DNA of 64,000 nucleotides from positions 62,001-126,000 of the forward strand of contig PNMZ01000003.1 in the NCBI GenBank assembly GCA_013823945.1, written 5' to 3'. A program made the position numbers and the translations under genes. Source of the DNA: a bacterium (lineage in GTDB: Bacteria > Armatimonadota > Fimbriimonadia > Fimbriimonadales > Fimbriimonadaceae). Of the stretch, positions 1 to 64,000 are shown piece after piece. Each line of letters opens with the position of its first letter. Position 1 is the first letter of the stretch. The notes beneath the pieces were generated by a model that saw only the letters and a list, made by a program, of their open reading frames with translations, ran no database searches and was not told where the DNA came from.

Positions 1-491
1 TGAAGTACAAGGGTAAGTCCATTGCGGACGTTTTGGAGATGACGATTGAGGAGGCGTGCGAGTTTTTTAAGCCGATTCCGAAGATTTTCCGGAAGCTTGA
101 GACGTTGCTGCAGGTGGGTCTTGGCTATATTCGGATGGGGCAGGCGGCGACGACGCTTTCGGGAGGGGAAGCTCAGCGGGTGAAGTTGGCGACCGAGCTT
201 TCGAAGCGGTCAACGGGGAGGACGCTTTACATATTGGATGAGCCGACGACGGGGTTGCATTTTGAGGATGTCCGGCGACTCCTTGCGGTGTTGCATCAAT
301 TGGTCGATGCGGGGAACACGGTTTTGGTGATTGAGCACAATTTGGATGTGATCAAGACAGCGGATTGGTTGATTGATATGGGTCCGGAAGGGGGCACGGG
401 TGGGGGGACGGTTGTCGGGATGGGAACGCCGGAGGAGATTGCGAAGATTCCTTCGAGCTATACAGGGCAGTATTTGGCGAAGTTGTTGTAG
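1..491 (+). CDS. uvrA: UvrA excinuclease ABC subunit A, C-terminal part
   Basis: This is the last ~162 residues of the UvrA ATPase, the DNA-damage sensor of nucleotide excision repair. The reading frame is open from base 3, so the gene starts left of the window. The ABC signature ([12 protein letters not shown]), Walker B ([12 protein letters not shown]) and the H-loop region ([16 protein letters not shown]) of the second ATPase domain are all visible, and the tail ends normally at KLL. The lead-in [12 protein letters not shown] is typical of UvrA just before this domain. A weak 7-bp inverted repeat lies at 492-538 without a U tract. No defect is seen; only the N-terminal ~80% is missing because of the window edge. 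Confidence 0.96.
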
Positions 492-687
492 GGATTGAAG
501 TGCGTCTTTTCGCTTTTTCGGGTGATGTTTGTCAATCCATAGATTTGGGACGGAAGGTTGCAATTTGTAGACAATTGTTTCATGAGACCTTTGACTAGGG
601 TGTAATTTAGCATCAAATACAGAGAATTTTCACGATTTTTCTCAGATCGCACAATTAGACCAGTTGAGTTGCGTAGATTAGCGCGTT

Positions 688-1716
688 ATGGAGCTAGCAG
701 GAATTCCGATTTGGATTTGGGGATGTTTCCTTGGATTCGTTTTCTTGCTTCTGGCTCTTGACTTGGGGGTTTTCCACAAAGAAGCTCACGAAGTCAAGAT
801 GAAGGAAGCCTTGACGTGGAGTGCGATTTGGATTGTGATCGCGTTGATTTTCAACGCGGGAATTTTTCTCTTGTGGGACAAAATTCAGCCGGGTAGTCAA
901 TACACGCCGAATCAGGCAGGACAGGCGTTTCTCGCGGGATATCTGGTTGAGAAGGCCCTGAGCGTAGACAATATCTTTGTCTTCTTGATGGTTTTTGGCT
1001 ACTTCCAAGTTCCGGCGAAGTATCAGCACCGCGTTTTGTTCTGGGGAATTGTCGGAGCGTTGATCTTCCGCGCACTCTTCATCGCGATGGGTGCGGCGAT
1101 TCTAGAGAAGTGGTTCTGGATGATGCTCGTCTTCGGAGCGTTTTTGATCTTCACCGGATTGAAAATGTTGCTGGTTGCGGACAAAAAGCTTGATCCGGAG
1201 AAGAATCCGGCGGTGAAGCTTGTGCGCAAGATTTTCCCGGTAACCAATGACTACGTTGGTCAGAAGTTCTTCACTCGGATTGATGGAAAGCTTTGGGCGA
1301 CACCGTTGTTCGTCGTTTTGATGATGATTGAGTTCACGGACATCATCTTTGCGGTGGATTCCATTCCGGCGATTTTCGCAATTACGGCTGATCCGTTCAT
1401 CGTGTTCACATCGAACGTTTTCGCGATCCTTGGTTTGAGGGCATTGTTCTTTGCGATTGCGGGCTTGGTCAAATTGTTTGCTTACCTGAAATATGGTTTG
1501 TCGGCGATCTTGATTTTCGTCGGTGGCAAGATGATCTATAACTACGCGGAGAAAACTTATGACCTGATTGATGGGGTTACTAAGTTCCCCGTTGGTTTAA
1601 GCTTGGGAATCATTGCGGGAGTGTTGGCGTTGTCCATTTTCGCATCGATGCTCTTCCCGCCGAAGAATAATCCGCACGAAGTTCCGAGCGTTTCTGAAGA
1701 AACTCCGGAAGCTTAA
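688..1716 (+). CDS. TerC/Alx family integral membrane protein
   Basis: A 342-residue polytopic membrane protein of the TerC family, whose members export Mn2+ or act in tellurite resistance and metal loading of exported proteins. About eight or nine hydrophobic helices are visible. Family landmarks include the N-terminal LLLALDLGVFHK with its acidic residue in the membrane, EKALSVDNIFVFLMVF near residue 90, and EFTDIIFAVDSIPAIFAIT near residue 215. The start follows a TAGATT box by 8 nt and has no Shine-Dalgarno, so it may be nearly leaderless. I saw no yybP-ykoY Mn riboswitch in the 196-nt gap upstream. A rho-independent terminator follows. Confidence 0.93.
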   Translation: MELAGIPIWIWGCFLGFVFLLLALDLGVFHKEAHEVKMKEALTWSAIWIVIALIFNAGIFLLWDKIQPGSQYTPNQAGQAFLAGYLVEKALSVDNIFVFLMVFGYFQVPAKYQHRVLFWGIVGALIFRALFIAMGAAILEKWFWMMLVFGAFLIFTGLKMLLVADKKLDPEKNPAVKLVRKIFPVTNDYVGQKFFTRIDGKLWATPLFVVLMMIEFTDIIFAVDSIPAIFAITADPFIVFTSNVFAILGLRALFFAIAGLVKLFAYLKYGLSAILIFVGGKMIYNYAEKTYDLIDGVTKFPVGLSLGIIAGVLALSIFASMLFPPKNNPHEVPSVSEETPEA

Positions 1717-1739
1717 ATTTAGTTCTTGGTAATCCTAAT

Positions 1740-1777
1740 TCCCTCGCCTTCAATCATCTTGCGGGCGAGGGATTTTT
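1740..1777 (+). terminator. Rho-independent terminator after terC
   Basis: CCCTCGCC pairs with GGCGAGGG (1741-1748 with 1764-1771) and is followed directly by TTTTT. It ends the terC transcript and faces the convergent selenoprotein gene. Confidence 0.8.
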
Positions 1778-1779
1778 GT

Positions 1780-3003
1780 TTATGGATTCAGACACCAGTT
1801 GAGGCCGTATCCGTACAGCCAGTCGGATGGAACCATGGCGTCGTCGGCGTCGGCGAGAGGGTTGAATGTGGCGTAGGTTGCGACCATTTGGGAGGGGTCA
1901 CCGACATGAGCGTTGGGGAGGAGTTTGCCGAGAGTGGACTTGCCGTACATGACACTGTCCCAAGCGATGAACTCTCGAGTTCGTTGATTGTAAGTGGCTT
2001 TGCCGAGGAGAGTGCCTTGGTAGGAACCGGTGTTCCATTCGGAGTCAGCTTTGACTTGGAACGTACCCTTAAGTTCGATATCGATGGCGTCGCCAGAGCT
2101 GCCGGTGATGGTGCTGGTGAACGTGGCCTGCTTGATGTGTTCGGGCCACCAAGCGGAGCAGGCTTTCTGCATGTGGTTGTGAAGGATCCAGCGTTCGAGG
2201 GCAGGCCCTTTGATGCTGACTGAGGCATTCGTAGTGAGCTGTCGGGGGATGAACTGTTGGTATTCCGACGGTTTGAACCAGAGGCGGTCAATGCCAAAGA
2301 ATTTGGGGTGGCGTTCGTCGAAAGTAGTCATTCCAGGGAAGGCGTAGCCCCTTTTGGTGACACGGAGGTCGAGCGTGCCTTTGGGTTTGGAGAATTGATC
2401 TTGTTTGAACTTGAGGCGGTCGGTTTGGGGATTAGGAAGCTCAGTGATGATTCGCTCGTTCACCGGGATTTGCTTGTAGCGGGCGACAGCTTGTTTGATG
2501 AGGCGGAGGGTTTCGTCAGCGTCGGGGTCGGGCCATCCGGCATTGACTCGGGCGAGGAGTTGGCCCGATGGAGTCGCGACGTAGATACCTTGGTGGATTC
2601 CGGCAGGATTCCGGCTAAAAATTTTGGTGGTGATACGGTGCTCCCAGTTCGATTTATCGGGATGTTCGTTGTAACTCACATCGTCGGCGGCGACGGGAAT
2701 GAGGTTGGTGGAAACGTATTGGGCGATGTCGGGTCGAGTCCAGACAAACTGTCTGGTTTTTGCGCCATTTTGTCAGCAGTGGCCGCGAGGGTCGCCGAAG
2801 TACATCCAGAGCAGGACGGGTTTATCGGCTTTTGAACCGGCGATGAGGCCGTCGAAGATTCGGGTTCGCCAGTCGAGAGATTGAAATACAGTGTCGTTGC
2901 CTTGGAGAGAAGCGTGGGTTTTGATTTGCTCGAAGGTTTGCCAATTGAGCTGAGCGGGGGGTTGGGTTTGGGCTTGGGCGGTGAGAAGGAGGGCGGCGAG
3001 CAT
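1780..3003 (-). CDS. Candidate secreted selenoprotein with Cys-Sec motif and in-frame TGA
   Basis: One continuous frame of 407 codons is broken only by a TGA at 2773-2775 (codon 77). Read through, residues 66-80 give LLWMYFGDPRGHC-U-Q, then NGAKTR; this is a thioredoxin-like context with Cys76 next to Sec77. Residues 1-13 resemble a short signal peptide ending AQAQ. The frame continues without another stop from VSYNEHPDK to the end at 1780. Homology-like texture is continuous across the TGA (for example TRQFVWTRPDIAQYV, then GIYVATPSGQLLARVNAG, a thioredoxin-fold pattern). A hairpin at 2740-2756 has bacterial SECIS geometry. The remaining ~250 residues have no family I recognise. The gene lies 11 nt after the GNAT gene stop and has its own TTCACC-N17-TATAAT promoter. 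If Sec is not inserted, only a useless 76-residue peptide results. A nonsense-mutation pseudogene is the alternative. Confidence 0.8.
2740..2756 (-). promoter_or_regulatory. SECIS-like hairpin downstream of UGA codon 77
   Basis: On the minus strand, CCAGACA pairs perfectly with UGUCUGG around a GUU loop. The loop starts 24 nt after the UGA, inside the 16-37 nt window known for bacterial SECIS elements, and its first base is G as SelB recognition requires. The UGA-to-hairpin part remains coding. Confidence 0.72.
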
Positions 3004-3013
3004 CGTTGTCCTG

Positions 3014-3042
3014 ATTATAGGGACGATTCGGGATTTGGTGAA
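3014..3042 (-). promoter_or_regulatory. Promoter for the selenoprotein gene
   Basis: The minus strand shows TTCACC (3042-3037), a 17-nt spacer, and TATAAT (3019-3014), 10 nt before the ATG. This would give a very short 5' UTR and lets the gene be expressed apart from the upstream GNAT gene. Confidence 0.5.
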
Positions 3043-3542
3043 GGTTGCGCGGGGTTTTTGCGGGTCATGAAGTAATCGGGGGTTTCGCTGGGGCCGGAGG
3101 GGAATGTGAGGAAGTATTCACGAGTAATTTTGAATCCATGGGATTGGTAGAGGCGGAGGGCGACCGTGTTCTCGCTCCAGACGTCGATGGAGACTTCGGG
3201 GGCATTGATGATGATGGGATGGTTGAGCGCAAGGTTTAGGAGATGGGTACCGATTCCTTGGCGTTGGTGAGTTTTGCGGAGGTAAATGCGGTGGATATTT
3301 TTGGAAAGGTTTGGATCGGTCGGGCCGAATTGGATGTAGCCGATGGGAGTTTCGTGGTCGAGGGCGAAGATGACGTGGTCTTGAACGAGTGCTGATTCGA
3401 TGTATTCAGGGGTTAGAGTGGTGTTGAAGTGGTGGTCAAGGTCTTCGGGGGTGAGATCGGTGTAGGTTTCAGCGAACGTTTCTCGGGCAAGGGTCAGGAG
3501 GGTTTGATGGTCGGCGGGGGTGGCGGGTCGGTAGGTGATCAT
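3015..3542 (-). CDS. GNAT family N-acetyltransferase
   Basis: A 175-residue GNAT acetyltransferase that moves an acetyl group from acetyl-CoA to an unknown amine. It opens with MITYRPATPADHQTLLTLA, a classic GNAT beta1-alpha1. The acetyl-CoA loop is HQRQGIGTHLL, followed by NTVALRLYQSHGF, a common alpha4-beta6 signature (N-x-A-x-x-L-Y-x-x-x-G-F). An in-frame TTG 21 nt further upstream would add seven residues; the ATG was preferred because the fold begins there. It precedes the selenoprotein gene with an 11-nt gap. The substrate cannot be predicted. Confidence 0.85.
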   Translation of the reverse strand: MITYRPATPADHQTLLTLARETFAETYTDLTPEDLDHHFNTTLTPEYIESALVQDHVIFALDHETPIGYIQFGPTDPNLSKNIHRIYLRKTHQRQGIGTHLLNLALNHPIIINAPEVSIDVWSENTVALRLYQSHGFKITREYFLTFPSGPSETPDYFMTRKNPAQPSPNPESSL

Positions 3543-3689
3543 GGGTGAAGAAACGTTGCTCAATTGTGACTGGTCTTTCCAAAAGTTTCTTCTCTTCGAC
3601 CACTTGATTAAAACTCCTGGGCCACCAGCGGATGGGAAACTACGGCAAATTGGAAAGTTATCGGCTCGGAATGTTCTTTTGGACTGGGT

Positions 3690-3705
3690 CCCCGCCTGCG
3701 CGGGG
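3690..3705. repeat. Palindromic CCCCGC-GCGGGG element
   Basis: CCCCGC-CTGC-GCGGGG lies in the 294-nt gap between 3542 and 3837. One frame across it reads VPACAGKT, very like the well-known dispersed palindromic repeat that translates as VPACAGMT in many bacteria. The rest of the gap shows no gene. Confidence 0.45.
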
Positions 3706-3836
3706 AAGACGAATCACGGGCAGGGATGAGTCAGTAAATTATTCCCCTTTGAAGGACATCTCAGGTTGCTTTGGACTTTGACGGATCGAAGATATCCGTC
3801 CGAGCAATTTTGCTAAATGGGTAAAGTTTTTGGGTC

Positions 3837-4991
3837 ATGAGGCGGGATACGAAGTTACAGCATTTGGGCGAAGAGGTTCATCATTTGGGGGCAGTGACAC
3901 CGCCGATCTTCCAGACTTCGTTGTTTGTGCACGATACATTTGATTCTTTGCGTGGGAAGTTGGCAGATTCTTCGGCTGAAAAGGAGCACTATGTTTACAG
4001 TCGGGTGGGGAATCCCAATTTGACGATGGTTGAGAAGAAGCTGGCGATGCTGGAAGGTACGGAAGATGCGCTGGTATTTGGGAGTGGGATGGCAGCAATC
4101 TCGGCGGCGATTTTGCACGGGGTGCGGGCGGGGGATCATGTTGTTTGCGTGGACACAGCTTATGGTCCAACGCGGAGCTTTTTACTGGAATATCTGCCGG
4201 GGATTGGGGTGGAGACTACGATGGTGGTAGGGGTTGACCCCGAAGAGATTTTTGGGGCAGTTCGGGAAAATACGAAGTTGATTTATTTGGAGTCGCCGAG
4301 CAGTGTATTGTTCCGGATTCAGGATTTGGCAGTCGTGACGGGGTATGCCCGAGAACGGGGGATTTTGACGCTCATTGATAATTCGAATTGCTCGCCGATT
4401 TTTCAGAATCCAGCGGCGATGGGTGTTGATATTGTTTTGCATTCGGCGACGAAGTATTTGGCCGGTCATAGCGATGTTGTCGCGGGGGCGCTTTGCGCGA
4501 GTCGGGAGATTTGCCGCGCGATTGAACTCCGTGAAGGGCAGTGGCTGGGGGCGAGATTGGCGCCTTTTGATGCATGGTTGTTGCTGAGAGGGATGCGGAC
4601 CTTGCGGCTCAGGGTGGAAGAAGCGCAGAGGGTGGGAAAAGAGCTATTTGAATTCTTGCGGGGGCGTGATGAGGTGGCAGAGATTTACTATTCAGGTGAT
4701 CCGGAGCATCCTCAGGCGGGCTTGATTGCGCGGCAACAGAGGGGGCATACGTCGCTAGTGACAATCATTCCGCGGAGTCAGGAGGAAGAATGGGTTCGAG
4801 CGTTTTTAGAGAAGTTGGATGTGTTCCAGATGGGGGTGAGTTGGGGTGGCTATGAGAGTTTGGCAGTGCCAATTTTTGGCAAGCCGATGGATTGGCCCGA
4901 TGAGAAATGGGCGATTCGGTTTTATGCGGGGCTGGAAGACATTGAAGATTTGAAAGAGGATATAGATCAGGCATTTGCGGCTTTGAGATAA
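3837..4991 (+). CDS. Cystathionine gamma-synthase/lyase family PLP enzyme
   Basis: A 384-residue type I PLP enzyme of the Cys/Met-metabolism family (cystathionine gamma-synthase, beta/gamma-lyases, methionine gamma-lyase). Family marks are TPPIFQTSLF near the N-terminus, YVYSRVGNPN, the phosphate-binding GSGMAAISAAIL, LIYLESPSS, the PLP aspartate in TLIDNSN, and Lys206 in LHSATKYLAGHSD as the Schiff-base lysine. The C-terminal LGWGGYES-like signature appears as VSWGGYESL. Length is normal. It could act in transsulfuration or in methionine breakdown; the sequence alone does not decide. A shared terminator follows. Confidence 0.9.
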   Translation: MRRDTKLQHLGEEVHHLGAVTPPIFQTSLFVHDTFDSLRGKLADSSAEKEHYVYSRVGNPNLTMVEKKLAMLEGTEDALVFGSGMAAISAAILHGVRAGDHVVCVDTAYGPTRSFLLEYLPGIGVETTMVVGVDPEEIFGAVRENTKLIYLESPSSVLFRIQDLAVVTGYARERGILTLIDNSNCSPIFQNPAAMGVDIVLHSATKYLAGHSDVVAGALCASREICRAIELREGQWLGARLAPFDAWLLLRGMRTLRLRVEEAQRVGKELFEFLRGRDEVAEIYYSGDPEHPQAGLIARQQRGHTSLVTIIPRSQEEEWVRAFLEKLDVFQMGVSWGGYESLAVPIFGKPMDWPDEKWAIRFYAGLEDIEDLKEDIDQAFAALR

Positions 4992-4995
4992 GAAG

Positions 4996-5022
4996 TCCCC
5001 TTGGATCAGTGATCCAAGGGGA
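4996..5022. terminator. Bidirectional hairpin between convergent genes
   Basis: TCCCCTTGGATCA and TGATCCAAGGGGA form a perfect 13-bp inverted repeat around one base. It lies between the stop codons of the PLP enzyme (plus) and the Tat oxidoreductase (minus). There is no strong U tract on either side. Confidence 0.6.
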
Positions 5023-5033
5023 TGAGTCGAAAA

Positions 5034-6296
5034 CTAGCTGAAGTCTTCGATTTTTGTTTTGCCGGGCATGCAGACTTCAGGAACAGGCAGTTCCATACCC
5101 CATTCGAGATTTGAGGGGACCATTCCTTTGGTGGCCAGAACTTGTTCGCGGGTGACTCGCTGACCGGTGTAGCACGCGAAGCGTCCCATAATCGCGGCGA
5201 GAGTTGATTCGGCGACTTGGCGGCCTTCGTTGAGGACATTGCCGGATCGGATGCCGTTGATGAGGTTTCGGTGTTCGACCATATAGGGGTTTTCTTTTTC
5301 ACCGTCGAATCGGTAAGCGTTTTCGCCCCAGATGCGGTTGGCGGCGTTTGAATTGCCCTTTGTTCCTTGGATAAATTCGCTGACGTTGCTGACGGTTCCG
5401 TCTTGTTGGCGGCTGTAGCTGTGGATACGGACTTCATCGCCCATGTCGAATTCGACCGAGAAGTGATCGTAGATGTGGCCGAAGACTTCGGCGGTTCGAG
5501 TTTGGCGACCACCAAGGCCAACGGCAGCCTGGGGAACTCGTCCGGACGCCCACATGCAGACGTCAATGTTGTGGATGTGCTGTTCGACGATATGGTCGCC
5601 GCTGAGCCAGGTGAAGTAGAGCCAGTTGCGCAACTGCCATTCGAGGTCCGACATTTCTGGGGTTCGGTTCACGCTCCAGAGACCGCCTTGGTTCCAGTAG
5701 CAGCGCATGGAAACAACGTCGCCAATGGCTCCATCTTGGATTCGTTTGATGGTTTCCAAGTATTGGGCTTCATGGCGTCGCTGGGTTCCGGCAACGATGG
5801 CAAGACCCTTTGACTTGGCGAGGTCGCTGATTTCAAAGACTTTCAGGATGCCTTCGCCATCAACGGCTACGGGTTTTTCCATGAAGACGTGTTTGCCGGC
5901 TTTGATTGCGGCTTCCAGGTGTTGGGGGCGGAAGGCGGGCGGGGTGGCGAGGATGACGTAATCCACGTCACATTGGAGAACTTTTTGGTAAGCGTCGATA
6001 CCGGAGAAGAGTTGATCCTTGGGGGCTTTGAAGTTCTTTTCTCGGTACTGCTTGATGACATCGGCAGCTTGCTGAGTGCGATCAGCGAAGGCATCGCCAA
6101 GAGCGACGATTTCAACACCGGGGGCGGCATCAATTGCGTTAATGGCGGCATCGCGACCGCGTCCTCCACATCCAATAACTCCGACTTTCATGGTTTCACT
6201 TGTTTGCCCGAAGGCGAGGTTGGGCATCATTGCGGTTGCGCCGAGGGCGGCAGTTCCCGCCAGGAAATCTCGTCGTGATACGTCGCGCTTCGCCAT
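5034..6296 (-). CDS. Tat-exported Gfo/Idh/MocA family oxidoreductase
   Basis: A 420-residue NAD(P)-dependent sugar oxidoreductase-type protein. Residues 7-14 form a twin-arginine signal (SRRDFLAG) followed by a hydrophobic stretch ending AFGQ, so it is exported folded. The Rossmann fold begins VGVIGCGGRGRDAA near residue 38, and the family EKP motif occurs in GKHVFMEKPVAVDGEG. The C-terminal domain contains WLSGDHIVEQHIHNIDVCMW, typical of the secreted members abundant in Planctomycetes and Armatimonadota. The substrate is unknown, probably a sugar derivative. The ATG is 9 nt from a TAAACT box. Confidence 0.9.
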   Translation of the reverse strand: MAKRDVSRRDFLAGTAALGATAMMPNLAFGQTSETMKVGVIGCGGRGRDAAINAIDAAPGVEIVALGDAFADRTQQAADVIKQYREKNFKAPKDQLFSGIDAYQKVLQCDVDYVILATPPAFRPQHLEAAIKAGKHVFMEKPVAVDGEGILKVFEISDLAKSKGLAIVAGTQRRHEAQYLETIKRIQDGAIGDVVSMRCYWNQGGLWSVNRTPEMSDLEWQLRNWLYFTWLSGDHIVEQHIHNIDVCMWASGRVPQAAVGLGGRQTRTAEVFGHIYDHFSVEFDMGDEVRIHSYSRQQDGTVSNVSEFIQGTKGNSNAANRIWGENAYRFDGEKENPYMVEHRNLINGIRSGNVLNEGRQVAESTLAAIMGRFACYTGQRVTREQVLATKGMVPSNLEWGMELPVPEVCMPGKTKIEDFS

Positions 6297-6359
6297 AGTT
6301 TTGATAGTTTAACCCTAAAGGGTTGGGAGAACGCAAATTGATCTCGTAGAATGTCGGTG

Positions 6360-6755
6360 GTGATGTTGATTTCGGATTCGGAGCGGTTGCGTCGGGATGC
6401 GGTAATTGGGCGAATATTGGAGGATGTTCGGGCGGGGCGGACGATTTATCTGCCGGATTTTGATCGAGGCGTTTCTCGCCCGAGTGACGAATACGCGATG
6501 CTCAGTGTGGGGATTGAGGCGAACGATTACGGCGGGACAGTGGGGGAATTTCGGTATCAATTTGAGGGGGAGGAAGATTTACTGCATTTGATGGTGGTTC
6601 GGGGAGATGGGGAGGAAGTTTCCCCGGAAGAAGCTCAACGCGTGGTTGACTTTCTTTATCCGGGGGTTCCGGTCGCGATGATGTGGTTCAAGGCAGGGAC
6701 AATGAGTCACCACTTTTATCTGGGGCATGATGTGCTTTTGGAGTACTTGGATTGA
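6360..6755 (+). CDS. Hypothetical protein
   Basis: A ~131-residue soluble protein with no family I recognise. It has an N-terminal charged helix (DSERLRRDAVIGRILEDVRAG), a central GIEANDYGGTVGEFRYQFEGEEDLLHL segment that looks like beta strands, and EVSPEEAQRVVDFLYPGVP. Start choice: an ATG at 6351 overlaps a TAGAAT box (6347-6352) that fits the local leaderless pattern, so GTG 6360 (7 nt after the box) is preferred. It is divergent from the Tat oxidoreductase. Confidence 0.6.
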   Translation: MMLISDSERLRRDAVIGRILEDVRAGRTIYLPDFDRGVSRPSDEYAMLSVGIEANDYGGTVGEFRYQFEGEEDLLHLMVVRGDGEEVSPEEAQRVVDFLYPGVPVAMMWFKAGTMSHHFYLGHDVLLEYLD

Positions 6756-6841
6756 TGATTGTCACGATTTTGGATATGGCTCTGACCATCACCTTAGCTA
6801 AGCCTTGGCTCAACTATTCGGTCGAAAATTCGCATTGACCT

Positions 6842-6906
6842 CAACCCCTAACCCTCCGCGCCTTCGCGGGGACAGGCCTCTCCATTAAAACTGAGAGGGG
6901 GAATTA
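6842..6906. repeat. Intergenic palindromes (C-rich repeat family)
   Basis: Two adjacent hairpins lie in the 253-nt gap before the two-component genes: CCGCG-CCTT-CGCGG (6856-6869) and CCTCTC/GAGAGG (6877-6898). The lead-in (ACCCCTAACCCTCC) resembles the C-rich arms at 9966, 18403, 30763 and 30839. No gene is seen here. Confidence 0.45.
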
Positions 6907-6996
6907 GGCTTCAGTATTTGATTGTGAACCAGGATTTTATGGATACATCTTTGAGAATCTTGAACTTAATCTCACGAGAAACTCATGGGATTGGCC

Positions 6997-7002
6997 TAGA
7001 AT
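6997..7002 (+). promoter_or_regulatory. -10 box of leaderless response-regulator gene
   Basis: TAGAAT ends exactly 6 nt before GTG 7009, predicting transcription starting at the start codon. The GAGGAG that abuts the GTG is too close to act as a Shine-Dalgarno for it. Confidence 0.5.
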
Positions 7003-7008
7003 GAGGAG

Positions 7009-7686
7009 GTGCGGCTATTGGTTGTAGAAGATGATCTCGTGATTGCGAGTGAACTTGAGAGGGCGCTTCGGAAGGCGGGGCACACCGCGGATGTGGCCCG
7101 AGACGGTGCTACGGCCCTTGACCTGGCACAGGAAGGGAGCTACTCGGCAATTCTCTTGGACTTGATGATCCCGGCTCCGGATGGGGTGGAAGTATGCCGG
7201 AGATTGCGGTCAATGGGGGATGCGACGCCGATTTTAATGCTGACGGCTAAGGATGCGATTGAGGATCGGGTGAAGGGTTTGGATGTGGGGGCAGATGACT
7301 ATTTGGTGAAGCCATTTTCGATGCAAGAATTGATGGCTCGGGTTCGCGCAATCACCCGGCGTGATGCGCAAATGAAATCGGAGTTGATTCAGGTTGGAGA
7401 CTTGGAGCTTGATCCCGGATCACACACGGCGAGGCGGGCGGGAGAGGATTTGCAGTTGACAAAACGCGAATTCACTCTACTGGAGGCCCTTGCGAGACGA
7501 ACGGGACATGTTTTGAGTCGTGAAGCGATTTTGGAACGGGTTTGGCATAATTTTGAAACACAGCCGAATACAGTGAATTTTCATGTGTCTTCACTACGGA
7601 AGAAGGTTGATCGAGAAGGGTGGGAGCCGTTGATCCATACCGTTCATGGGGTGGGTTACACGTTGAGACCGCCGGAGGGGGGATAG
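7009..7686 (+). CDS. OmpR/PhoB family response regulator
   Basis: A 225-residue two-component regulator. The receiver domain has acidic E7-D8-D9, phospho-acceptor Asp51 (ILLDLMIPAPDG), Thr79 (MLTA) and Lys101 (LVKPF). The winged-helix DNA-binding domain runs from ~residue 128 with LTKREFTLLEALARR and VHGVGYTLR. Start choice: GTG 7009 keeps the first beta strand (MRLLVVEDD). A TTG at 7018 would be well spaced from AGGAGG but would cut that strand; the TAGAAT box 6 nt upstream favours leaderless GTG. The histidine kinase gene begins on the next base after the stop. Targets are unknown. Confidence 0.93.
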   Translation: MRLLVVEDDLVIASELERALRKAGHTADVARDGATALDLAQEGSYSAILLDLMIPAPDGVEVCRRLRSMGDATPILMLTAKDAIEDRVKGLDVGADDYLVKPFSMQELMARVRAITRRDAQMKSELIQVGDLELDPGSHTARRAGEDLQLTKREFTLLEALARRTGHVLSREAILERVWHNFETQPNTVNFHVSSLRKKVDREGWEPLIHTVHGVGYTLRPPEGG

Positions 7687-9144
7687 GTGGCGGGGAGTTT
7701 TAAGACTCGCCTCACCTTGTGGAACATCGTCATTCTGTTTGTTTCGATGGTGGTTTTGGCTACGTTTGTGGCGGTGGCGACTCGTCAGCAGGCGTTAGTA
7801 GGGATTGATCGAGATTTAAGGGATCGGGTGTCACCGATTATGCGGGCGGCGGAAGGGCGTGGCGAGCAAGGGGGATTTGGGGGCCAAAACATTTTTGGGG
7901 GGATTGGGGGTGGCCCGGATCAAGGGGGTCGGGGGCGGTGGATTGATCGCTTCCGCCAGCCTCCGATTCCGGAAGCCGCCGACGAAGAGACAAAAAAGAT
8001 AGTTGCGGTGAGGCGTCCTCGGGTTTTTGGATTGGATGGGGTTTCACTTTTGGAGGCGGGAGTTGAACCATGGGATCAAGATTTGCTCAAGGCTTCATTG
8101 CGGGGTGAGGTGGGGTTTGTGACGGTGCAGTTTGAGGGGGAAGATGTCAGGGTTTTGTCGGCACCGGTGCGACGGCGGGGGGAGATCGTTGGTGTCGTGC
8201 AGTTGGGGTCAGAATTGCGATCCATTGCCGCATTACAGCGGGCGCAGATGGGTGTTTTTATGGTTTTGGTACCAGCAACTTTGTTACTGGCTTCGCTCGG
8301 AGCATGGTTTTTGACTCGACGGGCATTGAAACCGATTGAGGATTTGACGGTTGCGGCTAGAGGAATCTCGGCGGCAAATATGAACCAGCGAATCGCCGTT
8401 GAGGGTGACGACGAATTTGGTGATTTGGCCGAGGAATTTAATGGGATGGTGGGGCGGCTCCATAATTCGTTTGAGAAACAGCAGGCTCTTTTGGAAGCGC
8501 AAAAGCAGTTCACAGCGGATGCGAGCCATGAATTGAGGACGCCTTTGACGCGGATTAAACTTGTGTCGAGTAGCGGTCGAGAGGAGAATCCGGGGGAAGT
8601 TGGGGAGCGGTTTGGAGTGATTGAGGGCGCGGCTGATCACATGGCCGGGTTGGTGGATCAGCTTCTGACTTTGGCGCGGACAGACGGAGGAAAAGTCGAG
8701 CTCAAGGCCATGAGCGTGACGGCTGTTCTTGCGAAGGCGGTTGCTTTGACGGGTCTGGGTGAAGATGGGCGTTTGAAGTTGGAATTGAAGGACAAGCGGG
8801 CGATGATTGAACCTGGTCTTTTGGAGCGGGCGGTAGTGAATCTATTGAGTAATGCGGAGCGGCATACGCCGGAAGGGGGTGATATTCGGCTGGTGACCGA
8901 GGAACGAGACGGGCTGGTTTGGATTGAAGTTCGGGATTCGGGGGAAGGGATTCCAGCGGAACATTTGCCGAATTTGACGAAGCGGTTTTATCGGGTTGAT
9001 TCGGCCCGGGGGACGGGCACGGGGGGGACGGGACTAGGATTGGCGATTGTTGATCAGATCGCTCGGCTCCACGGGGGGCGGTTTGAGATTACTTCTGAAG
9101 TTGGGGTGGGGACGGTGGCGCGGATTGGGGTTTTGGTGGGGTGA
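7687..9144 (+). CDS. Sensor histidine kinase (HAMP, HisKA, HATPase_c)
   Basis: A 485-residue membrane sensor kinase partnering the preceding regulator. One TM helix spans about residues 13-33, then a ~150-residue extracytoplasmic region rich in glycine near residues 55-80 (GGFGGQNIFGGIGGG), then TM2 near 185-207. A HAMP linker (RRALKPIEDLT) is followed by His281 in DASHELRTPLTRIK, the N-box NLLSNAERHTPEGG, and DSGEGIPAEHL and GTGLGLAIVDQIARLHGG in the ATP lid. Start is GTG directly after the regulator stop, so translation is coupled. The signal is unknown. The gene abuts the FGE-like gene with no terminator. Confidence 0.93.
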   Translation: MAGSFKTRLTLWNIVILFVSMVVLATFVAVATRQQALVGIDRDLRDRVSPIMRAAEGRGEQGGFGGQNIFGGIGGGPDQGGRGRWIDRFRQPPIPEAADEETKKIVAVRRPRVFGLDGVSLLEAGVEPWDQDLLKASLRGEVGFVTVQFEGEDVRVLSAPVRRRGEIVGVVQLGSELRSIAALQRAQMGVFMVLVPATLLLASLGAWFLTRRALKPIEDLTVAARGISAANMNQRIAVEGDDEFGDLAEEFNGMVGRLHNSFEKQQALLEAQKQFTADASHELRTPLTRIKLVSSSGREENPGEVGERFGVIEGAADHMAGLVDQLLTLARTDGGKVELKAMSVTAVLAKAVALTGLGEDGRLKLELKDKRAMIEPGLLERAVVNLLSNAERHTPEGGDIRLVTEERDGLVWIEVRDSGEGIPAEHLPNLTKRFYRVDSARGTGTGGTGLGLAIVDQIARLHGGRFEITSEVGVGTVARIGVLVG

Positions 9145-9900
9145 CTAATCTTCGCAAACGATGCGGAAGCCGACGAATTCGCCATCGCTGAGCCACCATT
9201 TTGATTTGGGGATGTGGGCGTCGCGCATTTGCCAGTTGGGGTTGTAGTCCTCGGAGAGCGTGAAGCTGAGCTTAGCGGGTTTTTCGTAAAAATGGCCGCC
9301 TTTCGTAGTTGCGGTTTTGTCGGCGCGGGTCACCCATTCGGATGCGTTGCCGAGCATATCGTGGAGGTTCCAGGGGTTGGGTTTGAGGGTTCCGACGGGG
9401 TGGGTCGTGTCGTCGGCGTTGTCCCAGTGCCAGGCGATTTCGTCTTTGTTTTCGGGGGTTTTTTCAAGTCCAGCGGCGGCGGCGTACTCCCATTCGGCTT
9501 CGGTTGGGAGGCGGAACTTCCGGCCAGTTTTTAGGGAGAGCCATTGGCAAAATGCTTCAGCGGCTTGGGCGTGGACTCCGATTGCGGGATAGCCTTTATG
9601 CCCGTAACCTCGATCGGGGGCGCCGTACGGTTTGGAGGGTCGGGCTTTAATGACTTCGTCTTTGGCGGCGTCTTCTTGGCTCAGATCAAGGCGGTAGGCG
9701 AAGATGTCGTAGATGTCCCAAGTGATTTCGGTTTGTCCGATCCAGATGGACTTGATGGGGGTTTCTTTGCCGTCTTTTTTGTGAGTTCCGGCGGGGATGC
9801 GGATCATTTTGTATTCGGCGAGGTGGCCCTCGATTTTGACGACCATGGGATCTTCGGTTTGCATGGGGGAAATGATTGCCAGGAGTCCGGCGAGGATCAT
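9145..9900 (-). CDS. Secreted formylglycine-generating-enzyme-like (SUMF1) protein
   Basis: A 251-residue protein with a short signal peptide (MILAGLLAIISPMQ) and the FGE-sulfatase/SUMF1 fold: IWIGQTEITWDIYDIFAYR, GYPAIGVHAQAAEAFCQWLS, FRLPTEAEWEYAAAAG, NLHDMLGNASEWV, and a C-terminal GFRIVCED. The usual central GGS-R region is altered (GGHFYEKP). The paired active-site cysteines of true FGEs are not seen, so sulfatase activation is unlikely; a binding or other enzymatic role of this broad fold is more probable. Its stop lies head-on against the kinase stop with no gap. Confidence 0.85.
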   Translation of the reverse strand: MILAGLLAIISPMQTEDPMVVKIEGHLAEYKMIRIPAGTHKKDGKETPIKSIWIGQTEITWDIYDIFAYRLDLSQEDAAKDEVIKARPSKPYGAPDRGYGHKGYPAIGVHAQAAEAFCQWLSLKTGRKFRLPTEAEWEYAAAAGLEKTPENKDEIAWHWDNADDTTHPVGTLKPNPWNLHDMLGNASEWVTRADKTATTKGGHFYEKPAKLSFTLSEDYNPNWQMRDAHIPKSKWWLSDGEFVGFRIVCED

Positions 9901-9965
9901 GGGTTTATTGTGGCTTAAAACTTGTGCTGGAATAGCTTAAAGTCTTTCTTTGAATCACGCATTCA

Positions 9966-10000
9966 ACCCCTCCCTGACCCTCCCCAAACTTGGGGAGGGA
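9966..10000. repeat. C-rich palindromic repeat
   Basis: CCCTCCCC-AAACTT-GGGGAGGG (9978-9999), preceded by CCCCTCCCTGA, sits downstream of purA. It belongs to the same C-rich family as 18412-18440 and the two units inside rqcH. It may also stop purA transcription, but no U tract follows. Confidence 0.55.
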
Positions 10001-10019
10001 AACCAAAGAGCTTTGATAC

Positions 10020-11432
<1,413 letters not shown>

Positions 11433-11547
11433 TTATCTCGACGGGGATATTGTAGCGGAAAAATGTGTCGGTCAGGGCGGGGGTTTAGGACTGGGTCCGT
11501 GCCTACTTTGGGAACTATTCTTTTCTTCGCCAAGAAGTGAGTCTAGG

Positions 11548-11553
11548 TAATCT
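11548..11553 (+). promoter_or_regulatory. -10 box of leaderless thiolase gene
   Basis: TAATCT ends 6 nt before ATG 11560, with no Shine-Dalgarno between. This fits the leaderless pattern seen repeatedly in the window. Confidence 0.45.
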
Positions 11554-11559
11554 CTAGTT

Positions 11560-12744
11560 ATGAGCGACAATGCGGTCTACATCATTTCGGGGAAGCGGAC
11601 GCCGATTGCGGCATTTCAGGGGGCGTTTTCGAGTTTGACGGCTCCGCAGCTTGGTTCGGCGGCGATCCATGCGGCTTTGGAAGCCGCAGGGGTGCATCCG
11701 GAAAATGTTGACGAAGTCTTGATGGGGAACGTCTTGAGCGCGGGAATTGGTCAGGCTCCAGCGCGACAGGCGAGCAAAGGAGCGGGAATCCCGGATGGAG
11801 TGCCTTGCACGACCGTGAACAAGGTGTGCGGGAGCGGCATGAAGACGTTGATGATGGCGGCTCAGGCGATCAAATGCGGCGATGCTGACATCGTGGTAGC
11901 GGGGGGAATGGAGTCCATGACGAATACGCCTTATGCACTGCCGACCGCGCGGGCGGGGATGCGGATGGGGAACCAGGCGGCAGTTGATTTGATGATTGCG
12001 GATGGGCTTTGGGATCCTTATGACAATATGCACATGGGGAGTTGTGGCGACCTTTGCGCAAGTGAGAAAGGGTTTAGTCGGGAAGAGCTTGATGCTTTTT
12101 CGGCGGAAAGTTACCGTCGGGCAGTTGCAGCTCAGCAAGCCGGGAAGTTCCAAGATGAGATTACGGCAGTGAGCGTTCCTCAGCGGAAGGGTGATCCAGT
12201 CATCGTTACTGAAGATGAAGAGCCGGGTCGAGGTCGCCCGGAGAAGTTGGGCGAGTTGCGTCCTGCATTTAACAAAGAAGGAGTGACGACGGCGGGGAAT
12301 GCTAGCTCAATCAATGATGGGGCGGCGGCGATGGTTTTGGCGAGTGCGGCGGCGGTCGAGAAGTACGGTTTGAAGCCAATTGGCAAGATCACGGCGTATG
12401 CTCAGCACGCGCAGGAGCCGAAATGGTTCACCACGGCACCGGCCCAGGCGGTTCAGAAGTTGCTGGACAAGACGGGATTGACAGTAGATGATGTTGACTT
12501 GTTTGAGATTAACGAAGCGTTTGCGGTGGTTGCAATGACTACGGCGAAGGACGTCGGGATTCCACACGAGAAGCTCAATGTGAACGGGGGGGCCGTTTCG
12601 ATTGGTCACCCGATCGGGATGACGGGGACTCGTTTGGTGTTGACGGCTTTGATGGAACTTCACCGAACGGGCGGAAAGCGGGCGATTGCTTCTCCTTGTA
12701 TTGGTGGGGGCGAAGCGACAGCGGTTCTGGTTGAAGTGGTCTGA
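11560..12744 (+). CDS. Acetyl-CoA C-acetyltransferase (thiolase)
   Basis: A 394-residue thiolase that condenses two acetyl-CoA or cleaves acetoacetyl-CoA. The catalytic set is complete: nucleophile Cys90 (NKVCGSGMK), His350 (NGGAVSIGHPIG) and Cys380 (SPCIGGGEA). NEAFA occurs in DLFEINEAFAVVA. Length is normal for biosynthetic-type thiolases (AtoB/PhaA). No beta-oxidation or PHB partner is adjacent, so the pathway is open. It starts 6 nt after a TAATCT box. Confidence 0.95.
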   Translation: MSDNAVYIISGKRTPIAAFQGAFSSLTAPQLGSAAIHAALEAAGVHPENVDEVLMGNVLSAGIGQAPARQASKGAGIPDGVPCTTVNKVCGSGMKTLMMAAQAIKCGDADIVVAGGMESMTNTPYALPTARAGMRMGNQAAVDLMIADGLWDPYDNMHMGSCGDLCASEKGFSREELDAFSAESYRRAVAAQQAGKFQDEITAVSVPQRKGDPVIVTEDEEPGRGRPEKLGELRPAFNKEGVTTAGNASSINDGAAAMVLASAAAVEKYGLKPIGKITAYAQHAQEPKWFTTAPAQAVQKLLDKTGLTVDDVDLFEINEAFAVVAMTTAKDVGIPHEKLNVNGGAVSIGHPIGMTGTRLVLTALMELHRTGGKRAIASPCIGGGEATAVLVEVV

Positions 12745-12753
12745 TTAGCTCCT

Positions 12754-12780
12754 CGAGTTTCTCTCGATGGGACAAACTCG
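12754..12780. terminator. Possible terminator hairpin
   Basis: CGAGTTT pairs with AAACTCG around a 13-nt loop, between convergent thiolase (plus) and the PIN-like gene (minus). There is no clear U tract, so support is modest. Confidence 0.35.
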
Positions 12781-12791
12781 GTTAGCAAATT

Positions 12792-13121
12792 CTAAGGAAT
12801 CGTCAAAAGTGACTCTTCCTGGTTCTTTGCGAATAGCTCAATTCGATTGACCTCTGTCCGCATCAGGATCGCGATGGACTCGGTTGTACAGTTTCCGAGA
12901 GTTATTCGGATGACTTTTCCCGGTGGTGCAAGCAGAAAGGCAAGATGATCGAAGTCATTGTCTTTGGTAACAATGACTTTGTTGTGGGCTATTGCATAAT
13001 CCCAGATTTCGCGATCGGTGGGATTGATTCCGATGACAGACACATGCTCGATTGAATCGGCAAAAGTTGCCAAAAGTGGAATGAGACGCCGAGAGATATT
13101 TGCGTCAAGGATGAGGTTCAT
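12792..13121 (-). CDS. DUF5615 PIN-like toxin-type protein
   Basis: A 109-residue PIN-like protein. It starts MNLILDANISRRLIPLL, with the first acidic residue of the PIN active site (LDANIS), and has VIVTKDNDFDHL, the second acidic cluster. These match the DUF5615 family, usually paired with DUF433 proteins as a toxin-antitoxin-like unit. The gene overlaps the DUF433 gene by 4 nt (ATGA). RNase activity and toxicity are inferred from family, not shown. Confidence 0.85.
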   Translation of the reverse strand: MNLILDANISRRLIPLLATFADSIEHVSVIGINPTDREIWDYAIAHNKVIVTKDNDFDHLAFLLAPPGKVIRITLGNCTTESIAILMRTEVNRIELFAKNQEESLLTIP

Positions 13122-13336
13122 TCTTTAATAGAATTGAGCTTGCGTTCTCGATTTGCGGCAAATTTCAGGGCAGCGCGAATGTCGTCTATGACCAACTCAG
13201 GAAAGTCAGCAAGGATTTCGTCGTAGGTTAACCCGGCAGCAAGCGCATCTAAAATGTCTGATACAGTAATCCTTGAGCCTTGAATACAAGGTTTTCCACT
13301 TCGGATTTCTGGACTGATGGAAATGCGCTGGGTCAT
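13118..13336 (-). CDS. DUF433 antitoxin-type protein
   Basis: A 72-residue DUF433 protein (ISISPEIRSGKPCIQGSRITVSDILDALAAGLTYDEILADFPELVIDDIRAALKFAANRE), a winged/ribbon helix-type DNA-binding antitoxin partner of DUF5615. The GKPCI-GTRI-like core and the YDEILADFPEL segment are characteristic. It is the first gene of the pair; a TATAAT box at 13352-13357 on the minus strand and an AAGAAG ribosome site precede ATG 13336. Confidence 0.87.
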   Translation of the reverse strand: MTQRISISPEIRSGKPCIQGSRITVSDILDALAAGLTYDEILADFPELVIDDIRAALKFAANRERKLNSIKE

Positions 13337-13378
13337 CTTCTCTTTTGTTTATTATACGATGAACTTATTCAATCGGAA

Positions 13379-14017
13379 TCACTTTGGGAGATTGCTGAGT
13401 TCAATTCGGAAATGAGCGACAATGGGCCAGCGGAAGAGGACGTCTTCTTCTTTAACATGGGGGCCGATGTTGTGGATGATGAGGGGGTGGCCTTTTGGTG
13501 ACGAGGCGTCGGACGCGATTCCGACGTGGTCTTTGTCGCCGGGGAGTTTCCAAAAGATGATGTCGCCGGGTTTGATGTTTTTGGTTGTTTGCTCTTTGGT
13601 TTTGGAAGGGATTGTTTCGGCGTGGTTGCTGAAATAGAGGATGAGGTTGGGGCAGCGTCGGTGATCGATGTTGGGGTCGGGGATGAGCATGCGGGGGTAC
13701 ATACGAACTTTTGCATCCTCCTGAATTGCTTGTTGCAGGTCAATACCGACTGGTCGGAGGGCGCGAATTATTACGTCGGTGCAAGCGCCCCGATTTGCGG
13801 GGACATCTCCCATCGGGTAGTCGATCTTGTAGTATGCGCCGGAGTATTGGGCGGGTTTTTCGAGTTGGGCGCGGGCGGCTTTGACGATGGGATTTTGGGA
13901 TGGTGTTACGACGGGTTGAGTTGATTGGACGACAGGAGAGTTGGATTCGCTACTGCAGCCGCCAATTAACACAATTGCTAGGGAAGCTCCTAAAAAACGG
14001 TTGATGTTCCGCACCAT
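13379..14017 (-). CDS. DUF1287 family lipoprotein
   Basis: A 212-residue lipoprotein: positively charged start (MVRNINRF), hydrophobic core, lipobox LIGGC, then a Ser/Pro/Thr-rich linker. From residue ~50 it matches DUF1287 (YijF-type): PVVKAARAQL-like start, YKIDYPMGDVPANRGACTDVIIRALRPVGIDLQ with a Cys, RMLIPDPNIDHRRCPNLILYF, and KPGDIIFWKLPGDKDHVGIASD. The Cys and His arrangement recalls NlpC/P60-like folds, so a cell-wall amidase role is possible but not proven. The frame extends upstream to 14194, but the lipoprotein signal fixes the start at 14017. Confidence 0.82.
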   Translation of the reverse strand: MVRNINRFLGASLAIVLIGGCSSESNSPVVQSTQPVVTPSQNPIVKAARAQLEKPAQYSGAYYKIDYPMGDVPANRGACTDVIIRALRPVGIDLQQAIQEDAKVRMYPRMLIPDPNIDHRRCPNLILYFSNHAETIPSKTKEQTTKNIKPGDIIFWKLPGDKDHVGIASDASSPKGHPLIIHNIGPHVKEEDVLFRWPIVAHFRIELSNLPK

Positions 14018-14093
14018 AATTATCACACTCCCAACTTGTTTGATCAGTTTCCGCTTTGATGCTGGTTGGGAACTATTTGTGTAGTTGATCCAA

Positions 14094-14099
14094 TATACT
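14094..14099 (+). promoter_or_regulatory. -10 box of leaderless YciI-like gene
   Basis: TATACT lies exactly 6 nt before ATG 14106 and decides this start over an in-frame ATT/ATG region at 14085. Confidence 0.5.
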
Positions 14100-14105
14100 G
14101 GGCAT

Positions 14106-14798
14106 ATGGTTCCGGCGTTGGTTGGATTGATGATGAGCGTGCCGCAAGAATTGAAACTGCCGCCGATGGAGACGGTGACGCTATTGATTTTCAAAAGTGG
14201 AACTCGACCCGAGGGTATTTCTCAGGAAGCCGTAAACGAGATGCAAAAGGAGCATTTGGATAACCTTGGACGGTTGTTCAACGAGCGGAAAGCCCCGTGT
14301 GCCGGGCCATTTGCGGATGGAGGCGAGTTTCGGGGAATTGTGATCTTGCAGATGCCAAAGGACAAAGTGGCAGCGGAGTTTGAATTTGACCCATTTGTTA
14401 AGCATGGATTGCTCAAGATTGAACTTTACGACTGGATGGTTCCTAAGGGTTTGTTCACCTATGAATGGAATGACAAGACGGGGATGATGAAAGGAACCTT
14501 GGCATGGGTGAAAGCAGGGCCGGGGGTTGAGACTTTGAAAGGAGAAGAGTTGAACAAGGCGATGGCGGTGCATATCAACCACAACTTAGATCTCATGCGT
14601 ACTGGAGAAGCGGGATTAGTTGGTCCGGCGGGGGCGAAGAACGATATGGGCCGTGGATTCTATTTGTTCTTGACGGATGACAAGGAGAAGATCAGGGCAT
14701 TGAACGAGAAAGATCCGTTGTTGAAGTCGGGATATTTTGTGATGGAGATGAAGTCGGTTTGGATGGGTCAAGGTTTGTTTAAGAAATTGGCGCAGTAG
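14106..14798 (+). CDS. Secreted protein with two YCII-related domains
   Basis: A 230-residue protein. The N-terminus (MVPALVGLMMSVPQE) looks like a short signal peptide. Two YciI-like alpha/beta domains follow: residues ~22-110 (VTLLIFKSGTRP..EHLDNLGRLFNERKAPCAGPFADGGEFRGIVIL) and ~130-230 (AMAVHINHNLDLMRTGEAGLVGPAG..YLFLTDDKEKIRALNEKDPLLKSGYFVMEM). The YCII fold has no single known reaction. The usual His-Asp pair is not clearly preserved. The DUF429 gene starts on its stop codon, so the two are co-transcribed. Confidence 0.72.
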   Translation: MVPALVGLMMSVPQELKLPPMETVTLLIFKSGTRPEGISQEAVNEMQKEHLDNLGRLFNERKAPCAGPFADGGEFRGIVILQMPKDKVAAEFEFDPFVKHGLLKIELYDWMVPKGLFTYEWNDKTGMMKGTLAWVKAGPGVETLKGEELNKAMAVHINHNLDLMRTGEAGLVGPAGAKNDMGRGFYLFLTDDKEKIRALNEKDPLLKSGYFVMEMKSVWMGQGLFKKLAQ

Positions 14799-15358
14799 TG
14801 GTGATAGCGGGCATTGATGTTGGAGGAGTGAAGAAGGGGTTTCACGTCTCGGTGCTTGATAGTGACATAGGGTTCGTTGACTTGCACAATTTTCATAGCA
14901 CAGAGGGGATTTCGGATTATTTGAGGGGGTTTGATTCGTTGAAGTTGATCGCAATTGATTGTCCGCCCCGAGCACAGATCAACGGGCCGCGAACCCGTTT
15001 AGCGGAGCGGCAGATTAATCAGGCTGGCTTCAAAGTTCAGTGGACGAGGCGATTGCCGTTGGAGCCAGATGAGTGGATGTTGAATGGGGAGAAGTTGTGG
15101 AAAAGTCTGGAAAAGTTCAGTCCTCAGGTTCAATTGATTGAGACTTTTCCCACAATCGTGAGCCGCGAGTTGGGTGACTGTGAGCTAGTTTTGCCGCTGA
15201 AGTTGCTGAGAGGGGGGCAAGTTGAACGGGCAGGGTACAAGGATTTCATCGATTCTTGTCTTTGTGCGTGGGCGGGAATGCGGTATCAGAACGGGGAAGC
15301 GCGGGGTTTCGGGCAAGATGGGGACGAGGTTGATGAACTGGGCATAATTTGGTGCTGA
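14798..15358 (+). CDS. DUF429 family protein (predicted RNase H-like fold)
   Basis: A 186-residue protein beginning VIAGIDVGGVKKGFHVSVLD, the first beta hairpin of the DUF429 RNase H-like nuclease family. IAIDCPPRAQ carries the second conserved acidic residue, and VQLIETFPTIVSRELG and YKDFIDSCLCAWAGMRYQNGEA are the later family blocks. GTG overlaps the previous stop (TAGTG). Nuclease activity is a family prediction; its biological role is unknown. Confidence 0.75.
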   Translation: MVIAGIDVGGVKKGFHVSVLDSDIGFVDLHNFHSTEGISDYLRGFDSLKLIAIDCPPRAQINGPRTRLAERQINQAGFKVQWTRRLPLEPDEWMLNGEKLWKSLEKFSPQVQLIETFPTIVSRELGDCELVLPLKLLRGGQVERAGYKDFIDSCLCAWAGMRYQNGEARGFGQDGDEVDELGIIWC

Positions 15359-15362
15359 AGGC

Positions 15363-16190
15363 ATGGGGAAAAGTTCTGATGCTGAGTTGGGAGTGATTGC
15401 GTCTGGAACCGGTACGACGATGAGTGCCCTTTTCCAGCCGAACCCGCAGCAGATTGCCGCGGTATTTGGGGTGATTGAACCGCCTGCGATCCATTTGGAA
15501 ACGCCGGGGTTTAGCGGTCCATTGACGGCACTTTTTATCATGGTGCGGGATCACAAAGTTGATCTACTCGGGGTGCCTTTGGGGGCGGTTTGTGAGACAT
15601 ATCTCCGCTACCTGTTGGAAACTCAGGAGCCGCATTTGGAATCACATGCGGTGGCAGTTTCGGCGCTGTGTTGGCTATTGGAACGGAAGGCTTGGATGTT
15701 GCTTCCGGTTGAGCAAGCGGAAGAGGAGCCAGAAGATCACGACATTTTGGATGAAGTTGAGCCTTATGTTCAGGAGTTTTTGCCCGCGATTGATTCGCTG
15801 CTTGATCTGAAGGATGAGCGGGAGCATTTGTTTTTCCGGACGGGGGAAGCGAGTTCGCTCTATGAAATGCCGTTTGAGGCGACGAGTGTTACGACGTTTG
15901 ACTTGGCGCGGGCTTTGGAGCGAGTTTTGGCGAGGGCAAAGCCTGATACGGTTGAGCGTTTGGATCGGCCTAGACGGAGCTTAAGTGAGCAGATGGTTGT
16001 GGTTCTACGGGCGTTAAAAGATAAGGCCTTGGAGCTTGATGTACTGATTGATGTTGAGTTCACGCGGTCCGAGGTAGTCTGGTGGTTCTTAGCGCTTTTG
16101 GAGCTGATTCGGTTGGCCCAAGCGCGGGTGGTTATGGAGGACGGGACAGTGAAATTTGGAAAATTTGTGCCGTTTGAGCCAGCAGAATGA
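15363..16190 (+). CDS. scpA: Segregation and condensation protein A
   Basis: A 275-residue kleisin subunit of the Smc-ScpAB condensin. The Smc-head-binding N-terminal region is recognisable as LETPGFSGPLTALFIMVRDHKVDLLGVPL, the acidic middle as EEEPEDHDILDEVEPY, and the C-terminal winged helix as FTRSEVVWWFLALLELIRLAQARV. It is followed by scpB with ATGA overlap, as in most genomes. smc itself is not in the window. Confidence 0.93.
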   Translation: MGKSSDAELGVIASGTGTTMSALFQPNPQQIAAVFGVIEPPAIHLETPGFSGPLTALFIMVRDHKVDLLGVPLGAVCETYLRYLLETQEPHLESHAVAVSALCWLLERKAWMLLPVEQAEEEPEDHDILDEVEPYVQEFLPAIDSLLDLKDEREHLFFRTGEASSLYEMPFEATSVTTFDLARALERVLARAKPDTVERLDRPRRSLSEQMVVVLRALKDKALELDVLIDVEFTRSEVVWWFLALLELIRLAQARVVMEDGTVKFGKFVPFEPAE

Positions 16191-16783
16191 GAGTTGTTCA
16201 GGCCCTAGAAGCATTGCTCTTCGTGGCAGACTCTCCGGCAACTCCTGAGGAATTGGCTAAAGCTTTGAGCGTGCCTATTTTTGAAGTGGAGGATGGTTTA
16301 GAAAAATTGGGGGGGAAGTTACAGCACACTTCGGCCTTGCAATTGGTGCGAATTGCGGGGGGTTATCAGCTCTGCACCAAGCCTGAATTTGCGGAGGCGG
16401 TGGCTCGATTTACACAGCCGCAAGGGAGCAAATTGTCTCGAAGTTTGATGGAGGTTTTGGCGGTGGTTGCTTATAAACAGCCCATCACTTTGGGGGAATT
16501 GGAAGAGGTGCGAGGGGTGGACAGTGGCTATGGGGTGCGCCAACTTGTTGAGCGGCGTTTGGTGTGTGAAATTGGGCGCAAATCTACGCCGGGTCGTCCG
16601 GTCTTGTATGGGACAACTCAGCAATTCTTGCACGCATTCAATTTACAAAGCTTGGAAGAGTTGCCCGTTTTGAACTTTGAATCTCAGTTGTTGCCGGAGC
16701 AAGTTGGTCGCGATGTTCCGCCCGAACAACCTTCACTTTTGGATGAAGGGAGTGATGGTCAGGACGGGCCCAGTTTGGCATGA
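16187..16783 (+). CDS. scpB: Segregation and condensation protein B
   Basis: A 198-residue winged-helix ScpB, which dimerises on the ScpA kleisin. It opens VVQALEALLFVADSPATPEELAKAL, the second winged helix includes SRSLMEVLAVVAYKQPITLGELEEVRGVDSGYGVRQLVERRLV, and RKSTPGRPVLYGTTQQFLHAFNL matches the family end. The start overlaps scpA by 4 nt, and its stop overlaps the next gene by 4 nt, so chromosome segregation and peptidoglycan trimming genes share one transcript. Confidence 0.95.
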   Translation: MRVVQALEALLFVADSPATPEELAKALSVPIFEVEDGLEKLGGKLQHTSALQLVRIAGGYQLCTKPEFAEAVARFTQPQGSKLSRSLMEVLAVVAYKQPITLGELEEVRGVDSGYGVRQLVERRLVCEIGRKSTPGRPVLYGTTQQFLHAFNLQSLEELPVLNFESQLLPEQVGRDVPPEQPSLLDEGSDGQDGPSLA

Positions 16784-17940
16784 CGTCCGTTTTGATCTTG
16801 GCATGGCTGGCGAAGAGTTCGACTTTTGTCGGGCAGTCAGCGATGCCGGTCGTGACGGCGGAAGCGGCGATTGCGGTTCATGCAGAAAGCGGTCGCGTGT
16901 TGTGGGGGCGGAATGTTGACCGACCGATGTATCCGGCGAGTACGACCAAACTTTTGACGACTTTGATCTTGTTGGAGGAGACCAATCCAAGTGATGTAAT
17001 AGTTGCCCCGGAAGATGTGAAGTCTGTTCGGGGAAGTTCATTGCATTTGATGCCGGGTGAGCAGATTAGTGCGGAGGGGGCGGCGTATGCATTGATGCTC
17101 CGCAGTGCCAATGATGTTGGTTACGCGATTGCTCGGAAATTGGGAGGGAGTGAGGACGGCTTTGCGCGCAAGATGAATGACTATTCAGCAAAGCTCGGGA
17201 TGACAAATACGCATTGGGTGACGCCCCATGGTTTGAATAACGACTGGCACAAAACCACAGCGAGAGATATGGGCATACTCGCATCTCATGCGCGAGAAAA
17301 TGCCGAATTGGTGGCGATTACTTCGACTCAGAAATACACGATTCAGCGTAGTTTGAATCAAAAAGATACACTTTTGGAATCAAAGAATAAGTTATTGAAA
17401 GAGGATCCGCGCATCAAGGGATTTAAGACGGGATATACGAATCCGGCGGGCCTGTGTTTTGTAGGATATTGGCAGACGGGGATTGGGGATGTTGTTACGG
17501 TTGTTTTGAATAGTTGGGATTGGGCAGCGGATGAGTCGGCGTTAGCGAACTGGGCGGAAAAGAGCTTTACCGAACGAGACCTATCAGCATCGGCTGAGAT
17601 TTCTGTTGCGAGGGCGAAGGATGATCGGGAGTTAGCCGTACGGGTGAAGGAACCTGTTCGGACTTTGGCATCGGCGGAAGATGCGACGTATGCGCGGTTG
17701 GATCTTCGGGGCATGGCGCTAACGGCCCCGATTGAGGCGGGTCAGGGTGTGGGGAAAGGGCGTTTGGTTTTGCCGGATGGGACGGAGTATCCGGTGGATT
17801 TAGTGGCGGAGAATTCGGTTGAGAGGTCGTTTGATTTGCAAGAGTTCTTGGGGAATCCGGTGGCGATTGTTCTGGTTTTGTTGGCGTCAGGGTTTTACTG
17901 GTATCGGCGTCGGAGTTATGAGCGGTTTGAGGTCGGGTAG
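16780..17940 (+). CDS. D-alanyl-D-alanine carboxypeptidase (S11, PBP5/DacF-like)
   Basis: A 386-residue serine D,D-carboxypeptidase trimming peptidoglycan pentapeptides. The active-site set is Ser54-x-x-Lys57 (PASTTKL), Ser109-Ala-Asn111 (RSAND) and Lys216-Thr-Gly (FKTGYTNPAG). A signal sequence is at the N-terminus (VLILAWLAKSS), a beta-rich PBP5-like C-terminal domain follows, and residues ~357-378 (LGNPVAIVLVLLASGFYWY) are a C-terminal TM anchor followed by basic residues. The ATG overlaps the scpB stop. Confidence 0.92.
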   Translation: MTSVLILAWLAKSSTFVGQSAMPVVTAEAAIAVHAESGRVLWGRNVDRPMYPASTTKLLTTLILLEETNPSDVIVAPEDVKSVRGSSLHLMPGEQISAEGAAYALMLRSANDVGYAIARKLGGSEDGFARKMNDYSAKLGMTNTHWVTPHGLNNDWHKTTARDMGILASHARENAELVAITSTQKYTIQRSLNQKDTLLESKNKLLKEDPRIKGFKTGYTNPAGLCFVGYWQTGIGDVVTVVLNSWDWAADESALANWAEKSFTERDLSASAEISVARAKDDRELAVRVKEPVRTLASAEDATYARLDLRGMALTAPIEAGQGVGKGRLVLPDGTEYPVDLVAENSVERSFDLQEFLGNPVAIVLVLLASGFYWYRRRSYERFEVG

Positions 17941-17969
17941 CGGCTGCTTGGGTTAAACTAGCGGTTCCA

Positions 17970-18344
17970 ATGAATAAGAAAGGTGTTTGGATATGCGAGC
18001 CTTGGGATTGGAACAGATGGTTTTTTGCTCTTTGGGTCGTCGTTGGATTCATCTCGTTGGCAATTGCACGTGTGAGTTGGCAGTTTTATCTCGGATTCAT
18101 TGCTTTCGCATTTGGATGCCTGATATTTCCCAAAGTTGTTGCTCAGTTAATCCGAACCAAAGTTGGGTTCATTTTGCTTTCTGTTTTATTTTTAAGTGGC
18201 ATTATCGGACTTGCAATGTTGGTTTGGTACTCATCCGGTGATTGGGTAGGTGTTGGAATATGCTTCTGTGTGATGGTCGAGGTTTTTCGTAGCACTACTG
18301 AGAGATTGAAATTTGAAGAAATTCAATCGATAGAGGTGCGTTAA
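17970..18344 (+). CDS. Hypothetical small membrane protein
   Basis: A 124-residue protein with four hydrophobic segments (RWFFALWVVVGFISLAIARV; FYLGFIAFAFGCLIF; VGFILLSVLFLSGIIGLAML; WVGVGICFCVMVEVF) and a short charged C-terminus. No family is recognised. A TAAACT box lies 10 nt before the ATG. A strong terminator follows after 67 nt. Confidence 0.6.
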   Translation: MNKKGVWICEPWDWNRWFFALWVVVGFISLAIARVSWQFYLGFIAFAFGCLIFPKVVAQLIRTKVGFILLSVLFLSGIIGLAMLVWYSSGDWVGVGICFCVMVEVFRSTTERLKFEEIQSIEVR

Positions 18345-18411
18345 ACCATTGTTCTCCACTATGATGTGCGGTAATTCTTGACGGTGATCTGAGCCGATCA
18401 ACCCCACCCCA

Positions 18412-18440
18412 AGCCCCTCCCCAATCTTTGGGGAGGGGCT
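18412..18440 (+). terminator. Strong hairpin terminator (C-rich repeat family)
   Basis: AGCCCCTCCCC pairs with GGGGAGGGGCT (11 bp, loop AATCTTT) and is followed by TTCTATTTT. With its ACCCCACCCC lead-in it is also a member of the dispersed C-rich palindrome family. Confidence 0.75.
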
Positions 18441-18603
18441 TTCTATTTTGAGTCACGCACTTTGTCGGGCCAAGTTTTCGGCAGGCAGGAATGTAGCGAC
18501 CAATCGATTCTCAAGACTTTAAATGAGATTTTGGGTCCGCCTGGAATGACATTTGGTGGATGAAGTGGTTTGGCAATCGGGGCTACAATTGGGGAAGAGA
18601 TTT

Positions 18604-19347
18604 ATGGCGGAAGAGCAGAGCGAAATGGTGCGATTGCACCGATTTTTGGCGCAATGTGGGATTGCGAGCCGGCGGAAGGCGGAGGAATTGATTGCTCAGG
18701 GGAAGGTGAGCGTCAACGGGGAAATTGTGATTGAGCAGGGGGTGAAAGTGGGGCCGGATGATCGGGTGGAGTTTGATGGGAACCCGATTCGACCGCCGGA
18801 TTTGCGACTCTATCTTTATAACAAGCCACTTGGGGTCGTGACGACAATGGAAGACGATCGTAATCGGCCAAGTGTGGGCGATCAGGTGCCGGAATCAGCC
18901 AGTGGGGTGAAGCCAGTGGGGCGACTGGATATGAATACAGAGGGGCTTATTTTCTTGACCAATGATGGTGACTTGGCGCACCGCCTGACCCATCCCCGGT
19001 TTGGTATTGAGAAGGAGTACGTTGCCGTTGTGGCCGGGATTCCGACGGAGAAGACCCTGGCGCGGTTGCGGCGAGGCGTGGTTATTGATGGGGAGAAAAC
19101 CGCACCAGCGCATTGGGAATTTATTGGCCCAGTGAAAAGTGAGAACCAGGCGAGACTCAGGATTATCTTGCACGAAGGGCGGAATCGGCAGATTCGGAAG
19201 ATGGCGGAAATGGTGGGGCATCCGGTGATTTCACTTCGGCGGGTTCGGATCGGGAATTTCCGGGTCAAAGGAATGGAACAGGGGGAAATGCGGCTGATCG
19301 GTAAGAAAGATCACGAGAAGCTCCGGGCGAGCGTTGGACTTTCGTAG
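18604..19347 (+). CDS. rluB: Ribosomal large-subunit pseudouridine synthase B-type
   Basis: A 247-residue RsuA/RluB-family pseudouridine synthase. Residues ~9-55 form an S4 RNA-binding domain (VRLHRFLAQCGIASRRKAEELIAQGKVSVNG). The catalytic Asp is in the motif GRLDMNTEGLIFLTNDG; GIEKEYVAVVAG and HEGRNRQIRKMAEMVGHPV complete the family. The frame is open upstream to 18553, but ATG 18604 is preceded by GGGAAGAG and starts where the family starts. RluB rather than RsuA is favoured by length and sequence style. Confidence 0.9.
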   Translation: MAEEQSEMVRLHRFLAQCGIASRRKAEELIAQGKVSVNGEIVIEQGVKVGPDDRVEFDGNPIRPPDLRLYLYNKPLGVVTTMEDDRNRPSVGDQVPESASGVKPVGRLDMNTEGLIFLTNDGDLAHRLTHPRFGIEKEYVAVVAGIPTEKTLARLRRGVVIDGEKTAPAHWEFIGPVKSENQARLRIILHEGRNRQIRKMAEMVGHPVISLRRVRIGNFRVKGMEQGEMRLIGKKDHEKLRASVGLS

Positions 19348-19376
19348 CGCGTCGGGTTAAAGATTGTTTGGGGATG

Positions 19377-19382
19377 TAGAAT
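19377..19382 (+). promoter_or_regulatory. -10 box of leaderless pgk
   Basis: TAGAAT ends exactly 6 nt before ATG 19389, with no ribosome-binding site in between. Confidence 0.5.
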
Positions 19383-19388
19383 GGTCGA

Positions 19389-20561
19389 ATGGCTCTGAGC
19401 AAGAAGACGATTCGTGATTTGGATTTGGCGGGGAAACGGGTTTTGATGCGTTGCGATTTTAATGTTCCGCTGGACGGAGATCGGATCACGGATGATATTC
19501 GGATCACGGCGAGTTTGCCGACGATCCAATTTGCTTTGGAGGCGGGGGCGAAGGTGGTTTTGTGCTCACACTTGGGGCGACCGAACGGGGAACGCAACAT
19601 GAAGTATTCGCTTGCGCCGGTTGCGAAGCGGCTTTCGGAATTGTTGGGATTCGATGTTGTTTTGGCGGGGGATTGCGTAGGTGAAGCAGCAGAATCGGCG
19701 GTCGCTGGTTTGGATTCGGGAAAGGCGGTTTTGCTGGAGAACGTACGATTTCATGGTGCGGAAGAGGAGAATGATCCGGAATTTGCGGCTCAGTTGGCGA
19801 GTTTGGCTGATGTGTTTGTGAACGATGCGTTTGGAACAGCTCATAGGGCTCATGCTTCGACCGAAGGGGTGGCGCATTTGCTTCCGGCGGTGGCGGGCTT
19901 TTTGATTGAGAAAGAGATTGACTTTTTGGGCAAAGCAGTTGAGGATCCGAAGCGACCGTTTGTGGCAATTATGGGGGGAGCGAAAGTCAAGGATAAGATT
20001 CAAGTCATTGACTCGCTTTTGCCCAAGGTTGATCAGCTTGTGATTGGCGGCGGGATGGCGTATACGTTTTACAAGGCTCAGGGTTGGGAGATTGGTCAAT
20101 CTCTTCTTGATGCGGATTCGATGGATTATTGCCTTGAGGTGATGAAAACGGGCAAGATTGTCTTGCCGACGGATACGGTGGTTGCGCCCACTTTTGCGGC
20201 AGATGCCCCGCCGACAGTCGTTGCGAGTGATGCGATTCCGAGCGATCAGATGGGGCTCGATATTGGACCGGATACGGCCGAGCGATTCCGAGAGATTGCG
20301 GCGGGAGCAGGAACAGTTTTGTGGAACGGCCCGATGGGGGTTTTTGAGTTTGATGCGTTTGCGAATGGGACACACGAGGTTGCCTTGGGATTGACGGAGT
20401 GCCAGGGAATTTCGATTGTTGGCGGAGGAGATTCGGCGGCGGCAATTGAGAAATTTGGTTTGGCGGATCAGGTGAGCCATGTTTCAACGGGCGGCGGTGC
20501 TTCATTGGAATTCTTGGAAGGAAAAGTACTTCCAGGGATTGCGGCATTGCTTGACGCTTAG
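19389..20561 (+). CDS. pgk: Phosphoglycerate kinase
   Basis: A 390-residue glycolytic kinase transferring phosphate from 1,3-bisphosphoglycerate to ADP. The substrate site is in [14 protein letters not shown], followed by [61 protein letters not shown] and the C-terminal [13 protein letters not shown] and [14 protein letters not shown]. Length is normal for bacteria. No gap or other glycolytic gene is adjacent. A candidate selenoprotein gene follows 61 nt downstream. Confidence 0.97.
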
Positions 20562-20622
20562 TGAGGGTCATGGATTTCTGCGCGTTCGGAACTTTGTCAG
20601 CTCGAATCGGCTTTACAGAGAC

Positions 20623-20790
20623 ATGGTTGTGAAATTGGTGGCTTCTACTCTGATTGGCGGTGCAATGGGATTTGGTTATCTGATGCTGATGAAGGCCGGA
20701 AACCCTGGCTGACTTACTTGCCAAGTACCGGCGGTGCCGGTCGTTGCGGGATTGGTTTTGGGGTTGATCGCGGGATTAACAGGTAGATAA
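20623..20790 (+). CDS. Candidate small membrane selenoprotein with U-x-x-C motif
   Basis: A 55-codon frame from ATG 20623 to TAA 20788 contains a single in-frame TGA at 20710-20712 (codon 30). Read through, it gives a TM helix (VVKLVASTLIGGAMGFGYLM), then KAGNPG-U-LTC-QVPAVP, then a second TM helix (VVAGLVLGLIAGLTG). Sec30 and Cys33 form a U-x-x-C redox pair between two helices. This layout resembles small two-helix membrane proteins of the DUF6132 type, which carry Cys residues and a Pro at this spot; that family match is tentative. A perfect hairpin with SECIS geometry follows the TGA. Without recoding the product would be a 29-residue single helix. Confidence 0.75.
20727..20741 (+). promoter_or_regulatory. 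SECIS-like hairpin downstream of UGA codon 30
   Basis: ACCGGC pairs perfectly with GCCGGU around a GGU loop. The loop begins 21 nt after the UGA and its first base is G. This is the same design as the hairpin at 2740-2756, in an unrelated gene. Confidence 0.72.
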
Positions 20791-20795
20791 AAAAA

Positions 20796-20912
20796 GTGGC
20801 GGTCGTGGCCCGAGGGCTCGCCGCCTATCAGACTTCGGAATGTATCCGAGTTAATTGCTTGCCGGGAGAAATGCTTCTTCCGGTTCTCATTGTAGGCGGA
20901 TTGATCTCGTAA
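20796..20912 (+). other. Structured intergenic segment or 38-codon small ORF
   Basis: The 172-nt gap after the selenoprotein gene holds nested pairings: CCGCCTA (20821-20827) with TAGGCGG (20893-20899), enclosing TCGGA/TCCGA (20835-20849) and a 9-bp arm CCGGGAGAA/TTCTTCCGG (20862-20883). GGCGG at 20798-20802 can compete for the same CCGCC. The same DNA also has an open frame from GTG 20796 to TAA at 20912 that ends in a hydrophobic tail (MLLPVLIVGGLIS). Either reading is possible; neither matches a family known to me. Confidence 0.35.
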
Positions 20913-20962
20913 TCTCTATCGCTAGAAGTTGTAGATTTCTGCGAATTCGTCGGAATTTGTCA

Positions 20963-21721
20963 CTAATTTTGGGGACTTTTTTCGCGGGTAACCGTGATTT
21001 CTGAAGGCAAGATTCCGGCATCGATTAACGGTTGGATGTTGATCACCAGTCCGTTTGCGATTCCATCAGGTGTGATTCGGGCTATCGATAAGGTATGGAT
21101 TTGTCCCTGTGGCGAGTTGATCTTGTTCACGACAAACACTCTTTCTCCGGGTTGAAAATCTTCTTTTGAGAGGTTGCCGAAAATCTCAGTAAGTTCTTCG
21201 GGTGGGATATTTGAAGCGAGACTTTCTTTCCCTTTCATGATTTCATCGGGGTTAAGGCCGAGAGTTTTGGCGGAATCGGTGATGCCTTTGCAGTTAAACG
21301 GAGCGAGGGTGTTGGCGCAATAAAGAAAAGCTTCAACTTGCGTGAGGCATTCTTCCATTTTGTCGTACTTTTCCGAATTGACGGCTTTGAGACTGGCGGA
21401 TTGAAGTTTGGCGAGAAAGTCTGATTCATATCCGGAATCTCCGGTCTTGAATGAGGCGATTTTATGGGAAAGCCTATCGTTCTCTTTTTGAAGTGCGACC
21501 AGTTTGGATTCATATAGCTCCTCAAGATAGCGAGCGACAGTTGCCGTTTTGGACTTCGTTTTGTATTTGTCTCGCATCCGGCCCCAATACGTGACGACGG
21601 TGTGAACGCTGAGTTCTAATTTGTCTGCGATGTCGCGATCGGTCAAGCCCTGCATTGCCAGTTCGATGATCGTGATTTCGCGTTTGGTGAGACTAGGATT
21701 TTTCGGAATAGATCGCCCCAT
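20963..21721 (-). CDS. LuxR/GerE-type HTH protein with coiled coil
   Basis: A 252-residue protein with an N-terminal GerE-type helix-turn-helix (LTKREITIIELAMQGLTDRDIADKLELSVHTVVTYWGRMRDKYKTKSK, residues ~11-60). A predicted coiled coil follows (LEELYESKLVALQKENDRLSHKIASF), and a C-terminal domain of unknown type ends around QGQIHTLSIARITPDG. The HTH is at the N-terminus rather than the usual C-terminus, and no receiver domain is present. A clear ribosome site (GAGGAGG) precedes ATG 21721, so this gene has a leader. Targets are unknown. The 274 nt upstream (21722-21995) are A/T-rich with no other gene. Confidence 0.8.
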   Translation of the reverse strand: MGRSIPKNPSLTKREITIIELAMQGLTDRDIADKLELSVHTVVTYWGRMRDKYKTKSKTATVARYLEELYESKLVALQKENDRLSHKIASFKTGDSGYESDFLAKLQSASLKAVNSEKYDKMEECLTQVEAFLYCANTLAPFNCKGITDSAKTLGLNPDEIMKGKESLASNIPPEELTEIFGNLSKEDFQPGERVFVVNKINSPQGQIHTLSIARITPDGIANGLVINIQPLIDAGILPSEITVTREKSPQN

Positions 21722-21995
21722 GAAGCCTCCTCTTCTTACTTGATTTGTGGCACGGGTGTTCGTTTTGTTAGGTAAAAAAACAGGACGTTCATGAATATTT
21801 CACGAAAATTAGAATAAATTGGGACAGCCCGTTTTAATAGTTTTTGAGGATTGTCGTTAAATTTTGGGACTCCATTTTGTTAAGATGATTTATTCTTGGG
21901 GATAACTTTTGTTCAATTAACTGGAGGGCCTTGTGGAAAACTTGGGGGGAGTCGTGTTTGGGTTCATTTTGGGGGCGTTATATTGGAGAAGGCTG

Positions 21996-22475
21996 ATGAA
22001 TTGTCCGTATTGCAGTCATGGGGAGCAAAAGGTTTTGGATTCGCGTCCGGCACGGGATGGGGATGCTATTCGTCGTCGGCGCGAGTGTGAAGGGTGTGGG
22101 CGTCGGTTCACGACTTTTGAGGAGCCTGAGAAGCCTCGGCTTTATGTGATTAAGTCGGATGGGAGCCGGCAGTTGTTTGATCGGGAAAAGCTGCTCAATT
22201 CACTTTTGCTGGCATGCGGGAAGCGACCAGTCACGGCAGAGCGACTTGAGGCTGCAGTTGTGAACATCGAGCGAGACTTGATGGATGGGGCAGAACTAGA
22301 AGTGAGTTCGAGTGATATTGGGGAGAAGGCGATGGATGAGTTGTTTGAGCTTGATTCGATTGCCTATATTCGTTATTCGAGTGTTTATCGGGCTTTTGAT
22401 TGTCCCGGAGATTTTGCGGAAATTGTACGGCGGATGCAGAAAGATGCACGGAAGAAACGGGCAACTGTCGTTTGA
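21996..22475 (+). CDS. nrdR: Transcriptional repressor NrdR
   Basis: A 159-residue ATP/dATP-sensing repressor of ribonucleotide reductase genes. The zinc ribbon has Cys3-x-x-Cys6 and Cys31-x-x-Cys34 (MNCPYCSHGE, RRECEGCGRRFTTFE), and the ATP-cone follows (LYVIKSDGSRQLFDREKLLNSLLLACGKRPV). The ending SVYRAFDCPGDFAEIVRRM is typical. The frame runs back to 21933, but ATG 21996 begins the conserved protein and has GGAGAAGG upstream. No nrd gene is in the window. Confidence 0.96.
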   Translation: MNCPYCSHGEQKVLDSRPARDGDAIRRRRECEGCGRRFTTFEEPEKPRLYVIKSDGSRQLFDREKLLNSLLLACGKRPVTAERLEAAVVNIERDLMDGAELEVSSSDIGEKAMDELFELDSIAYIRYSSVYRAFDCPGDFAEIVRRMQKDARKKRATVV

Positions 22476-22520
22476 AATTGCAATTGTCGAGAGAAATCCT
22501 ATTTTGCGATCAGGTTTTAA

Positions 22521-22535
22521 TGCAATAATATTGCA
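22521..22535 (+). promoter_or_regulatory. Zur/Fur-like 7-1-7 palindrome over a -10 box
   Basis: TGCAATA-A-TATTGCA is a perfect 7-1-7 palindrome ending 3 nt before the start codon of the COG0523 gene. It contains TAATAT (22526-22531), the likely -10 box 7 nt before ATG 22539, so a bound repressor would block the promoter. COG0523 genes are commonly Zur-regulated. Confidence 0.6.
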
Positions 22536-22538
22536 ATA

Positions 22539-23720
22539 ATGAAAAGCAAACTGCCAGTTACCGTTCTTTCTGGGTTTTTGGGTGCGGGAAAGACAACGGT
22601 TTTGAACCAAGTGCTCTCGAACCGAGAGGGGATGAAGGTTGCTGTGATTGTCAATGACATGAGCGAGGTGAATATTGATGCTCAACTTGTTGCTGGGGGA
22701 AATGCAAATCTCAGCCGAACCGACGAGAAGTTAGTTGAGATGACCAACGGCTGTATTTGTTGCACGTTGCGGGATGATTTGCTCCAAGAAGTGTCGAGAC
22801 TGGCACAGGAGGGTCGGTTCGATTACTTGTTGATCGAATCAACCGGGATTAGCGAGCCGCTTCCGGTTGCAATGACATTCACTTTTGAGGATGGACACGG
22901 AATCAGTTTGGGGGATGTATCGCAATTGGACACGATGGTCACGGTCGTTGACTCTTTTAACTTCTTCAAGGATTTTAGCGAGGCGGAGTACATCCGGGAT
23001 CGGGGCGAGAGTTTGGGTGAGGAAGACGACAGAACGGTTGTTGATCTCTTGGTGGATCAGATTGAGTTTGCGGATGTCATTTTGGTGAGCAAGACAGACC
23101 TGGTTGATCAAGCAATGCTAGACCGAGTCATGGGTGTGATTCGCCAATTGAATCCCGTTGCGCGGGTCATGCCAATTGAACACGGTCAAGTGCCTTTAGA
23201 TGAGATTTTGAACACAGGGTTGTTTGATATGGAAAAGGCTCAGCTGAGTGCGGGTTGGCTGCGAGAATTGATGAATGAGCATACGCCTGAGACTGAGGAG
23301 TACGGGATTTCGAGTTTTGTATACCGGGCGCGGAAGCCATTTCACCCGGAGCGATTTTTCACTTTGATTCAACAGCCCTGGCCAGGTGTAGTGCGGAGCA
23401 AGGGGTTTTTCTGGTTAGCAACGCGGATGGAATGGATTGGAGGGTGGAGTCAAGCGGGGGGAGCATGTCGATATGAGCAAGCTGGTACTTGGTGGTCGGC
23501 GGCACCAAAAGTCTATTGGCCCGATGATGAGGAGACGCGGCTTTGGATTCATGGCTTGATGCAGGAGCCATACGGGGATCGGCGTCAGGAGATTGTTTTG
23601 ATTGGGATGGGAATGGATCAGGAGGGTTTAACCCAATTGTTTGATTCGTGCTTGGTTACCGATGAGGAATTTGCGAAAGGGCAAGATTTTTGGAAGACCC
23701 TCCCAGACCCGCTGGCCTGA
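22539..23720 (+). CDS. COG0523 GTPase, CobW/ZNG1-type metallochaperone
   Basis: A 393-residue G3E GTPase. Walker A is [10 protein letters not shown] (residues 11-20); the metal-binding CxCC motif is Cys72-Ile-Cys74-Cys75 ([16 protein letters not shown]). [10 protein letters not shown] and VSKTDL complete the G domain, and a CobW C-terminal domain follows ([20 protein letters not shown]). Such proteins deliver zinc to client enzymes under zinc limitation. The Zur-like palindrome upstream fits that role. Cobalamin synthesis is an alternative, but no cob gene is nearby. Confidence 0.9.
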
Positions 23721-24680
23721 TTATTCACTGGACTTTTGTTTAACAGAAGCGAGGATTTTTTTCGCAAATGCCTCGGCATTTTTGGTACGGGGGTCAATGA
23801 CGGCGATGGCGACTTGGGCGTCATCGCGGCGGGCGAAGGCTTTGCCGAGGAGGTTGATTTGGACGCCTTGAACAATTACTTCTCCTTTGATGTCGTAGGT
23901 GGTTTGGTTGTCCTGAACTGAAGGGGTGAGGGTGAGTTTTGATTCTGCCCCTTGGACGAAGGTTGTGAGCCATTTAGTCATGGCGGCTTTGAGTTCGTCC
24001 GGGTCTTCGTAGTCCACAGAGTCGTCAGTCCAGACGGTGGCGAGCACCATAGCAGGGAATTGATCTGATTGGAGGACGACGGAATTTGCTTCGGAACGGG
24101 GGATGTCGGTCTGGGGGAGGAAGGCGATCCCCAGATAACTTTCGAGTCCGGTATTGCCGAGAGCAGAGACGCGGAAGTCGCCCGTCTCGGGGTTGATATA
24201 TTGAGCAGAAGCAAGAATCTTTTCAAGTATCACTTGGTCTCGTCGGGAGGATTCGATTTGGATCGTGTATTCAAAATTGTCGATGAAGATTTGTTGCCAG
24301 GCGTGGGCTTTGCCACCTTGTTCATCGGTTTCAATGACGAATCCGAGAGACTCTTCGGCACCGAATTGGAATGCTTCGAGCACAGGGTTCTCGTTGAGGA
24401 TGGATTTTATTTTTCGGCCGTAGCGATCTCGGAGTTCACCGAAGGCTTGCGAGTAGGCTTGACCAGAATTTTGTTTGGTTTCTGCGGTTGCGGGCCGGGC
24501 AATGATAGAAATTTTGACGGATTTGAACGTTGCATTAAGTTGGGTTTCTTCGGCGGTTTCAGTGATGGTTGGTTTGACAGGGAGATCGAGGCGAAGGCCC
24601 GACTTTCCGAGGCGATGACTTTGCCAATCGGAGTCGTCTTGGACATTGAGGAGAGCGAGAGCGAAGGTAGCGGCGAGCAT
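23721..24680 (-). CDS. Hypothetical secreted protein
   Basis: A 319-residue protein with a signal peptide (MLAATFALALLNVQDD). The rest is soluble and probably beta-rich with two repeated-looking halves: GLRLDLPVKPTITETAEE..QIFIDNFEYTIQIESSRRDQVILEKILASAQY and SYLGIAFLPQTDIPRS..QVAIAVIDPRTKNAEAFAKKILASVK. Both halves end in a helix of the ILASA/KILASV type, as in PsbP/LpqN-like folds. No function can be named. Its stop abuts that of the COG0523 gene. Confidence 0.65.
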   Translation of the reverse strand: MLAATFALALLNVQDDSDWQSHRLGKSGLRLDLPVKPTITETAEETQLNATFKSVKISIIARPATAETKQNSGQAYSQAFGELRDRYGRKIKSILNENPVLEAFQFGAEESLGFVIETDEQGGKAHAWQQIFIDNFEYTIQIESSRRDQVILEKILASAQYINPETGDFRVSALGNTGLESYLGIAFLPQTDIPRSEANSVVLQSDQFPAMVLATVWTDDSVDYEDPDELKAAMTKWLTTFVQGAESKLTLTPSVQDNQTTYDIKGEVIVQGVQINLLGKAFARRDDAQVAIAVIDPRTKNAEAFAKKILASVKQKSSE

Positions 24681-24701
24681 TTGCTAGTTGTTTAGACGGC
24701 T

Positions 24702-24735
24702 GATGCCAGGCAGCGTATTGGCACGGCCTGGCATC
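24702..24735. terminator. 10-bp hairpin between two minus-strand genes
   Basis: GATGCCAGGC pairs with GCCTGGCATC. On the plus strand it is followed by TTTTT; on the minus strand, where the flanking genes lie, it has no U tract. It may still end the thioredoxin-family transcript. Confidence 0.5.
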
Positions 24736-24761
24736 TTTTTGACTGTTCCAGTAATTATAAA

Positions 24762-25289
24762 TTACTTGGCGGCTTCGGCGCGGGCTCGCTTGGCGATATC
24801 CGCCATGATTGCCTCACTGTAGCCTTCCCATGAGTCGACGACTTGACCTTTCTTGTTGATCATCACGAAAGCGGGGAGTCCTCGCACTTTGAAGTCGTCA
24901 GCGACTTTATCTCCGTCGTAGCCAAAGGTGTAGGTGTATTTGTTCTTTGTCTTATAGTCTTTGATGGATTTGACGTCTTTGGGGTCTTCTTCCATCGCGC
25001 TCAGGCCGATGACGCGGACACCTTTTGCGTTCAACTCCTTATGAATTTTTTGCATGTGGGGGCTGGCTTTCTTGCACGGTCCGCACCAGGTCGCCCAGAA
25101 ATCGATGAGGACAACTTTGCCCTTCAGATTTGCATTTGTGAGGGTTGCTCCATCAGTGGTTTTGATACTAAATTTGGGGGCAGTCTTGCCTTCCAGCGTT
25201 GGAGTTTGATTTTGTGCGATGGCCACAAATGCGCTTCCGGCGATGAGAGCGGCACCAAGAAATCCGATTCGGAGTGTGTTTTTGTTCAT
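24762..25289 (-). CDS. TlpA/ResA-like thioredoxin-family protein
   Basis: A 175-residue exported thiol-disulfide protein. The signal/anchor is residues 5-25 (TLRIGFLGAALIAGSAFVAIA); the AhpC/TSA-type thioredoxin fold has active-site Cys69-Gly-Pro-Cys72 (FWATWCGPC) and the cis-Pro in VRGLPAFVMI. Such proteins reduce cytochrome c apoproteins or other extracytoplasmic thiols. ATG 25289 is preferred over 25331 because the signal starts there, with a TATAGT box 9 nt upstream. Confidence 0.9.
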   Translation of the reverse strand: MNKNTLRIGFLGAALIAGSAFVAIAQNQTPTLEGKTAPKFSIKTTDGATLTNANLKGKVVLIDFWATWCGPCKKASPHMQKIHKELNAKGVRVIGLSAMEEDPKDVKSIKDYKTKNKYTYTFGYDGDKVADDFKVRGLPAFVMINKKGQVVDSWEGYSEAIMADIAKRARAEAAK

Positions 25290-25363
25290 GGTTCTTTGGA
25301 CTATAACGCATGAAAAGGGATTTGAGTTCATTTGTCCCGGGAGATTGGGTTAAATCGGAGGTG

Positions 25364-26704
25364 ATGAAGCGCTGGTTGCCTTGGTTTGTGATTCCTTTGG
25401 TGTTCAGCGTTTGGGTTTTGGTCATGAGAGCGACTGGTTCAGGGTTGCTGGAAGATTCGGACACTCGAGTTTTGTTGGCGAATATTCAGGAGCGTGGGAA
25501 TCCTTGGAGCTGGTTTGCGGGGGATTGGCCATTGTTTAACCACTTTTATCGTCCGGTTTCGACGCTCGCTTTTGAAATGGATTTGGCGATTTGGGGGAAA
25601 AATGCAGCGGGATTCGGTCTCACCAATGCGATTTTGGCGATGGTTTGCATTTGGCTTTGTTTTTGGGTGGTGAGAGAGTTGACCGATCACCCGTTGACGA
25701 CGGGGCTTGCCACTTTGATCTTTGGAATTGCTCATGTAAATGTTGGATTTTTGAGCATGGTTGGGGGGTGGTTTTGGGCTTTGGCCTTGCTGTGTTTGGC
25801 GGGTCTTGGGCGGGGGAAATTGCGTGAACGGTTGTGGCCAGTTTTGCTAGGGGTTGGGGGATGTGTCTTCTTCGCGGACTTGTTACCGGGTCAAATGGAC
25901 ATTTGGTATCGGGTTGTAGGCTGGTTGCCCGGCCGGACGGCGAGTGTCATGACAGTCTTTGCGTTGATATCAGTGGCGGCTTATGCCCGGTATGAGCGAC
26001 TTGGAGCCGGGGTGCGAGAAGCTGAGCCGACGGCGATGGACTTGCCCGCTACGAAAGGAACTGTCCTTTCTCAAGCTGGCAAGGGGAATTGGGCTTGGGT
26101 GGTGGTATCGGCTTTTGGGCTGGTCTTAGCTTTGGGGAGTTATGAGCAGGCGGTGATTCTTCCCGGTCTACTGACGGGGGTTTGCATCTGGTTCGGTTTG
26201 CAGCGGCGGCGGGTTCGATGGATGAACTTGGTTTGGATGTGGGGGTTGCTGTTGGGATACCTGGTTTTGAGAGCGTCGGTTGTTCCTTCGGAGGTGAGTG
26301 GGTACCAGGATCAGCAGTTTCGGACAGGGGCGGGGCTTTACCTTGATCTATTGAGCTATGTGCTACCTGGATTTGATACGGTGGGGCAATTTTGGGGAAG
26401 CGTGAGTTTGGGGGCGATTGCGCTATTGACGGCGATGCCTTGGGTTTTGGGACTGGCCATGGTGGGGAATTCAGTTTCGATGGTTGGACTTTGGGGGAGT
26501 CCGCGTAGGTGGTGGGGGCTTGGGGCTTTGCTGATGGGGTTCGTGGCTTATCTTCCGATGGCATGGCTAAAGTTTTTCGCGCATTATCACTATTTGCCGT
26601 CGGTGTTTTATGCTCTGTTTGTGGCGGTGATGGGACCAGTGGTTTTGGGTTGGGTTGTGGAGGCATTGAGTCCGAGTCGGGTGAAAGCTCCGATTCGAAG
26701 TTAA
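25364..26704 (+). CDS. Polytopic membrane protein, glycosyltransferase-C-like
   Basis: A ~446-residue protein with about ten to twelve hydrophobic helices. A luminal loop after TM1 has SGLLEDSDTRVLLANIQERGNPWSWFAGDW and NHFYRPVSTLAFEMD, the FRPVS-type motif common in uncharacterised GT-C-like membrane proteins. No DxD signature could be confirmed. Start choice: ATG 25310 lies too close to a TATAAC box (25300-25305) to be in the transcript; CGGAGG precedes GTG 25361/ATG 25364. A role in polymer or lipid-linked sugar transfer is a guess. Confidence 0.65.
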   Translation: MKRWLPWFVIPLVFSVWVLVMRATGSGLLEDSDTRVLLANIQERGNPWSWFAGDWPLFNHFYRPVSTLAFEMDLAIWGKNAAGFGLTNAILAMVCIWLCFWVVRELTDHPLTTGLATLIFGIAHVNVGFLSMVGGWFWALALLCLAGLGRGKLRERLWPVLLGVGGCVFFADLLPGQMDIWYRVVGWLPGRTASVMTVFALISVAAYARYERLGAGVREAEPTAMDLPATKGTVLSQAGKGNWAWVVVSAFGLVLALGSYEQAVILPGLLTGVCIWFGLQRRRVRWMNLVWMWGLLLGYLVLRASVVPSEVSGYQDQQFRTGAGLYLDLLSYVLPGFDTVGQFWGSVSLGAIALLTAMPWVLGLAMVGNSVSMVGLWGSPRRWWGLGALLMGFVAYLPMAWLKFFAHYHYLPSVFYALFVAVMGPVVLGWVVEALSPSRVKAPIRS

Positions 26705-26746
26705 AAATGAGAGAAAATCGAGAGTCATTCTGGTAAAAGGTGGAGC

Positions 26747-27646
26747 ATGAGTCGGGTTGGGCATATGGACATTCGGATAGGGACGTTGGCAAAGATGGAG
26801 GGGTGCGAGGAGTATTTGCCGCAGATCGTAGGGCATGGGTTTGAGAGTTTTCAGCTAACAAATTGGCAGAAATTGCCGGAGGGAGCGGACACGGTCGAGG
26901 GTCAGAAAGAACTTGCGAAGCGGACGAAAGGGGTTCTTGGAGATCAGGCGATTGTAGATAGCATTGGCGTTTATGGAAACCCTATGACCGATGAAGTGAC
27001 GCGGGTTGCTTGGGAGACGTTGATTCAATCGGCCGGAGCATGGGGGGCAACGACGGTCTGTGGGTTCACGGGATGCTTGCCGGAAACTTCAGTGGGCGAT
27101 ACGATGGAACGGTTTGGCGAGGTTTTTGGGCCGTTGACAAAGATGGCAGAAGATCATGGAGTGAAAATTGGTTTTGAGAATTGTGAAATGGGGGGGACAT
27201 GGGACAAGCCGAATTGGAACATTGCCCATTCACCGAGGGCTTGGGAGATGATGTTTAACACTGTGGTGAGTGACCATATTGGTTTGGAATGGGAGCCCTG
27301 CCACCAAATGGTGAGTTTGATTGATCCGGTGCCACAGCTTCGGAAATGGGTGGGGAAAGTGGTGCACCTTCACGGAAAGGATGCGACGGTAGATTGGGAA
27401 AAGGTGAAACGAGATGGGATTCGGTGTGGCGAGTATTTTGTTCATCATCGGACGCCGGGTTTTGGAGATACGAATTGGCGGGATGTGATCTCGGTTCTCC
27501 GGTTAGCGGGTTGGACGGGATCGATTGATATTGAGGGTTGGCACGATCCGGTTTATCGCGACGAGCTTGAGATGACGGGTCAGGTGCATGGTTTGAATTA
27601 TTTGAAATGGTGCCGAGGCGGGGAATTTGTGGAGAATCCGAAATGA
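26747..27646 (+). CDS. Sugar phosphate isomerase/epimerase (TIM barrel)
   Basis: A 299-residue AP-endonuclease-2-like TIM barrel. Key metal-site segments are VKIGFENCEMGG (Glu), IGLEWEPCHQM (Glu/His), VVHLHGKD (His) and SIDIEGWHDPVY (Glu/His), in the usual order. It probably isomerises or epimerises a sugar or inositol derivative. An alternative ATG at 26765 would remove six residues. The SMP-30 gene overlaps its stop by ATGA, so both act in one sugar pathway. The substrate is unknown. Confidence 0.85.
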   Translation: MSRVGHMDIRIGTLAKMEGCEEYLPQIVGHGFESFQLTNWQKLPEGADTVEGQKELAKRTKGVLGDQAIVDSIGVYGNPMTDEVTRVAWETLIQSAGAWGATTVCGFTGCLPETSVGDTMERFGEVFGPLTKMAEDHGVKIGFENCEMGGTWDKPNWNIAHSPRAWEMMFNTVVSDHIGLEWEPCHQMVSLIDPVPQLRKWVGKVVHLHGKDATVDWEKVKRDGIRCGEYFVHHRTPGFGDTNWRDVISVLRLAGWTGSIDIEGWHDPVYRDELEMTGQVHGLNYLKWCRGGEFVENPK

Positions 27647-28491
27647 TTGCATTGCTACTAGGAGGATTGATGATGACTGAGAGTTTTGTTGAGCCGGGAG
27701 CGGCAATTGAAAAATTGCCGGGGACATATCGGTTCACGGAGGGGGCTTGTTGGACAAAGAAAGGAACGCTGATTTTCAGCGATATTCCGATGTCGAAGAT
27801 ATACGAATGGGACGGTAAGGAGATGACCGTTTGGCGTGAACCAAGCAACAATGCGAACGGAAACACAATTGACGGAGAGGGCAATGTTTGGAGTTGTGAA
27901 CATGGGTCGAGGAGCGTTGTTGTCTATCGAGATGGAGTTCCCACTACGGTGGCGAAGGAGTTTGGCGGTAAAAAACTGAATTCGCCGAATGATGTGGCGA
28001 TCCATTCCTCGGGCCGAGTTTTGTTCACTGATCCCAGTTATGGAATTCGACCGGAGCAGATGGAAGTTGACGGGAAGTATGTATACGAGTTGGTTCCAGG
28101 CGGGGAGTTGAAGCAACTTTGGAAAGGGCGGAATCAGCCGAATGGATTGGTGTTTTCGCCGGATGGGAAGCGCCTTTATGTTGCGGATAGCGAGGATGGA
28201 GGGATTGATATCTTTGAATATTCGCCGGGGACTATCAAGCACGTCAAGAAATTTGATTCTCAGGGGCCGGACGGGGTTCGAGTTGACGTGGATGGTCGGG
28301 TTTGGGCGGCGTGTGGCGATGGGGTGAATGTGTATTCGGCGGAGGGGGCTTTGCTGGAGAACATTAAGTTTCCGGAGCAGCCTTCGAATTTGTGTTTTGG
28401 GGGAGAGGATGGCAAGACTCTGTTTGTGACGGCTCGCAAGGGGGTTTATTCGTTGCGGGTTCGGGTAGTGGGGGTTCGTCCGGGGTTTTAA
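27643..28491 (+). CDS. SMP-30/gluconolactonase-like beta-propeller protein
   Basis: A 282-residue SMP-30 family lactonase-type six-blade propeller. The metal-site Glu is in the first blade (FTEGACWTKKGTLIFSDIP), the conserved Asn in NSPNDVAIHSSGRVLFTDPSYG, and the Asp in LYVADSEDGG. NGLVFSPDGKRLYV is characteristic. It starts MIALLLGGLMMTES, a possible short signal. ATG overlaps the isomerase stop. It probably hydrolyses a sugar lactone made or used with that isomerase. Confidence 0.85.
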   Translation: MIALLLGGLMMTESFVEPGAAIEKLPGTYRFTEGACWTKKGTLIFSDIPMSKIYEWDGKEMTVWREPSNNANGNTIDGEGNVWSCEHGSRSVVVYRDGVPTTVAKEFGGKKLNSPNDVAIHSSGRVLFTDPSYGIRPEQMEVDGKYVYELVPGGELKQLWKGRNQPNGLVFSPDGKRLYVADSEDGGIDIFEYSPGTIKHVKKFDSQGPDGVRVDVDGRVWAACGDGVNVYSAEGALLENIKFPEQPSNLCFGGEDGKTLFVTARKGVYSLRVRVVGVRPGF

Positions 28492-28590
28492 GGGGAGTGG
28501 TTGAGAATTGCGTTGATCTCTTTGGCGCGAGGGAAGCTGGTTTCGGGGAGTGCTCCACCCTTAACTTCAAATCGGTTTTGGATTTGATCT
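28488..28590 (-). pseudogene. Possible gene remnant (C-terminal fragment)
   Basis: A start-less minus frame of ~34 codons contains VKGGALPETSFPRAKEINAI and ends LNHSP at TAA 28488-28490. The amino-acid texture looks coding although it is cut by a stop on its upstream side. The parent family is not recognised. Support is weak. Confidence 0.25.
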
Positions 28591-28607
28591 CCCTAGACGA
28601 TTGACTG

Positions 28608-29105
28608 CTACTGGGGTTTTGGCATGTAGTCAGCAGGAGCTAAAGTCACATTCGAGCGTCGATATTGTCTCTGTATTGATTCGACTAATTTCTGGATAGT
28701 TACAATATGACTCGCACCATCTAGTGTGACATTTAAATGTGGCAGGTCAGTCCGACTAGAGATTCCAAAAAACGTAGTCGTGCCTTTAAGTTCATTTATT
28801 TCACTGAGCACGACACCCGAGATATTGGTGTTATAGTAAATTTTATGATTGTTTCCTATTGCCTTCAAAGTTCCGTATGGCTTAATCATTGCTAACGAGC
28901 TTTTGGTTGACGTCGCGTGGGGTAAGCGATCGTCGTAATCAAAAGTGTAAGCCATAAGTGCATCATGATAGGATTTCAAATGCGATCTTGGTTCAAGGAC
29001 AAGTGAAGCGTATTTTGCCGACAGAAAGACGGGGTGGAGCAATCCGGCGCATATGAGTAAAAGAAAGATGAAGAGGCCACTTCTGATAATCGTTTTTCGG
29101 CTCAT
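28608..29105 (-). CDS. Hypothetical membrane-anchored protein, pilin-like segment
   Basis: A 165-residue protein with one N-terminal TM helix (GLFIFLLLICAGLLHPVFLSA). The stretch LKSYHDALMAYTFDYDDRLPHATS resembles the YxxDYDxRLPPA segment of the secretion-type (DUF1559-like) prepilins that are numerous in Armatimonadota and Planctomycetes. The usual GFTLIE prepilin cleavage motif is absent, so it is not a normal prepilin. No function is assigned. Confidence 0.55.
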   Translation of the reverse strand: MSRKTIIRSGLFIFLLLICAGLLHPVFLSAKYASLVLEPRSHLKSYHDALMAYTFDYDDRLPHATSTKSSLAMIKPYGTLKAIGNNHKIYYNTNISGVVLSEINELKGTTTFFGISSRTDLPHLNVTLDGASHIVTIQKLVESIQRQYRRSNVTLAPADYMPKPQ

Positions 29106-29114
29106 AGTTGAACC

Positions 29115-29738
29115 CTATTCTACATGCCGAGGTAGCCAATTTTTGGATTTCCAAAAGAGGTAGAGGGCGGAGGTGACGATGCCGGAAAGTGCGGCGGCGG
29201 CGATGACATCACCGGGGTAGTGGACGCCAACATAGATTCGGCTGAGGCCGACAAGGGTGGCCCAGAGGGCGGCGAGCCAGCCGATCCAGGCGTTTTCGGT
29301 TCGGTAGACCATCCAGGCGAGCATAAAGGCCATGGCGAAGCTGGTGGTACTGTGCCCGGATGGGAAGCTGGAGTTGCCGTACGGGATGACATCAAATGTT
29401 TTCCCTAGCCAGCCTTCGGGGCCGCCGGGGAATCCACCGGGCCAGGTGAGGGGGTTGGCGAAATCTAGGTTGGATGGGCGGGGGCGGTCGACGATTTGTT
29501 TGACGATGATGCGCAAGATCCCGGCGGTGCAGAAGGCGGCAATCATGGCCAGGCCGTAGGCGCGGGTTTTTTTGTTGATGGCGAGGAAGAGGAGGATGGG
29601 AATTTGGATGTGACCATCTCCGGTATAGGTGATGATGAGCATGAGGGGGTCGAGGAAATCCCGGTGGAGATCGACGTGGATCAGGCGGAATATGTTTTGG
29701 TCAAGCGTCCAAAGAGCCAGGGCGTTAAGGGTCAACAT
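29115..29738 (-). CDS. PAP2 superfamily phosphatase
   Basis: A 207-residue polytopic phosphatidic acid phosphatase-type enzyme. The three catalytic motifs are present: KQIVDRPRP, SSFPSGH and SRIYVGVHYPGD. About five TM helices are visible. It could dephosphorylate undecaprenyl pyrophosphate or phosphatidate. A TTG at 29768 lengthens the frame, but ATG 29738 suits the first helix; even so it overlaps the rqcH stop by 14 nt, implying a coupled transcript with rqcH. Confidence 0.88.
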   Translation of the reverse strand: MLTLNALALWTLDQNIFRLIHVDLHRDFLDPLMLIITYTGDGHIQIPILLFLAINKKTRAYGLAMIAAFCTAGILRIIVKQIVDRPRPSNLDFANPLTWPGGFPGGPEGWLGKTFDVIPYGNSSFPSGHSTTSFAMAFMLAWMVYRTENAWIGWLAALWATLVGLSRIYVGVHYPGDVIAAAALSGIVTSALYLFWKSKNWLPRHVE

Positions 29739-31482
29739 GGAGAGTTTTTTCGCGTTCGTATACGGCAAGGCCGGGGGCGGAGCCTCGGGGTTTGCGAACG
29801 TATTTTTTTAGAGTGTAGTCGACGGGGACGTACGAGCCGTGTTTGGCGGGGCTATTTTTGACGGCAACAAGGGCGGCGAATAGGAGGTCGGGTTTTTGGA
29901 CTTTGTCGGGGTTTCCTTGGGTTTGGATGATGACGTGGGCGGAGGTTTGACCACGGACGTGGAGCCAGATATCGTTGCCTTTGGCGACGCGGTTGGTCAG
30001 GTAATCGTTGCTGGTTGAGTTGGTGCCATAGAGCACGCGGTATCCGGCAGGGCTGAGGAGTTCGCGGATGAGGTGGCCTTCGAAGGGGCGATCTTCTTTG
30101 GCTTTCGGGGCACCGGTGAGGTGAAGGTAGTTGCGCGATTTAGCCTCGGCGCGGTGTTGGTCGAGTGCTTCGCGGGTGGTAGCGGATTGGACGAGATGGA
30201 TCAGGGATTCGACGGTGGTGAGGTCTTGCTGGAGTCGGTCACCTTGGTTTGAGACTTCGTCGCGGCGCTCTTTGGCGTGTTTGGCGCGGTTGAAAAGGCG
30301 GTTGGCGTTTTCGACGGCGGTTTTTTCGGGGTCGAGGGGGATGGTGATGGGGTTGCCTTGGTAATCGTAGGCTTCGAGGGTTTCTTGGCCCGGTCGGATT
30401 GAGCCTTGATAGGCGAGGATGAGTTCGGCCTGGGCTTGGATTTCGGGAGCGCGGTTGGCGGTGGCGATAGCTTCAGTAATGCCACGGAGGGCGGCTCGCC
30501 GGGCATCAGCGACGCGTTGGAGTTGGTTGAGGAGGGATTGTCGCTGGCTGGCGAGGGCGTCGCGGGATTCGCGGAGGGCGTAGGCTTGTTCGAGCGCAAT
30601 GCTCAGGGTAGGGCGAGGGATCGCGGTGGGGTCGAGGAGTGTGAAATCGAGGGGGTATGCGCCTGATTCGTGTGAGAAGTGCGGTTGCCAGGCGTTTTTT
30701 GTGAGGATGGTTTGGAGGAGTTCGAGGGTTAAGGAATTGAGTTCGGTTGCTTCGTGTGATTCTGTCTCCCCACCCCTGCCCCTCCCCATCAGGGGAGGGA
30801 GAGAGCGAGGATTATCAGATTCGAGATGGTTTGTGATGGTTTCCCCACCCCTGCCACCCGGATCAAGTCCGGGGCCGGCACTCACCTTCAGGGGAAGGAG
30901 AGAAGGCTCTTCCAAAAGGCGGGCGAGGAAGGGGGAGTAGCCTTCGAACTCTTTAAGGTTGTCCGAGGGGTTCGCACGGAGAATAGATGGTTTGGGTTCA
31001 AATGGGGGTGGTTCGTAGGTTTGACCCGTACGAATCGGACGTTTGCTTTGCTTGGCGGAGACAGTCTTGGCAGTGGCAAGAATGCGGCGGTTTGAGTCGA
31101 CCAAGATGAGATTGCTATGGCGACCCATGAGTTCGACAACGAGTTGGAAGTCGCCATGAGCGGAAGTGAAACCGAAGTCGACGATCCGATCAAGACCGCG
31201 TTGGCGAATAAACTCTAGTCGGCCTCCGGCGAGGTATTTGCGGAGAGTCATGCAGAGGGTCGGGGGCTCGGTTGGGGCGGAGGGGCGCTGACTGAGGGTG
31301 TGGATGCGGAACAACTCGGGATGCCACGAAATGATGAGGGAATGTTCGGTGCCTTTGGTGTATAGGCCGAAGACGATTTCGGTTTCCGTGGGTTGGATGA
31401 TGCGTTGAACTTTGGCCCCGCGAAGGAAGTCAGTTTCGTGGAGAAGGGCGGCAAGGGTGATGGAATCGAACGGGATACGCAT
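29725..31482 (-). CDS. rqcH: RqcH (NFACT / fibronectin-binding protein A family)
   Basis: A 585-residue ribosome-quality-control factor that recruits tRNA-Ala for alanine tailing on stalled 50S subunits. It opens MRIPFDSITLAALLHETDFLRGAKVQRIIQ and has TLCMTLRKYLAGGRLEFIRQ (NFACT-N), a coiled-coil region (~residues 290-440), and a C-terminal NFACT-R domain (GNDIWLHVRGQTSAHVII, FAALVAVKNSPAKHGSYVPVDYT). Residues ~193-238 are an in-frame insertion encoded by two palindromic repeat units (reads SLPPLMGRGRGGET), placed between domains. The gene otherwise looks intact. Confidence 0.92.
   Translation of the reverse strand: MRIPFDSITLAALLHETDFLRGAKVQRIIQPTETEIVFGLYTKGTEHSLIISWHPELFRIHTLSQRPSAPTEPPTLCMTLRKYLAGGRLEFIRQRGLDRIVDFGFTSAHGDFQLVVELMGRHSNLILVDSNRRILATAKTVSAKQSKRPIRTGQTYEPPPFEPKPSILRANPSDNLKEFEGYSPFLARLLEEPSLLPLKVSAGPGLDPGGRGGETITNHLESDNPRSLPPLMGRGRGGETESHEATELNSLTLELLQTILTKNAWQPHFSHESGAYPLDFTLLDPTAIPRPTLSIALEQAYALRESRDALASQRQSLLNQLQRVADARRAALRGITEAIATANRAPEIQAQAELILAYQGSIRPGQETLEAYDYQGNPITIPLDPEKTAVENANRLFNRAKHAKERRDEVSNQGDRLQQDLTTVESLIHLVQSATTREALDQHRAEAKSRNYLHLTGAPKAKEDRPFEGHLIRELLSPAGYRVLYGTNSTSNDYLTNRVAKGNDIWLHVRGQTSAHVIIQTQGNPDKVQKPDLLFAALVAVKNSPAKHGSYVPVDYTLKKYVRKPRGSAPGLAVYEREKTLHVDP
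30763..30813. repeat. Palindromic repeat unit A inside rqcH
   Basis: Starts with a CTCCCCACCCCTGCC arm, then CCCTCCCC-ATCA-GGGGAGGG. It is translated on the minus strand as RSLPPLMGRGRGGETE within RqcH. It has the same C-rich design as the intergenic copies. Confidence 0.7.
30839..30904. repeat. Palindromic repeat unit B inside rqcH, with nested palindrome
   Basis: It begins with the same CCCCACCCCTGCCAC arm as unit A and ends CCTTCAGGGGAAGGAG. Between them sits a different palindrome, CCCGGA-TCAAG-TCCGGG (30857-30873). This looks like one element inserted in another, all kept in frame (minus-strand protein SAGPGLDPGGRGGET). Confidence 0.6.
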
Positions 31483-31484
31483 GC

Positions 31485-31658
31485 TTACTTGTGGTTTGAT
31501 CCAGACATGAAAATGGCCCCGGCGAGGACGAAGTTAACGACCGCCAGGACGATCATGATCAGGGCCAGTGCTCCTGTCACCACGCGAAAATTAGCGAGGC
31601 TGAAGCAGACGAGTCCGGCGATGAGGCATGCAAGCGAGGTGGCAATTCGCCAACTCAT
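31485..31658 (-). CDS. Hypothetical small two-helix membrane protein
   Basis: A 57-residue protein from ATG 31658 to TAA 31485, with two hydrophobic segments (SLACLIAGLVCFSLANF and ALALIMIVLAVVNFVLAG) and the tail FMSGSNHK. It ends 2 nt before the rqcH ATG, so it is the first gene of the unit with rqcH and the PAP2 gene. No family is recognised. An AAGGA ribosome site lies upstream. Confidence 0.6.
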   Translation of the reverse strand: MSWRIATSLACLIAGLVCFSLANFRVVTGALALIMIVLAVVNFVLAGAIFMSGSNHK

Positions 31659-31700
31659 GAAGTCCTTAGGATGGCATAATTGCCATGGGTTTTGTACGAG

Positions 31701-32102
31701 ATGAACGTTGAGAAAGTGATCTTTTGGAATCGTGTTTACTGTTGTGTTTTGTCAGTGAGCTGGTTTTTGGCGGGGTTGGGATGCTTTTGGGCTCGGACCC
31801 AGGTGGATGTCGTTTACGAAACAAGTGCGCAAATGTTTGAGGCATCGGGAATTGAGAAAGGTCAGTTGGGCTTGATGTACGGTTTGATTGGTCTGCTCTC
31901 GTTTGTTCTCGTCATTTTGAATTTGATTTTGGTTTTTGCTCCCAGGACGAAGATCTGGTGGGCGGCCCATTTGTTCAATTTGGTGATGGGGGTTTTGAAG
32001 TGTTGCTGCATTCCGGTTGCGGTGCCTTTGATTATCTTTTGGGTGCGGCCCGAAGTGCAGCGGGCTTTTGAAAACGGGTCGAGTCAGTCGGAGCAAGTAT
32101 AA
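31701..32102 (+). CDS. Hypothetical membrane protein
   Basis: A 133-residue protein with three to four hydrophobic segments (YCCVLSVSWFLAGLGCFWA; LGLMYGLIGLLSFVLVILNLILVFA; LFNLVMGVLKCCCIPVAVPLIIFWV). ATG 31701 is chosen over a TTG at 31680 because of the following helix. No family is recognised. The accB promoter overlaps its end. Confidence 0.6.
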   Translation: MNVEKVIFWNRVYCCVLSVSWFLAGLGCFWARTQVDVVYETSAQMFEASGIEKGQLGLMYGLIGLLSFVLVILNLILVFAPRTKIWWAAHLFNLVMGVLKCCCIPVAVPLIIFWVRPEVQRAFENGSSQSEQV

Positions 32103-32103
32103 T
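32098..32103 (+). promoter_or_regulatory. -10 box of leaderless accB
   Basis: A consensus TATAAT ends exactly 6 nt before GTG 32110 and overlaps the previous stop. It decides the GTG start. Confidence 0.6.
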
Positions 32104-32109
32104 TTTGGT

Positions 32110-32571
32110 GTGAGTGACCTGAACGAGAAGGTGGACGAACTGGCTTCAATAATGACGGAGTTCGGTCTGGAGAAAGCGCGTCTAGCGGGCGAGGGTTGGT
32201 TGGTTGAGCTAGGGGTTGAGCCAGAAGTTCGAGGTGGAGTAGCGGTTGCTGCGGGGCCAGTTGTCGCGGCGGGTGGAAGTACACCGGTGAAAAAAGCAGC
32301 ACGTCCGGCGGCAGAGAAGAAAAGTAGTGGTCCGACGGGGATACCAGTGAGTAGCCCGATGACGGGGATCTATTATTCGGCGAGTAGTCCCGGCTCGCCG
32401 CCATTTGCGAAAGAGGGAGATAATGTCCAGGCCGGGCAAGTTGTGGGTTTGATTGAAGCGATGAAAGTGTTCAATGAGATCACGGCACCGGTCGGCGGGA
32501 GGGTGACGAAGGTCGCGGCGAAGAATGGCGACTTGGTACAACCGGGGGATGCAATCCTCTACATCGGCTGA
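32110..32571 (+). CDS. accB: Biotin carboxyl carrier protein of acetyl-CoA carboxylase
   Basis: A 153-residue BCCP. The N-terminal helix (NEKVDELASIMTEFGLEKARLAG) is joined by an Ala/Pro/Lys-rich linker to a C-terminal biotinyl domain (SSPMTGIYYSASSPGSPPFAKEGDNVQAGQ). The biotinylated Lys119 sits in IEAMKVFNEI. It supplies malonyl-CoA for fatty acids. accC is not adjacent; hom overlaps its 3' end by 23 nt, an unusual partner. Confidence 0.93.
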   Translation: MSDLNEKVDELASIMTEFGLEKARLAGEGWLVELGVEPEVRGGVAVAAGPVVAAGGSTPVKKAARPAAEKKSSGPTGIPVSSPMTGIYYSASSPGSPPFAKEGDNVQAGQVVGLIEAMKVFNEITAPVGGRVTKVAAKNGDLVQPGDAILYIG

Positions 32572-33850
32572 CATACGGACGATTCGCCTTGGTTTCTTAG
32601 GTTTTGGTACGGTCGGCGAGGGGACTTACCGAATGTTGGTGGACAATGCGGACGAAGTTTTTGCGAAAACTTCGGCGAAGTTTGAAGTTGTTCGGGTGGG
32701 GGTTCGTGACTTAACGAAGGTACGAGGGGTTGCGGCAGAATTTATTACAGATGATTTACGGTCGGTGGTTTTGGATCCCTCGATTGATGTGGTGTTGGAA
32801 TTGATGGGGGGCGAGGAGCCAGCGGGTGAAATGGTGCAGCTTGCTTTGGAGCAAGGAAAGCACGTTGTGACGGCCAACAAGGAACTGATCGCCAAGCATG
32901 GTTCTCGTTTGATTGGAAAGGCAAAGTCTCGAGGGTTGGACTTGCATTTTGAGGCCGCGGTGGGAGGTGGAATTCCGGTGGTTCAGCCGCTAAAGCATCA
33001 GTTGGCGGGAAATGATGTTATTAAAATGATGGGGATTCTTAATGGGACGACGAACTTTATTCTTTCGAAGATGGAGGCAGAGGGGGCGGATTTTGGGGAG
33101 GTATTGGCCGAAGCGCAACGTTTGGGATATGCGGAAGCTGATCCATCGGCAGACGTTGATGGATTTGATACGATGTATAAGATTTCGATTTTGGCGGCAA
33201 TTTGTTTTGGCAAGCAGATTCCGTTGGAGGATGTTCACCGTGAGGGGATCCGGTCAGTGAGCGCAGCGGACATGAAGTATGCCAAGCAGTTTGGCTACAA
33301 GATTAAATTGTTAGGGATTTGTGAAGAGATTGGGGAGGGCGAGGTGATGGTGCGGGTGCATCCGACATTTGTTCCTTTGGGACACCAGCTCGCAAACGTG
33401 AACGGTGTTTACAATGCGGTTTGGTTGCATGGAGACTTTGTTGGGGACCTAATGTTTAGTGGTCGCGGGGCGGGCGCAGATCCAACGGCGAGTGCGGTAG
33501 TTGGGGATTTGATTGACGTCGCGCGGAATATGGTCGCGGGTGGAAGCGGGAGTGCGATTCCTTATGGGGTTGGAATGCGGGTCACTTCGATTAAAGAGTT
33601 GGAGTCACGTTACTATGTTCGCTTTGAAGTAGAAGATCAACCGGGAACACTTGGAGATATTGCTACGAGTTTTAGCCGATACCAAGTAGGATTAGCTCAG
33701 ATGGAGATGGTCACGAAGGTTGGAGGGAAAGGTGAGATTGCCTTTATGACCCATGTTTGTCAGGAGGGGAATTTCCGTTTGGCTTTGGAAGCGGTTGCGA
33801 GTTTGGGATGTGTGAGTCGGCTTGAGGGATGGTTCCGGGTGGAAGAGTGA
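32549..33850 (+). CDS. hom: Homoserine dehydrogenase
   Basis: A 433-residue NAD(P)-dependent enzyme reducing aspartate semialdehyde to homoserine (Thr/Met pathway). The Rossmann motif is GFLGFGTVGEGTY, the catalytic domain has VVTANKELIAKHG, GILNGTTNFIL, EADPSADVDGFDTMYK and ILAAICFG, and residues ~350-425 form an ACT regulatory domain (RFEVEDQPGTLGDIATSF), suggesting threonine feedback. ATG 32549 lies inside accB and fits the N-terminus (DIRTIRLGFLG). Confidence 0.95.
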   Translation: MQSSTSADIRTIRLGFLGFGTVGEGTYRMLVDNADEVFAKTSAKFEVVRVGVRDLTKVRGVAAEFITDDLRSVVLDPSIDVVLELMGGEEPAGEMVQLALEQGKHVVTANKELIAKHGSRLIGKAKSRGLDLHFEAAVGGGIPVVQPLKHQLAGNDVIKMMGILNGTTNFILSKMEAEGADFGEVLAEAQRLGYAEADPSADVDGFDTMYKISILAAICFGKQIPLEDVHREGIRSVSAADMKYAKQFGYKIKLLGICEEIGEGEVMVRVHPTFVPLGHQLANVNGVYNAVWLHGDFVGDLMFSGRGAGADPTASAVVGDLIDVARNMVAGGSGSAIPYGVGMRVTSIKELESRYYVRFEVEDQPGTLGDIATSFSRYQVGLAQMEMVTKVGGKGEIAFMTHVCQEGNFRLALEAVASLGCVSRLEGWFRVEE

Positions 33851-34689
33851 AACTTGCGTGTTTCCAATGGGATGTTGTCTTTGGTGATCCGAAGGCGAAT
33901 GCGGATCGACTAATTAAGGGTTTGGATTGGGCAGTTGATCAGGGAGTTGATTTAGCAGTTTTTCCGGAAGCGTTTTTGACGGGTTATTGTGTGGGAACTC
34001 GGGAGGCGGCAGATGCGATTGGGATTCGCGTGAGCTGTGATTCGGATTTTGAGGTGACAGATGCTTGTGAAGAGGTTCTGAGTGTTCAAAGCGCGGCAAT
34101 TGAGCGAGGTATCCATGTTGTGGTGGGTTTTGCGGGGGTGGATGATTTTGGGCTTTACAACGGAGCGCTAATGATTGAGCCGAACGGTCGGATGCGGCGG
34201 TATGTGAAGACGCACTTGCCTTGTTTGGGGTTTGACCAATTTGCGACGGCGGGTACGGCACTCCCAGTTTTCCAAACTGATTTGGGGGCGATTGGGATAT
34301 TGATCTGCTATGATTTGCGTCCTCCGGAGGCAACCCGAGTCATGGCTCTGCGAGGGGCAGAGATTGTTATATTGCCGACGAACTGGCCGGTTCGGAAGGG
34401 AACAACGCCAGCGGTTATGTGCGCGGCGAGAGCGATGGAGAACAAGATTTTCTTTGCGAGTTGCAACCGGGTGGGGGATGAGAATGGCTTTAGTTTTCGG
34501 GGTGAAAGTGCGATTTATGGGGTCGGAGGGGAGGTGCTGGACTCGATTGGGGCAGAGGAGGGGGTGATTGTAGCGGAAATGGATTTGAGCGTGGCGCGGG
34601 AGAAGCGTTCCGTGGTGATTCCTGGAGTGTTTGAGACGGATGCGTTTGGGTGTCGTCAGCCGGGGTTGTATCGGGAACTTGTGGATTGA
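33847..34689 (+). CDS. Nitrilase superfamily carbon-nitrogen hydrolase
   Basis: A 280-residue amidase-type hydrolase. The triad is complete: Glu41 (VFPEAFLTGY), Lys121 (VKTHLPCLG) and Cys154 (LICYDLRPPEA). It could hydrolyse omega-amides or N-carbamoyl compounds; the exact substrate is open. GTG 33847 overlaps the hom stop (GTGA), so the two are coupled. Confidence 0.9.
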   Translation: MKLACFQWDVVFGDPKANADRLIKGLDWAVDQGVDLAVFPEAFLTGYCVGTREAADAIGIRVSCDSDFEVTDACEEVLSVQSAAIERGIHVVVGFAGVDDFGLYNGALMIEPNGRMRRYVKTHLPCLGFDQFATAGTALPVFQTDLGAIGILICYDLRPPEATRVMALRGAEIVILPTNWPVRKGTTPAVMCAARAMENKIFFASCNRVGDENGFSFRGESAIYGVGGEVLDSIGAEEGVIVAEMDLSVAREKRSVVIPGVFETDAFGCRQPGLYRELVD

Positions 34690-34697
34690 GTCACGGG

Positions 34698-34703
34698 TAG
34701 CAT
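34698..34703 (+). promoter_or_regulatory. -10 box of leaderless epimerase gene
   Basis: TAGCAT ends exactly 6 nt before ATG 34710. CTGGGG between them is not a good Shine-Dalgarno at that distance. Confidence 0.4.
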
Positions 34704-34709
34704 CTGGGG

Positions 34710-35693
34710 ATGAAGATTTTGATGATGGGGGGGACTCAGTTTGTGGGTCGGGCATTTACTGAAGAGTTGCTGAAAGCAGGGCATTCGGTCACGCATTTCA
34801 ACAGAGGAAAGACAGCACCAGGGTTGTTTGCGGGTGTTGAGACCATTGTGGGGGATCGGAACGAGGATTTGGGGGAGATTGCGGCACGAGAGTGGGACAT
34901 TGTCGTTGACGTTAATGCTTACCTTCCGCACCAGACTGAGCGCCTTAATGAGGCGTTGACGGATTCGGTTCAGCAGTTTGTTTTTGTGAGCACAATTAGT
35001 GTTTACGATCAGGGAGAGACCCAGAAGTTGGACGAAGACGGGCCGCTCCTGGAACTGAAAGAAGATACCGGCGAAGTCACTGCGGAAACGTACGGGGCGT
35101 ACAAAGTGATTTGCGAAGGGGAGGTTTTGGATCATTGGGGGGAGCGGGCGACAATTCTCCGACCTGGGGTGATTATTGGGCCGCACGACCATACTGATCG
35201 ATTTGCTTATTGGCCTTGGCGAGTGAGAGAAGGAGGCAAGATGCTGATTCCGGGCGACCAGAATGGTATGGCGATTACAGGTCTGGACGTGCGGGATTTT
35301 GCCGAATTTTTGGCTTTGGTTATTGATCGGCGGATAAGTGGGATTTTCAATGTGGACAAGTTGTCGGCGACATTTGGAGATCTGCGGGCAACCATGCGTC
35401 AGTTTGCCGTTGAAGTCGGAGTGGATGTAGAAGAAGTGGCGATCCCGATGGAGTGGTTGCTTGAGCGGGAGGTTCGGCAATGGGTTCATGTTCCGAATTT
35501 GCTCCCGCGGGATGCTTCGTTGGGGGATGTGACGAAGGCCGTAGGTGTTGGTCTCAAGGAGCGACCCCTTATTGATTCCATGAGAGATACGTGGGCATGG
35601 ATTCAAGAAACTCACCGACCCCGACCCGAAAAGAGTGGATTGAGCGTCGAAAGAGAGAAGGAGCTTTTGAAGGAATGGTACGCGCAGGGTTAG
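34710..35693 (+). CDS. NAD-dependent epimerase/reductase family protein
   Basis: A 327-residue extended SDR. The nucleotide-binding motif is degenerate (MKILMMGGTQFVGRAFTEELLKAGH, GGTxxxG instead of GxxGxxG), as in the CSP41/isoflavone-reductase-like epimerases. FVSTISVYD and a downstream Tyr-Gly-Ala-Tyr-Lys (YGAYKVICE) give the catalytic Ser, Tyr and Lys. RPGVIIGPHDHTDRF follows. The reaction is unknown. The peptidase gene begins inside its 3' end. Confidence 0.85.
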   Translation: MKILMMGGTQFVGRAFTEELLKAGHSVTHFNRGKTAPGLFAGVETIVGDRNEDLGEIAAREWDIVVDVNAYLPHQTERLNEALTDSVQQFVFVSTISVYDQGETQKLDEDGPLLELKEDTGEVTAETYGAYKVICEGEVLDHWGERATILRPGVIIGPHDHTDRFAYWPWRVREGGKMLIPGDQNGMAITGLDVRDFAEFLALVIDRRISGIFNVDKLSATFGDLRATMRQFAVEVGVDVEEVAIPMEWLLEREVRQWVHVPNLLPRDASLGDVTKAVGVGLKERPLIDSMRDTWAWIQETHRPRPEKSGLSVEREKELLKEWYAQG

Positions 35694-37144
35694 CACTTGT
35701 TTTTGGGGTCATGACTAGCCTGGGTTTGGCAGCGGATCGAGTTGCTTATACGATCCAGTTTGATCCGCTGGGAAACCAAGCACTTGTGGAGATGGATTTG
35801 CCAGAAGGGGAGACGGCGGAGAAATTCTGGATGAGTGCTTGGGTGCCGGGGGATTACGAGCGGTTTGACTACGGAAAGACGGTATCAACAATTTCGTTCT
35901 TCAAGGATGGGGAAGAGGTCAAGCTAGCGGGCAGAGATGGTGTCAACGGATTTGTGGCGGATGAAAAGTTCGATTCGGTCAAGTACACGGTCAAGCCCAG
36001 CCGAGGGAACTTTAGTTACAACTTGTACTTGGGGCGGGATTATGCTTGGTTGAGTCCGGCGGGAGTGCTTGGATTTGCAGAAGGGGGGCTAGGTAAACCT
36101 GTTTCTTTGACGGTTAAAAAGATTGATGGGTGGAATATTCACGGGGCGATTGAGGGCCGGACTGCAGGTTCGAGCTATACGATGGATGCGAAGAATCACG
36201 AAGAGATCGGTGACTCGCCTGTCGTGATGGGGAAGAACTTGGCGACGGCGAAGTTTGAGGTGGGGGGAAAACCTCATTTCTTCGTTGGGTTTGGAAATTT
36301 GGCAGGAGTGGATGTCGCAGCTTTTGGATCGATGTGTCAGAAGGCGGTGGAACAGGGGCTCAAAGAGTTTGGGGAATTGCCATATGCTCGGTACACCTTT
36401 TTCGGCGAGTTCGGAAATTATCCAGCGGGATTGGAGCACGGAACGAGCTGCCGGTTAGGATTTTGGGGGAATAATGCTCAAGAAATGAGCGGTCTCATTT
36501 TTCATGAGTATGTTCATGCATTTAATGTCAAAGCGATTCGACCGAAGGAGTTGCGGCCTATTGATCCCCTGAATCCGCCAGTGGTTGACTCTTTGTGGTG
36601 GTTGGAAGGGGTCACAGATTATTTTTCAGAGTTATGGCGATTGCGGGCGGGGGTGATTTCGAGCGAGGAGTTTTTGGCGGAAATGCGTTCGGCTTATGAG
36701 TCAACTTTGAGGAATCCGGCTTATGCGAAGGTGAGTGCATCTGAGTCGAGTCGCCGAGTTTTTGAAGTGCGAGGAAGTCAGGGATTTGGCGGGGTGAGTT
36801 ATTACACAAAGGGGAAAATCATTGGGTTTGTTCTCGATTTGATGATTCGGGATGCTTCGGAAGGGAAGCGGAGTTTAAGCGACACGTTTCGTACTTTGTA
36901 CAAGGAGACCCGGGATGAAGTCGGTTATGGGCGAACGATGATCGTTGATTTAGTCCGGGCGGATGCTTCGGGTGAAGAGCGAGCCGAGGAACTTGCCAAG
37001 CTAATTGAAACGGCAGAACCTGTCCCTTGGAATGCCAACCTTGTTAAAGCAGGGATTGTTGATCGGGCGGGTCGGCTCGTCAAGGGGAATGATCTTACGG
37101 AGAGGCAGAAGGCGGTTTGGGAGTCGTTTTTTGGGAAAAGCTGA
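35675..37144 (+). CDS. M61 family glycyl aminopeptidase-like peptidase
   Basis: A 489-residue secreted zinc peptidase. The signal is VRAGLALVFGVMTSLGLAAD; the N-terminal beta domain carries VAYTIQFDPLGNQALVEM. The zinc site is His277-Glu278-Tyr-Val-His281 (FHEYVHAFNVKAIRP) with Glu311 in WWLEGVTDYFSEL, the exact M61 pattern. No C-terminal PDZ domain is clear (ends AEPVPWNANLVKAGIV). ATG 35675 is favoured over a GTG/ATG at 35591 that lies deep within the epimerase. It overlaps that gene by 19 nt. Confidence 0.88.
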   Translation: MVRAGLALVFGVMTSLGLAADRVAYTIQFDPLGNQALVEMDLPEGETAEKFWMSAWVPGDYERFDYGKTVSTISFFKDGEEVKLAGRDGVNGFVADEKFDSVKYTVKPSRGNFSYNLYLGRDYAWLSPAGVLGFAEGGLGKPVSLTVKKIDGWNIHGAIEGRTAGSSYTMDAKNHEEIGDSPVVMGKNLATAKFEVGGKPHFFVGFGNLAGVDVAAFGSMCQKAVEQGLKEFGELPYARYTFFGEFGNYPAGLEHGTSCRLGFWGNNAQEMSGLIFHEYVHAFNVKAIRPKELRPIDPLNPPVVDSLWWLEGVTDYFSELWRLRAGVISSEEFLAEMRSAYESTLRNPAYAKVSASESSRRVFEVRGSQGFGGVSYYTKGKIIGFVLDLMIRDASEGKRSLSDTFRTLYKETRDEVGYGRTMIVDLVRADASGEERAEELAKLIETAEPVPWNANLVKAGIVDRAGRLVKGNDLTERQKAVWESFFGKS

Positions 37145-37162
37145 ACCCTTGGATGGTGTCAG

Positions 37163-37717
37163 TTGGATGATCTGATTCTTCGGAGATTGGAGTGGCTTTG
37201 TGAGCGGTTTACGGGGATGTATTTGCGAGTCCGGCAGTTGGAAGGAGAGCCGCGACTTTTTGGGCTGAAGGGTTTTGAATATGATGATGAGACCCGGACA
37301 GTTGGAGTTCGGTTTAAGAAAAAGTGGAGCTTGGCTTATTGTTTAGAGGAGTTAACACCGCAGGTTTTTGCGCTGGCAGTGGAAGAGAAGCGTCTGGAGA
37401 TTTTGGAGACGAGCTTTGGTGATCCACCGCCACATAGGGTTGATTTGACTTGGTCCGCGGCATTTTTGGCTGAGGTGATGGCGGTGATGGGGACGGAGTT
37501 TGAAGATGAAGCCATTCCAGAATTTTTACAGCAAGAGAAGCATTTCAAACCGCACGGTCAGGCGGGTGCGTTGTTGGTCGCAGCAGGGGCCTATGGGTGG
37601 CGTCCGTTTTTGGAAGTGGATCGGGGGAGTTTAGGGGTGAGACGGAGTGTGGGGGAGCCAGAGGTTCGGGCTTTGATGGAGCGGGTGGTTGGGGAAATCC
37701 CAAGCAACTGGGTCTGA
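37163..37717 (+). CDS. Hypothetical protein
   Basis: A 184-residue soluble protein starting at TTG (MDDLILRRLEWLCERFTGMYLRVRQLEGEPRLFGLKGFEYDDETRTVGVRFKK style). It has an N-terminal helix, then beta strands, then LTWSAAFLAEVMAVMGTEFEDEAIP. No family or motif is recognised. It follows the M61 gene by 18 nt and may be co-transcribed. Confidence 0.6.
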   Translation: MDDLILRRLEWLCERFTGMYLRVRQLEGEPRLFGLKGFEYDDETRTVGVRFKKKWSLAYCLEELTPQVFALAVEEKRLEILETSFGDPPPHRVDLTWSAAFLAEVMAVMGTEFEDEAIPEFLQQEKHFKPHGQAGALLVAAGAYGWRPFLEVDRGSLGVRRSVGEPEVRALMERVVGEIPSNWV

Positions 37718-37756
37718 CCTGGTAAAAGTGCCCGCTGGGGTGAACACAAAGGTGTG

Positions 37757-37762
37757 TATATT
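37757..37762 (+). promoter_or_regulatory. -10 box of leaderless PEP-CTERM gene
   Basis: TATATT ends exactly 6 nt before ATG 37769 and decides this start over an ATG-like codon at 37754. Confidence 0.5.
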
Positions 37763-37768
37763 TGGGAC

Positions 37769-38878
37769 ATGCGTTTTTTGCTTCGGAGAGTGAGCGTTTT
37801 TGCGTTTGCAGGTTTGGCGGCTTTGGGGTTTGGTCAGAGTTTGCGAGTAGCGACCTGGAACATTAGTGACTTTGACGGTGATTTGTCGGGACAAAATTCA
37901 GCAGTCCAGACCGCGATTTTCGGTCAGTTTCAGGGGCGGAGCTTCCGTCCGGATGTTCTTTTTGCGCAAGAGATTCAGAGTCCGACGGCGGCTGGAGTTT
38001 TGAAGAATTTGCTGAATACGGCTAGCGGTTCGACAGGTGATTGGGATGTTTCGTTTGGGAGTTTGACCGGAACAGGGGCGACCAGCGATACGGCGATGTT
38101 TTTCCGAACGGGACGCGTGGGCTCGGTTTCGACAACTTTGGTTGCCGGGGCAGCAGGAACGAGTGGAAATCCTCGTGACATTTGGCGATTCGATTTTTCG
38201 ATCAATGGGAATGCGGCGGCGAACGAGCGGATTGCCGTTTACAACATTCACATGAAGAGTGGTTCTTCGACGGATGATCAGAATCGACGGCAAGTTGAGG
38301 CGGCAGCGATTCGGGCAAACGCGAATGGTTTGGCAACGAATTTCCAGCACATGGTTTTGGGTGACTTCAACATCCAAAGTTCGAATCAGCAGGCTTGGCA
38401 GACTTTGATCACGAATGGATCGAATTCACGGGGTCGGGTTTTTGATCCGATCAATTCGCCCGGCACTTGGAACGATAACAACAATTTTCGATTTATTCAT
38501 ACGCAGGATCCTTCGGGAGCGGGGATGGATGACCGGCTCGATGCGATTTTGATGGGAGCGGGTTTTGGCGACGGCGTTGGAACTGAATATTCTGGCCTGT
38601 GGAACACGGCATTTTCGACATCGACTTGGAATGATTTGAACCATTCATATCGGACTTGGGGGAATGATGGAACGAGTTTCAACACAAATTTGACGATCAA
38701 CGGGAATGCCATGGTGGGTTCAACGATTGCCCAGGCTTTGGTTAACGTTGCTGGAACCCAGGGTGGTCACTTGCCCGTATACTTGGACGTAAATTATGAA
38801 GCAGTGCCTGAGCCGGGGACGATGGTGGTTTTGGGTGGCTTGGCTTTGATTGTTGCTCGGCGACGGAAGAAATCCTAA
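37769..38878 (+). CDS. PEP-CTERM endonuclease/exonuclease/phosphatase-family protein
   Basis: A 369-residue exported protein. The signal is LLRRVSVFAFAGLAALGFGQ. The EEP (DNase I-like) fold is shown by LRVATWNISDFDG, LFAQEIQSPTAAG (Glu), VYNIHMKSG, MVLGDFNIQSS (Asp-Asn) and a final GGHLPVYLDV (His). The C-terminus VPEPGTMVVLGGLALIVARRRKKS is a complete PEP-CTERM sorting signal, so exosortase would process it. Extracellular nuclease or phosphodiesterase action is likely. A terminator follows. Confidence 0.9.
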   Translation: MRFLLRRVSVFAFAGLAALGFGQSLRVATWNISDFDGDLSGQNSAVQTAIFGQFQGRSFRPDVLFAQEIQSPTAAGVLKNLLNTASGSTGDWDVSFGSLTGTGATSDTAMFFRTGRVGSVSTTLVAGAAGTSGNPRDIWRFDFSINGNAAANERIAVYNIHMKSGSSTDDQNRRQVEAAAIRANANGLATNFQHMVLGDFNIQSSNQQAWQTLITNGSNSRGRVFDPINSPGTWNDNNNFRFIHTQDPSGAGMDDRLDAILMGAGFGDGVGTEYSGLWNTAFSTSTWNDLNHSYRTWGNDGTSFNTNLTINGNAMVGSTIAQALVNVAGTQGGHLPVYLDVNYEAVPEPGTMVVLGGLALIVARRRKKS

Positions 38879-38893
38879 TTTTCTTTTGAAAAG

Positions 38894-38929
38894 GCCCCTT
38901 CGCTTGATGGTGAAGGGGCTATTTTGTTT
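38894..38929 (+). terminator. Rho-independent terminator
   Basis: GCCCCTTC (38894-38901) pairs with GAAGGGGC (38912-38919), followed by TATTTTGTTT. It ends the PEP-CTERM gene just before metF. Confidence 0.8.
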
Positions 38930-38953
38930 GGCGGTTATACTGGTTGAGTTCCG

Positions 38954-39820
38954 ATGAGAATCATTGACCATTTGACAGGGGAGAAGCCTTGTTTTTCGTT
39001 TGAGTTTTTTCCACCGAAGACGGAGAAGGGGGAGGCGTCACTTTTTACAGCGATCCGGCAGTTAGCTGAATTGGAGCCGGGGTTTGTGAGCGTCACTTGC
39101 GGTGCTGGGGGTTCAACTCGTGAAAAGACGGTTGATTGGGCAAGGAAGATCAAGCATGAAATTGGGATTGAGCCGGTTGTCCATTTGACATGCCTGGGGG
39201 TGCCAGAGGGGGAGATTCGGGAAACGGTGGGCTCTATTCAGGGGTTGGGACTGAAGAACGTTTTAGCGCTTCGGGGGGATAAGCCGATGGACGGTAGCGC
39301 TGTTGGTGATGGCTATTGTCAGTTTGCTTCTGACTTGGTTGGTCTTGTTCGAGAGACTATGCCTGATTCTTGCATTGCGGCGGCATGTTATCCGGAAAAG
39401 CATACGGAGGCAGCTTCTAAGCAAGAGGATTTGGAGGCGATGAAGCGAAAGGCAGATGCGGGAGTCGACTTCTTTATCACTCAGTTGTTTTTTGATAACA
39501 ATAAGTATTTTGAGTTTGTTGGGCGGGCGCGGAGCATGGGGATTACTCAGCCGATCGTGCCGGGGATCATGCCGATTCAAGGGGTGGAGCAGGTTCGGCG
39601 TTTTACATCGATGTGCGGGGCATCAATTCCGTCTCACTTATTGAAGTTGCTTGATCAGTACGATGCGGCACCGGCGGCGGTTTATCATATTGGAGTGGCG
39701 CACGCTATTGCGCAGTGCACTGAGCTTCTGGAAGCAGGGGCTCCAGGCGTTCACTTTTATACTTTGAACAAGAGTCCGGCGACCCGGGTTGTGGTCGAAG
39801 CATTGAAGAGCGAAAAATGA
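38954..39820 (+). CDS. metF: Methylenetetrahydrofolate reductase
   Basis: A 288-residue flavoenzyme reducing 5,10-methylene-THF to 5-methyl-THF for methionine synthesis. Typical segments: FSFEFFPPKTEKGE at the start with the catalytic Glu, VSVTCGAGGSTREKT, HLTCLGVP, NVLALRGDKP, AACYPEKHTEA, FFITQLFFDNNKYFEFV and IVPGIMPI. Length is normal. A TATACT box lies 12 nt before ATG. Confidence 0.96.
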   Translation: MRIIDHLTGEKPCFSFEFFPPKTEKGEASLFTAIRQLAELEPGFVSVTCGAGGSTREKTVDWARKIKHEIGIEPVVHLTCLGVPEGEIRETVGSIQGLGLKNVLALRGDKPMDGSAVGDGYCQFASDLVGLVRETMPDSCIAAACYPEKHTEAASKQEDLEAMKRKADAGVDFFITQLFFDNNKYFEFVGRARSMGITQPIVPGIMPIQGVEQVRRFTSMCGASIPSHLLKLLDQYDAAPAAVYHIGVAHAIAQCTELLEAGAPGVHFYTLNKSPATRVVVEALKSEK

Positions 39821-39849
39821 CTCATACCGCCCTCTTTCCAGAACCGGAG

Positions 39850-40986
39850 TTAGTGCGAGGAAGGCAACAACTTCGCGGCGTTGGTGACGAGTTCATAGGC
39901 GAGGCGGGCGTTGTCGATGAGGGATTGGCGGCTGACTTCCTCTTCATGGGTGTGGATCTTGTCCATTCCGGTTGCGACAACGATGCAAGGTACGCCTTGC
40001 GCGTTGATCATATTGGCATCGCTTCCGCCGAGGGTGGTGCGCAAGAAAGGCTCGAATCCGCAATTGCGACTTGCCTGCATCGCGTTTTGGATCACAGGTG
40101 AGTTTTCGTTGATTAAATAGCCGGAATAATGGCGTTCGTGAACAATTTCCACTTTAGCACCCCATTCAGCGGCGGCGGATTCGCAGCAGTCGCGCATGTG
40201 GGCGATCTGGGCGTCCAAGTCCTCAACCGAAGTTGATCGAGCTTCGCCATGGATCGTGACCCGGGCGGGGACAACGTTCGTACCGGTTCCGCCTTGAATT
40301 TTTCCAAAATTGGCTGTCGTTTCAGGGCCGATTCTCCCGAGTTTCATGCGTGCGATAGCGGAGGCGGCGACTTGGATGGCAGAGATTCCTTCTTCGGGAT
40401 GTTTGCCTGCATGGGCGGGTTTTCCGATAAAAGTGACATCGAACGCGTCATGAGTGGCAGTGCGGTTGACAAAACTTCCGACCGGTGGGCCGGTATCCAG
40501 AACATAGCCATAGTCGATGTTGAGGTCTTTGAGTTGGAGATTAGCTGCGCCGAGGAGTCCGATTTCTTCAGCGACATTGAACAGGAGATACACATCGCCA
40601 TGGTCAGGCTTATGTTCAAGGAGGATGTGGATCGCCTCGATTGCGGCAGCCATTCCGGCTTTGTCATCGGCACCGAGGATGGTTGTCCCGTCGGATTTGA
40701 TGAGATCGCCATCTTCGATAATTTTGAGCCCGGCAGTTGGTTCGACAGTATCAAAATGGGCGGAAAGAAAAATAGTTGGAGCGTCGGGTTTGGTGCCGGG
40801 GAGCCGGGCAATGATGTTTCCGGCGTTCCCGTTGATTTTTGATGCTGTTTCGTCTTCTTGGACTTCGAGGCCAAGTTGTGTCAGATACTCCTTAACGTAG
40901 TCCACGCACTCTCGCTCGGCAAGTGCGGGGGCATTGATTGTAATCAGGGTCTTGAAGAGGTTGATGATTCTGGTTTCGTTGACCAT
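39850..40986 (-). CDS. M20 family peptidase (peptidase T-like)
   Basis: A 378-residue di-zinc peptidase. Zinc ligands and catalytic residues follow the M20 order: FLSAHFDTV (His, Asp), GADDKAGMAA (Asp), NVAEEIGLLG (catalytic Glu-Glu), VLDTGPP (Asp) and KIHTHEEEVS (final His). The dimerisation domain is AFDVTFIGKPAHAGKHPEEGISA. It most resembles the tripeptidase T/PepT-like group. It begins 5 nt after the esterase gene stop, in the same transcript. Confidence 0.9.
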   Translation of the reverse strand: MVNETRIINLFKTLITINAPALAERECVDYVKEYLTQLGLEVQEDETASKINGNAGNIIARLPGTKPDAPTIFLSAHFDTVEPTAGLKIIEDGDLIKSDGTTILGADDKAGMAAAIEAIHILLEHKPDHGDVYLLFNVAEEIGLLGAANLQLKDLNIDYGYVLDTGPPVGSFVNRTATHDAFDVTFIGKPAHAGKHPEEGISAIQVAASAIARMKLGRIGPETTANFGKIQGGTGTNVVPARVTIHGEARSTSVEDLDAQIAHMRDCCESAAAEWGAKVEIVHERHYSGYLINENSPVIQNAMQASRNCGFEPFLRTTLGGSDANMINAQGVPCIVVATGMDKIHTHEEEVSRQSLIDNARLAYELVTNAAKLLPSSH

Positions 40987-40991
40987 GGTCT

Positions 40992-42194
40992 TTAGTTGGA
41001 TGCTCCGTCATTGAAAGCTTCAATTTTGTAGGGAGATGCGAGTTTTGGGTCGCCGTAGAGGAGGAGGGATTCGACAAAATTCTCCGTGTTGGGTTCGGGG
41101 TGCAGAGTTGTGCTGGCCCGGCCCCAGATGACGATCATTTCTTTCAAGACAACGCTTACGGGGGGATACAGGATGAGATTTTCGGCGTCTCGGTTAACGA
41201 TAATGAGTGATTTCCCTTCGACCTGGAGAGTGATTCGTCGTCCTGATTTTGGTGCGGGATCGTGAACGAAGTAATGGGTTTTGACTCTTTCGTCAGTTTG
41301 AATCCAAATGAGTTTTTCGGGTGCGAGACTCCGTTTTTCGCGGAGGAGTTCGGCTGGTTTATCTCGATCCGGAACGGAGTGTCCTACGCCTTCGAGCCAG
41401 TTCATTCCGCCTCGAAAACCGCCGTGTTCGGATCGCCATTCTTCCCAAGATTTAGCGAATGCTTGGCATCGTTCGGGGCGTCCGTAGGCTTTGTCTTCGG
41501 AGCCGATGACCCAAGTGAAATAAAGATTGCGGAGATTTTCGCCTTGAGTTTCGCCATCGGTGGGGGCAGATGCGCTGGCGTTTGCGGCGGAGAATCGGTG
41601 AGGGATTTTGGTTGCGATGACGAAGTTTCCGTAGCCGCCATGCGAAGCACCCGTAGTGACTACTTGATTGGGATCCACTAGACCTTCAATTGCGAAAGCG
41701 AGGATTAGGCGTTCGATGACCTGGGCAATGCTGTCGTCGTAGAAGCCGTTCCACTCGTCATTGGGGGCGCGGAGTGCGCAATAGATATAGGGAGCGAAAT
41801 CGGGGGCATCTTTGTAGTAGCTGGTGAACATTCCCTCCCATTGCTGGTCATTGACCGCTTTAGGTGCCCCTCCGCCACCATGGAGGGCGATGACCATGGG
41901 CATGGGTTGTCCAGATTTGGGGGTTCCGACAATGCGGTACTTAAATGGACTCACACGATCATCAGTACGGATCGTATTCGCTTTGAATTCGGCGCGGATG
42001 TTGCGGTGCATTTCCGATTCGCGGTAAGCGCGCCAAGCAATTTCTCGGAATTCTTCTCGCCACGGGAGGGTTTTGAGAGACTCTTGAGCATCTTGGGCGA
42101 GGGCTTTGTTTGATTGAAAACGATTTGCGAAAAGAGTAGCAGGGGTGATGGGCTGCGTTTGAGTCAAGATGGTGAAGACCAATGGGGCGAGCAT
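40992..42194 (-). CDS. Secreted alpha/beta-hydrolase, PHB-depolymerase/esterase-like
   Basis: A 400-residue protein with an N-terminal signal (MLAPLVFTILTQTQ), a helical spacer, then an alpha/beta-hydrolase core: MVIALHGGGGAPKA (oxyanion), nucleophile in VVTTGASHGGYGNFVIA, and His in MNWLEGVGHSVPDR. A C-terminal beta extension follows (KSGRRITLQVEGKSLIIVN). Esterase or peptidase action outside the membrane is likely. It is the first gene of a pair with the M20 peptidase. Confidence 0.8.
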   Translation of the reverse strand: MLAPLVFTILTQTQPITPATLFANRFQSNKALAQDAQESLKTLPWREEFREIAWRAYRESEMHRNIRAEFKANTIRTDDRVSPFKYRIVGTPKSGQPMPMVIALHGGGGAPKAVNDQQWEGMFTSYYKDAPDFAPYIYCALRAPNDEWNGFYDDSIAQVIERLILAFAIEGLVDPNQVVTTGASHGGYGNFVIATKIPHRFSAANASASAPTDGETQGENLRNLYFTWVIGSEDKAYGRPERCQAFAKSWEEWRSEHGGFRGGMNWLEGVGHSVPDRDKPAELLREKRSLAPEKLIWIQTDERVKTHYFVHDPAPKSGRRITLQVEGKSLIIVNRDAENLILYPPVSVVLKEMIVIWGRASTTLHPEPNTENFVESLLLYGDPKLASPYKIEAFNDGASN

Positions 42195-42264
42195 GATGGT
42201 TTGAGTATGAATGACTTTTTTGTAAGAATGAGTGAAGAGAGGCTGGACCTTTTGAGATCAGACG

Positions 42265-42273
42265 TGCTATAGT
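42265..42273 (+). promoter_or_regulatory. Extended -10 promoter
   Basis: TG-C-TATAGT (TG at 42265-42266, hexamer 42268-42273) gives a leader of about 55 nt for the gene at 42335. The leader holds a small hairpin (CTCGT-TTAT-ACGAG) and GAGAGGT before the ATG. Confidence 0.5.
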
Positions 42274-42334
42274 TTGGGAATTGGCGGGCCTTTGGGTATG
42301 CCAGGTGAACTCGTTTATACGAGAGGTTTAACGG

Positions 42335-42844
42335 ATGAAGAGCATGGTGAAATTCGGTCTGACCGCGGCAATTTGTGCGGCACTCGTAGTTCCGGCGATG
42401 GCAGATTATGCTAAGCCGATGGATTTGTCTTTGCGAGCAGGATTTTTCTTGGCGCAGGGCGATGGTAAGAAGTTTGAAGGGCAAAACTGGTTTACCATTG
42501 GTGTTGAGAAGAAGATGGTGGACATTAAGACGGGTAACCCGGATTATATGGCCCATTGGAGCTTGAGCTTGGATTACTACGGCAAGGGTGGCTTTAGCAA
42601 CGTTCCGGTTCTTTACAACTACGTTGGTCGGCAAACCGAATTCTACTACTCAGTCGGTGCTGGAGTTGGTTTTGGTCGAACTCAATCGGCGGGCTCTGAC
42701 AGCACGCTTGATTTCAACTATCAGTTTTCGATCGGGAAGGATTTGAACTTTGGTGGAAATCCGTTCTTCGTTGAAGCGCGATATTTTGGCTCCGGTCGTA
42801 CTGCCTTGAGTGGTTTTGCGATCGTGGGCGGCGTACGCTTCTAA
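42335..42844 (+). CDS. Secreted/outer-membrane beta-barrel-like protein
   Basis: A 169-residue protein with a classical signal peptide (MKSMVKFGLTAAICAALVVPAMA). The mature part is built of amphipathic, aromatic-rich strands (FTIGVEKKM, HWSLSLDYYGKG, TEFYYSVGAGVGFGR, PFFVEARYFGSGRT) and ends in a terminal strand with C-terminal Phe (FAIVGGVRF), the hallmark of outer-membrane barrels. No specific family is recognised. It has its own promoter and terminator. Confidence 0.7.
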   Translation: MKSMVKFGLTAAICAALVVPAMADYAKPMDLSLRAGFFLAQGDGKKFEGQNWFTIGVEKKMVDIKTGNPDYMAHWSLSLDYYGKGGFSNVPVLYNYVGRQTEFYYSVGAGVGFGRTQSAGSDSTLDFNYQFSIGKDLNFGGNPFFVEARYFGSGRTALSGFAIVGGVRF

Positions 42845-42861
42845 AACTGGTTTGGCATTTT

Positions 42862-42913
42862 GTGACCGCCCGCGAGAGCTGTTTTGGTTCAACGGACGGT
42901 CACTTTGGTTTTT
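42862..42913 (+). terminator. Rho-independent terminator
   Basis: GTGACCG (42862-42868) pairs with CGGTCAC (42897-42903), followed by TTTGGTTTTT. It ends the barrel-like gene. Confidence 0.65.
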
Positions 42914-42978
42914 GCTAGGTCTGTTCTCGATTATTGAACTTTCGATGGTGTTCAGCGTTTTATCTGATTACGAACGCC

Positions 42979-43632
42979 ATGAGCCAATGGGTAGGTACAC
43001 GAACGTTGTCAGCGCGGCATGAATTTGATTCGGCAATAGAGCAAGCGCTGGTCGCGAAATGCAGACAGCAAGACTTCGACGCATTCGGTCGAGTAGTCGA
43101 TGCTTATCAGGCTAGGGTTTTGGGATATGTACGGCGGTTTGTTCGGAACGAGGAAGAGGCTTTGGATGTCACACAAGAAGTGTTCATTAAGGCCTTCCAA
43201 GCGATGGCGGGCTTTGATGGACGGGCGAGTCTTCGGAGTTGGCTATTCCGGATTGCGCACAATCTTTGTATAGACCGAGCCAGGAAGCGTGACCGATCGC
43301 CGCAGGAGCTGAGCATGGAACCAGCAGTTGTAGGTGATGAGCCGTTCGAATTTGCGGATTCGCGATGGGATCCTTCCGAGAATTTGATTACGGACGAATT
43401 GGTTTTGGTCTTAGAATCAGCCATGAACTCGATGAGTGAGAAGTTGCGGACAGTTTTGGTTTTGCATGACCAGGAAGATTTGGGATACGAAGAGATTGCG
43501 AAGACGATTGACGTACCAGTTGGGACGGTGAAAAGCCGACTGTTTTTGGCACGAGCGCATGTGCAAAAATGTGTTCGGGCTTATTTGGACGATGATGGAC
43601 AAGCGCGGGTGAACCCGCGAGGTGCTTTCTGA
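42979..43632 (+). CDS. ECF RNA polymerase sigma factor
   Basis: A 217-residue extracytoplasmic-function sigma factor. Region 2 includes FDAFGRVVDAYQARVLGYVRRFVRNEEEALDVTQEVFIKAFQ and FRIAHNLCIDRARKR. Region 4 has MSEKLRTVLVLHDQEDLGYEEIAKTIDVPVGTVKSRLFLARAHVQK. ATG 42979 was preferred to 42934. The next gene (anti-sigma) starts on its stop codon, so the pair forms a stress-signalling unit. It may control the penicillin-binding protein genes that follow. Confidence 0.93.
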   Translation: MSQWVGTRTLSARHEFDSAIEQALVAKCRQQDFDAFGRVVDAYQARVLGYVRRFVRNEEEALDVTQEVFIKAFQAMAGFDGRASLRSWLFRIAHNLCIDRARKRDRSPQELSMEPAVVGDEPFEFADSRWDPSENLITDELVLVLESAMNSMSEKLRTVLVLHDQEDLGYEEIAKTIDVPVGTVKSRLFLARAHVQKCVRAYLDDDGQARVNPRGAF

Positions 43633-44144
43633 TGAATGAAAAGCTATATTTGAAGTTGAAGAATGAGGAGCCGCTGACGGCGGCAGAGCATCTGGAGCTG
43701 GAGCAAGCTTTGGAGGCGGGGGATCAGTCGTTGGTTGCCCAATACCTGGCCGATCAAGATTTTGTGGAGCCGAGTTTGGCTTGGCGCAGTAGTTTGAATG
43801 AGAAATTGCGCGAAATCGCACCTCAGCCGGTTGCAGACAAGGGGAGTCGGTTCAGGTGGCTTGGCTTTGGTGGTTTGGTAGCGGCTTCTGCAGTGGCATG
43901 TGCGGCCGTGGTTGCGGTGGTTTTTATGAAAGGTGGCAACTCTGTTGAGGTGGGATCTTCAACTCAGGTGGTTGCTGAGAATGATCCTTCGGTTTCACCC
44001 GATGGTTTGTCCGGAAGTTCTGATTTTGGTTCTGCCTTGATTGCAGCGCATCAGTCGGATACAGCTCAGGCGTCGGTTGGAGTTCGGTCTCCTCGAAGTA
44101 CTCCGCGGATGCAAAGCGTGAAGCTCGACTACAATAATTGGTAA
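43632..44144 (+). CDS. Probable anti-sigma factor
   Basis: A 170-residue membrane protein. The cytoplasmic N-terminus is helical and acidic (LTAAEHLELEQALEAGDQSLVAQYLADQD), like other anti-sigma domains but without a zinc HxxxCxxC motif. One TM helix is at ~78-99 (GGLVAASAVACAAVVAVVFM), followed by an exported Ser-rich region. Assignment is from position (TGATG overlap with the sigma gene) and layout; no direct family match is claimed. Confidence 0.7.
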   Translation: MNEKLYLKLKNEEPLTAAEHLELEQALEAGDQSLVAQYLADQDFVEPSLAWRSSLNEKLREIAPQPVADKGSRFRWLGFGGLVAASAVACAAVVAVVFMKGGNSVEVGSSTQVVAENDPSVSPDGLSGSSDFGSALIAAHQSDTAQASVGVRSPRSTPRMQSVKLDYNNW

Positions 44145-44152
44145 GGGGTTTC

Positions 44153-45085
44153 ATGAGGATTCGATGCGGATTGATTGGGGTGTTACTCGGCCTTGGTGGG
44201 CTGAGTTTGGCTCAGTCAATTCCAACGGCGAGTGAACTAGCGACTCGGATCGAGCGGTCGGGCAAAACGGTGAGCTATGCGGCGGTTCGTTCAATCACTA
44301 TTCGATCTGAGCGGGGAAACCGGACATTTGAAGAGCGAGTATTGAGGTCAGGCGACAAGATGTATTTGTCTTATGAAGCGGGGACTCCCTATGCGGATCA
44401 ACAGATTTATGAAGTTGGTGGGAAGCGGTACACCTACACGAAGTCCAATAATGAGTTGAGAGTTGCACCAATTCGTGGCGGGGGGCTTGAGACCTATAAG
44501 TTACTGGCTGAGGCGGCGATAAAAGGTGCGGTAAAGGTTTCAAGAGGAGATGCGGTTGCCAGTCGGGCGACATTCTATGTTGAGATTGCGTCGGATCGAG
44601 GGCGAGGAACCCACAGGATTTGGGTTGATCGCGAAAAGTATGTGGTTCTGAAGCGCAGTTTTGCCGTGTCATCGTCGGAGGAAATTGGTGGGTTCGAGGT
44701 TCTGAAGATAGACTTTTCGGCAAAGATTTCCAGTAGCAAGTTTAAGTGGCCGTCCAAAGCGAAGCTGATCACGGTTCAGGACGATGTCCGGCGTTTGGCC
44801 AAAGAGCTGAGCGTGAAGCCGATGATGATCCCTGACAGTGGAAAGATGGCCTTGGTTTCAACTGGCAAAATGGAAGTCCGGGGACAGAATATTTTGCGCC
44901 AATTTTATACAGACGGTGAGCGCAGGTTGAGCCTTTTTGTTATGAAGCAGACAGATGCCGAGATGCGGTTCTCGATGCGGGGAGTTGAAGTGCATCGGTG
45001 GAACTCGGGTGGAATGACATTGATCTTGATTGGGGATTATTCCGAAGCTGAGCTGAAAAAGTTCGCGGCTCGGGTGAAGGCCTAA
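44153..45085 (+). CDS. Secreted RseB/LolA-like sensor protein
   Basis: A 310-residue exported protein (signal RIRCGLIGVLLGLGGLSLAQ). It has a half-barrel pattern like RseB/MucB or LolA (KTVSYAAVRSITIRSERGNRTFEERVLRSGDKMYLSYEAG; THRIWVDREKYVVLKRSFAV) and a small C-terminal domain (KMALVSTGKMEVRG..YTDGERRLSLFVMKQ). Following a sigma/anti-sigma pair, an RseB-type role in protecting the anti-sigma factor is likely. It overlaps nothing and begins 8 nt after the anti-sigma stop. Confidence 0.75.
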   Translation: MRIRCGLIGVLLGLGGLSLAQSIPTASELATRIERSGKTVSYAAVRSITIRSERGNRTFEERVLRSGDKMYLSYEAGTPYADQQIYEVGGKRYTYTKSNNELRVAPIRGGGLETYKLLAEAAIKGAVKVSRGDAVASRATFYVEIASDRGRGTHRIWVDREKYVVLKRSFAVSSSEEIGGFEVLKIDFSAKISSSKFKWPSKAKLITVQDDVRRLAKELSVKPMMIPDSGKMALVSTGKMEVRGQNILRQFYTDGERRLSLFVMKQTDAEMRFSMRGVEVHRWNSGGMTLILIGDYSEAELKKFAARVKA

Positions 45086-45145
45086 GAATTGGTACTGGCT
45101 GACACCTGTCTGGTGAGGGAAACGTCATAATGAGGGGACTGTCTT

Positions 45146-47575
45146 ATGGCAATCACAATTCGGAAAAAAGCTTCAACTAAAGCGAAGGTTAAACCTTCTT
45201 GGAAGCGAAAGGTGAAAGTAGTGTTTGCTTGGGCATCAATTTTGGGGATGGTTGGGTTTATGGGGGCCTCGGTTGTGGCTTACCAAAAGCTTGAAAAAGC
45301 AAAGCTGTTGGTTCCGGATTTGCCAGGGATGATTGAGCAGCTTAACACAAGGCCTTCCAAGATTTATTCAGCCGATGGGGAGCTCCTCTATTCCATTCAG
45401 ACGGAGTATCGGAAAGCGGTGAGCTATGGGGATATTCCAGAGATGGTTCGGAACGCGATGTTGGCGGCTGAGGATAAGAGGTTTTATGAGCACAGCGGAG
45501 TTGATGCAATTGCCTTAGTACGGATTGCGGTTGTGGCCTTGAAGGATCGAGAAGCATCGCAAGGGGGTTCCACATTGACGATGCAGATTGCCAAGCGATT
45601 GTTTACGAGCGATAAACAGACGCTTGACCGAAAGCTCGATGACATGGCCCTGGCCGTTGAGATCGAAAAGCAGTTTACGAAAGATCAGATTCTTGCTCTC
45701 TACATGAACCAGGTATTTTTTGGGGAGCGGGCTTACGGCATCAGTGCGGCGGCGGATGTCTATTTTGGGAAGACATTGGAAGAGCTCACGATTGCTGAAG
45801 CAGCAATGCTGATGCGGTGTGTTCGTCGTCCCAGTGATGAGAATCCAGTTCGGAATTTGGAAGTAGCGATCAAGAACCGCAACGTCGTCTTGGCGATCAT
45901 GCGGGAAGAGGGGATGATTACTTCGGCCGAGTATCAATCGGCGAAGAGTGAGCCAGTGAAGCTGGCGGATCAGCGACCTCGAGCGGTGACTGGTTCCAAA
46001 GTTCACCCCTACTTTGTGGATTACGTTTTGAATGAGTTGGCAAAGAAGAAGATTGATATATCCGCGGGGGGATATGAGATCAAGACAACTTTGAAGACCA
46101 AATATCAACGGATCGCGGAAAAGGGCGTTGACAAATGGATTGATCGTCTGAAAGGGTACCGCGTGAACCAGATGGCTATGCTGGTGACGGACGAAAATGG
46201 TCGGATTGTGGCGATGGTTGGTGGTCCAGACTATGACAAATCCGAATTCAATATGATTTGGATGGGGCCTGGTCGACAATTGGGCTCAAGCATGAAGCCG
46301 TTCGTCTATCTGACGGGGCTTGATCGAGGGATTTACAGCGAAGGGTCAACGATTTCGACCAAGCCAATTCGGAAATCGGGAACCAGAGAATACGTTAAGG
46401 GTGGGGCTAATCGTGGGAATATTTCGATTGCTTCGGCACTCGCTGGCTCTAATAACACGGCGGCAGCAAGGGCCATTGAAGAAGTGGGTGAGCAGAACAC
46501 GCTCAATATGTGCCGTAGGAGTTTAGGATTCCGCCGCAGTAATTTGATGGCGGTTCAGAGCCTCTCTTTGGGATCGGGTGAGGTTTATATGACCGAAGTT
46601 GCAGAGGCTTATTCGGTCTTGCAAAGTCATGGGGATCGGTATCCGACTTATGCGATTGAACGAGTGATTTATCCGGACGGGCGCGAAGAATCGCTTGCTC
46701 CGAAGAAAGCGCGGGCGGTGGTTGATTCGGCTTCGGCGGAGTACATTGATTTGGCTTTGCGACAGGTGGTGACGAGTGGAACCGGTCGCGCGGCGAGTGG
46801 AGTGCGGAACGCTCGGGGCAAGACGGGAACAACGAGTGACCACAAGGATGCGTGGTTCTGCGGTTACACCGACAAATTGGTCGGGTTAGTCTGGGTGGCG
46901 AACGAGCAGATCATTGATGGTCGCCCGAGTACACAACCGATGCGGGGTCTGTTTGGAGGGGAAGGACCGGCGCGGGTTTGGAATGACATCATGGGGGATA
47001 TCCAGAAAGAGGTGGGAGAAAAATCCCGTAGCTTTGGACGGATGCCGAATGTATCTACATCTGCTCCGGATGAAGACGAAACTGACCCGGATAATACGAC
47101 CCCGGATGAGCCAGTCGAAGTACCTGAACAGCCCGAAGACCAGGTGACACCGGTGGTTGATCCGGACGATACCGGTGACGGAGGCTCAACTCCGCCGGCG
47201 ACAAATACAACTGGGACAACCGGGGGCGGCAACACCACAGGTGGAGGGAACCAGGGAGGCGGGGAGGACGTTGTTTATGTCAGTGTTTGTGCGGATTCGG
47301 GTCAGAGGGCAAATGCCTACTGTCCAGAAACGGTTCGACGACCGTTCTTCAAGGGTTCTGAACCAAAAGGGGGTTGCCCGCTCCACGGGGCGACCGCTGA
47401 AGTGCCCGATGGGTCAATCGTGATTACAGTGGATTGGTTGCGCGATGTCCGTTATACATACTCCGAACGAAAACAGAGTCACGTTTCGCAGCCTCATCGT
47501 TCCGCTTCTGTTGTTGATCTTCTTCGCAATTTCGATTTCGCAGCTGTGGTTGCTTCAAATCGTTCGCGCGGATGA
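45146..47575 (+). CDS. Penicillin-binding protein 1A-type bifunctional synthase
   Basis: An 809-residue class A PBP that polymerises and crosslinks peptidoglycan. One TM helix is at ~30-50. The GT51 domain has Glu109 (AAEDKRFYEHSG) and GGSTLTMQIAKRLF. The transpeptidase domain has Ser381-x-x-Lys384 (GSSMKPF), SNN (AGSNNTAAA) and Lys559 (GKTGTT). A Thr/Gly/Pro-rich linker then leads to a Cys tail (VCADSGQRANAYCPETV..GGCPLHG) known from many PBP1A proteins. Its last 131 nt overlap the PBP2 gene in another frame. Confidence 0.95.
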   Translation: MAITIRKKASTKAKVKPSWKRKVKVVFAWASILGMVGFMGASVVAYQKLEKAKLLVPDLPGMIEQLNTRPSKIYSADGELLYSIQTEYRKAVSYGDIPEMVRNAMLAAEDKRFYEHSGVDAIALVRIAVVALKDREASQGGSTLTMQIAKRLFTSDKQTLDRKLDDMALAVEIEKQFTKDQILALYMNQVFFGERAYGISAAADVYFGKTLEELTIAEAAMLMRCVRRPSDENPVRNLEVAIKNRNVVLAIMREEGMITSAEYQSAKSEPVKLADQRPRAVTGSKVHPYFVDYVLNELAKKKIDISAGGYEIKTTLKTKYQRIAEKGVDKWIDRLKGYRVNQMAMLVTDENGRIVAMVGGPDYDKSEFNMIWMGPGRQLGSSMKPFVYLTGLDRGIYSEGSTISTKPIRKSGTREYVKGGANRGNISIASALAGSNNTAAARAIEEVGEQNTLNMCRRSLGFRRSNLMAVQSLSLGSGEVYMTEVAEAYSVLQSHGDRYPTYAIERVIYPDGREESLAPKKARAVVDSASAEYIDLALRQVVTSGTGRAASGVRNARGKTGTTSDHKDAWFCGYTDKLVGLVWVANEQIIDGRPSTQPMRGLFGGEGPARVWNDIMGDIQKEVGEKSRSFGRMPNVSTSAPDEDETDPDNTTPDEPVEVPEQPEDQVTPVVDPDDTGDGGSTPPATNTTGTTGGGNTTGGGNQGGGEDVVYVSVCADSGQRANAYCPETVRRPFFKGSEPKGGCPLHGATAEVPDGSIVITVDWLRDVRYTYSERKQSHVSQPHRSASVVDLLRNFDFAAVVASNRSRG

Positions 47576-49298
47576 GCTGAGGGAAGAAGCCAAGATGACG
47601 GGGCTTGTCCTCGATCATACTTTGGCCCCCCGAGGGAAGATTTATGATCGGACGATGAGGCCGATTGCGGATGTTAAGCCTCGAGTTGTTATTACGGCTA
47701 AGCCAATTGTGCTCAAGAGCAATCCGGAGGCAATGGAGCGGCTTGCCAGGATCCTCGGGACAACAACTAAGAAAATTGAATGGACTTTGAACCAGCAATG
47801 GAGTAAAGGGAACTTTCCGACAACGATTTTTGTAGGAGCTACGGTTCAGCAAGCGACCAAAATAGCTGAGTCAGGCGAAGATGCCTTCCCGGGGGTTGGA
47901 GTGCAGACGTTGCCTATGCGAAGTTATGGCGATACTTCATTTTTGGAGCATATCTTGGGGTTTGTCTGGGTTCCTACGGCTTCGATCGAGGAGGAATACA
48001 AGGAGGAGGGAATGGAGTTCATTCCGCCATATGTGGGGCGGGATGGGATTGAACGGATTTATGACCGGCAGTTGATGGGGAAGCCGGGTTCGACGACTTA
48101 TACACTGGATCGGAAGCGGAGGCCACTTCGAGTGGTGATGTCTGAATCGCCGACTCCGGGCGAATCGCTTGTGCTTTCAATAGACATGGAAACTCAGCGA
48201 GTGGCTCGGGAAGCACTTGGCGATCGGAAAGGGGCGGTCGTGGCGCTCGATCCGAATACGGGTGAAGTACTGGCGATGGTTTCGACTCCCGGCTACGACT
48301 TGAGGATTTATGAAGGGGGATTGACCCAAACAGAATTCGATTCTATCAATCTCAATAAAAATTCACCATTGCTCAAGCGAGGCATGGCGGGAGAATATCC
48401 GCCGGGATCGACGTTCAAGATTGTTACGGCAATGGCGGCTTATCAGGCGGGGAAGTTCAATCCTTCTGCCGCTGTGAGTTGTCCCGGATATTTGACCGTG
48501 GGGAATCGGCGCGTGAAGTGTGAAAACCATCCAGCGGCGACCTACGGATTTCATATGGCGATGACCAAGAGCTGCAACAGTTTTTTTGGAAAGATGAGTC
48601 AGCGACTGACGGCTGAAGAATTTAAGGCGACTGCAGATCAGCTGGGGTTTGGTGTACGGTCGGGGATTGATTTGCCCGGAGAGCGCAAGGGCGTCTTTCC
48701 GGATCGGGACTTTATCAAGAAGGCTCACAATCGGCCCTATTCGGCCGGGGACGCAAACAACATTGGAATTGGTCAAGGAGATGTTTTGGTCACCCCACTC
48801 CAAATGGCACTGTTGGTTAGCATGGTAGCTAATGAGGGTGTCTGCTACAAGCCGCGCGTTCTGAGGGGGGTGATTGAGCAGAAGGAGGGGGCCAAGGTTC
48901 AGTTAACAAAACCCGAGGAGCTTCACCGATTTGATGCGACCGATGAATTTTGGCGAGCAATGAAAGGCTCATTGATTAACGTCGTGAATGCGGGGACAGC
49001 GCGGAGTAGTCAGATTTCTGGCATTCAGGTGGCGGGGAAAACGGGAAGTGCAGAGAATTCTCACAGCCGCAGGACTCACGCTTGGTTTGTAGGCTACGCC
49101 CCAGCAGAGAAGCCCAAGATCGCTTTTGCAGTATTAGTTGAGACGGCGGGGCATGGTGGTTCTGTCGCAGCACCGATTGCAAAGCAAGTTGTCTCGACTT
49201 ACTTACGTGACCGTAATCAGAAAGTGAATTCCAATGCGGTTAAAATTGGCTTGAGCTTGGAGCCAGATTCGTCAGGTGACACGCCCGAGTCTGAATAA
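47445..49298 (+). CDS. Penicillin-binding protein 2 (class B transpeptidase)
   Basis: A 617-residue class B PBP, MrdA- or FtsI-like. The TM helix (SLIVPLLLLIFFAISISQLWLLQIV) is encoded entirely within the overlap with PBP1A, so ATG 47445 is needed. Then a PBP dimer region (APRGKIYDRTMRPIADVK), Ser322-Thr-Phe-Lys325 (PPGSTFKIVTA), SCN (KSCNSFF) and Lys532 (GKTGSAENSHSRRTHAWF). It probably acts in elongation or spore-like wall synthesis with PBP1A. Its 3' end overlaps the O-antigen ligase gene on the other strand by 82 nt. Confidence 0.94.
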   Translation: MSVIHTPNENRVTFRSLIVPLLLLIFFAISISQLWLLQIVRADELREEAKMTGLVLDHTLAPRGKIYDRTMRPIADVKPRVVITAKPIVLKSNPEAMERLARILGTTTKKIEWTLNQQWSKGNFPTTIFVGATVQQATKIAESGEDAFPGVGVQTLPMRSYGDTSFLEHILGFVWVPTASIEEEYKEEGMEFIPPYVGRDGIERIYDRQLMGKPGSTTYTLDRKRRPLRVVMSESPTPGESLVLSIDMETQRVAREALGDRKGAVVALDPNTGEVLAMVSTPGYDLRIYEGGLTQTEFDSINLNKNSPLLKRGMAGEYPPGSTFKIVTAMAAYQAGKFNPSAAVSCPGYLTVGNRRVKCENHPAATYGFHMAMTKSCNSFFGKMSQRLTAEEFKATADQLGFGVRSGIDLPGERKGVFPDRDFIKKAHNRPYSAGDANNIGIGQGDVLVTPLQMALLVSMVANEGVCYKPRVLRGVIEQKEGAKVQLTKPEELHRFDATDEFWRAMKGSLINVVNAGTARSSQISGIQVAGKTGSAENSHSRRTHAWFVGYAPAEKPKIAFAVLVETAGHGGSVAAPIAKQVVSTYLRDRNQKVNSNAVKIGLSLEPDSSGDTPESE

Positions 49299-51337
49299 AG
49301 TTTGGTTAAGTCTTGTACAGCCTTCTTGGCGATTTCCTGATTCTTGGTAACAGATTCACGCGTCTCTCCCCCGTAGTCGGGGAGACCTGCATCGGTCATT
49401 CGCTTAACAATGGGGGCGGTGATTTCAAAGTATTTTTGGTATCCAGCGAGAGCTTGTTCGAGAAGTTGGCGTTTAGTTTCGGGGTTCTGCTCTGATTCGG
49501 CGAGGAGGAGTCGAGCTTCTAGAGTTTCGGTGGGAATAAGCTCGGGAATGGCGCGAGTCTGGAAGCTGGTTTGGGATTCGACGGCGATTGTTTTGCGAGC
49601 AGAATCGAGGGCGGCGTCCCGATCTCCTTTGTTCAGCAGAAACTCGGTGCGCTGGGCGTGAGCTTTGAGATTATTGGGGTCGAGGTCAAAGACCTGGTCG
49701 TTCATCGCGATGGCTTCATCGAGACGATCAGTTTCTGCTAAGGTGCGGGCAGTTGTCCGGATGACTCGGCTTTGGGGCATCTGGGGCACTACTTTTCGGA
49801 GAGCTTCTAGCCGTTCTTCAATGTTTGGGGCCGCATAGATTGCATACATATAGAGTGATTCAGGGTCACCGTAATTACTGGCCTTGAGCTGGCTGCCGAG
49901 CTCAATTACACGTGGAATGTCTTGGGCCGAGAGCGCGGAGGCTACGGCGGATTTTTGACTTTCTCCGGCCGCGTAAATCGCCAATCCGAAAATGGGAAAA
50001 ACGCACGAAACGAGAACTGTAACGAGGCGGATTTGACGGGGCACAGCTTCTGGCGACGATCCGTCGGTGCTGAGTTGAAGGGTAAGACCAACCAAGAAGA
50101 ACATAGCAAGCCCGGAGCCAATGAACGAGAAGTTGCTTTCGACAAAGCCGTGAGCGGCGATCCCGAGGGTTGCGGCAATGGCAGCGGCTCGGAACGGAGT
50201 ATGTTCGGCAGGTTGCTTTTTGATCCCTCTAAAGGCGTAGGTGAGCCAAATCCCGGCCAGGCAAGTGAATAGCATGAGGCTGAGCCATCCGCCTTCGACA
50301 GCGAGTTGTAGATAGGCTTGGTGGGCAAAAACAGTACTTTCGATAATTCCCGGTTGGGTGGAATAGAAACGGAATGTGCCAGGTCCAAGTCCGGCGGGAT
50401 GGGCAGTGGCAATTTGGATGGCGGATTTCCAGAGATTTTGGCGGAAACCGACACTTTGCTCGGCGGAACTTCCGGAAGCGGTGATGCGAGAAAGTGGGGC
50501 AGCGGTTGCTGATTTATTGGCGGATGATGCGGCTTGAGAAAGGCCAAAAACGAGGATGGCACCAAGAACAATTCCACCAAGTGAGATGGCAGAAGGTTTG
50601 AGAGGAGCCCTTCTAAGAAAAAGTGTTGCTATGTAGATAAACAGTCCGACACCGAATGCGAGGTACCCGCCTTTTGACTGGGTGAGGATGAGGGCAGTGA
50701 AGGAAAGACTACTTGCAATAAGGGCAATGTAACGGTACTGAGATTGCACTTTTCCTACGATTCCAATCAGAAGCAGGGTTCCGGCGACAAACATGCTTGC
50801 GGCGGCATTGGGGTTGTTCCACCCGGCAAAAATGCGATACGTGGGCTCTGCGGCCATGACGCTTGTGTATTCAAGAATGCCTCGCACGGCGGCGACAGTG
50901 ATTCCGGCGGAAAGGGCTGAGGCGAGGAGTTGTGGGCCTCGGTCGCGCCCGATAGCTCCGACGGTGAGGAACAAGGCACCTCCATAAATGAACCACGTGA
51001 GCCATTCCCCGAGGGCAGCGTAGCGAAATGAGCCGAACAAGATGGAGAATCCGAGAACAAAAACGAGGACGGTAAGGAGTGCGATGATGCGGACATTTGG
51101 GAGTTGGATCACGCGGTTTCGGAGAGCCATAGTAGCAAGTCCGCCAAGAATGAGGAGGCCCAAGATGAGGCGCGAGAGATATGGGAGTGAGCCACCGCCA
51201 AAAATTTCGCCGAGGAACCCTTCTGTAATGGGGCGCGGAGCGATGCTGACATGGCCGCCGATGAGTGGCGAAAGAAAAGCCGCGATAAGCAATAAAATCT
51301 GCTCGATTGGGGGGGCGGTGGGTTTGGAATCGGTCAT
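49217..51337 (-). CDS. O-antigen ligase/polymerase family protein with TPR tail
   Basis: A 706-residue protein. About eleven to thirteen TM helices lie in residues 15-450, including the Wzy_C core ALILTQSKGGYLAFGVGLFIY and HPAGLGPGTFRFYSTQ..VFAHQAYLQLAVEGGWLSLML with its conserved His. Residues ~480-700 are a soluble helical region with TPR-like repeats (LDEAIAMNDQVFDLDPNNLKAHAQRTEFLLNKGDRDAALDSARK). It likely joins or ligates extracellular polysaccharide. The two GT2 genes upstream on the same strand supply the sugar chain. Confidence 0.88.
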   Translation of the reverse strand: MTDSKPTAPPIEQILLLIAAFLSPLIGGHVSIAPRPITEGFLGEIFGGGSLPYLSRLILGLLILGGLATMALRNRVIQLPNVRIIALLTVLVFVLGFSILFGSFRYAALGEWLTWFIYGGALFLTVGAIGRDRGPQLLASALSAGITVAAVRGILEYTSVMAAEPTYRIFAGWNNPNAAASMFVAGTLLLIGIVGKVQSQYRYIALIASSLSFTALILTQSKGGYLAFGVGLFIYIATLFLRRAPLKPSAISLGGIVLGAILVFGLSQAASSANKSATAAPLSRITASGSSAEQSVGFRQNLWKSAIQIATAHPAGLGPGTFRFYSTQPGIIESTVFAHQAYLQLAVEGGWLSLMLFTCLAGIWLTYAFRGIKKQPAEHTPFRAAAIAATLGIAAHGFVESNFSFIGSGLAMFFLVGLTLQLSTDGSSPEAVPRQIRLVTVLVSCVFPIFGLAIYAAGESQKSAVASALSAQDIPRVIELGSQLKASNYGDPESLYMYAIYAAPNIEERLEALRKVVPQMPQSRVIRTTARTLAETDRLDEAIAMNDQVFDLDPNNLKAHAQRTEFLLNKGDRDAALDSARKTIAVESQTSFQTRAIPELIPTETLEARLLLAESEQNPETKRQLLEQALAGYQKYFEITAPIVKRMTDAGLPDYGGETRESVTKNQEIAKKAVQDLTKLYSDSGVSPDESGSKLKPILTALEFTF

Positions 51338-52233
51338 CGTCCTAGCTTCCTTCGGATGATATCTATTTTGTTCTTTGTGAGAAAGAGAGAGGCCCGGATG
51401 GTGAGTGCAGTCGCGGCAAAAGCAAGGAGAAATGGTCGGGCAAGGAGCGGTGACTCGGGGACATTGTGCTTCTTGTAATAGCGAAACATTGATCGATGAA
51501 AGCGGGCGATCATTCGATTGGGAGCTTTATCCGTGCTGCGACCGATGGCGTGAGTGATGACCGCACTCGGGAGATAAGTGACTTTGTAGCCTGCGTTCCA
51601 TGTTCGCTTGGCCCAGTCAACATCTTCGCAGAACATAAAAAGGTTGTTATCGAGGGGGCCGATTTCGGCGAGAACATTGCCACGGATGAATAGGGCGGCT
51701 CCGCTGACCCAATCGACATCCCGCGGGCCGTCGTGCTTCCAGTCTTGCATCAGGTATTCGCGAGTGTAGCGATTATTGGGGAAGAGCCGACCGAGGATCG
51801 TGTTGCGAAATGCGGCAGCGACAGGGTTGGGGAAGCGGCGGCAGGAATATTGAAGCGTTCCGTCTGGATTGAGAAGCTTAGGGCCGACGATTCCGGATTC
51901 GGGGTTGTTTTTCATGAAATCAACGACTGTCTCGATGGCTCCGGGATGGACGATCGTGTCGCTATTCAGAAGGGCTTTGTGTTCGCCGCGACAGTGAGTC
52001 AGAGCTAAATTGTGTCCGCCGGTGAAACCAAGGTTGCGCGATTGACGGAGGAGGGTGAATTCGGGGAATTCTGATTCGGCCATATCGGGGGAGCCATCCT
52101 CGGAATTGTTATCCACGACGATTACTTCAAAGTTAGCCTCGGACTTCGCTGCGCGCAGGCTCTGGAGGCAGGCGCGGAGGTCATCGATGGTATTCCAGCT
52201 ACATATTGTGATGCTGAGGTCGAAATCCGGCAT
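51334..52233 (-). CDS. Glycosyltransferase family 2 (rhamnosyltransferase-like)
   Basis: A 299-residue GT-A enzyme. SITICSWNTIDDLRACLQSL opens the fold, with VVDNNSEDGSPDM, the nucleotide-binding LNSDTIVHPGAIETVVDF (Asp-x-Asp variant SDT) and DVDWVSGAALFIRGNVLAEIG and FMFCEDVDWAKRTWNAGYKV (catalytic ED). The C-terminal ~25 residues are hydrophobic and basic. ATG 52233 is chosen over 52281. It overlaps the ligase start by 4 nt and the other GT2 by 35 nt. Confidence 0.92.
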   Translation of the reverse strand: MPDFDLSITICSWNTIDDLRACLQSLRAAKSEANFEVIVVDNNSEDGSPDMAESEFPEFTLLRQSRNLGFTGGHNLALTHCRGEHKALLNSDTIVHPGAIETVVDFMKNNPESGIVGPKLLNPDGTLQYSCRRFPNPVAAAFRNTILGRLFPNNRYTREYLMQDWKHDGPRDVDWVSGAALFIRGNVLAEIGPLDNNLFMFCEDVDWAKRTWNAGYKVTYLPSAVITHAIGRSTDKAPNRMIARFHRSMFRYYKKHNVPESPLLARPFLLAFAATALTIRASLFLTKNKIDIIRRKLGR

Positions 52234-53077
52234 GATATCCTTTTGCGCGAACGAAAGCGGCGGTGATGCTAGCAACGGCAATCAGCGGCAGAGCAAGGCG
52301 GCTGATTCCCCGGAGGTGCTTTTTGAAGTAACGAATGAGGCTGAGATGTGATTCCCAGATCATACTTTTTCGGCGTTGTTTGGTGCTGGCCCCGTGGTGA
52401 TGAAAAATAGAGAGATCTGCGTCGTACCAGCATTTGTATCCGGCGCAATTCATACGATAGAGTAGGTCTACTTCGTTAAAGAAAATGGGGAAATCTTCAT
52501 CGAATGGTTGAGTGGGGTTCGTGAATTTGGACAGGATTGAGCGGCGAAATAGGAGATATGTGCCCATTGGCTGAGGGGCAAATTGGGATTTTTTGTAGTC
52601 AAAGTTTGGGAGGGAATAATTAGCGAAAGGCGAATCGGGAAGTTTTTGGTCGAGATGGGTGAGTTGGCCGATAATGCCAAGGATCGTTGGGAAGCCCCGG
52701 ACAGATGACTGGGTTTCTCCCTCGGGGCCGATGAATTTGACGGAGAGGGCGCCACATTCTGGGTGGCTTGAGAGGGATCGAGTGGCCTTTTCGAGGTTAT
52801 CGGTGGGGAGTTCGGTATCGGGATTTAGGGTTATTATGAACTCGGATTTTGCTAAGTTTAGGCCAAGATTATTCCCTTTGGCGTAGCCGTGGTTTGTTGA
52901 TTCGGCCAGAAGCGTTACGGATGGGAAATCTACTTTCACCATTTCGGCGCTGCCGTCCGAAGATGCATTATCGACGACAATGATTTGGGTGGGCAGCTGG
53001 GTTTGAACCTGAAGTGAGGCAAGACAGGCGCGTAATTTGTCCTTGGTGTTCCAATTGACAACGACAACGCTGACCAT
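52199..53077 (-). CDS. Glycosyltransferase family 2
   Basis: A 292-residue GT2 paralogue of the next gene (SVVVVNWNTKDKLRACLASLQ; IVVDNASSDGSAEMV; ITLNPDTELPTDNL; PMGTYLLFRRSILSKF; FFNEVDLLYRMNCAGYKC). It uses NPDT at the donor site and NEVD at the catalytic site. It is the first gene of a three-gene polysaccharide unit. The acceptor is unknown. Confidence 0.9.
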   Translation of the reverse strand: MVSVVVVNWNTKDKLRACLASLQVQTQLPTQIIVVDNASSDGSAEMVKVDFPSVTLLAESTNHGYAKGNNLGLNLAKSEFIITLNPDTELPTDNLEKATRSLSSHPECGALSVKFIGPEGETQSSVRGFPTILGIIGQLTHLDQKLPDSPFANYSLPNFDYKKSQFAPQPMGTYLLFRRSILSKFTNPTQPFDEDFPIFFNEVDLLYRMNCAGYKCWYDADLSIFHHHGASTKQRRKSMIWESHLSLIRYFKKHLRGISRLALPLIAVASITAAFVRAKGYHAGFRPQHHNM

Positions 53078-53133
53078 GCGAGGATTAATTTACCTGGGGA
53101 GAACTTCGGGGGATTTTCATCGTCTTGGGGGTG

Positions 53134-53157
53134 ATGGGCCCGGTTCGGTTGGCCCAT
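53134..53157. other. Hairpin in a divergent gap
   Basis: ATGGGCC and GGCCCAT are perfect 7-bp arms around a 10-nt loop, between the GT2 gene (minus) and the NlpC gene (plus). No U tract follows on either strand, so the role is unclear. Confidence 0.35.
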
Positions 53158-53261
53158 TGGAAGTGCGGTTATGGTGACTTTTTGCCATAAAGACGGTATA
53201 AAGGAGTTGTTGTTGCTTAGGCATGCCTCGTTCTTTTACTAGCCACGCACAAGGAGGAAAC

Positions 53262-54491
53262 TTGGGACAAAGAAAAAAATTGATCGCGCTGACCATGGCG
53301 AGCCTATTGATGGCTACGATGGCAATGGGAAGCATGACCGCCTTGACAGGCACCCTGCTTGGGCAGCAAAAAGCGCAAAAAACGGCGACAGTTGCGAAAA
53401 CTGATGTTATTGTTCGCTCGGGTCCGGGGACAAGTTACGACCGAGTAGCGAAAGTGGACAAGGGGCGTTCGGCAGAGATTCTGGAGAGCCGAAATGGTTG
53501 GTACAAACTCAAATTTTCTGGGGGAACGACGGGGTGGATTCGGGCAGACATGCTCTCTGTAGCGGCTCCGAAAGCGGCGGCAAAGCCAGCGGCTAAGCCA
53601 CCAGCAAAGCCTGCGGTAAAACCAGCCGAAAAACCGGTTGTGAAGCCAGCAGAGGGATTGCCGGAGACTCCGGAAGCACAGCCGACGAAGATTGTCATCA
53701 GTAACGTGGCAGAAGAGAAGCCCGTTGAAAAGCCAATAGAAAAGGCTCCCGAGCCGGCGAAAGCGGCTCCGCTGAAGATTGAGATCAAGGGGAATGACGT
53801 CAACATCCGGAAAGAGCCCAATACCAAAGCGGCGCGGGTTGTTCAGGTTGACAAAGGGCGGGTGGCGGACGTGTTGGCCAAGAAGGATGGTTGGTTCAAA
53901 GTGAAGTTCCAACACGGAACTATTGGTTGGGTTCATGGCGATTTTGTGAAGCCGACTTCGGCGAGCGCTAAGGATCCGGTGAAGCCGGCTCCAGCGAAGA
54001 AGACCAGTACGCCAAAATTGAGCGGGGCGGCGGCTTCCTTGATTGACACGGCGAAAGACCAGATTGGGGTTCGGTATCGCTACGGTGGGACGAGCCGGAG
54101 CGGTTTTGACTGTTCGGGATTTGTTCAGTTTGTTTTTGCAAAGCACGGGGTGAAATTGCCTCGTACGTCTCTTTCGCAGTCAGGCGTTGGCGCGAAGGTG
54201 GCGAAAAGCGATTTGATTGTGGGCGACTTGGTGTTCTTTGTTACACGCGGTAGCCGGGTGAGCCACGTTGGGATTTACATTGGCGACGGGAAGTTCATTC
54301 ACGCTTCGAGCGGGGGCGGACGGGTTCGGATTGATGCTCTGAGCACTTCGTATTATGCAAAGCGGTATGCGGGGGCACGGCGGGTCGGGAAGTTCAGTTC
54401 GACGTTCCTGGATACGGCGAAGGCGGAGCTTGGGCAGAAGGCGGTTCCGGAAGAGGAAGGGCCTTTGCCGATGACTGAGCCTGGCGGTTGA
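53262..54491 (+). CDS. NlpC/P60 peptidoglycan hydrolase with two SH3b domains
   Basis: A 409-residue exported gamma-D-Glu-diamino-acid endopeptidase. Start: TTG 53262 lies 4 nt after a strong AAGGAGG (53251-53257), making GQRKKLIALTMASLLMATMA an ideal signal; ATG 53223 has no site. Two SH3b domains (VIVRSGPGTSYDRVAKVDKGR and VNIRKEPNTKAARVVQVDKGR) are joined by an Ala/Pro/Lys-rich linker. The catalytic domain has Cys284 (FDCSGFVQFVF), GDLVFF and His335 (SHVGIYIG). This is one of few genes here with a textbook ribosome site. Confidence 0.93.
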   Translation: MGQRKKLIALTMASLLMATMAMGSMTALTGTLLGQQKAQKTATVAKTDVIVRSGPGTSYDRVAKVDKGRSAEILESRNGWYKLKFSGGTTGWIRADMLSVAAPKAAAKPAAKPPAKPAVKPAEKPVVKPAEGLPETPEAQPTKIVISNVAEEKPVEKPIEKAPEPAKAAPLKIEIKGNDVNIRKEPNTKAARVVQVDKGRVADVLAKKDGWFKVKFQHGTIGWVHGDFVKPTSASAKDPVKPAPAKKTSTPKLSGAAASLIDTAKDQIGVRYRYGGTSRSGFDCSGFVQFVFAKHGVKLPRTSLSQSGVGAKVAKSDLIVGDLVFFVTRGSRVSHVGIYIGDGKFIHASSGGGRVRIDALSTSYYAKRYAGARRVGKFSSTFLDTAKAELGQKAVPEEEGPLPMTEPGG

Positions 54492-54508
54492 CAGGAGTCC
54501 CACGGTGG

Positions 54509-54538
54509 TTGCGAGTCGCCACTGGTTTGGGCTAGAAT
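54509..54538 (+). promoter_or_regulatory. Probable tRNA-Glu promoter
   Basis: TTGCGA (54509-54514), an 18-nt spacer and TAGAAT (54533-54538) predict transcription about 11 nt before the tRNA. Confidence 0.45.
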
Positions 54539-54555
54539 TACGACTCAACTAACGT

Positions 54556-54631
54556 GCTCCGGTCGTCTAGCGGTTAGGATGCCGCCCTTTCACGGCGGAG
54601 GTCGCGGGTTCGAATCCCGTCCGGAGTACCA
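54556..54631 (+). tRNA. tRNA-Glu (anticodon TTC)
   Basis: A 76-nt tRNA with encoded CCA. The acceptor stem is GCTCCGG/CCGGAGT, the anticodon stem CCGCC/GGCGG encloses loop CTTTCAC (TTC at 54589-54591), and the T arm is GCGGGTTCGAATCCCGT. It stands at the boundary to an accessory region whose far side carries a matching tRNA 3' fragment. Confidence 0.96.
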
Positions 54632-54945
54632 ACAAACAGACCCGTGTTACTCAGAGGATGAGGTCTCGTTGCTCGGTCGAGTGCGGGTGATATTCTTACA
54701 GTGTTGATGTAGAGGTCGCCAAATCGAAGACCATCGTTTTCGACAAATGCCCCGAACTGAGGGAGATGATGCTTCCAGCGGGCGACTTGAATCGTTTCAT
54801 CCAGCCAGACAAACCTTGGCAGAACTGAACCATCGAGAGCTTCTTTATCAAGCCCCGCGACGACCTGTTTTTCTGCGAACTCGTTGCGCGAGGCTCGAAA
54901 CTCCAAGTTGCCCTCGTAAACTTCCAGAATCCCACCAACCGCCAC
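54574..54945 (-). CDS. Hypothetical ORF running antisense into tRNA-Glu
   Basis: A 123-codon GTG-initiated frame (VGGILEVYEGNLEFRASRNE...FVWLDETIQVARWKH). Its C-terminus (GTPDGIRTRDLRRERAAS) is the known artefact of reading a tRNA backwards, so if the N-terminal ~100 residues are real they have been truncated beside the tRNA. No family is recognised. The interval 54632-55110 has no better gene. Confidence 0.35.
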   Translation of the reverse strand: MAVGGILEVYEGNLEFRASRNEFAEKQVVAGLDKEALDGSVLPRFVWLDETIQVARWKHHLPQFGAFVENDGLRFGDLYINTVRISPALDRATRPHPLSNTGLFVGTPDGIRTRDLRRERAAS

Positions 54946-55100
54946 AGACCCAACCTAGGGCTTTGCGGCTTGATTCCGCGAGGTTTTGAAGCAGAATTGC
55001 ATGTAACCACGGAGACGGAGATACTGAATCTCTCGGCGGGAAAGAAAACAGGGATCTATCACCCGCACTCCTTCGAAGTTTGGTGAGCTGTCCGATGGAA

Positions 55101-55106
55101 TATAAT
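55101..55106 (+). promoter_or_regulatory. -10 box of serine protease gene
   Basis: Consensus TATAAT with a weak TTTGGT about 16 nt upstream. The short leader holds a hairpin (AGTCTGC/GCAGACT, 55110-55130) just before ATG 55136, which could hide the start. Confidence 0.45.
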
Positions 55107-55135
55107 GGCAGTCTGCCTCTAAGAGCAGACTCAGC

Positions 55136-56551
55136 ATGAACTCATCCAAACTGCTCGGCGCCTTCGCACTCGCCTCTCTCGTGGTGGGAGGGTGCGGGTC
55201 TCGCTCACTCCCGGTGGCGAACAACGATACGGTGGTCACGTTGGGGTCGGCGGCCACGGTAAAGGTTTTCGCGTTTGGCGACCTCAAGCTCACCTATCCC
55301 TCAACGCTGGGGCTCAAACTGGCCGCTCCCGATCCAACGTCAGCAGATGGATCGACAATAACCTTGTTGACAGCCGAATACCAACGTGACCTGCAAGCAC
55401 GAACGGTGGAGGCGGGCACGACCTTTGCCGACTACGCGTGGGCGACAATCGGGAGAGATCCTGAACGCTATCTGCGTTTGTCAGCGGACAGGTCGGAGAT
55501 GACTGAAGAGGATGTGAACTTTGGTACGGGAAGCGGATTCGTTGTCACTAGCGACGGATCCATCGTGACGTGTCAACACTGCGTGGACGGAGGGCCGCAA
55601 CCCGGATACATCAGCCGTTCGTTGCTCACGGGCTTTCTGAATGCGATCACGACTCAAGTGGGCGGGGCACCGTCCGACGCCGTGATGGCGAAGTCGATCC
55701 AGCCGATCTACGATTACCTGTCCCGGTCTGTCCAAGCGGAGTCTATCTTCCGCGAGGCTAGGGTATTGATCCCCCAGGTTCCGCGAGACTTCAATGGCTA
55801 TGACCAGCTTGCGAGCGAGGACACCGATAACCCATTGCTGACCTCATTGCTCCCCTCCTCATCTGCCCTCATCCGAAAGTGGACCTGGCCGGCCACGATT
55901 ACCGCGAGCGGTCAGGGTTGGCCTGGTAAGGACGTTGCCGTCATCAAGATTCAGGCAACCAACCTGTTCACGATCCCGGTGAGCGATGGCCCGGCCCCGA
56001 GGCCAGACTCCACCGTCCTCTGCCTTGGCTTCCCAGGCAAAGCCGTTCAACAGGGCTCGATGACTAAGACCGCCCAGTTTAGGGTGATTCTGCACAGCGG
56101 AAAGGTTGGTCAAGTGCTCCCTACGACGTCTGGATTCGACGCGATCCACACCGATGCGGACATTAACCATGGCGACAGCGGTGGCCCCGCACTCAGCGAA
56201 GAAGGGCTGGTCGTCGGCCTGAGCGTGAGCGGTCAGGAGGACGCGCCGGGCCAGAACTACCTCGTGCCCGCCAGTGTGATCCGCGAGCGAATGGCCGAGG
56301 CGGGCCTGAGGCCTGAGGTCGATGAGCTCAACGCGCAATGGAAAGAGGGGCTTCTGCTGCTTCAGGCGAAGCAGTATGGCCGAGCTAAGTCGATCTTCGA
56401 GTCCCTTCGGAAGAAGCAGGACAAAGACTTGACCGACGACCCGAGTTACGAGAACTCGACCGCCCCCAACCGAAACCTGCCTAACCCGATCAACTTCTTT
56501 CTGGACCGCGCCATCAAAGACTGCGAGAACGGGCTGAAGCTCAGGCAGTGA
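55136..56551 (+). CDS. Trypsin-like serine protease lipoprotein with helical C-terminus
   Basis: A 471-residue protein. Lipoprotein signal: LLGAFALASLVVGGC. The chymotrypsin-fold triad is His148 (IVTCQHCVDGG), Asp266 (GKDVAVIKIQA) and Ser348 (NHGDSGGPALS). A ~100-residue insertion lies between His and Asp. After the protease, residues ~400-470 are helical with a TPR-like stretch (QWKEGLLLLQAKQYGRAKSIFESL). G+C is higher than in genes left of the tRNA, suggesting later acquisition. Substrate unknown. Confidence 0.85.
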   Translation: MNSSKLLGAFALASLVVGGCGSRSLPVANNDTVVTLGSAATVKVFAFGDLKLTYPSTLGLKLAAPDPTSADGSTITLLTAEYQRDLQARTVEAGTTFADYAWATIGRDPERYLRLSADRSEMTEEDVNFGTGSGFVVTSDGSIVTCQHCVDGGPQPGYISRSLLTGFLNAITTQVGGAPSDAVMAKSIQPIYDYLSRSVQAESIFREARVLIPQVPRDFNGYDQLASEDTDNPLLTSLLPSSSALIRKWTWPATITASGQGWPGKDVAVIKIQATNLFTIPVSDGPAPRPDSTVLCLGFPGKAVQQGSMTKTAQFRVILHSGKVGQVLPTTSGFDAIHTDADINHGDSGGPALSEEGLVVGLSVSGQEDAPGQNYLVPASVIRERMAEAGLRPEVDELNAQWKEGLLLLQAKQYGRAKSIFESLRKKQDKDLTDDPSYENSTAPNRNLPNPINFFLDRAIKDCENGLKLRQ

Positions 56552-56562
56552 CGTCAGTCCGG

Positions 56563-56596
56563 GTCTCACCCTCTCCCGATCTCTGGGAGTGGAGAC
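56563..56596 (+). terminator. Possible terminator hairpin
   Basis: GTCTC..CTCCC and GGGAG..GAGAC pair imperfectly 12 nt after the serine protease stop. No U tract is seen, so support is weak. Confidence 0.3.
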
Positions 56597-56632
56597 AGGG
56601 GGCAGATTGCTATAAGCAGGGGAGCCCGAGCC

Positions 56633-56663
56633 AAGTTATAAGTGCGTCCACTTCGGTGTACCA
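56633..56663 (+). repeat. 31-nt hairpin repeat, copy 1
   Basis: Contains GTCCAC-TTCG-GTGTAC followed by CA. It aligns over its full 31 nt with copy 2 and over 30 nt with copy 3. The TTCG would be a stable tetraloop. It lies 82 nt after the serine protease gene. Confidence 0.7.
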
Positions 56664-56713
56664 CTTCTCTTTTGAACCTAACCGGGTCACTTGCTATCTT
56701 CACTCAGAACTCT

Positions 56714-57148
56714 TTACCGCAAAAAAAGGCACTGAGCGGAGCAGTCGATGATCGCTGCATGGGCGTCGAAGACGTCTGCGCCTAAGATGATGTCGACCGG
56801 TGCCGAGCCCTGAGCCACAAGTGGGGCGTTGATCTGGTCGAAGTCGAGTCCCGCCATGCTGACCGGGTGGGGAACGAAGGTGCCCAGGCGGAGGTTTGCC
56901 CCTTCCACGACGAGCTGGTCGAGGTATCCACCAGCCCAACCCGCCGACACCTCGTGCTCCTTGTGTTCGAGCCCGAGCTCGGACACAAGTGACATGGCCA
57001 CGCAGGTGCAGCTGGCCCCGGTATCGACGAGCACTTCGACCTCGCGGTCATTGAGCGTTCCTCTCGTATGGAAGTGACCGACAACGCTTCGAGTGAGCTG
57101 AATTTCGTGATAGCCGTGGCTATGCAGGAACTGGGCGAGGTCTCTCAT
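56714..57148 (-). CDS. Retropepsin-like aspartic protease
   Basis: A 144-residue protein with a single retroviral-type aspartic protease domain. The catalytic motif is Asp42-Thr-Gly-Ala-Ser (EVLVDTGASCTCVAM), with the flap and the ILGADVFDAH hydrophobic-Gly motif near residue 122. These enzymes work as dimers. There is no signal peptide. It lies convergent with the serine protease. Target is unknown. Confidence 0.85.
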   Translation of the reverse strand: MRDLAQFLHSHGYHEIQLTRSVVGHFHTRGTLNDREVEVLVDTGASCTCVAMSLVSELGLEHKEHEVSAGWAGGYLDQLVVEGANLRLGTFVPHPVSMAGLDFDQINAPLVAQGSAPVDIILGADVFDAHAAIIDCSAQCLFLR

Positions 57149-57353
57149 GGAAAATGGATCCGTATCGTGGCGGGTTCGCGCGCCGCTTGTCCCTTACTTT
57201 ACACGACTCGGCGGTTGCTGGTGGCGTGCGGCAAAAACTTCGGTTGCAAGGTCAAAAGTTCGCAAATTGTCGAGCACGTAGTACCACTGCTTTGCTACAG
57301 GGTGGCAAAATAAATCGAAGTAGCCCACATGGGCTCACGAAATGTGTAGAGAG

Positions 57354-57842
57354 CTAAAGGCTCTCGATTTCTTTCCATTCGACAAGGGAGATTGTTCGCC
57401 CTGGATAAGCGACCGCTGTGAAGGGCCAAGCTGATGTCACCCAATCCTGAACAGCTTTGAATAGCCGGGATTCCATACCGCTTGCAAGGTGGCTTTCTCT
57501 GATCCAAAGATAGACTTCTGCATCAAATCCTACTTTGCGTGTAGGCATGATATAGACGCATCCAAGAACCATAGAATCGGCTGGGTCAACTACTGTATAG
57601 GTGAAGGATCGCCTAGTCTGAAATTCTTTCTGATGCCAGCCAAGATCGATGAGGTTCTGCTCCAATGTGAGCCCCTCTGGCCACTTGCCGCCCCATATTG
57701 TCTTGCAGTGCTCAACGCTAGACATAACTGCGTCGAAGTCCCTGACCACATCATTAACGGTTAGCATCCGCAATTGAGAATCCTCAGTCTTTAACACTTG
57801 CGGAACAATAAAGTCTGCGGGAACAAAAGGAGTCACTGACAT
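57354..57842 (-). CDS. GNAT-like acetyltransferase
   Basis: A 162-residue protein with a GNAT-like core: TYTVVDPADSMVLGCVYIMPTRK, then DAEVYLWIRESHLASGMESRLFKAVQDWV, which replaces the usual QxxGxG/A pyrophosphate loop with ASGMES, so the loop is divergent. The N-terminal part has a conserved-looking KWPEGLTLEQNLIDLGWHQKEF. Acetyl-CoA binding is probable but not certain. Confidence 0.65.
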   Translation of the reverse strand: MSVTPFVPADFIVPQVLKTEDSQLRMLTVNDVVRDFDAVMSSVEHCKTIWGGKWPEGLTLEQNLIDLGWHQKEFQTRRSFTYTVVDPADSMVLGCVYIMPTRKVGFDAEVYLWIRESHLASGMESRLFKAVQDWVTSAWPFTAVAYPGRTISLVEWKEIESL

Positions 57843-58167
57843 GGGTTTCTTATCTGATGGTCTTCAAGAAGATTACCTAACAAATGCTTTATGTCTAAGT
57901 TTGACTTAATCTGGCGGTCCGCCATCTTGGAAGGCGGGGACGGTCCGAAATTTGCCGGGCAACCCTGCGATCCGTGAAGTGATGCGTGGCGAATCTCGTA
58001 AATCAAATTCTTTGCGCGTTCACTTTGGAGTACTAATTTTTTTGTACAACTTAGGATTGCCGTCGAACCCGACTGCGTTTTGGAGTTTATCAGGTCGATC
58101 GAAGCCCGACATCGCCATGACCCGGCACCTGGCGGATGCTCGTGATACTTGGATTGTGAGCTAGGCG

Positions 58168-58173
58168 TATACT
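58168..58173 (+). promoter_or_regulatory. -10 box of leaderless GNAT gene
   Basis: TATACT ends exactly 6 nt before GTG 58180 and fixes that start. The rest of the 337-nt gap 57843-58179 shows a GGCGGTCCGCC hairpin and a short frame (57952-58164) with no coding signature. Confidence 0.5.
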
Positions 58174-58179
58174 TTCACA

Positions 58180-58632
58180 GTGCATCCGAAAACGCTCATT
58201 TTGCCAGCTCAGCCCGAAGATACTCAATTTCTGGCCTCGCTGCGCAGTGGAGGTTATCAGTTGGAACAGACCATGTTAGGATATCTCGAAGGCTCCTACT
58301 CTCCTCGGTTTGCTCAAGGTGATCGCGCGGTCTTTGTTGCCTGGTTTGAAACCCAGCGTGCTGGCTATGTCGCCGGTCATCGTACGACACGATTTGGTTG
58401 CGAAGGTGAACTTCAGTGGCTAAATGTCGCCGAGGCTTTTAGGGGGAAGGGCGTGGCCGACGCGCTGATCCAAAGAGTCCTCGATTGGTTTCTTTCGAAC
58501 TCAATCTTCAAAGTTTGTGTCAATGTTGATCCGGATAACATCGCGGGGAGAAAGGTCTATTTTCGAAATGGTGCTTCAGAGCTTGATTCGCATTGGCTCA
58601 TCTGGCTTGACCTACGCAAGAAGCAAAGTTAG
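58180..58632 (+). CDS. GNAT family N-acetyltransferase
   Basis: A 150-residue GNAT. GELQWLNVAEAFRGKGVADALIQRVLDWF contains beta4 and the acetyl-CoA loop (RGKGVA), followed by VCVNVDPDNIAGRKVYFRNGAS, the typical alpha4 with N-x-A-x-x-x-Y. It starts with GTG behind a leaderless box. The substrate is not predictable. A 31-nt repeat follows 31 nt after its stop. Confidence 0.82.
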   Translation: MHPKTLILPAQPEDTQFLASLRSGGYQLEQTMLGYLEGSYSPRFAQGDRAVFVAWFETQRAGYVAGHRTTRFGCEGELQWLNVAEAFRGKGVADALIQRVLDWFLSNSIFKVCVNVDPDNIAGRKVYFRNGASELDSHWLIWLDLRKKQS

Positions 58633-58663
58633 TTGTTCTTATACTGAACACCGAAGCAAACTG

Positions 58664-58694
58664 AAGTTCTGAGCGGGTCCACTTCGGTGTACCA
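58664..58694 (+). repeat. 31-nt hairpin repeat, copy 2
   Basis: Same length and order as copy 1, with GTCCAC-TTCG-GTGTAC. In addition ACACCGAAG (58649-58657) upstream can pair with its CTTCGGTGT, giving an alternative longer structure. Confidence 0.7.
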
Positions 58695-58896
58695 GCCTTT
58701 TTAGGTTCAAAACGCATTGTCTAAAAGCGAACAGCCCAAGGCGGTCTGACCTCCACAACTGGCTTTTCCCAAGGCAGTACTCCACCTCGGTACGATGATA
58801 ACCGCGAATGTAGTTAGAGGTGGTTGACAAGTCGGGCGAGTAATCGAAGTACTCGTTTCGCCAAATTAGGGCGCGGAAAACCTACGCTTAGCACGG

Positions 58897-58902
58897 TAAT
58901 AT
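58897..58902 (+). promoter_or_regulatory. -10 box of leaderless propeller gene
   Basis: TAATAT ends exactly 6 nt before ATG 58909. Confidence 0.5.
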
Positions 58903-58908
58903 TCGATC

Positions 58909-60519
58909 ATGCGAAGAATCGTAATCTGGCTTTGTTTAGCTTTTGTGGCTAGCAGTCAAGCCCAAATGTTCCGACTTGGATGGCGTGACGATATCGTCAC
59001 TCTTCGCAATGCTGAGAATCTGAATGCAAGTGCTGTTGATTCGTCCGGGAACTTAGTTGTCGCCGGCACCATACAACATTCGGCAAATCAAGTTGACGTT
59101 ATCGTTCGAAAATACACTCCGCTCGGTGTCAAGCTTTGGGAACGAATGATTGACATTGGCGGCGCAAAATTGATGGATAGTGTTCAAGGACTCGTCGTTA
59201 ATCCAAGAGGTGAAATCTTTGTTTCGGCAGGAACCCCTCAAAATGGGTTCGATAATTTTGTTCTCATCAAACTTGCACCGTTAGATGGCAATGTCGTTTT
59301 TCAGCAGATCCTTGATACTGGTTTGAACCGAGCTTCCGCAACAGGAATTGTTTTGGATCGAAATTCGAACAACATTGTCCAAGTTGGCGGATACGGTCGC
59401 AATGCTCGAGAAGCCTTCATTATTGTCAAATGGTCAGAAAGCGGCGAAGTGGTTTGGAAGAAGACCTGGACGAACGATGTGAAGGGGGATCGATCCACGA
59501 ACAGTGTTGCGGTCGCGCCGAATAGTGACATTGTGGTCGCGGGTTACAGTGCTACCGAAAAATTGGGTCAGGATTCAACTGTCGTCAAGTTGAGCGCAAG
59601 CGGCGATGTCAAGTGGGCTGTCACTTATCCTGGTGGTCAATTCCCAAGCAATGACACAGCCAAGTGCGTCAACTTTGATCAAAGTGGAAATGTCCTGGTG
59701 GGCGGAGACGAATATGTTTCTGGTAGTCGAAACAGTGCATATTTGGCCAAGCTGAGCAGTGACGATGGAAAGGTCATTTGGAAATCTGACATCATGGAAC
59801 CTCGCGGAATGGATGGCACGACTGTGAATGTTCATTCAATTGGCGATGCAACGTTGGCGGCAGTACAAATGAACCCTACGAGTGCGGGCGGGTTTGATAT
59901 GGCCGTAATCAAATTTGACTCTTCCGGAAAAGAGGTCTGGCGATCGGTAGTAGACGCCGGATCCGGAACCAATGAGGAATTGGCGAAGATGGTCGTTGAT
60001 AATTACGGATACGCCTACATCTGCGGCGGATCAGTCGGTGCAGATCGAGTACCAAAGTACATTCTCGCCTGCATCGATCCGAACGGAAAAGTTGCCTGGC
60101 AATTTCGAGACTCGAGCCCATTCAACGGTCTGCCAACAGGGGTCTGCATTGACAATGACAGCGGTCACGTTTTCGTTTCTGGTTCCAAAAACCGTGGCAT
60201 TGATGACGACTTTAGCATCATGACCATGTTTCAGGCGCCACGAGCTACGAGCGATCGCTATACAGTTTATGAAGGAGAAACATTGGTGATTGAGCCGAGG
60301 TCAGGAATTTTGAGTAACGATGTCTTCTGGAGATTTGCCACGCTCAAAGTAATTTCGCCCGCTAAATCCGGAGCGGTTGATCTTGCATCTGATGGCGGTT
60401 TTACATTTGCCGCGCCAAAAACTGCCAGCGAAGTTACATTTACCTATGAACTCAGCCGAGAAGGACTCGCGACCAGCAGTGCCTCAGTTACAATTAGTGT
60501 TGTCAAAAAGCCGAAGTAG
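58909..60519 (+). CDS. Secreted beta-propeller (SBBP-like) protein with cadherin-like tail
   Basis: A 536-residue exported protein (signal RRIVIWLCLAFVASSQAQ). It consists of about seven repeats of the pattern D-S-S-G-N-x-x-V-A-G..KY/L..G-x-x-x-W (for example SAVDSSGNLVVAGT, SVAVAPNSDIVVAGYS, GNVLVGGDEY, YGYAYICGGSV), the SBBP/PQQ-type propeller texture. Residues ~445-532 form a bacterial cadherin/Ig-like domain (YTVYEGETLVIEPRSGILSND..GGFTFAAPKTASEVTFTYEL). Surface adhesion or scaffolding is likely. No catalytic motif is seen. Confidence 0.75.
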   Translation: MRRIVIWLCLAFVASSQAQMFRLGWRDDIVTLRNAENLNASAVDSSGNLVVAGTIQHSANQVDVIVRKYTPLGVKLWERMIDIGGAKLMDSVQGLVVNPRGEIFVSAGTPQNGFDNFVLIKLAPLDGNVVFQQILDTGLNRASATGIVLDRNSNNIVQVGGYGRNAREAFIIVKWSESGEVVWKKTWTNDVKGDRSTNSVAVAPNSDIVVAGYSATEKLGQDSTVVKLSASGDVKWAVTYPGGQFPSNDTAKCVNFDQSGNVLVGGDEYVSGSRNSAYLAKLSSDDGKVIWKSDIMEPRGMDGTTVNVHSIGDATLAAVQMNPTSAGGFDMAVIKFDSSGKEVWRSVVDAGSGTNEELAKMVVDNYGYAYICGGSVGADRVPKYILACIDPNGKVAWQFRDSSPFNGLPTGVCIDNDSGHVFVSGSKNRGIDDDFSIMTMFQAPRATSDRYTVYEGETLVIEPRSGILSNDVFWRFATLKVISPAKSGAVDLASDGGFTFAAPKTASEVTFTYELSREGLATSSASVTISVVKKPK

Positions 60520-60614
60520 CCGGGAGGATAGATTTATCTGGTTGTTTCCAGTTGGCGCTCAAGGGCTGGGACTCGCCATGATCGCTTGAATATCCCTGGA
60601 AACTGAGTCAGATG

Positions 60615-60644
60615 AATTTCGGGCGCGTACACTTCGGTGTACCA
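60615..60644 (+). repeat. 31-nt hairpin repeat, copy 3 (30 nt)
   Basis: Carries the perfect palindrome GTACAC-TTCG-GTGTAC. One base is missing relative to copies 1 and 2 in the left arm. It lies 95 nt after the propeller gene. Confidence 0.7.
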
Positions 60645-60660
60645 CCGAGACTCCAGGGAA

Positions 60661-60891
60661 CTAGCTCGGCTCCGTTCTCCACTTGAATGCACAGATCGAG
60701 ATCGTGAGTGCAAAGAGGAGAGAAACACCCCCGACAATGACGGACCAAATTATCAGGGATTCACTTTGGGCGCGCTCACTACTTCCGATCGCCGTCCAGG
60801 CACCACCCATCACCCCGGCCAGAAACATGAGGCCGGAAGTCGCAACTACCAACCAAAGCAGTGCAGCAATCAACCAGAGCAGTAACTTCAT
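60661..60891 (-). CDS. Small membrane protein, tandem paralogue 2
   Basis: A 76-residue two-helix membrane protein (LLLWLIAALLWLVVATSGLM; IIWSVIVGGVSLLFALTISI). Between the helices, LAGVMGGAWTAIGSSERAQSESL matches LLNVLGGVWTPIGNPSRVHTDAI in the next gene upstream, so the two arose by duplication. ATG 60891 is preferred over a TTG at 60948. No known family. Confidence 0.6.
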   Translation of the reverse strand: MKLLLWLIAALLWLVVATSGLMFLAGVMGGAWTAIGSSERAQSESLIIWSVIVGGVSLLFALTISICAFKWRTEPS

Positions 60892-60899
60892 TCTTTCAC

Positions 60900-61211
60900 T
60901 TATGAGACTTTCCCTTGGCCCGTCTTGTTTCGCTTCTTTGGCCAACAAAGAGCCGCAACTGCCGCAACTGTCACGATCAGCGCATATGGCGTTGTTTTAA
61001 GACCAACAGACAGAGATTGATCTAGAATTGCATCCGTATGGACACGACTCGGATTCCCAATTGGAGTCCAGACCCCGCCCAGGACATTAAGAAGGAAGAC
61101 AAATCCTGCAACACCAAGAACAAGCCATAGAGCTATCGCGAGAACGACGAGGAACACCTTCATCACAGTTTTAGGACTCAAAGCACTGTGGATATGTTCC
61201 TCATTCGCCAT
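60900..61211 (-). CDS. Small membrane protein, tandem paralogue 1
   Basis: A 103-residue paralogue of the following gene with a longer hydrophilic N-terminus (ANEEHIHSALSPKTV), two helices (VFLVVLAIALWLVLGVAGFVFLL; TPYALIVTVAAVAALCW) and a Lys-rich tail. The shared G-G-x-W-T-x-I-G motif between helices defines the pair. Eight nt separate the two genes. Confidence 0.6.
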   Translation of the reverse strand: MANEEHIHSALSPKTVMKVFLVVLAIALWLVLGVAGFVFLLNVLGGVWTPIGNPSRVHTDAILDQSLSVGLKTTPYALIVTVAAVAALCWPKKRNKTGQGKVS

Positions 61212-61364
61212 GCGTGAATCCGCCCAACGTGCCAAGTGTAAATGAACCTGAACTCAGCAGATAGCGTGCCGCACGAGGGAAGTTCTTGAAAGAAAAGATA
61301 CACTCGCGATGACAGAAATTGATTGCAATTCTAAGCGCGTGCAAATGGGAGTACCAATTGAATA

Positions 61365-61472
61365 GTGAGGCGTCGATTTACAACACTGTTATTGATTTCC
61401 AATTTTGTTTTAGTTGCGGGTTTCGTTGCTCCAAAGCTTTTTGATGACGGGTTGAATCATACTTCTGGCTAG
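61365..61472 (+). CDS. Possible 35-residue membrane peptide
   Basis: A GTG-started frame gives RRRFTTLLLISNFVLVAGFV then APKLFDDGLNHTSG, one basic flank and one TM helix. It ends 1 nt before the hydrolase ATG, so it could be a leader gene. It has no ribosome site, so support is limited. The rest of 61212-61364 shows nothing. Confidence 0.35.
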   Translation: MRRRFTTLLLISNFVLVAGFVAPKLFDDGLNHTSG

Positions 61473-61473
61473 G

Positions 61474-62298
61474 ATGACTTTTGCCTGCCTCGCATTGGCC
61501 TTGTGTACTTCGTTGCAAGAGCCGGTAGCTTCGACACAGGTTTCAGGCTTTGTGACGATTGGCGGAGTGAAGCTCCATTATTTGGATTGGGGTGGGAGGG
61601 GAGAGGTGCTTTTGTTCCTCGCTGGGACGGGGGACACGGCATATGCGTTTGACAAATTTGCTCCGCGATTTGCCGATCAATTTCGGGTGATCGCACTGAC
61701 GCGACGTGGTTATGGAAAGTCGGATAAGCCCAGTAGTGGTTATGACATTCCAACACTTTCCAAAGATGTTCTCGGATTTATGGATGAACAAAGGATCAAG
61801 CGAGCGCATCTGATTTGCCACTCGGCGGGGGGAGATGAAACAACTTACCTTGCAGTGAATTATCCTGATCGAGTGAGCAAGATTGTTTATATGGATGCTG
61901 CTTATGACCGGGCGAAGATGGCCCAAATGGAAAAGCTTGATCCAATGGGTTCTTCGAAACCCAGTTCCAAAGAGCAAGAACTTCATTGGAAGGGAATGGA
62001 TGATTTTCGCCCAGACTTCAAAGCGATCAAAGCACCAGTATTGAATTTTTACGCTATCTTTGAAGGGCATCCGGCGGTTGATGCGGAGACTCCGGAAGAG
62101 ATGAGGGAGAAAGCGAGAGTGTTCTTTGAGGATGTGATTCGACCATATCAACTTGGAAATATTGCTCAGTTTCGCAAAGATGTTCCGCATGCCCAGGTGG
62201 TGGAGATTCGGAATTCTGATCATTACTTTTTCGAAGATCCGAAGCAGGAAGAGGGAGTTGTTTCGATGATCCGTGCTTTTCTAACGGGGAAGACCTGA
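61474..62298 (+). CDS. Alpha/beta-fold hydrolase
   Basis: A 274-residue exported hydrolase (signal MTFACLALALCTSLQEPVA). The oxyanion region is LLFLAGTGDTAYAFDKFAPRF, the nucleophile Ser117 in HLICHSAGGDETTYLA, and the catalytic His in IRNSDHYFFEDP. The elbow has SAGG where most have SxGG/GxSxG, and RRGYGKSDKP is a classic loop. Esterase or related activity; substrate unknown. A tRNA 3' fragment follows. Confidence 0.85.
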   Translation: MTFACLALALCTSLQEPVASTQVSGFVTIGGVKLHYLDWGGRGEVLLFLAGTGDTAYAFDKFAPRFADQFRVIALTRRGYGKSDKPSSGYDIPTLSKDVLGFMDEQRIKRAHLICHSAGGDETTYLAVNYPDRVSKIVYMDAAYDRAKMAQMEKLDPMGSSKPSSKEQELHWKGMDDFRPDFKAIKAPVLNFYAIFEGHPAVDAETPEEMREKARVFFEDVIRPYQLGNIAQFRKDVPHAQVVEIRNSDHYFFEDPKQEEGVVSMIRAFLTGKT

Positions 62299-62323
62299 CC
62301 CTGGTCGCCCGCATTCAGTGTAA

Positions 62324-62356
62324 AGATTGCGGGTTCAAATCCCGTCCCGCGTACCA
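62324..62356 (+). repeat. tRNA 3'-end fragment (possible attachment-site remnant)
   Basis: A T arm (GCGGG-TTCAAAT-CCCGT, 62329-62345), an acceptor 3' strand (CCCGCGT), discriminator A and CCA are present, but no 5' half exists upstream. From GCGGG to CCA, 25 of 28 bases match tRNA-Glu at 54556. The 208 nt that follow up to 62564 hold no gene. Confidence 0.65.
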
Positions 62357-62564
62357 CCTCATTTTGAACCTGAATTCCTGCTGAGTCCAAAAGGGGTTCG
62401 AACCCGCGGGTTCAAAATGTCTCTCTGGTCGTTGCCACACTCAAGTCTGAATGTACAAACCGATGAGTCCCTCGTGTAATGTGCATTTACTGGCAGGGCT
62501 AGAGCCCTCTACAGGCTATTCTTGAGGTAGAAATCACTTAGCCAATGTTGAAGTCTACTGACCG

Positions 62565-63734
62565 ATGGAGACAATCTACAATCGCTGGAAAGGTCAACTG
62601 CAGCGGCGATGCACCTTCCATGTTGACGAACGAGTAGTACCAATGAGACTTGAGTTGCCGCTCTCGATTGCAACATCTGTTGCAAAGATTGAAGAAATTC
62701 TAGCTGGTCTGCCTGATCAGATAGAATCTGTCGAACTAAGACTCTCAATGAGCTTGAAGACCGATGATTTGATGGCAAAGCAGGCGTTGCCATTTCTGGT
62801 TGCAACTTTGCGGCAACGTTCAGAACACCTTCTTCTAAAGATTTTCACCACCAGTTTACGAGTTGAAACTTTACGTGATGATCCGCTCCTTTTTGCAGCA
62901 GCTTCCGTTTCTGACCAAGTCATTTTGAGGGGAGGAACGGAGTTAGAGTCGCATGTTGCCCATTTGATTGAGCGTGCGGGGGAGCAACGCCGCAAGCCTA
63001 AAAGGAGAATTGATGGCGTTTACCATTCAACACAGTCCGTGAGAATTATCGCGTGTGATGATCTTCCGCAATCGATTCTGCCAAGTCACTTCTATCGGCT
63101 TGATGGTTCCATGATTTCAGTCACTTCCTTCCAGGATCGCATACGAACTATCTGGGAGCCCATGAATTGGGCTGGAAGCAAAGAGACAGTCGAAGGAATT
63201 TCGCGCATCCTCTGGGAACTATTTGAGAATACAGACAAGCACGCCCGGGTAAGCAATGAGTATGAGTTGGTACGACACTCCATTAGGGGTTGTATGCTTG
63301 ATTATCAGTTGGCTGACCAAATCTCTTTCTTGGAGCAAGCACATCCTGTTTCGCAATTCCTTGCTAATTCAAAGCAAGCAGGAGCAGCACACTTTCTCTT
63401 CCTAACCGTATTCGATTCGGGTGTTGGTATTCCAGAACATCGTCGGCCTATAAACGAATCTGGCGTAAAGAAGACTGATAACGAACTACTTGCTGAGTGT
63501 TTCAAAATGCCGGTCAATGGTAGCTCAAACAGAGGGCGTGGCTTACCACTCGTCGCCGACATTCTTGGAAAAATGGACATTCCGGGTGCAGCCTACATTC
63601 GTTCAGGAAGCATCTCGGCTTTCTTAACTTCAGGGACTCTCACGGAGACCTGTCAGAAGCAGACTGGAAGAACCGGAACAATGTTTACCGTAATACTTCC
63701 TTACACCTCAAGGGGGTTTAAATCGAAAAAATGA
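62565..63734 (+). CDS. GHKL-type ATP-binding protein
   Basis: A 389-residue soluble protein. The C-terminal half is a GHKL ATPase: N-box ISRILWELFENTDKHAR (Asn222), G1 LTVFDSGVGIPE (Asp284), G2 NRGRGLPLVADILGK (~residues 322-336), and GTMFTVILP. The N-terminal ~200 residues are of unknown type. There is no HisKA phospho-acceptor, so it is not a normal sensor kinase. The next gene overlaps by ATGA. Such GHKL-plus-unknown pairs near tRNAs are often defence or regulatory cassettes, which here is only inference. Confidence 0.75.
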   Translation: METIYNRWKGQLQRRCTFHVDERVVPMRLELPLSIATSVAKIEEILAGLPDQIESVELRLSMSLKTDDLMAKQALPFLVATLRQRSEHLLLKIFTTSLRVETLRDDPLLFAAASVSDQVILRGGTELESHVAHLIERAGEQRRKPKRRIDGVYHSTQSVRIIACDDLPQSILPSHFYRLDGSMISVTSFQDRIRTIWEPMNWAGSKETVEGISRILWELFENTDKHARVSNEYELVRHSIRGCMLDYQLADQISFLEQAHPVSQFLANSKQAGAAHFLFLTVFDSGVGIPEHRRPINESGVKKTDNELLAECFKMPVNGSSNRGRGLPLVADILGKMDIPGAAYIRSGSISAFLTSGTLTETCQKQTGRTGTMFTVILPYTSRGFKSKK

Positions 63735-64000
63735 GTAACCGAGTCCTGATCTATAGAGTTGGAACCCAGCCATCCATGAAGGCAGTTGTTTTTTGGACAA
63801 GCCCAAGAGTCAGTGAAGCTGAGATCAGTAACTCAATTCGAGACTTTTCAGAGTTGGAAGGTCAAATCGGAAGTGTTGTCCTGTTAACTTGGTTCCACTG
63901 TGCGAACTTGCACGCGAATTTACTGAATTCGCCTACCAATTTGCGTGTTATGGATACAAGTTGTATACAAGGCGCAGTTTTCGAAAGAGACCTTAAATGG
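63731..64000 (+). CDS. Hypothetical protein, C-terminus beyond window
   Basis: An open frame from ATG 63731 to the window edge (90 codons: MSNRVLIYRVGTQPSMKAVV..., ending ..FERDLKW). It overlaps the GHKL gene stop by 4 nt and so is translated with it. The segment SEAEISNSIRDFSELEGQIG is helical; no motif is recognised in the visible part. Confidence 0.65.
   Translation, partial: MSNRVLIYRVGTQPSMKAVVFWTSPRVSEAEISNSIRDFSELEGQIGSVVLLTWFHCANLHANLLNSPTNLRVMDTSCIQGAVFERDLKW

Follow-up and report, generated by a model that had tools for sequence, protein, structure and literature searches.

A putative two-helix membrane selenoprotein family of Armatimonadota, resembling DUF6132

The locus and its reading frame

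The window analysed here is a single stretch of 64,000 nucleotides from the genome of a Fimbriimonadaceae bacterium (phylum Armatimonadota). The features considered in it are the following, all on the + strand:

19389..20561, +: upstream neighbour, a 390-codon ORF taken from the ORF list and regarded as separate from the system
20623..20790, +: candidate selenoprotein gene of 55 codons plus a TAA stop, with two predicted membrane helices (residues 2-26 and 37-53)
20710..20712, +: UGA codon, putative selenocysteine 30; among the members read, 63 have TGA and 23 have Cys in this column, and the form tracks SelB
20719..20721, +: Cys33, likely redox partner of Sec30 (U-x-x-C); a single such partner, on one side or the other, is present in 82 of 86 members
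20727..20741, +: SECIS-type hairpin ACCGGC-GGU-GCCGGU, its loop 20 nt past the UGA, conserved in the Sec forms of Fimbriimonadales

Translating 20623-20790 (+) with TGA read as U yielded the product MVVKLVASTLIGGAMGFGYLMLMKAGNPG-U-LTCQVPAVPVVAGLVLGLIAGLTGR, followed by the terminal stop. The initial annotation of this DNA had described a 55-codon frame interrupted by TGA 20710 alone, and the translation confirmed it: the TGA at 20710-20712 is the sole internal stop. The Cys that had been placed three residues past the TGA, in a Gly/Pro loop between the helices, was also found at 20719-20721. The two-helix membrane protein proposed at the same time agrees with the AlphaFold2 model, which predicts the helices at the residues listed above with a modest pLDDT of 67; the membrane topology, judged by charge, is ambiguous. 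Having only 55 codons with a TGA in mid-gene, such a gene is easily missed by standard gene calling.

The upstream neighbour, which we take from its sequence to be a phosphoglycerate kinase, has a homologue upstream of the gene in 6 genomes of the genus. A window-wide scan for further conserved in-frame TGAs, made against the relative G006, was swamped by antisense and alternative-frame matches. An element resembling CGTAnnnT was noticed about 10 nt before the start codon of many homologues, among them those at loci L013, L014, L017, L018 and L024; it resembles that of leaderless promoters.

Conservation of the TGA column and its match to SelB

A tblastn search of 151 relatives recovered the protein in 7 of 7 congeners, with one internal TGA each, and in many further genera. 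A profile built from 56 members was run over 291 genomes of the phylum and gave 93 matches, among them TGA forms from many families, and eight loci came from a profile search of genome contigs with a subset of the alignment as query. We read 30 distant loci, so that the total compared was 63 TGA and 23 Cys members. Among the loci read, all the TGAs share one column, and every homologue without TGA carries Cys there and no other residue. A TGA in this column occurs in all 7 congeners and in about 68 Armatimonadota genomes; both the homologue counts and the SelB counts given below cover Armatimonadota genomes. The invariant columns common to all three alignments are G12, G16 and residue 30. A Cys homologue at position 30, named as decisive in the initial annotation, was therefore seen in 23 of the genomes read, and homologues, rather than ending at the TGA, continue beyond it. 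Searches of plasmids and phages for the family returned no match. One sequence titled Methanoregulaceae archaeon (JADZEW010000008.1, L142) has a Fimbriimonadaceae-type locus, and the title looks wrong for the bin.

Selection on the coding sequence was estimated from close pairs. In ten pairs, pN/pS was 0.086 for the codons preceding the TGA and 0.152 for those following it. Beyond the terminal stop, the relation was reversed, pN exceeding pS (0.20 vs 0.10, six pairs). From the low ratio after the TGA and this reversal, we conclude that the part following the TGA evolves as a protein. Residues 31-55, whose lack of conservation would have counted against the initial annotation, are thus constrained, with a pN/pS of 0.15.

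The Sec machinery, the possible absence of which had also been raised, was found complete in the host genome: SelB (350 bits), SelA (433 bits), SelD (355 bits) and a tRNA-Sec with anticodon tca (UCA). The host SelD has an in-frame TGA of its own in a CAGU motif (LVKCAGUASKLG; L148:1501-1640), and is probably a selenoprotein as well. Counting SelB as present when a match passed the curated cut-off, the Sec form occurs in 63 genomes with SelB and 5 without, and the Cys form in 1 with and 22 without (Fisher 2.5e-15, kinship ignored). This tally includes the TGA genomes G129, G202, G203 and G206, taken from the search table rather than from read loci. The same association is visible inside genera: each of g4, g6, g20, g22 and g131 contains a genome with SelB and the Sec form next to SelB-less genomes with the Cys form. 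These within-genus differences offer a natural series for studying the advantage of Sec over Cys in one tiny protein. The TGA forms without a SelB match over the cut-off are those of G043, G096, G198, G203 and G233. G043 and G096 do have a tRNA-Sec, and several of the five genomes are incomplete drafts; G233, which is 95% complete, remains an exception. So does G055, where SelB is present together with a Cys form.

These results bear on two other ways of reading the TGA. It could be an ordinary stop, at which a 29-residue peptide or a longer upstream frame ends, the rest being untranslated or a pseudogene remnant. Standard annotation would indeed end there, as does an ATG-started frame of the ORF list (20479-20712), and the local folding, taken alone, is nothing out of the ordinary. 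Yet the residues encoded beyond the TGA are kept throughout the phylum under purifying selection, homologues without the TGA read straight through with a Cys, and the choice between TGA and Cys follows SelB, so that we consider an ordinary stop extremely improbable. Read-through without selenium, whether through an altered code, leaky suppression or the insertion of Trp or Cys, exists in other bacteria, but it has next to no credibility here: in 28 of the 63 Sec genes the terminator is itself a TGA, which gives the codon two meanings inside one gene and speaks against an altered code; the homologues read have Cys and never Trp at the aligned position; and the form tracks SelB with the downstream hairpin kept.

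The hairpin downstream of the TGA

Bacterial selenoproteins carry a GG-loop hairpin 16-37 nt downstream of the in-frame UGA (PMC13188914). The window hairpin, with 6 bp, a GGU loop, a spacing of 20 and -8.7 kcal/mol, satisfies the published bSECIS constraints (PMC13188914). It is the one given in the initial annotation; the statement that it begins 21 nt after the TGA was off, this being the distance to the loop, which opens at the 21st nucleotide, while the stem starts at the 15th. Folded alone, this part of the window gives an unremarkable structure (z -1.5), and single-sequence folding consequently proves nothing by itself. It is the comparison across genomes that takes the predicted hairpin far beyond chance.

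A bSECIS scan of all families pooled gave a weak contrast (p 0.0015), because the distant families lack a fixed hairpin. Fimbriimonadales were analysed separately, a split chosen after the result of the pooled scan. In this order (families f1 and f5), at least 5 of the 6 inner pairs were formed at exactly 20 nt in 38 of 41 Sec forms, against 0 of 18 Cys forms. Since the stem overlaps the codons of PAVPV, its conservation was assessed by randomising synonymous codons. The Sec forms had 5.41 stem pairs, to be compared with 3.64 +/- 0.14 expected and a maximum of 4.12 over 1000 synonymous randomisations, and the first Pro codon of PAVPV was CCG in 38 of 38 Sec forms. The closing pair C-G is replaced by U-A in G002 and G011, a compensatory change. 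In G001, a codon insertion has moved the motif, and a different stem, GGGACC-GGC-GGUUCC, occupies the same spacing. The three exceptions among the Sec forms (G069, G009 and G096) have other hairpins nearby. Most stem pairs being invariant, true compensatory change is confined to a few genomes. Of the conservation with compensatory changes proposed as a check in the initial annotation, the first half is thus borne out by a strong synonymous constraint and the second in those few genomes only.

In the families outside Fimbriimonadales, a fixed hairpin was not clearly found. In the distant families, a second stem, GCAANCC, would pair +13..19 with +51..57 (5.82 pairs vs a synonymous expectation of 4.80), but it is about equal in the few Cys forms of these families; the case for this longer stem as a SECIS element is no more than suggestive.

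From these comparisons, the locus very probably encodes a selenoprotein. We consider it almost certain that ribosomes would decode UGA 20710 as selenocysteine, by means of SelB, tRNA-Sec and the downstream GG-loop hairpin.

In selD, a hairpin TGGCGGA-GGUUC-UCCGCCA, read by eye, seemingly lies about 32 nt past the TGA.

Relation to known families and possible function

Pfam and NCBIfam scans of the single window protein gave sub-threshold matches only. NCBIfam offered no selenoprotein model for the relatives (best 25 of 33 families) or for the distant members (among the matches listed). The distant members led to DUF6132 (PF19628), a Pfam family of unknown function for which the open-licence literature gave nothing relevant. 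Its cut-off of 23.2 bits is passed by two distant TGA members, L112 (30.8) and L124 (24.8), the genome of L112 having been found by the profile A1 of the window family (E 3e-9), and 23 of 30 distant members match it at E<=1. The window protein (L001) has no DUF6132 match among the matches listed and the Fimbriimonadales branch is also below the cut-off, hence we describe the protein as DUF6132-like and do not file it as a member. The two have in common a length of about 60 residues, a Gly-rich two-helix hairpin and a Cys motif in the loop; they differ in that most Armatimonadota members would have Sec as the reactive residue, and in that the partner Cys mostly comes after it, not before. Similarity below the threshold was seen to XapX (TIGR03510) and DUF1427 (PF07235) in 10 and 6, respectively, of 56 relatives (best 1e-4), with no match for the window protein and none seen among the distant members. 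TsoX (NF045809, HSGNPxU), which shares with the window protein the string GNPxU and UxxC, was rejected as a candidate: it has no match in the host genome at E<=10, and GNP is not conserved in the window family.

None of the 119 prokaryotic selenoprotein families catalogued in May 2026 corresponds to the present one, and DUF6132 and XapX are likewise absent from that catalogue. With the catalogued UxxC selenoproteins (thioredoxin, glutaredoxin, DsbA-like proteins and others; PMC13188914, Table 1), the family shares the in-frame UGA, the GG-loop hairpin, the UxxC motif and the existence of Cys homologues in genomes without Sec. It differs from them as a predicted 55-residue membrane hairpin without a thioredoxin fold, outside the 119 families. 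We therefore describe it, on comparative grounds, as a new putative selenoprotein family, the protein being a two-helix membrane hairpin and its relatives the probable Sec branch of a family resembling DUF6132. Outside what had been catalogued, it recurs across a poorly studied phylum.

We then considered the residues around the Sec/Cys column. An extra Cys lies at most 6 residues after Sec/Cys in 60 of the 86 members, before it in 22, on both sides in 0 and on neither in 4. The Sec forms without a partner Cys within 6 residues are those of G098, G020 and G096. This distribution points to a likely two-residue redox pair, whose partner may stand on either side of Sec/Cys. Sec30, in the inter-helix loop, would probably form a selenenylsulfide with the nearby Cys, which in the window protein is Cys33.

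The gene neighbourhood was examined in the relatives. In Fimbriimonadaceae, the recurrent neighbours, presumably hemW, argS or pgk from their sequences, are uninformative, and thioredoxin does not adjoin the gene in this family, which is that of the window. In f8 and f38, a thioredoxin gene (PF00085 in those scanned) ends 7-31 nt upstream; in G211, one lies 186 nt downstream; and in G139 and G221, a thioredoxin is fused behind the Cys form (L135: thioredoxin 89 bits). OsmC-type genes, identified by PF02566 in the two genes scanned, are located about 0-67 nt downstream in f5, f10 and G233, and 484 nt downstream in G234. On account of these thioredoxin neighbours, thioredoxin fusions and OsmC neighbours, our first choice is a thioredoxin-linked redox function at the membrane. 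We give an even chance to the protein acting as a thiol/selenol oxidoreductase embedded in the membrane and trading electrons with thioredoxin, its possible targets there being peroxides or other oxidised thiols. For DUF6132, this would provide a definite clue to function, in the form of a thioredoxin-linked Sec/Cys redox pair.

A narrower version of this function is a strict membrane peroxidase, in which the loop Sec would reduce lipid or organic hydroperoxides alongside OsmC and be recycled by thioredoxin. OsmC/Ohr proteins include hydroperoxide reductases, and OsmC genes stand directly downstream in f5, f10 and f38, with thioredoxin upstream in f8 and f38. This reading draws on neighbourhood, however, no peroxidase fold or catalytic motif having been recognised, and we regard it as rather unlikely. 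Less likely still would be a protein carrying or sensing sulfur or selenium species, for instance a small transporter subunit whose Sec binds per-sulfide or selenide. The catalogue does contain a Sec form of the YeeE/YedE thiosulfate transporter with a GUxSG motif, and the DUF6132-like members have Gly/Ser-rich loops around Sec/Cys; but no YeeE/YedE model match was found among the matches listed, and no sulfur-transport gene was recognised in the recurrent neighbour clusters.

The family as a whole, spread through the phylum, might be a minimal two-helix membrane selenol/thiol relay, the Sec branch of the DUF6132-like family, passing electrons from thioredoxin to or across the membrane, with a partner Cys that has switched sides in evolution; we think this somewhat less probable than not. 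Such a small relay would be much simpler than DsbD or CcdA.

Two further observations were made on the neighbours. The upstream thioredoxins of L114 and L126 would, provided that their longer starts are correct, carry hydrophobic N-terminal extensions; the one in L126 resembles a lipoprotein signal, a point relevant to the side of the membrane on which these thioredoxins act. In f14 (L124 and L136), a second small ORF of about 110-130 residues, apparently membrane-bound, lies downstream on the same strand.

Follow-up and report, generated by a model that had tools for sequence, protein, structure and literature searches.

A 131-nt out-of-frame overlap of class A PBP and PBP2 genes in a Fimbriimonadaceae bacterium, probably formed by loss of a stop codon

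In the stretch of bacterial DNA analysed here (called the window; 64,000 nt, part of contig C3 of a 3.16 Mb genome with the handle G000), the gene for a class A PBP runs out of frame into the start of the gene for PBP2. We consider it probable that this is a stop-loss overlap between operon neighbours which is nearly neutral and has been tolerated more than selected. The features concerned are the following.

45146-47575, + strand: class A PBP gene (PBP1A-like) with an extended C-terminus; ORF of 809 aa with domain matches
47285-47386, + strand: C-terminal Cys/His motif (VCADSGQ...CPLH), the usual end point in relatives; found in 77 of 91 readable junctions
47387-47444, + strand: extension of the class A PBP across the old spacer, 5' of the PBP2 start; 58 nt
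47445-49298, + strand: PBP2 gene (mrdA-type class B PBP); ORF of 617 aa, TIGR03423, PBP_dimer and Transpeptidase
47445-47575, + strand: out-of-frame overlap of the class A PBP and PBP2 genes, 131 nt; from the ORF coordinates, stop codon counted
47490-47564, + strand: PBP2 membrane helix, about residues 16-40; from the translation, limits judged by eye
47573-47575, + strand: present TGA stop of the class A PBP, made by the PBP2 codons GAT GAG (D43-E44)

The class A PBP matches Transgly with 198.5 bits and Transpeptidase with 70.4 bits, both above the Pfam cut-offs. Its score against TIGR02074 (PBP_1a_fam) is 462.7 bits, below the curated cut-off of 508.75, and therefore the name PBP1A is approximate. 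PBP2 reaches 505.8 bits against TIGR03423 (pbp2_mrdA; cut-off 455) and carries the Pfam domains PBP_dimer and Transpeptidase. Only one gene in the genome has a Transgly domain, and it is the class A PBP of this pair, so the cell's only recognised class A PBP adjoins its PBP2. Two SEDS genes and four MreB-family matches above the cut-off, two of them strong, are also present in the genome, all outside the window. The pair closes a compact same-strand run (42934-49298) which reads ECF sigma factor, a protein in the anti-sigma place (without a match), a weakly RseB-like protein (20.1 bits, far under the cut-off), class A PBP and PBP2. This run may be an envelope-stress operon with the cell's only class A PBP.

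According to the ORF coordinates, the overlap takes in the first 43 codons of PBP2 plus two bases of the 44th, and the codons of the class A PBP start on the third base of the PBP2 codons. The original prediction, made from the sequence of the window alone, described the overlap as out of frame and apparently real, with the PBP2 start and the whole membrane anchor inside it and no later start that would keep the anchor. These points were all confirmed: the two ORFs share the 131 nt, the N-terminal hydrophobic helix (about residues 16-40) is fully included, and no other in-frame start occurs within 90 nt apart from a pair of TTG codons, both in the helix. In the genus of the window, the PBP2 start is kept at residue 1 in all eight genomes (7 ATG, 1 GTG), and a later start was ruled out on these grounds.

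Junction DNA was taken for 100 of 109 genomes. The nine genomes omitted gave weak matches only (G020, G058, G060), no match at 1e-80 (G062, G087, G089, G090, G096) or a PBP2 near the contig end (G070). Both genes were readable at 91 of the 100 junctions; the other nine comprise two at contig ends (G084, G101), six without a recognised class A PBP beside PBP2, and G040, in which the class A PBP stop and the PBP2 start adjoin when read separately from the census. Overlaps of at least 60 nt occur at 4 of the 91 junctions, all within the genus of the window and all in the same phase: 131 nt in G000 and G006, 128 nt in G007 and 83 nt in G004. Elsewhere, a 49-nt overlap in the other phase was found in G046, from another family, and one of 10 nt in G044. 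The automatic census was wrong in two cases, since a run of N shifts the frame in G013 (the true stop is 11 nt 5' of PBP2) and the 43-nt overlap listed for G063 is in fact a stop 3 nt 5' of PBP2. At 68 of the 91 junctions, or 70 once these two are corrected, the stop ends at most 30 nt before or less than 10 nt after the PBP2 start.

The rarity stated in the original prediction agrees with the literature (Palleja et al.). In PMC2478687, most long co-directional overlaps were judged to be artefacts, and a missed frameshift or a wrongly chosen PBP2 start would make the present one an artefact too. Against this, the overlap is seen in four species with separate assemblies and the PBP2 start is conserved throughout the genus, so that we regard such an error as highly improbable. 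A sequencing error was ruled out because four species carry the overlap, and the frameshift allowed for in the original prediction is not needed. The closest relative among the genomes compared is G006, whose PBP2 is 91% identical to that of the window over the longest piece. Compared with the window, the PBP2 frame of G006 (L002) lacks one base at each of two sites, in or beside C/G runs, which may be sequencing errors or a real break.

The ancestral state can be read from the position of the stop relative to the Cys/His motif. Among the 77 junctions in which the motif was recognised, 68 have 0-10 residues after it, and tails of 35-62 residues are confined to seven of the eight genus members: 62 residues in G000, G006 and G007, 58 in G003 and G005, 47 in G004 and 35 in G002. 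The tails of G046 and G044 have 20 and 14 residues. The sole genus member with a short end is G001, with 3 residues after the motif and 69 nt from the motif to PBP2. In a tree of both proteins from 39 genomes, the genus branches as G001, G002, (G003,G005), ((G007,G004),(G000,G006)), with support of 99-100 for each grouping. As an observation apart, the class A PBPs of L034, L037, L039, L040, L041, L042 and L044 (family f5) apparently contain two tandem copies of the motif, judged by eye.

This comparison shows that the overlap is not ancestral and that the class A PBP lost its stop after the motif within the genus; the tree topology places the loss after G001 branched off. The frame then crossed the spacer and, in the lineage that leads to G000, G006, G004 and G007, entered PBP2. 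Most simply, the PBP2 overlap arose once, in the ancestor of these four species, because the tree groups the four carriers. The stop loss is not very recent, since the PBP2 proteins of G004 and G007, both carriers of the overlap, show only 63-64% identity to that of the window. The original prediction counted against itself any relatives that stop before PBP2 and so point to a recent stop-codon loss; such relatives are largely what we found and the stop was lost, though not very recently.

These are the properties of an overlap formed by stop loss, that is, by 3' extension: the upstream gene is longer than in relatives, the downstream start is normal and no sequencing error is involved. The same longer upstream 3' end, normal downstream start and length of 2 mod 3 describe the long phase-1 unidirectional 3'-extension overlaps of PMC3887535 and PMC2478687 (category iii), and 2 mod 3 is the phase in which long overlaps are given as most frequent (PMC3887535 and PMC10666635). 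The present case differs from these in two respects. It exceeds 60 nt, which the models treat as very long, and four species carry it, while all 68 overlaps of category iii in PMC2478687 were judged to be misannotations or errors.

The length of the overlap can be largely understood from the genetic code. Each class A PBP triplet in the overlap takes the third base of one PBP2 codon and the first two bases of the next, and a stop in this phase is possible only beside PBP2 codons starting with AA, AG or GA. The helix codons of PBP2 are mostly NTN, which gives NNT triplets in the upstream frame, and the upstream frame stays open across the helix because NNT triplets cannot be stops. For example, it is a TTT AGC pair at a helix serine that ends the frame earlier in G004, at 83 nt; the sister species G007 and G004 differ in overlap length (128 versus 83 nt). 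After the PBP2 starts of 95 relatives without the overlap (related genomes, so that the counts are not independent), the median open length of this frame is 149 nt, with at least 83 nt open in 61 of 95 and at least 128 nt in 60 of 95. The corresponding values for the other frame are a median of 37 nt, 21 of 95 and 14 of 95.

A stricter null than this comparison is synonymous recoding. When the PBP2 start of the window was recoded in 4000 trials, the median first stop came at 26 nt, with at least 83 nt open in 30% and at least 131 nt in 12.6%; for the PBP2 genes of G004 and G007, at least 131 nt were open in 28%. A length of 131 nt by chance is therefore possible, not certain. Given the stop loss, the length of the overlap is largely unremarkable and follows from the code: the membrane-helix phase effect largely accounts for the length without selection.

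The original prediction also held that the overlap ties the synthesis of the two proteins together, which the comparison does not bear out. Of the 100 junctions examined, 91 have the class A PBP and PBP2 genes side by side, in most cases with no more than 30 nt between stop and start, so any coupling may predate the overlap and work otherwise. Many relatives of the PBP pair resemble, in having stop and start a few nt apart, the termination-reinitiation pairs with spacings of -4 or -1 nt in PMC10666635, in which reinitiation at native pairs is nearly lost with a start about 20 nt beyond the stop. In the window, by contrast, the stop is not a few nt from the downstream start but 131 nt into PBP2, and coupling by termination-reinitiation is unlikely. 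PMC10666635 measured gaps, not starts far 5' of the stop; for the latter, coupled phage pairs at -38 and -50 nt are cited in a review (PMC12548453). Since the window's stop lies outside both published ranges, internal initiation is to be expected. Each protein would then have a start of its own, that of PBP2 being used internally as ribosomes translating the class A PBP move through in the other frame.

Phage MS2 coat-lysis (-50 nt) is likewise a pair whose second gene starts within the first and in a different frame. In PMC12548453, however, the MS2 coupling is experimental and involves structure at the start site, whereas the PBP pair is known from sequence and gives no folding signal. Predicted folding around the PBP2 start has z values of -0.75 (G000), -0.84 (G004) and +1.29 (G007), and no unusual folding was predicted in any of the five sequences tested (z from -1.57 to +1.29). 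A conserved RNA element was rejected, as there is no Rfam match in 47200-47800 and the folding is unremarkable. The anti-Shine-Dalgarno pairing at the PBP2 start is average in G000 (-4.6, equal to the median of 99) and weak in G004 (-2.2) and G007 (+0.4).

Such average or weak pairing would suit a selected coupling in which ribosomes on their way to the class A PBP stop must pass over the PBP2 start, unfold the messenger at that point and so set the output of PBP2, the extension being kept for that purpose. The same-phase overlap is indeed retained in four species, and RNA unfolding is the mechanism favoured for large overlaps in the review (PMC12548453). The absence of unusual folding at the PBP2 start and of an Rfam match speaks against it, and neither the overlap length nor the tail sequence is conserved; we consider this coupling improbable. 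A further proposal, that some ribosomes shift by +1 within the overlap and produce a class A PBP-PBP2 fusion, draws on the position of PBP2 in the +1 frame and on both frames being open across the overlap. No slippery site common to G000, G004 and G007 was seen by eye, however, and the PBP2 frame is open 5' of its start for just 21, 3 and 3 nt, which makes a fusion barely credible.

The tail itself could be a recent functional addition to the class A PBP, overprinted on the PBP2 anchor. Dual coding of this kind was first backed by a dip in synonymous change between the closest pair, G000 and G006: PBP2 codons 2-43 show 3/41 synonymous changes compared with 179/538 in the rest (p 3.3e-4). The two sequences are identical for 108 nt, from -25 to +82 of the PBP2 start (47420-47526), which is the longest run in about 3 kb (the next is 41) over which the mean is about 12 substitutions per 108 nt. 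No significant dip at the PBP2 start was found in nine control pairs, two of which were lower without significance. However, all three changes in the overlap are synonymous for PBP2 and alter the class A PBP tail, and the low region is wider than the overlap at either end, spanning about -265 to +231, with the overlap not different from the next 34 codons (p 0.28). A regional cause, either recombination between lineages or constraint at the translation start, accounts for the dip no less well than dual coding does.

The flanking dip and the deeper pairs together weakened the dual-coding reading. The PBP2 synonymous shares do not differ between the inside and the outside of the overlap: they are 0.65 and 0.64 for G004-G007, 0.52 and 0.56 for G000-G007, and 0.71 and 0.67 for G000-G004. 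The likeness of the tails in these pairs does not exceed that of the corresponding frame in relatives lacking the overlap (z values of -1.0, -1.3 and -0.5 against a reference of 1747 non-independent pairs), and no constraint on the tail was detected in the three deep pairs. The tail of G004 has also lost 15 residues compared with that of G007. On the side of a functional tail are, besides the dip, small hints in G003-G005. In the small gene described below, the part under their class A PBP tail has pS 0.30, compared with 0.69 for the rest of that gene, and the tail before that overlap has pN 0.055 and pS 0.375; these values, from small counts, hint at constraint. A control from the upstream part of the class A PBP in this pair (pN 0.405) was set aside as meaningless, since it compared the genes unaligned across indels. 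Lasting selection on the tail was thus not found in the three deep pairs, and G000-G006 show a regional dip. The dip may reflect a recent, short-term constraint, and a working tail is, in our judgement, distinctly improbable. Under the nearly neutral stop loss that we prefer, the extra 62 residues would form an outward-facing tail behind complete catalytic domains and would for that reason do little harm. The overlap would then persist because it is nearly neutral and because the coding of PBP2 tends to hold the frame open.

A different structure was found where more than 150 nt separate the class A PBP from PBP2. There are 12 such junctions (G003, G005, G022, G092, G034, G031, G105, G085, G086, G072, G065 and G066), a thirteenth in the tally, G013, being the misreading mentioned above. 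Each contains a small ORF, about 74-120 codons long, that encodes a single membrane helix close to its start, resembling the PBP2 anchor, and a mostly basic C-terminal part (in G086 it was read by eye and its start is not fixed). A profile of ten small proteins searched against 85 family genomes recovered eleven of the 12 loci with E of 1.7e-17 or better and did not find that of G086; its weaker matches fall at the PBP2 start, except for one in G090 whose gene is unchecked. In the reverse direction, a profile of 92 PBP2 starts gave 5 of the 7 small proteins a higher rank than any of 1400 block shuffles; the protein of G031 equals the best shuffle, and that of G022 is indistinguishable from the shuffles. 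Pfam gave no match for the two small proteins tried. No PBP2-anchor small protein is named in the titles and abstract openings of the literature searched, and no mention of Fimbriimonas was found in a separate set of papers, neither of which proves absence. As a speculation, the small gene could be a paralogue of the PBP2 anchor that competes for the partners of PBP2.

This small gene is the one into which the class A PBP tail runs in G003 and G005. Counted from the shared ATG, the overlap there is 122 nt long, and its phase is that of the PBP2 overlap in the window. It is conceivable, though rather unlikely, that the overlap of the window took a different route, in which the extended class A PBP first ran into a PBP2-anchor-like small gene, the state still seen in G003 and G005, until a loss of that gene exposed PBP2. 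The shared phase agrees with this, G003 and G005 are the sister group of the four overlap species, and the distance from the motif to the next start is similar to theirs (55 nt in G003 and G005, 58 in G000, 61 in G004 and G007). However, the spacers are without clear similarity, the agreement in phase is possible by chance, and G002 and G001 are without the small gene, so that it could equally be a gain in G003 and G005. A broader proposal joins the two cases: the class A PBP 3' end would be selected in this genus to run over the anchor of the next PBP2-type gene (PBP2 in four species, the small gene in two), gating the output of the partner, with the tail as a young functional extension. We give this little credence.

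By the stop-loss reading, the overlap is of a known kind, and close relatives reveal its ancestral state. Co-directional overlaps as long as this one have usually been taken for errors (PMC2478687), which makes the case worth recording. More generally, when stop loss carries a frame into a membrane-anchored neighbour in this phase, the extension would tend to be long. For the control of PBP2, the small gene is maybe a more interesting lead than the overlap itself.
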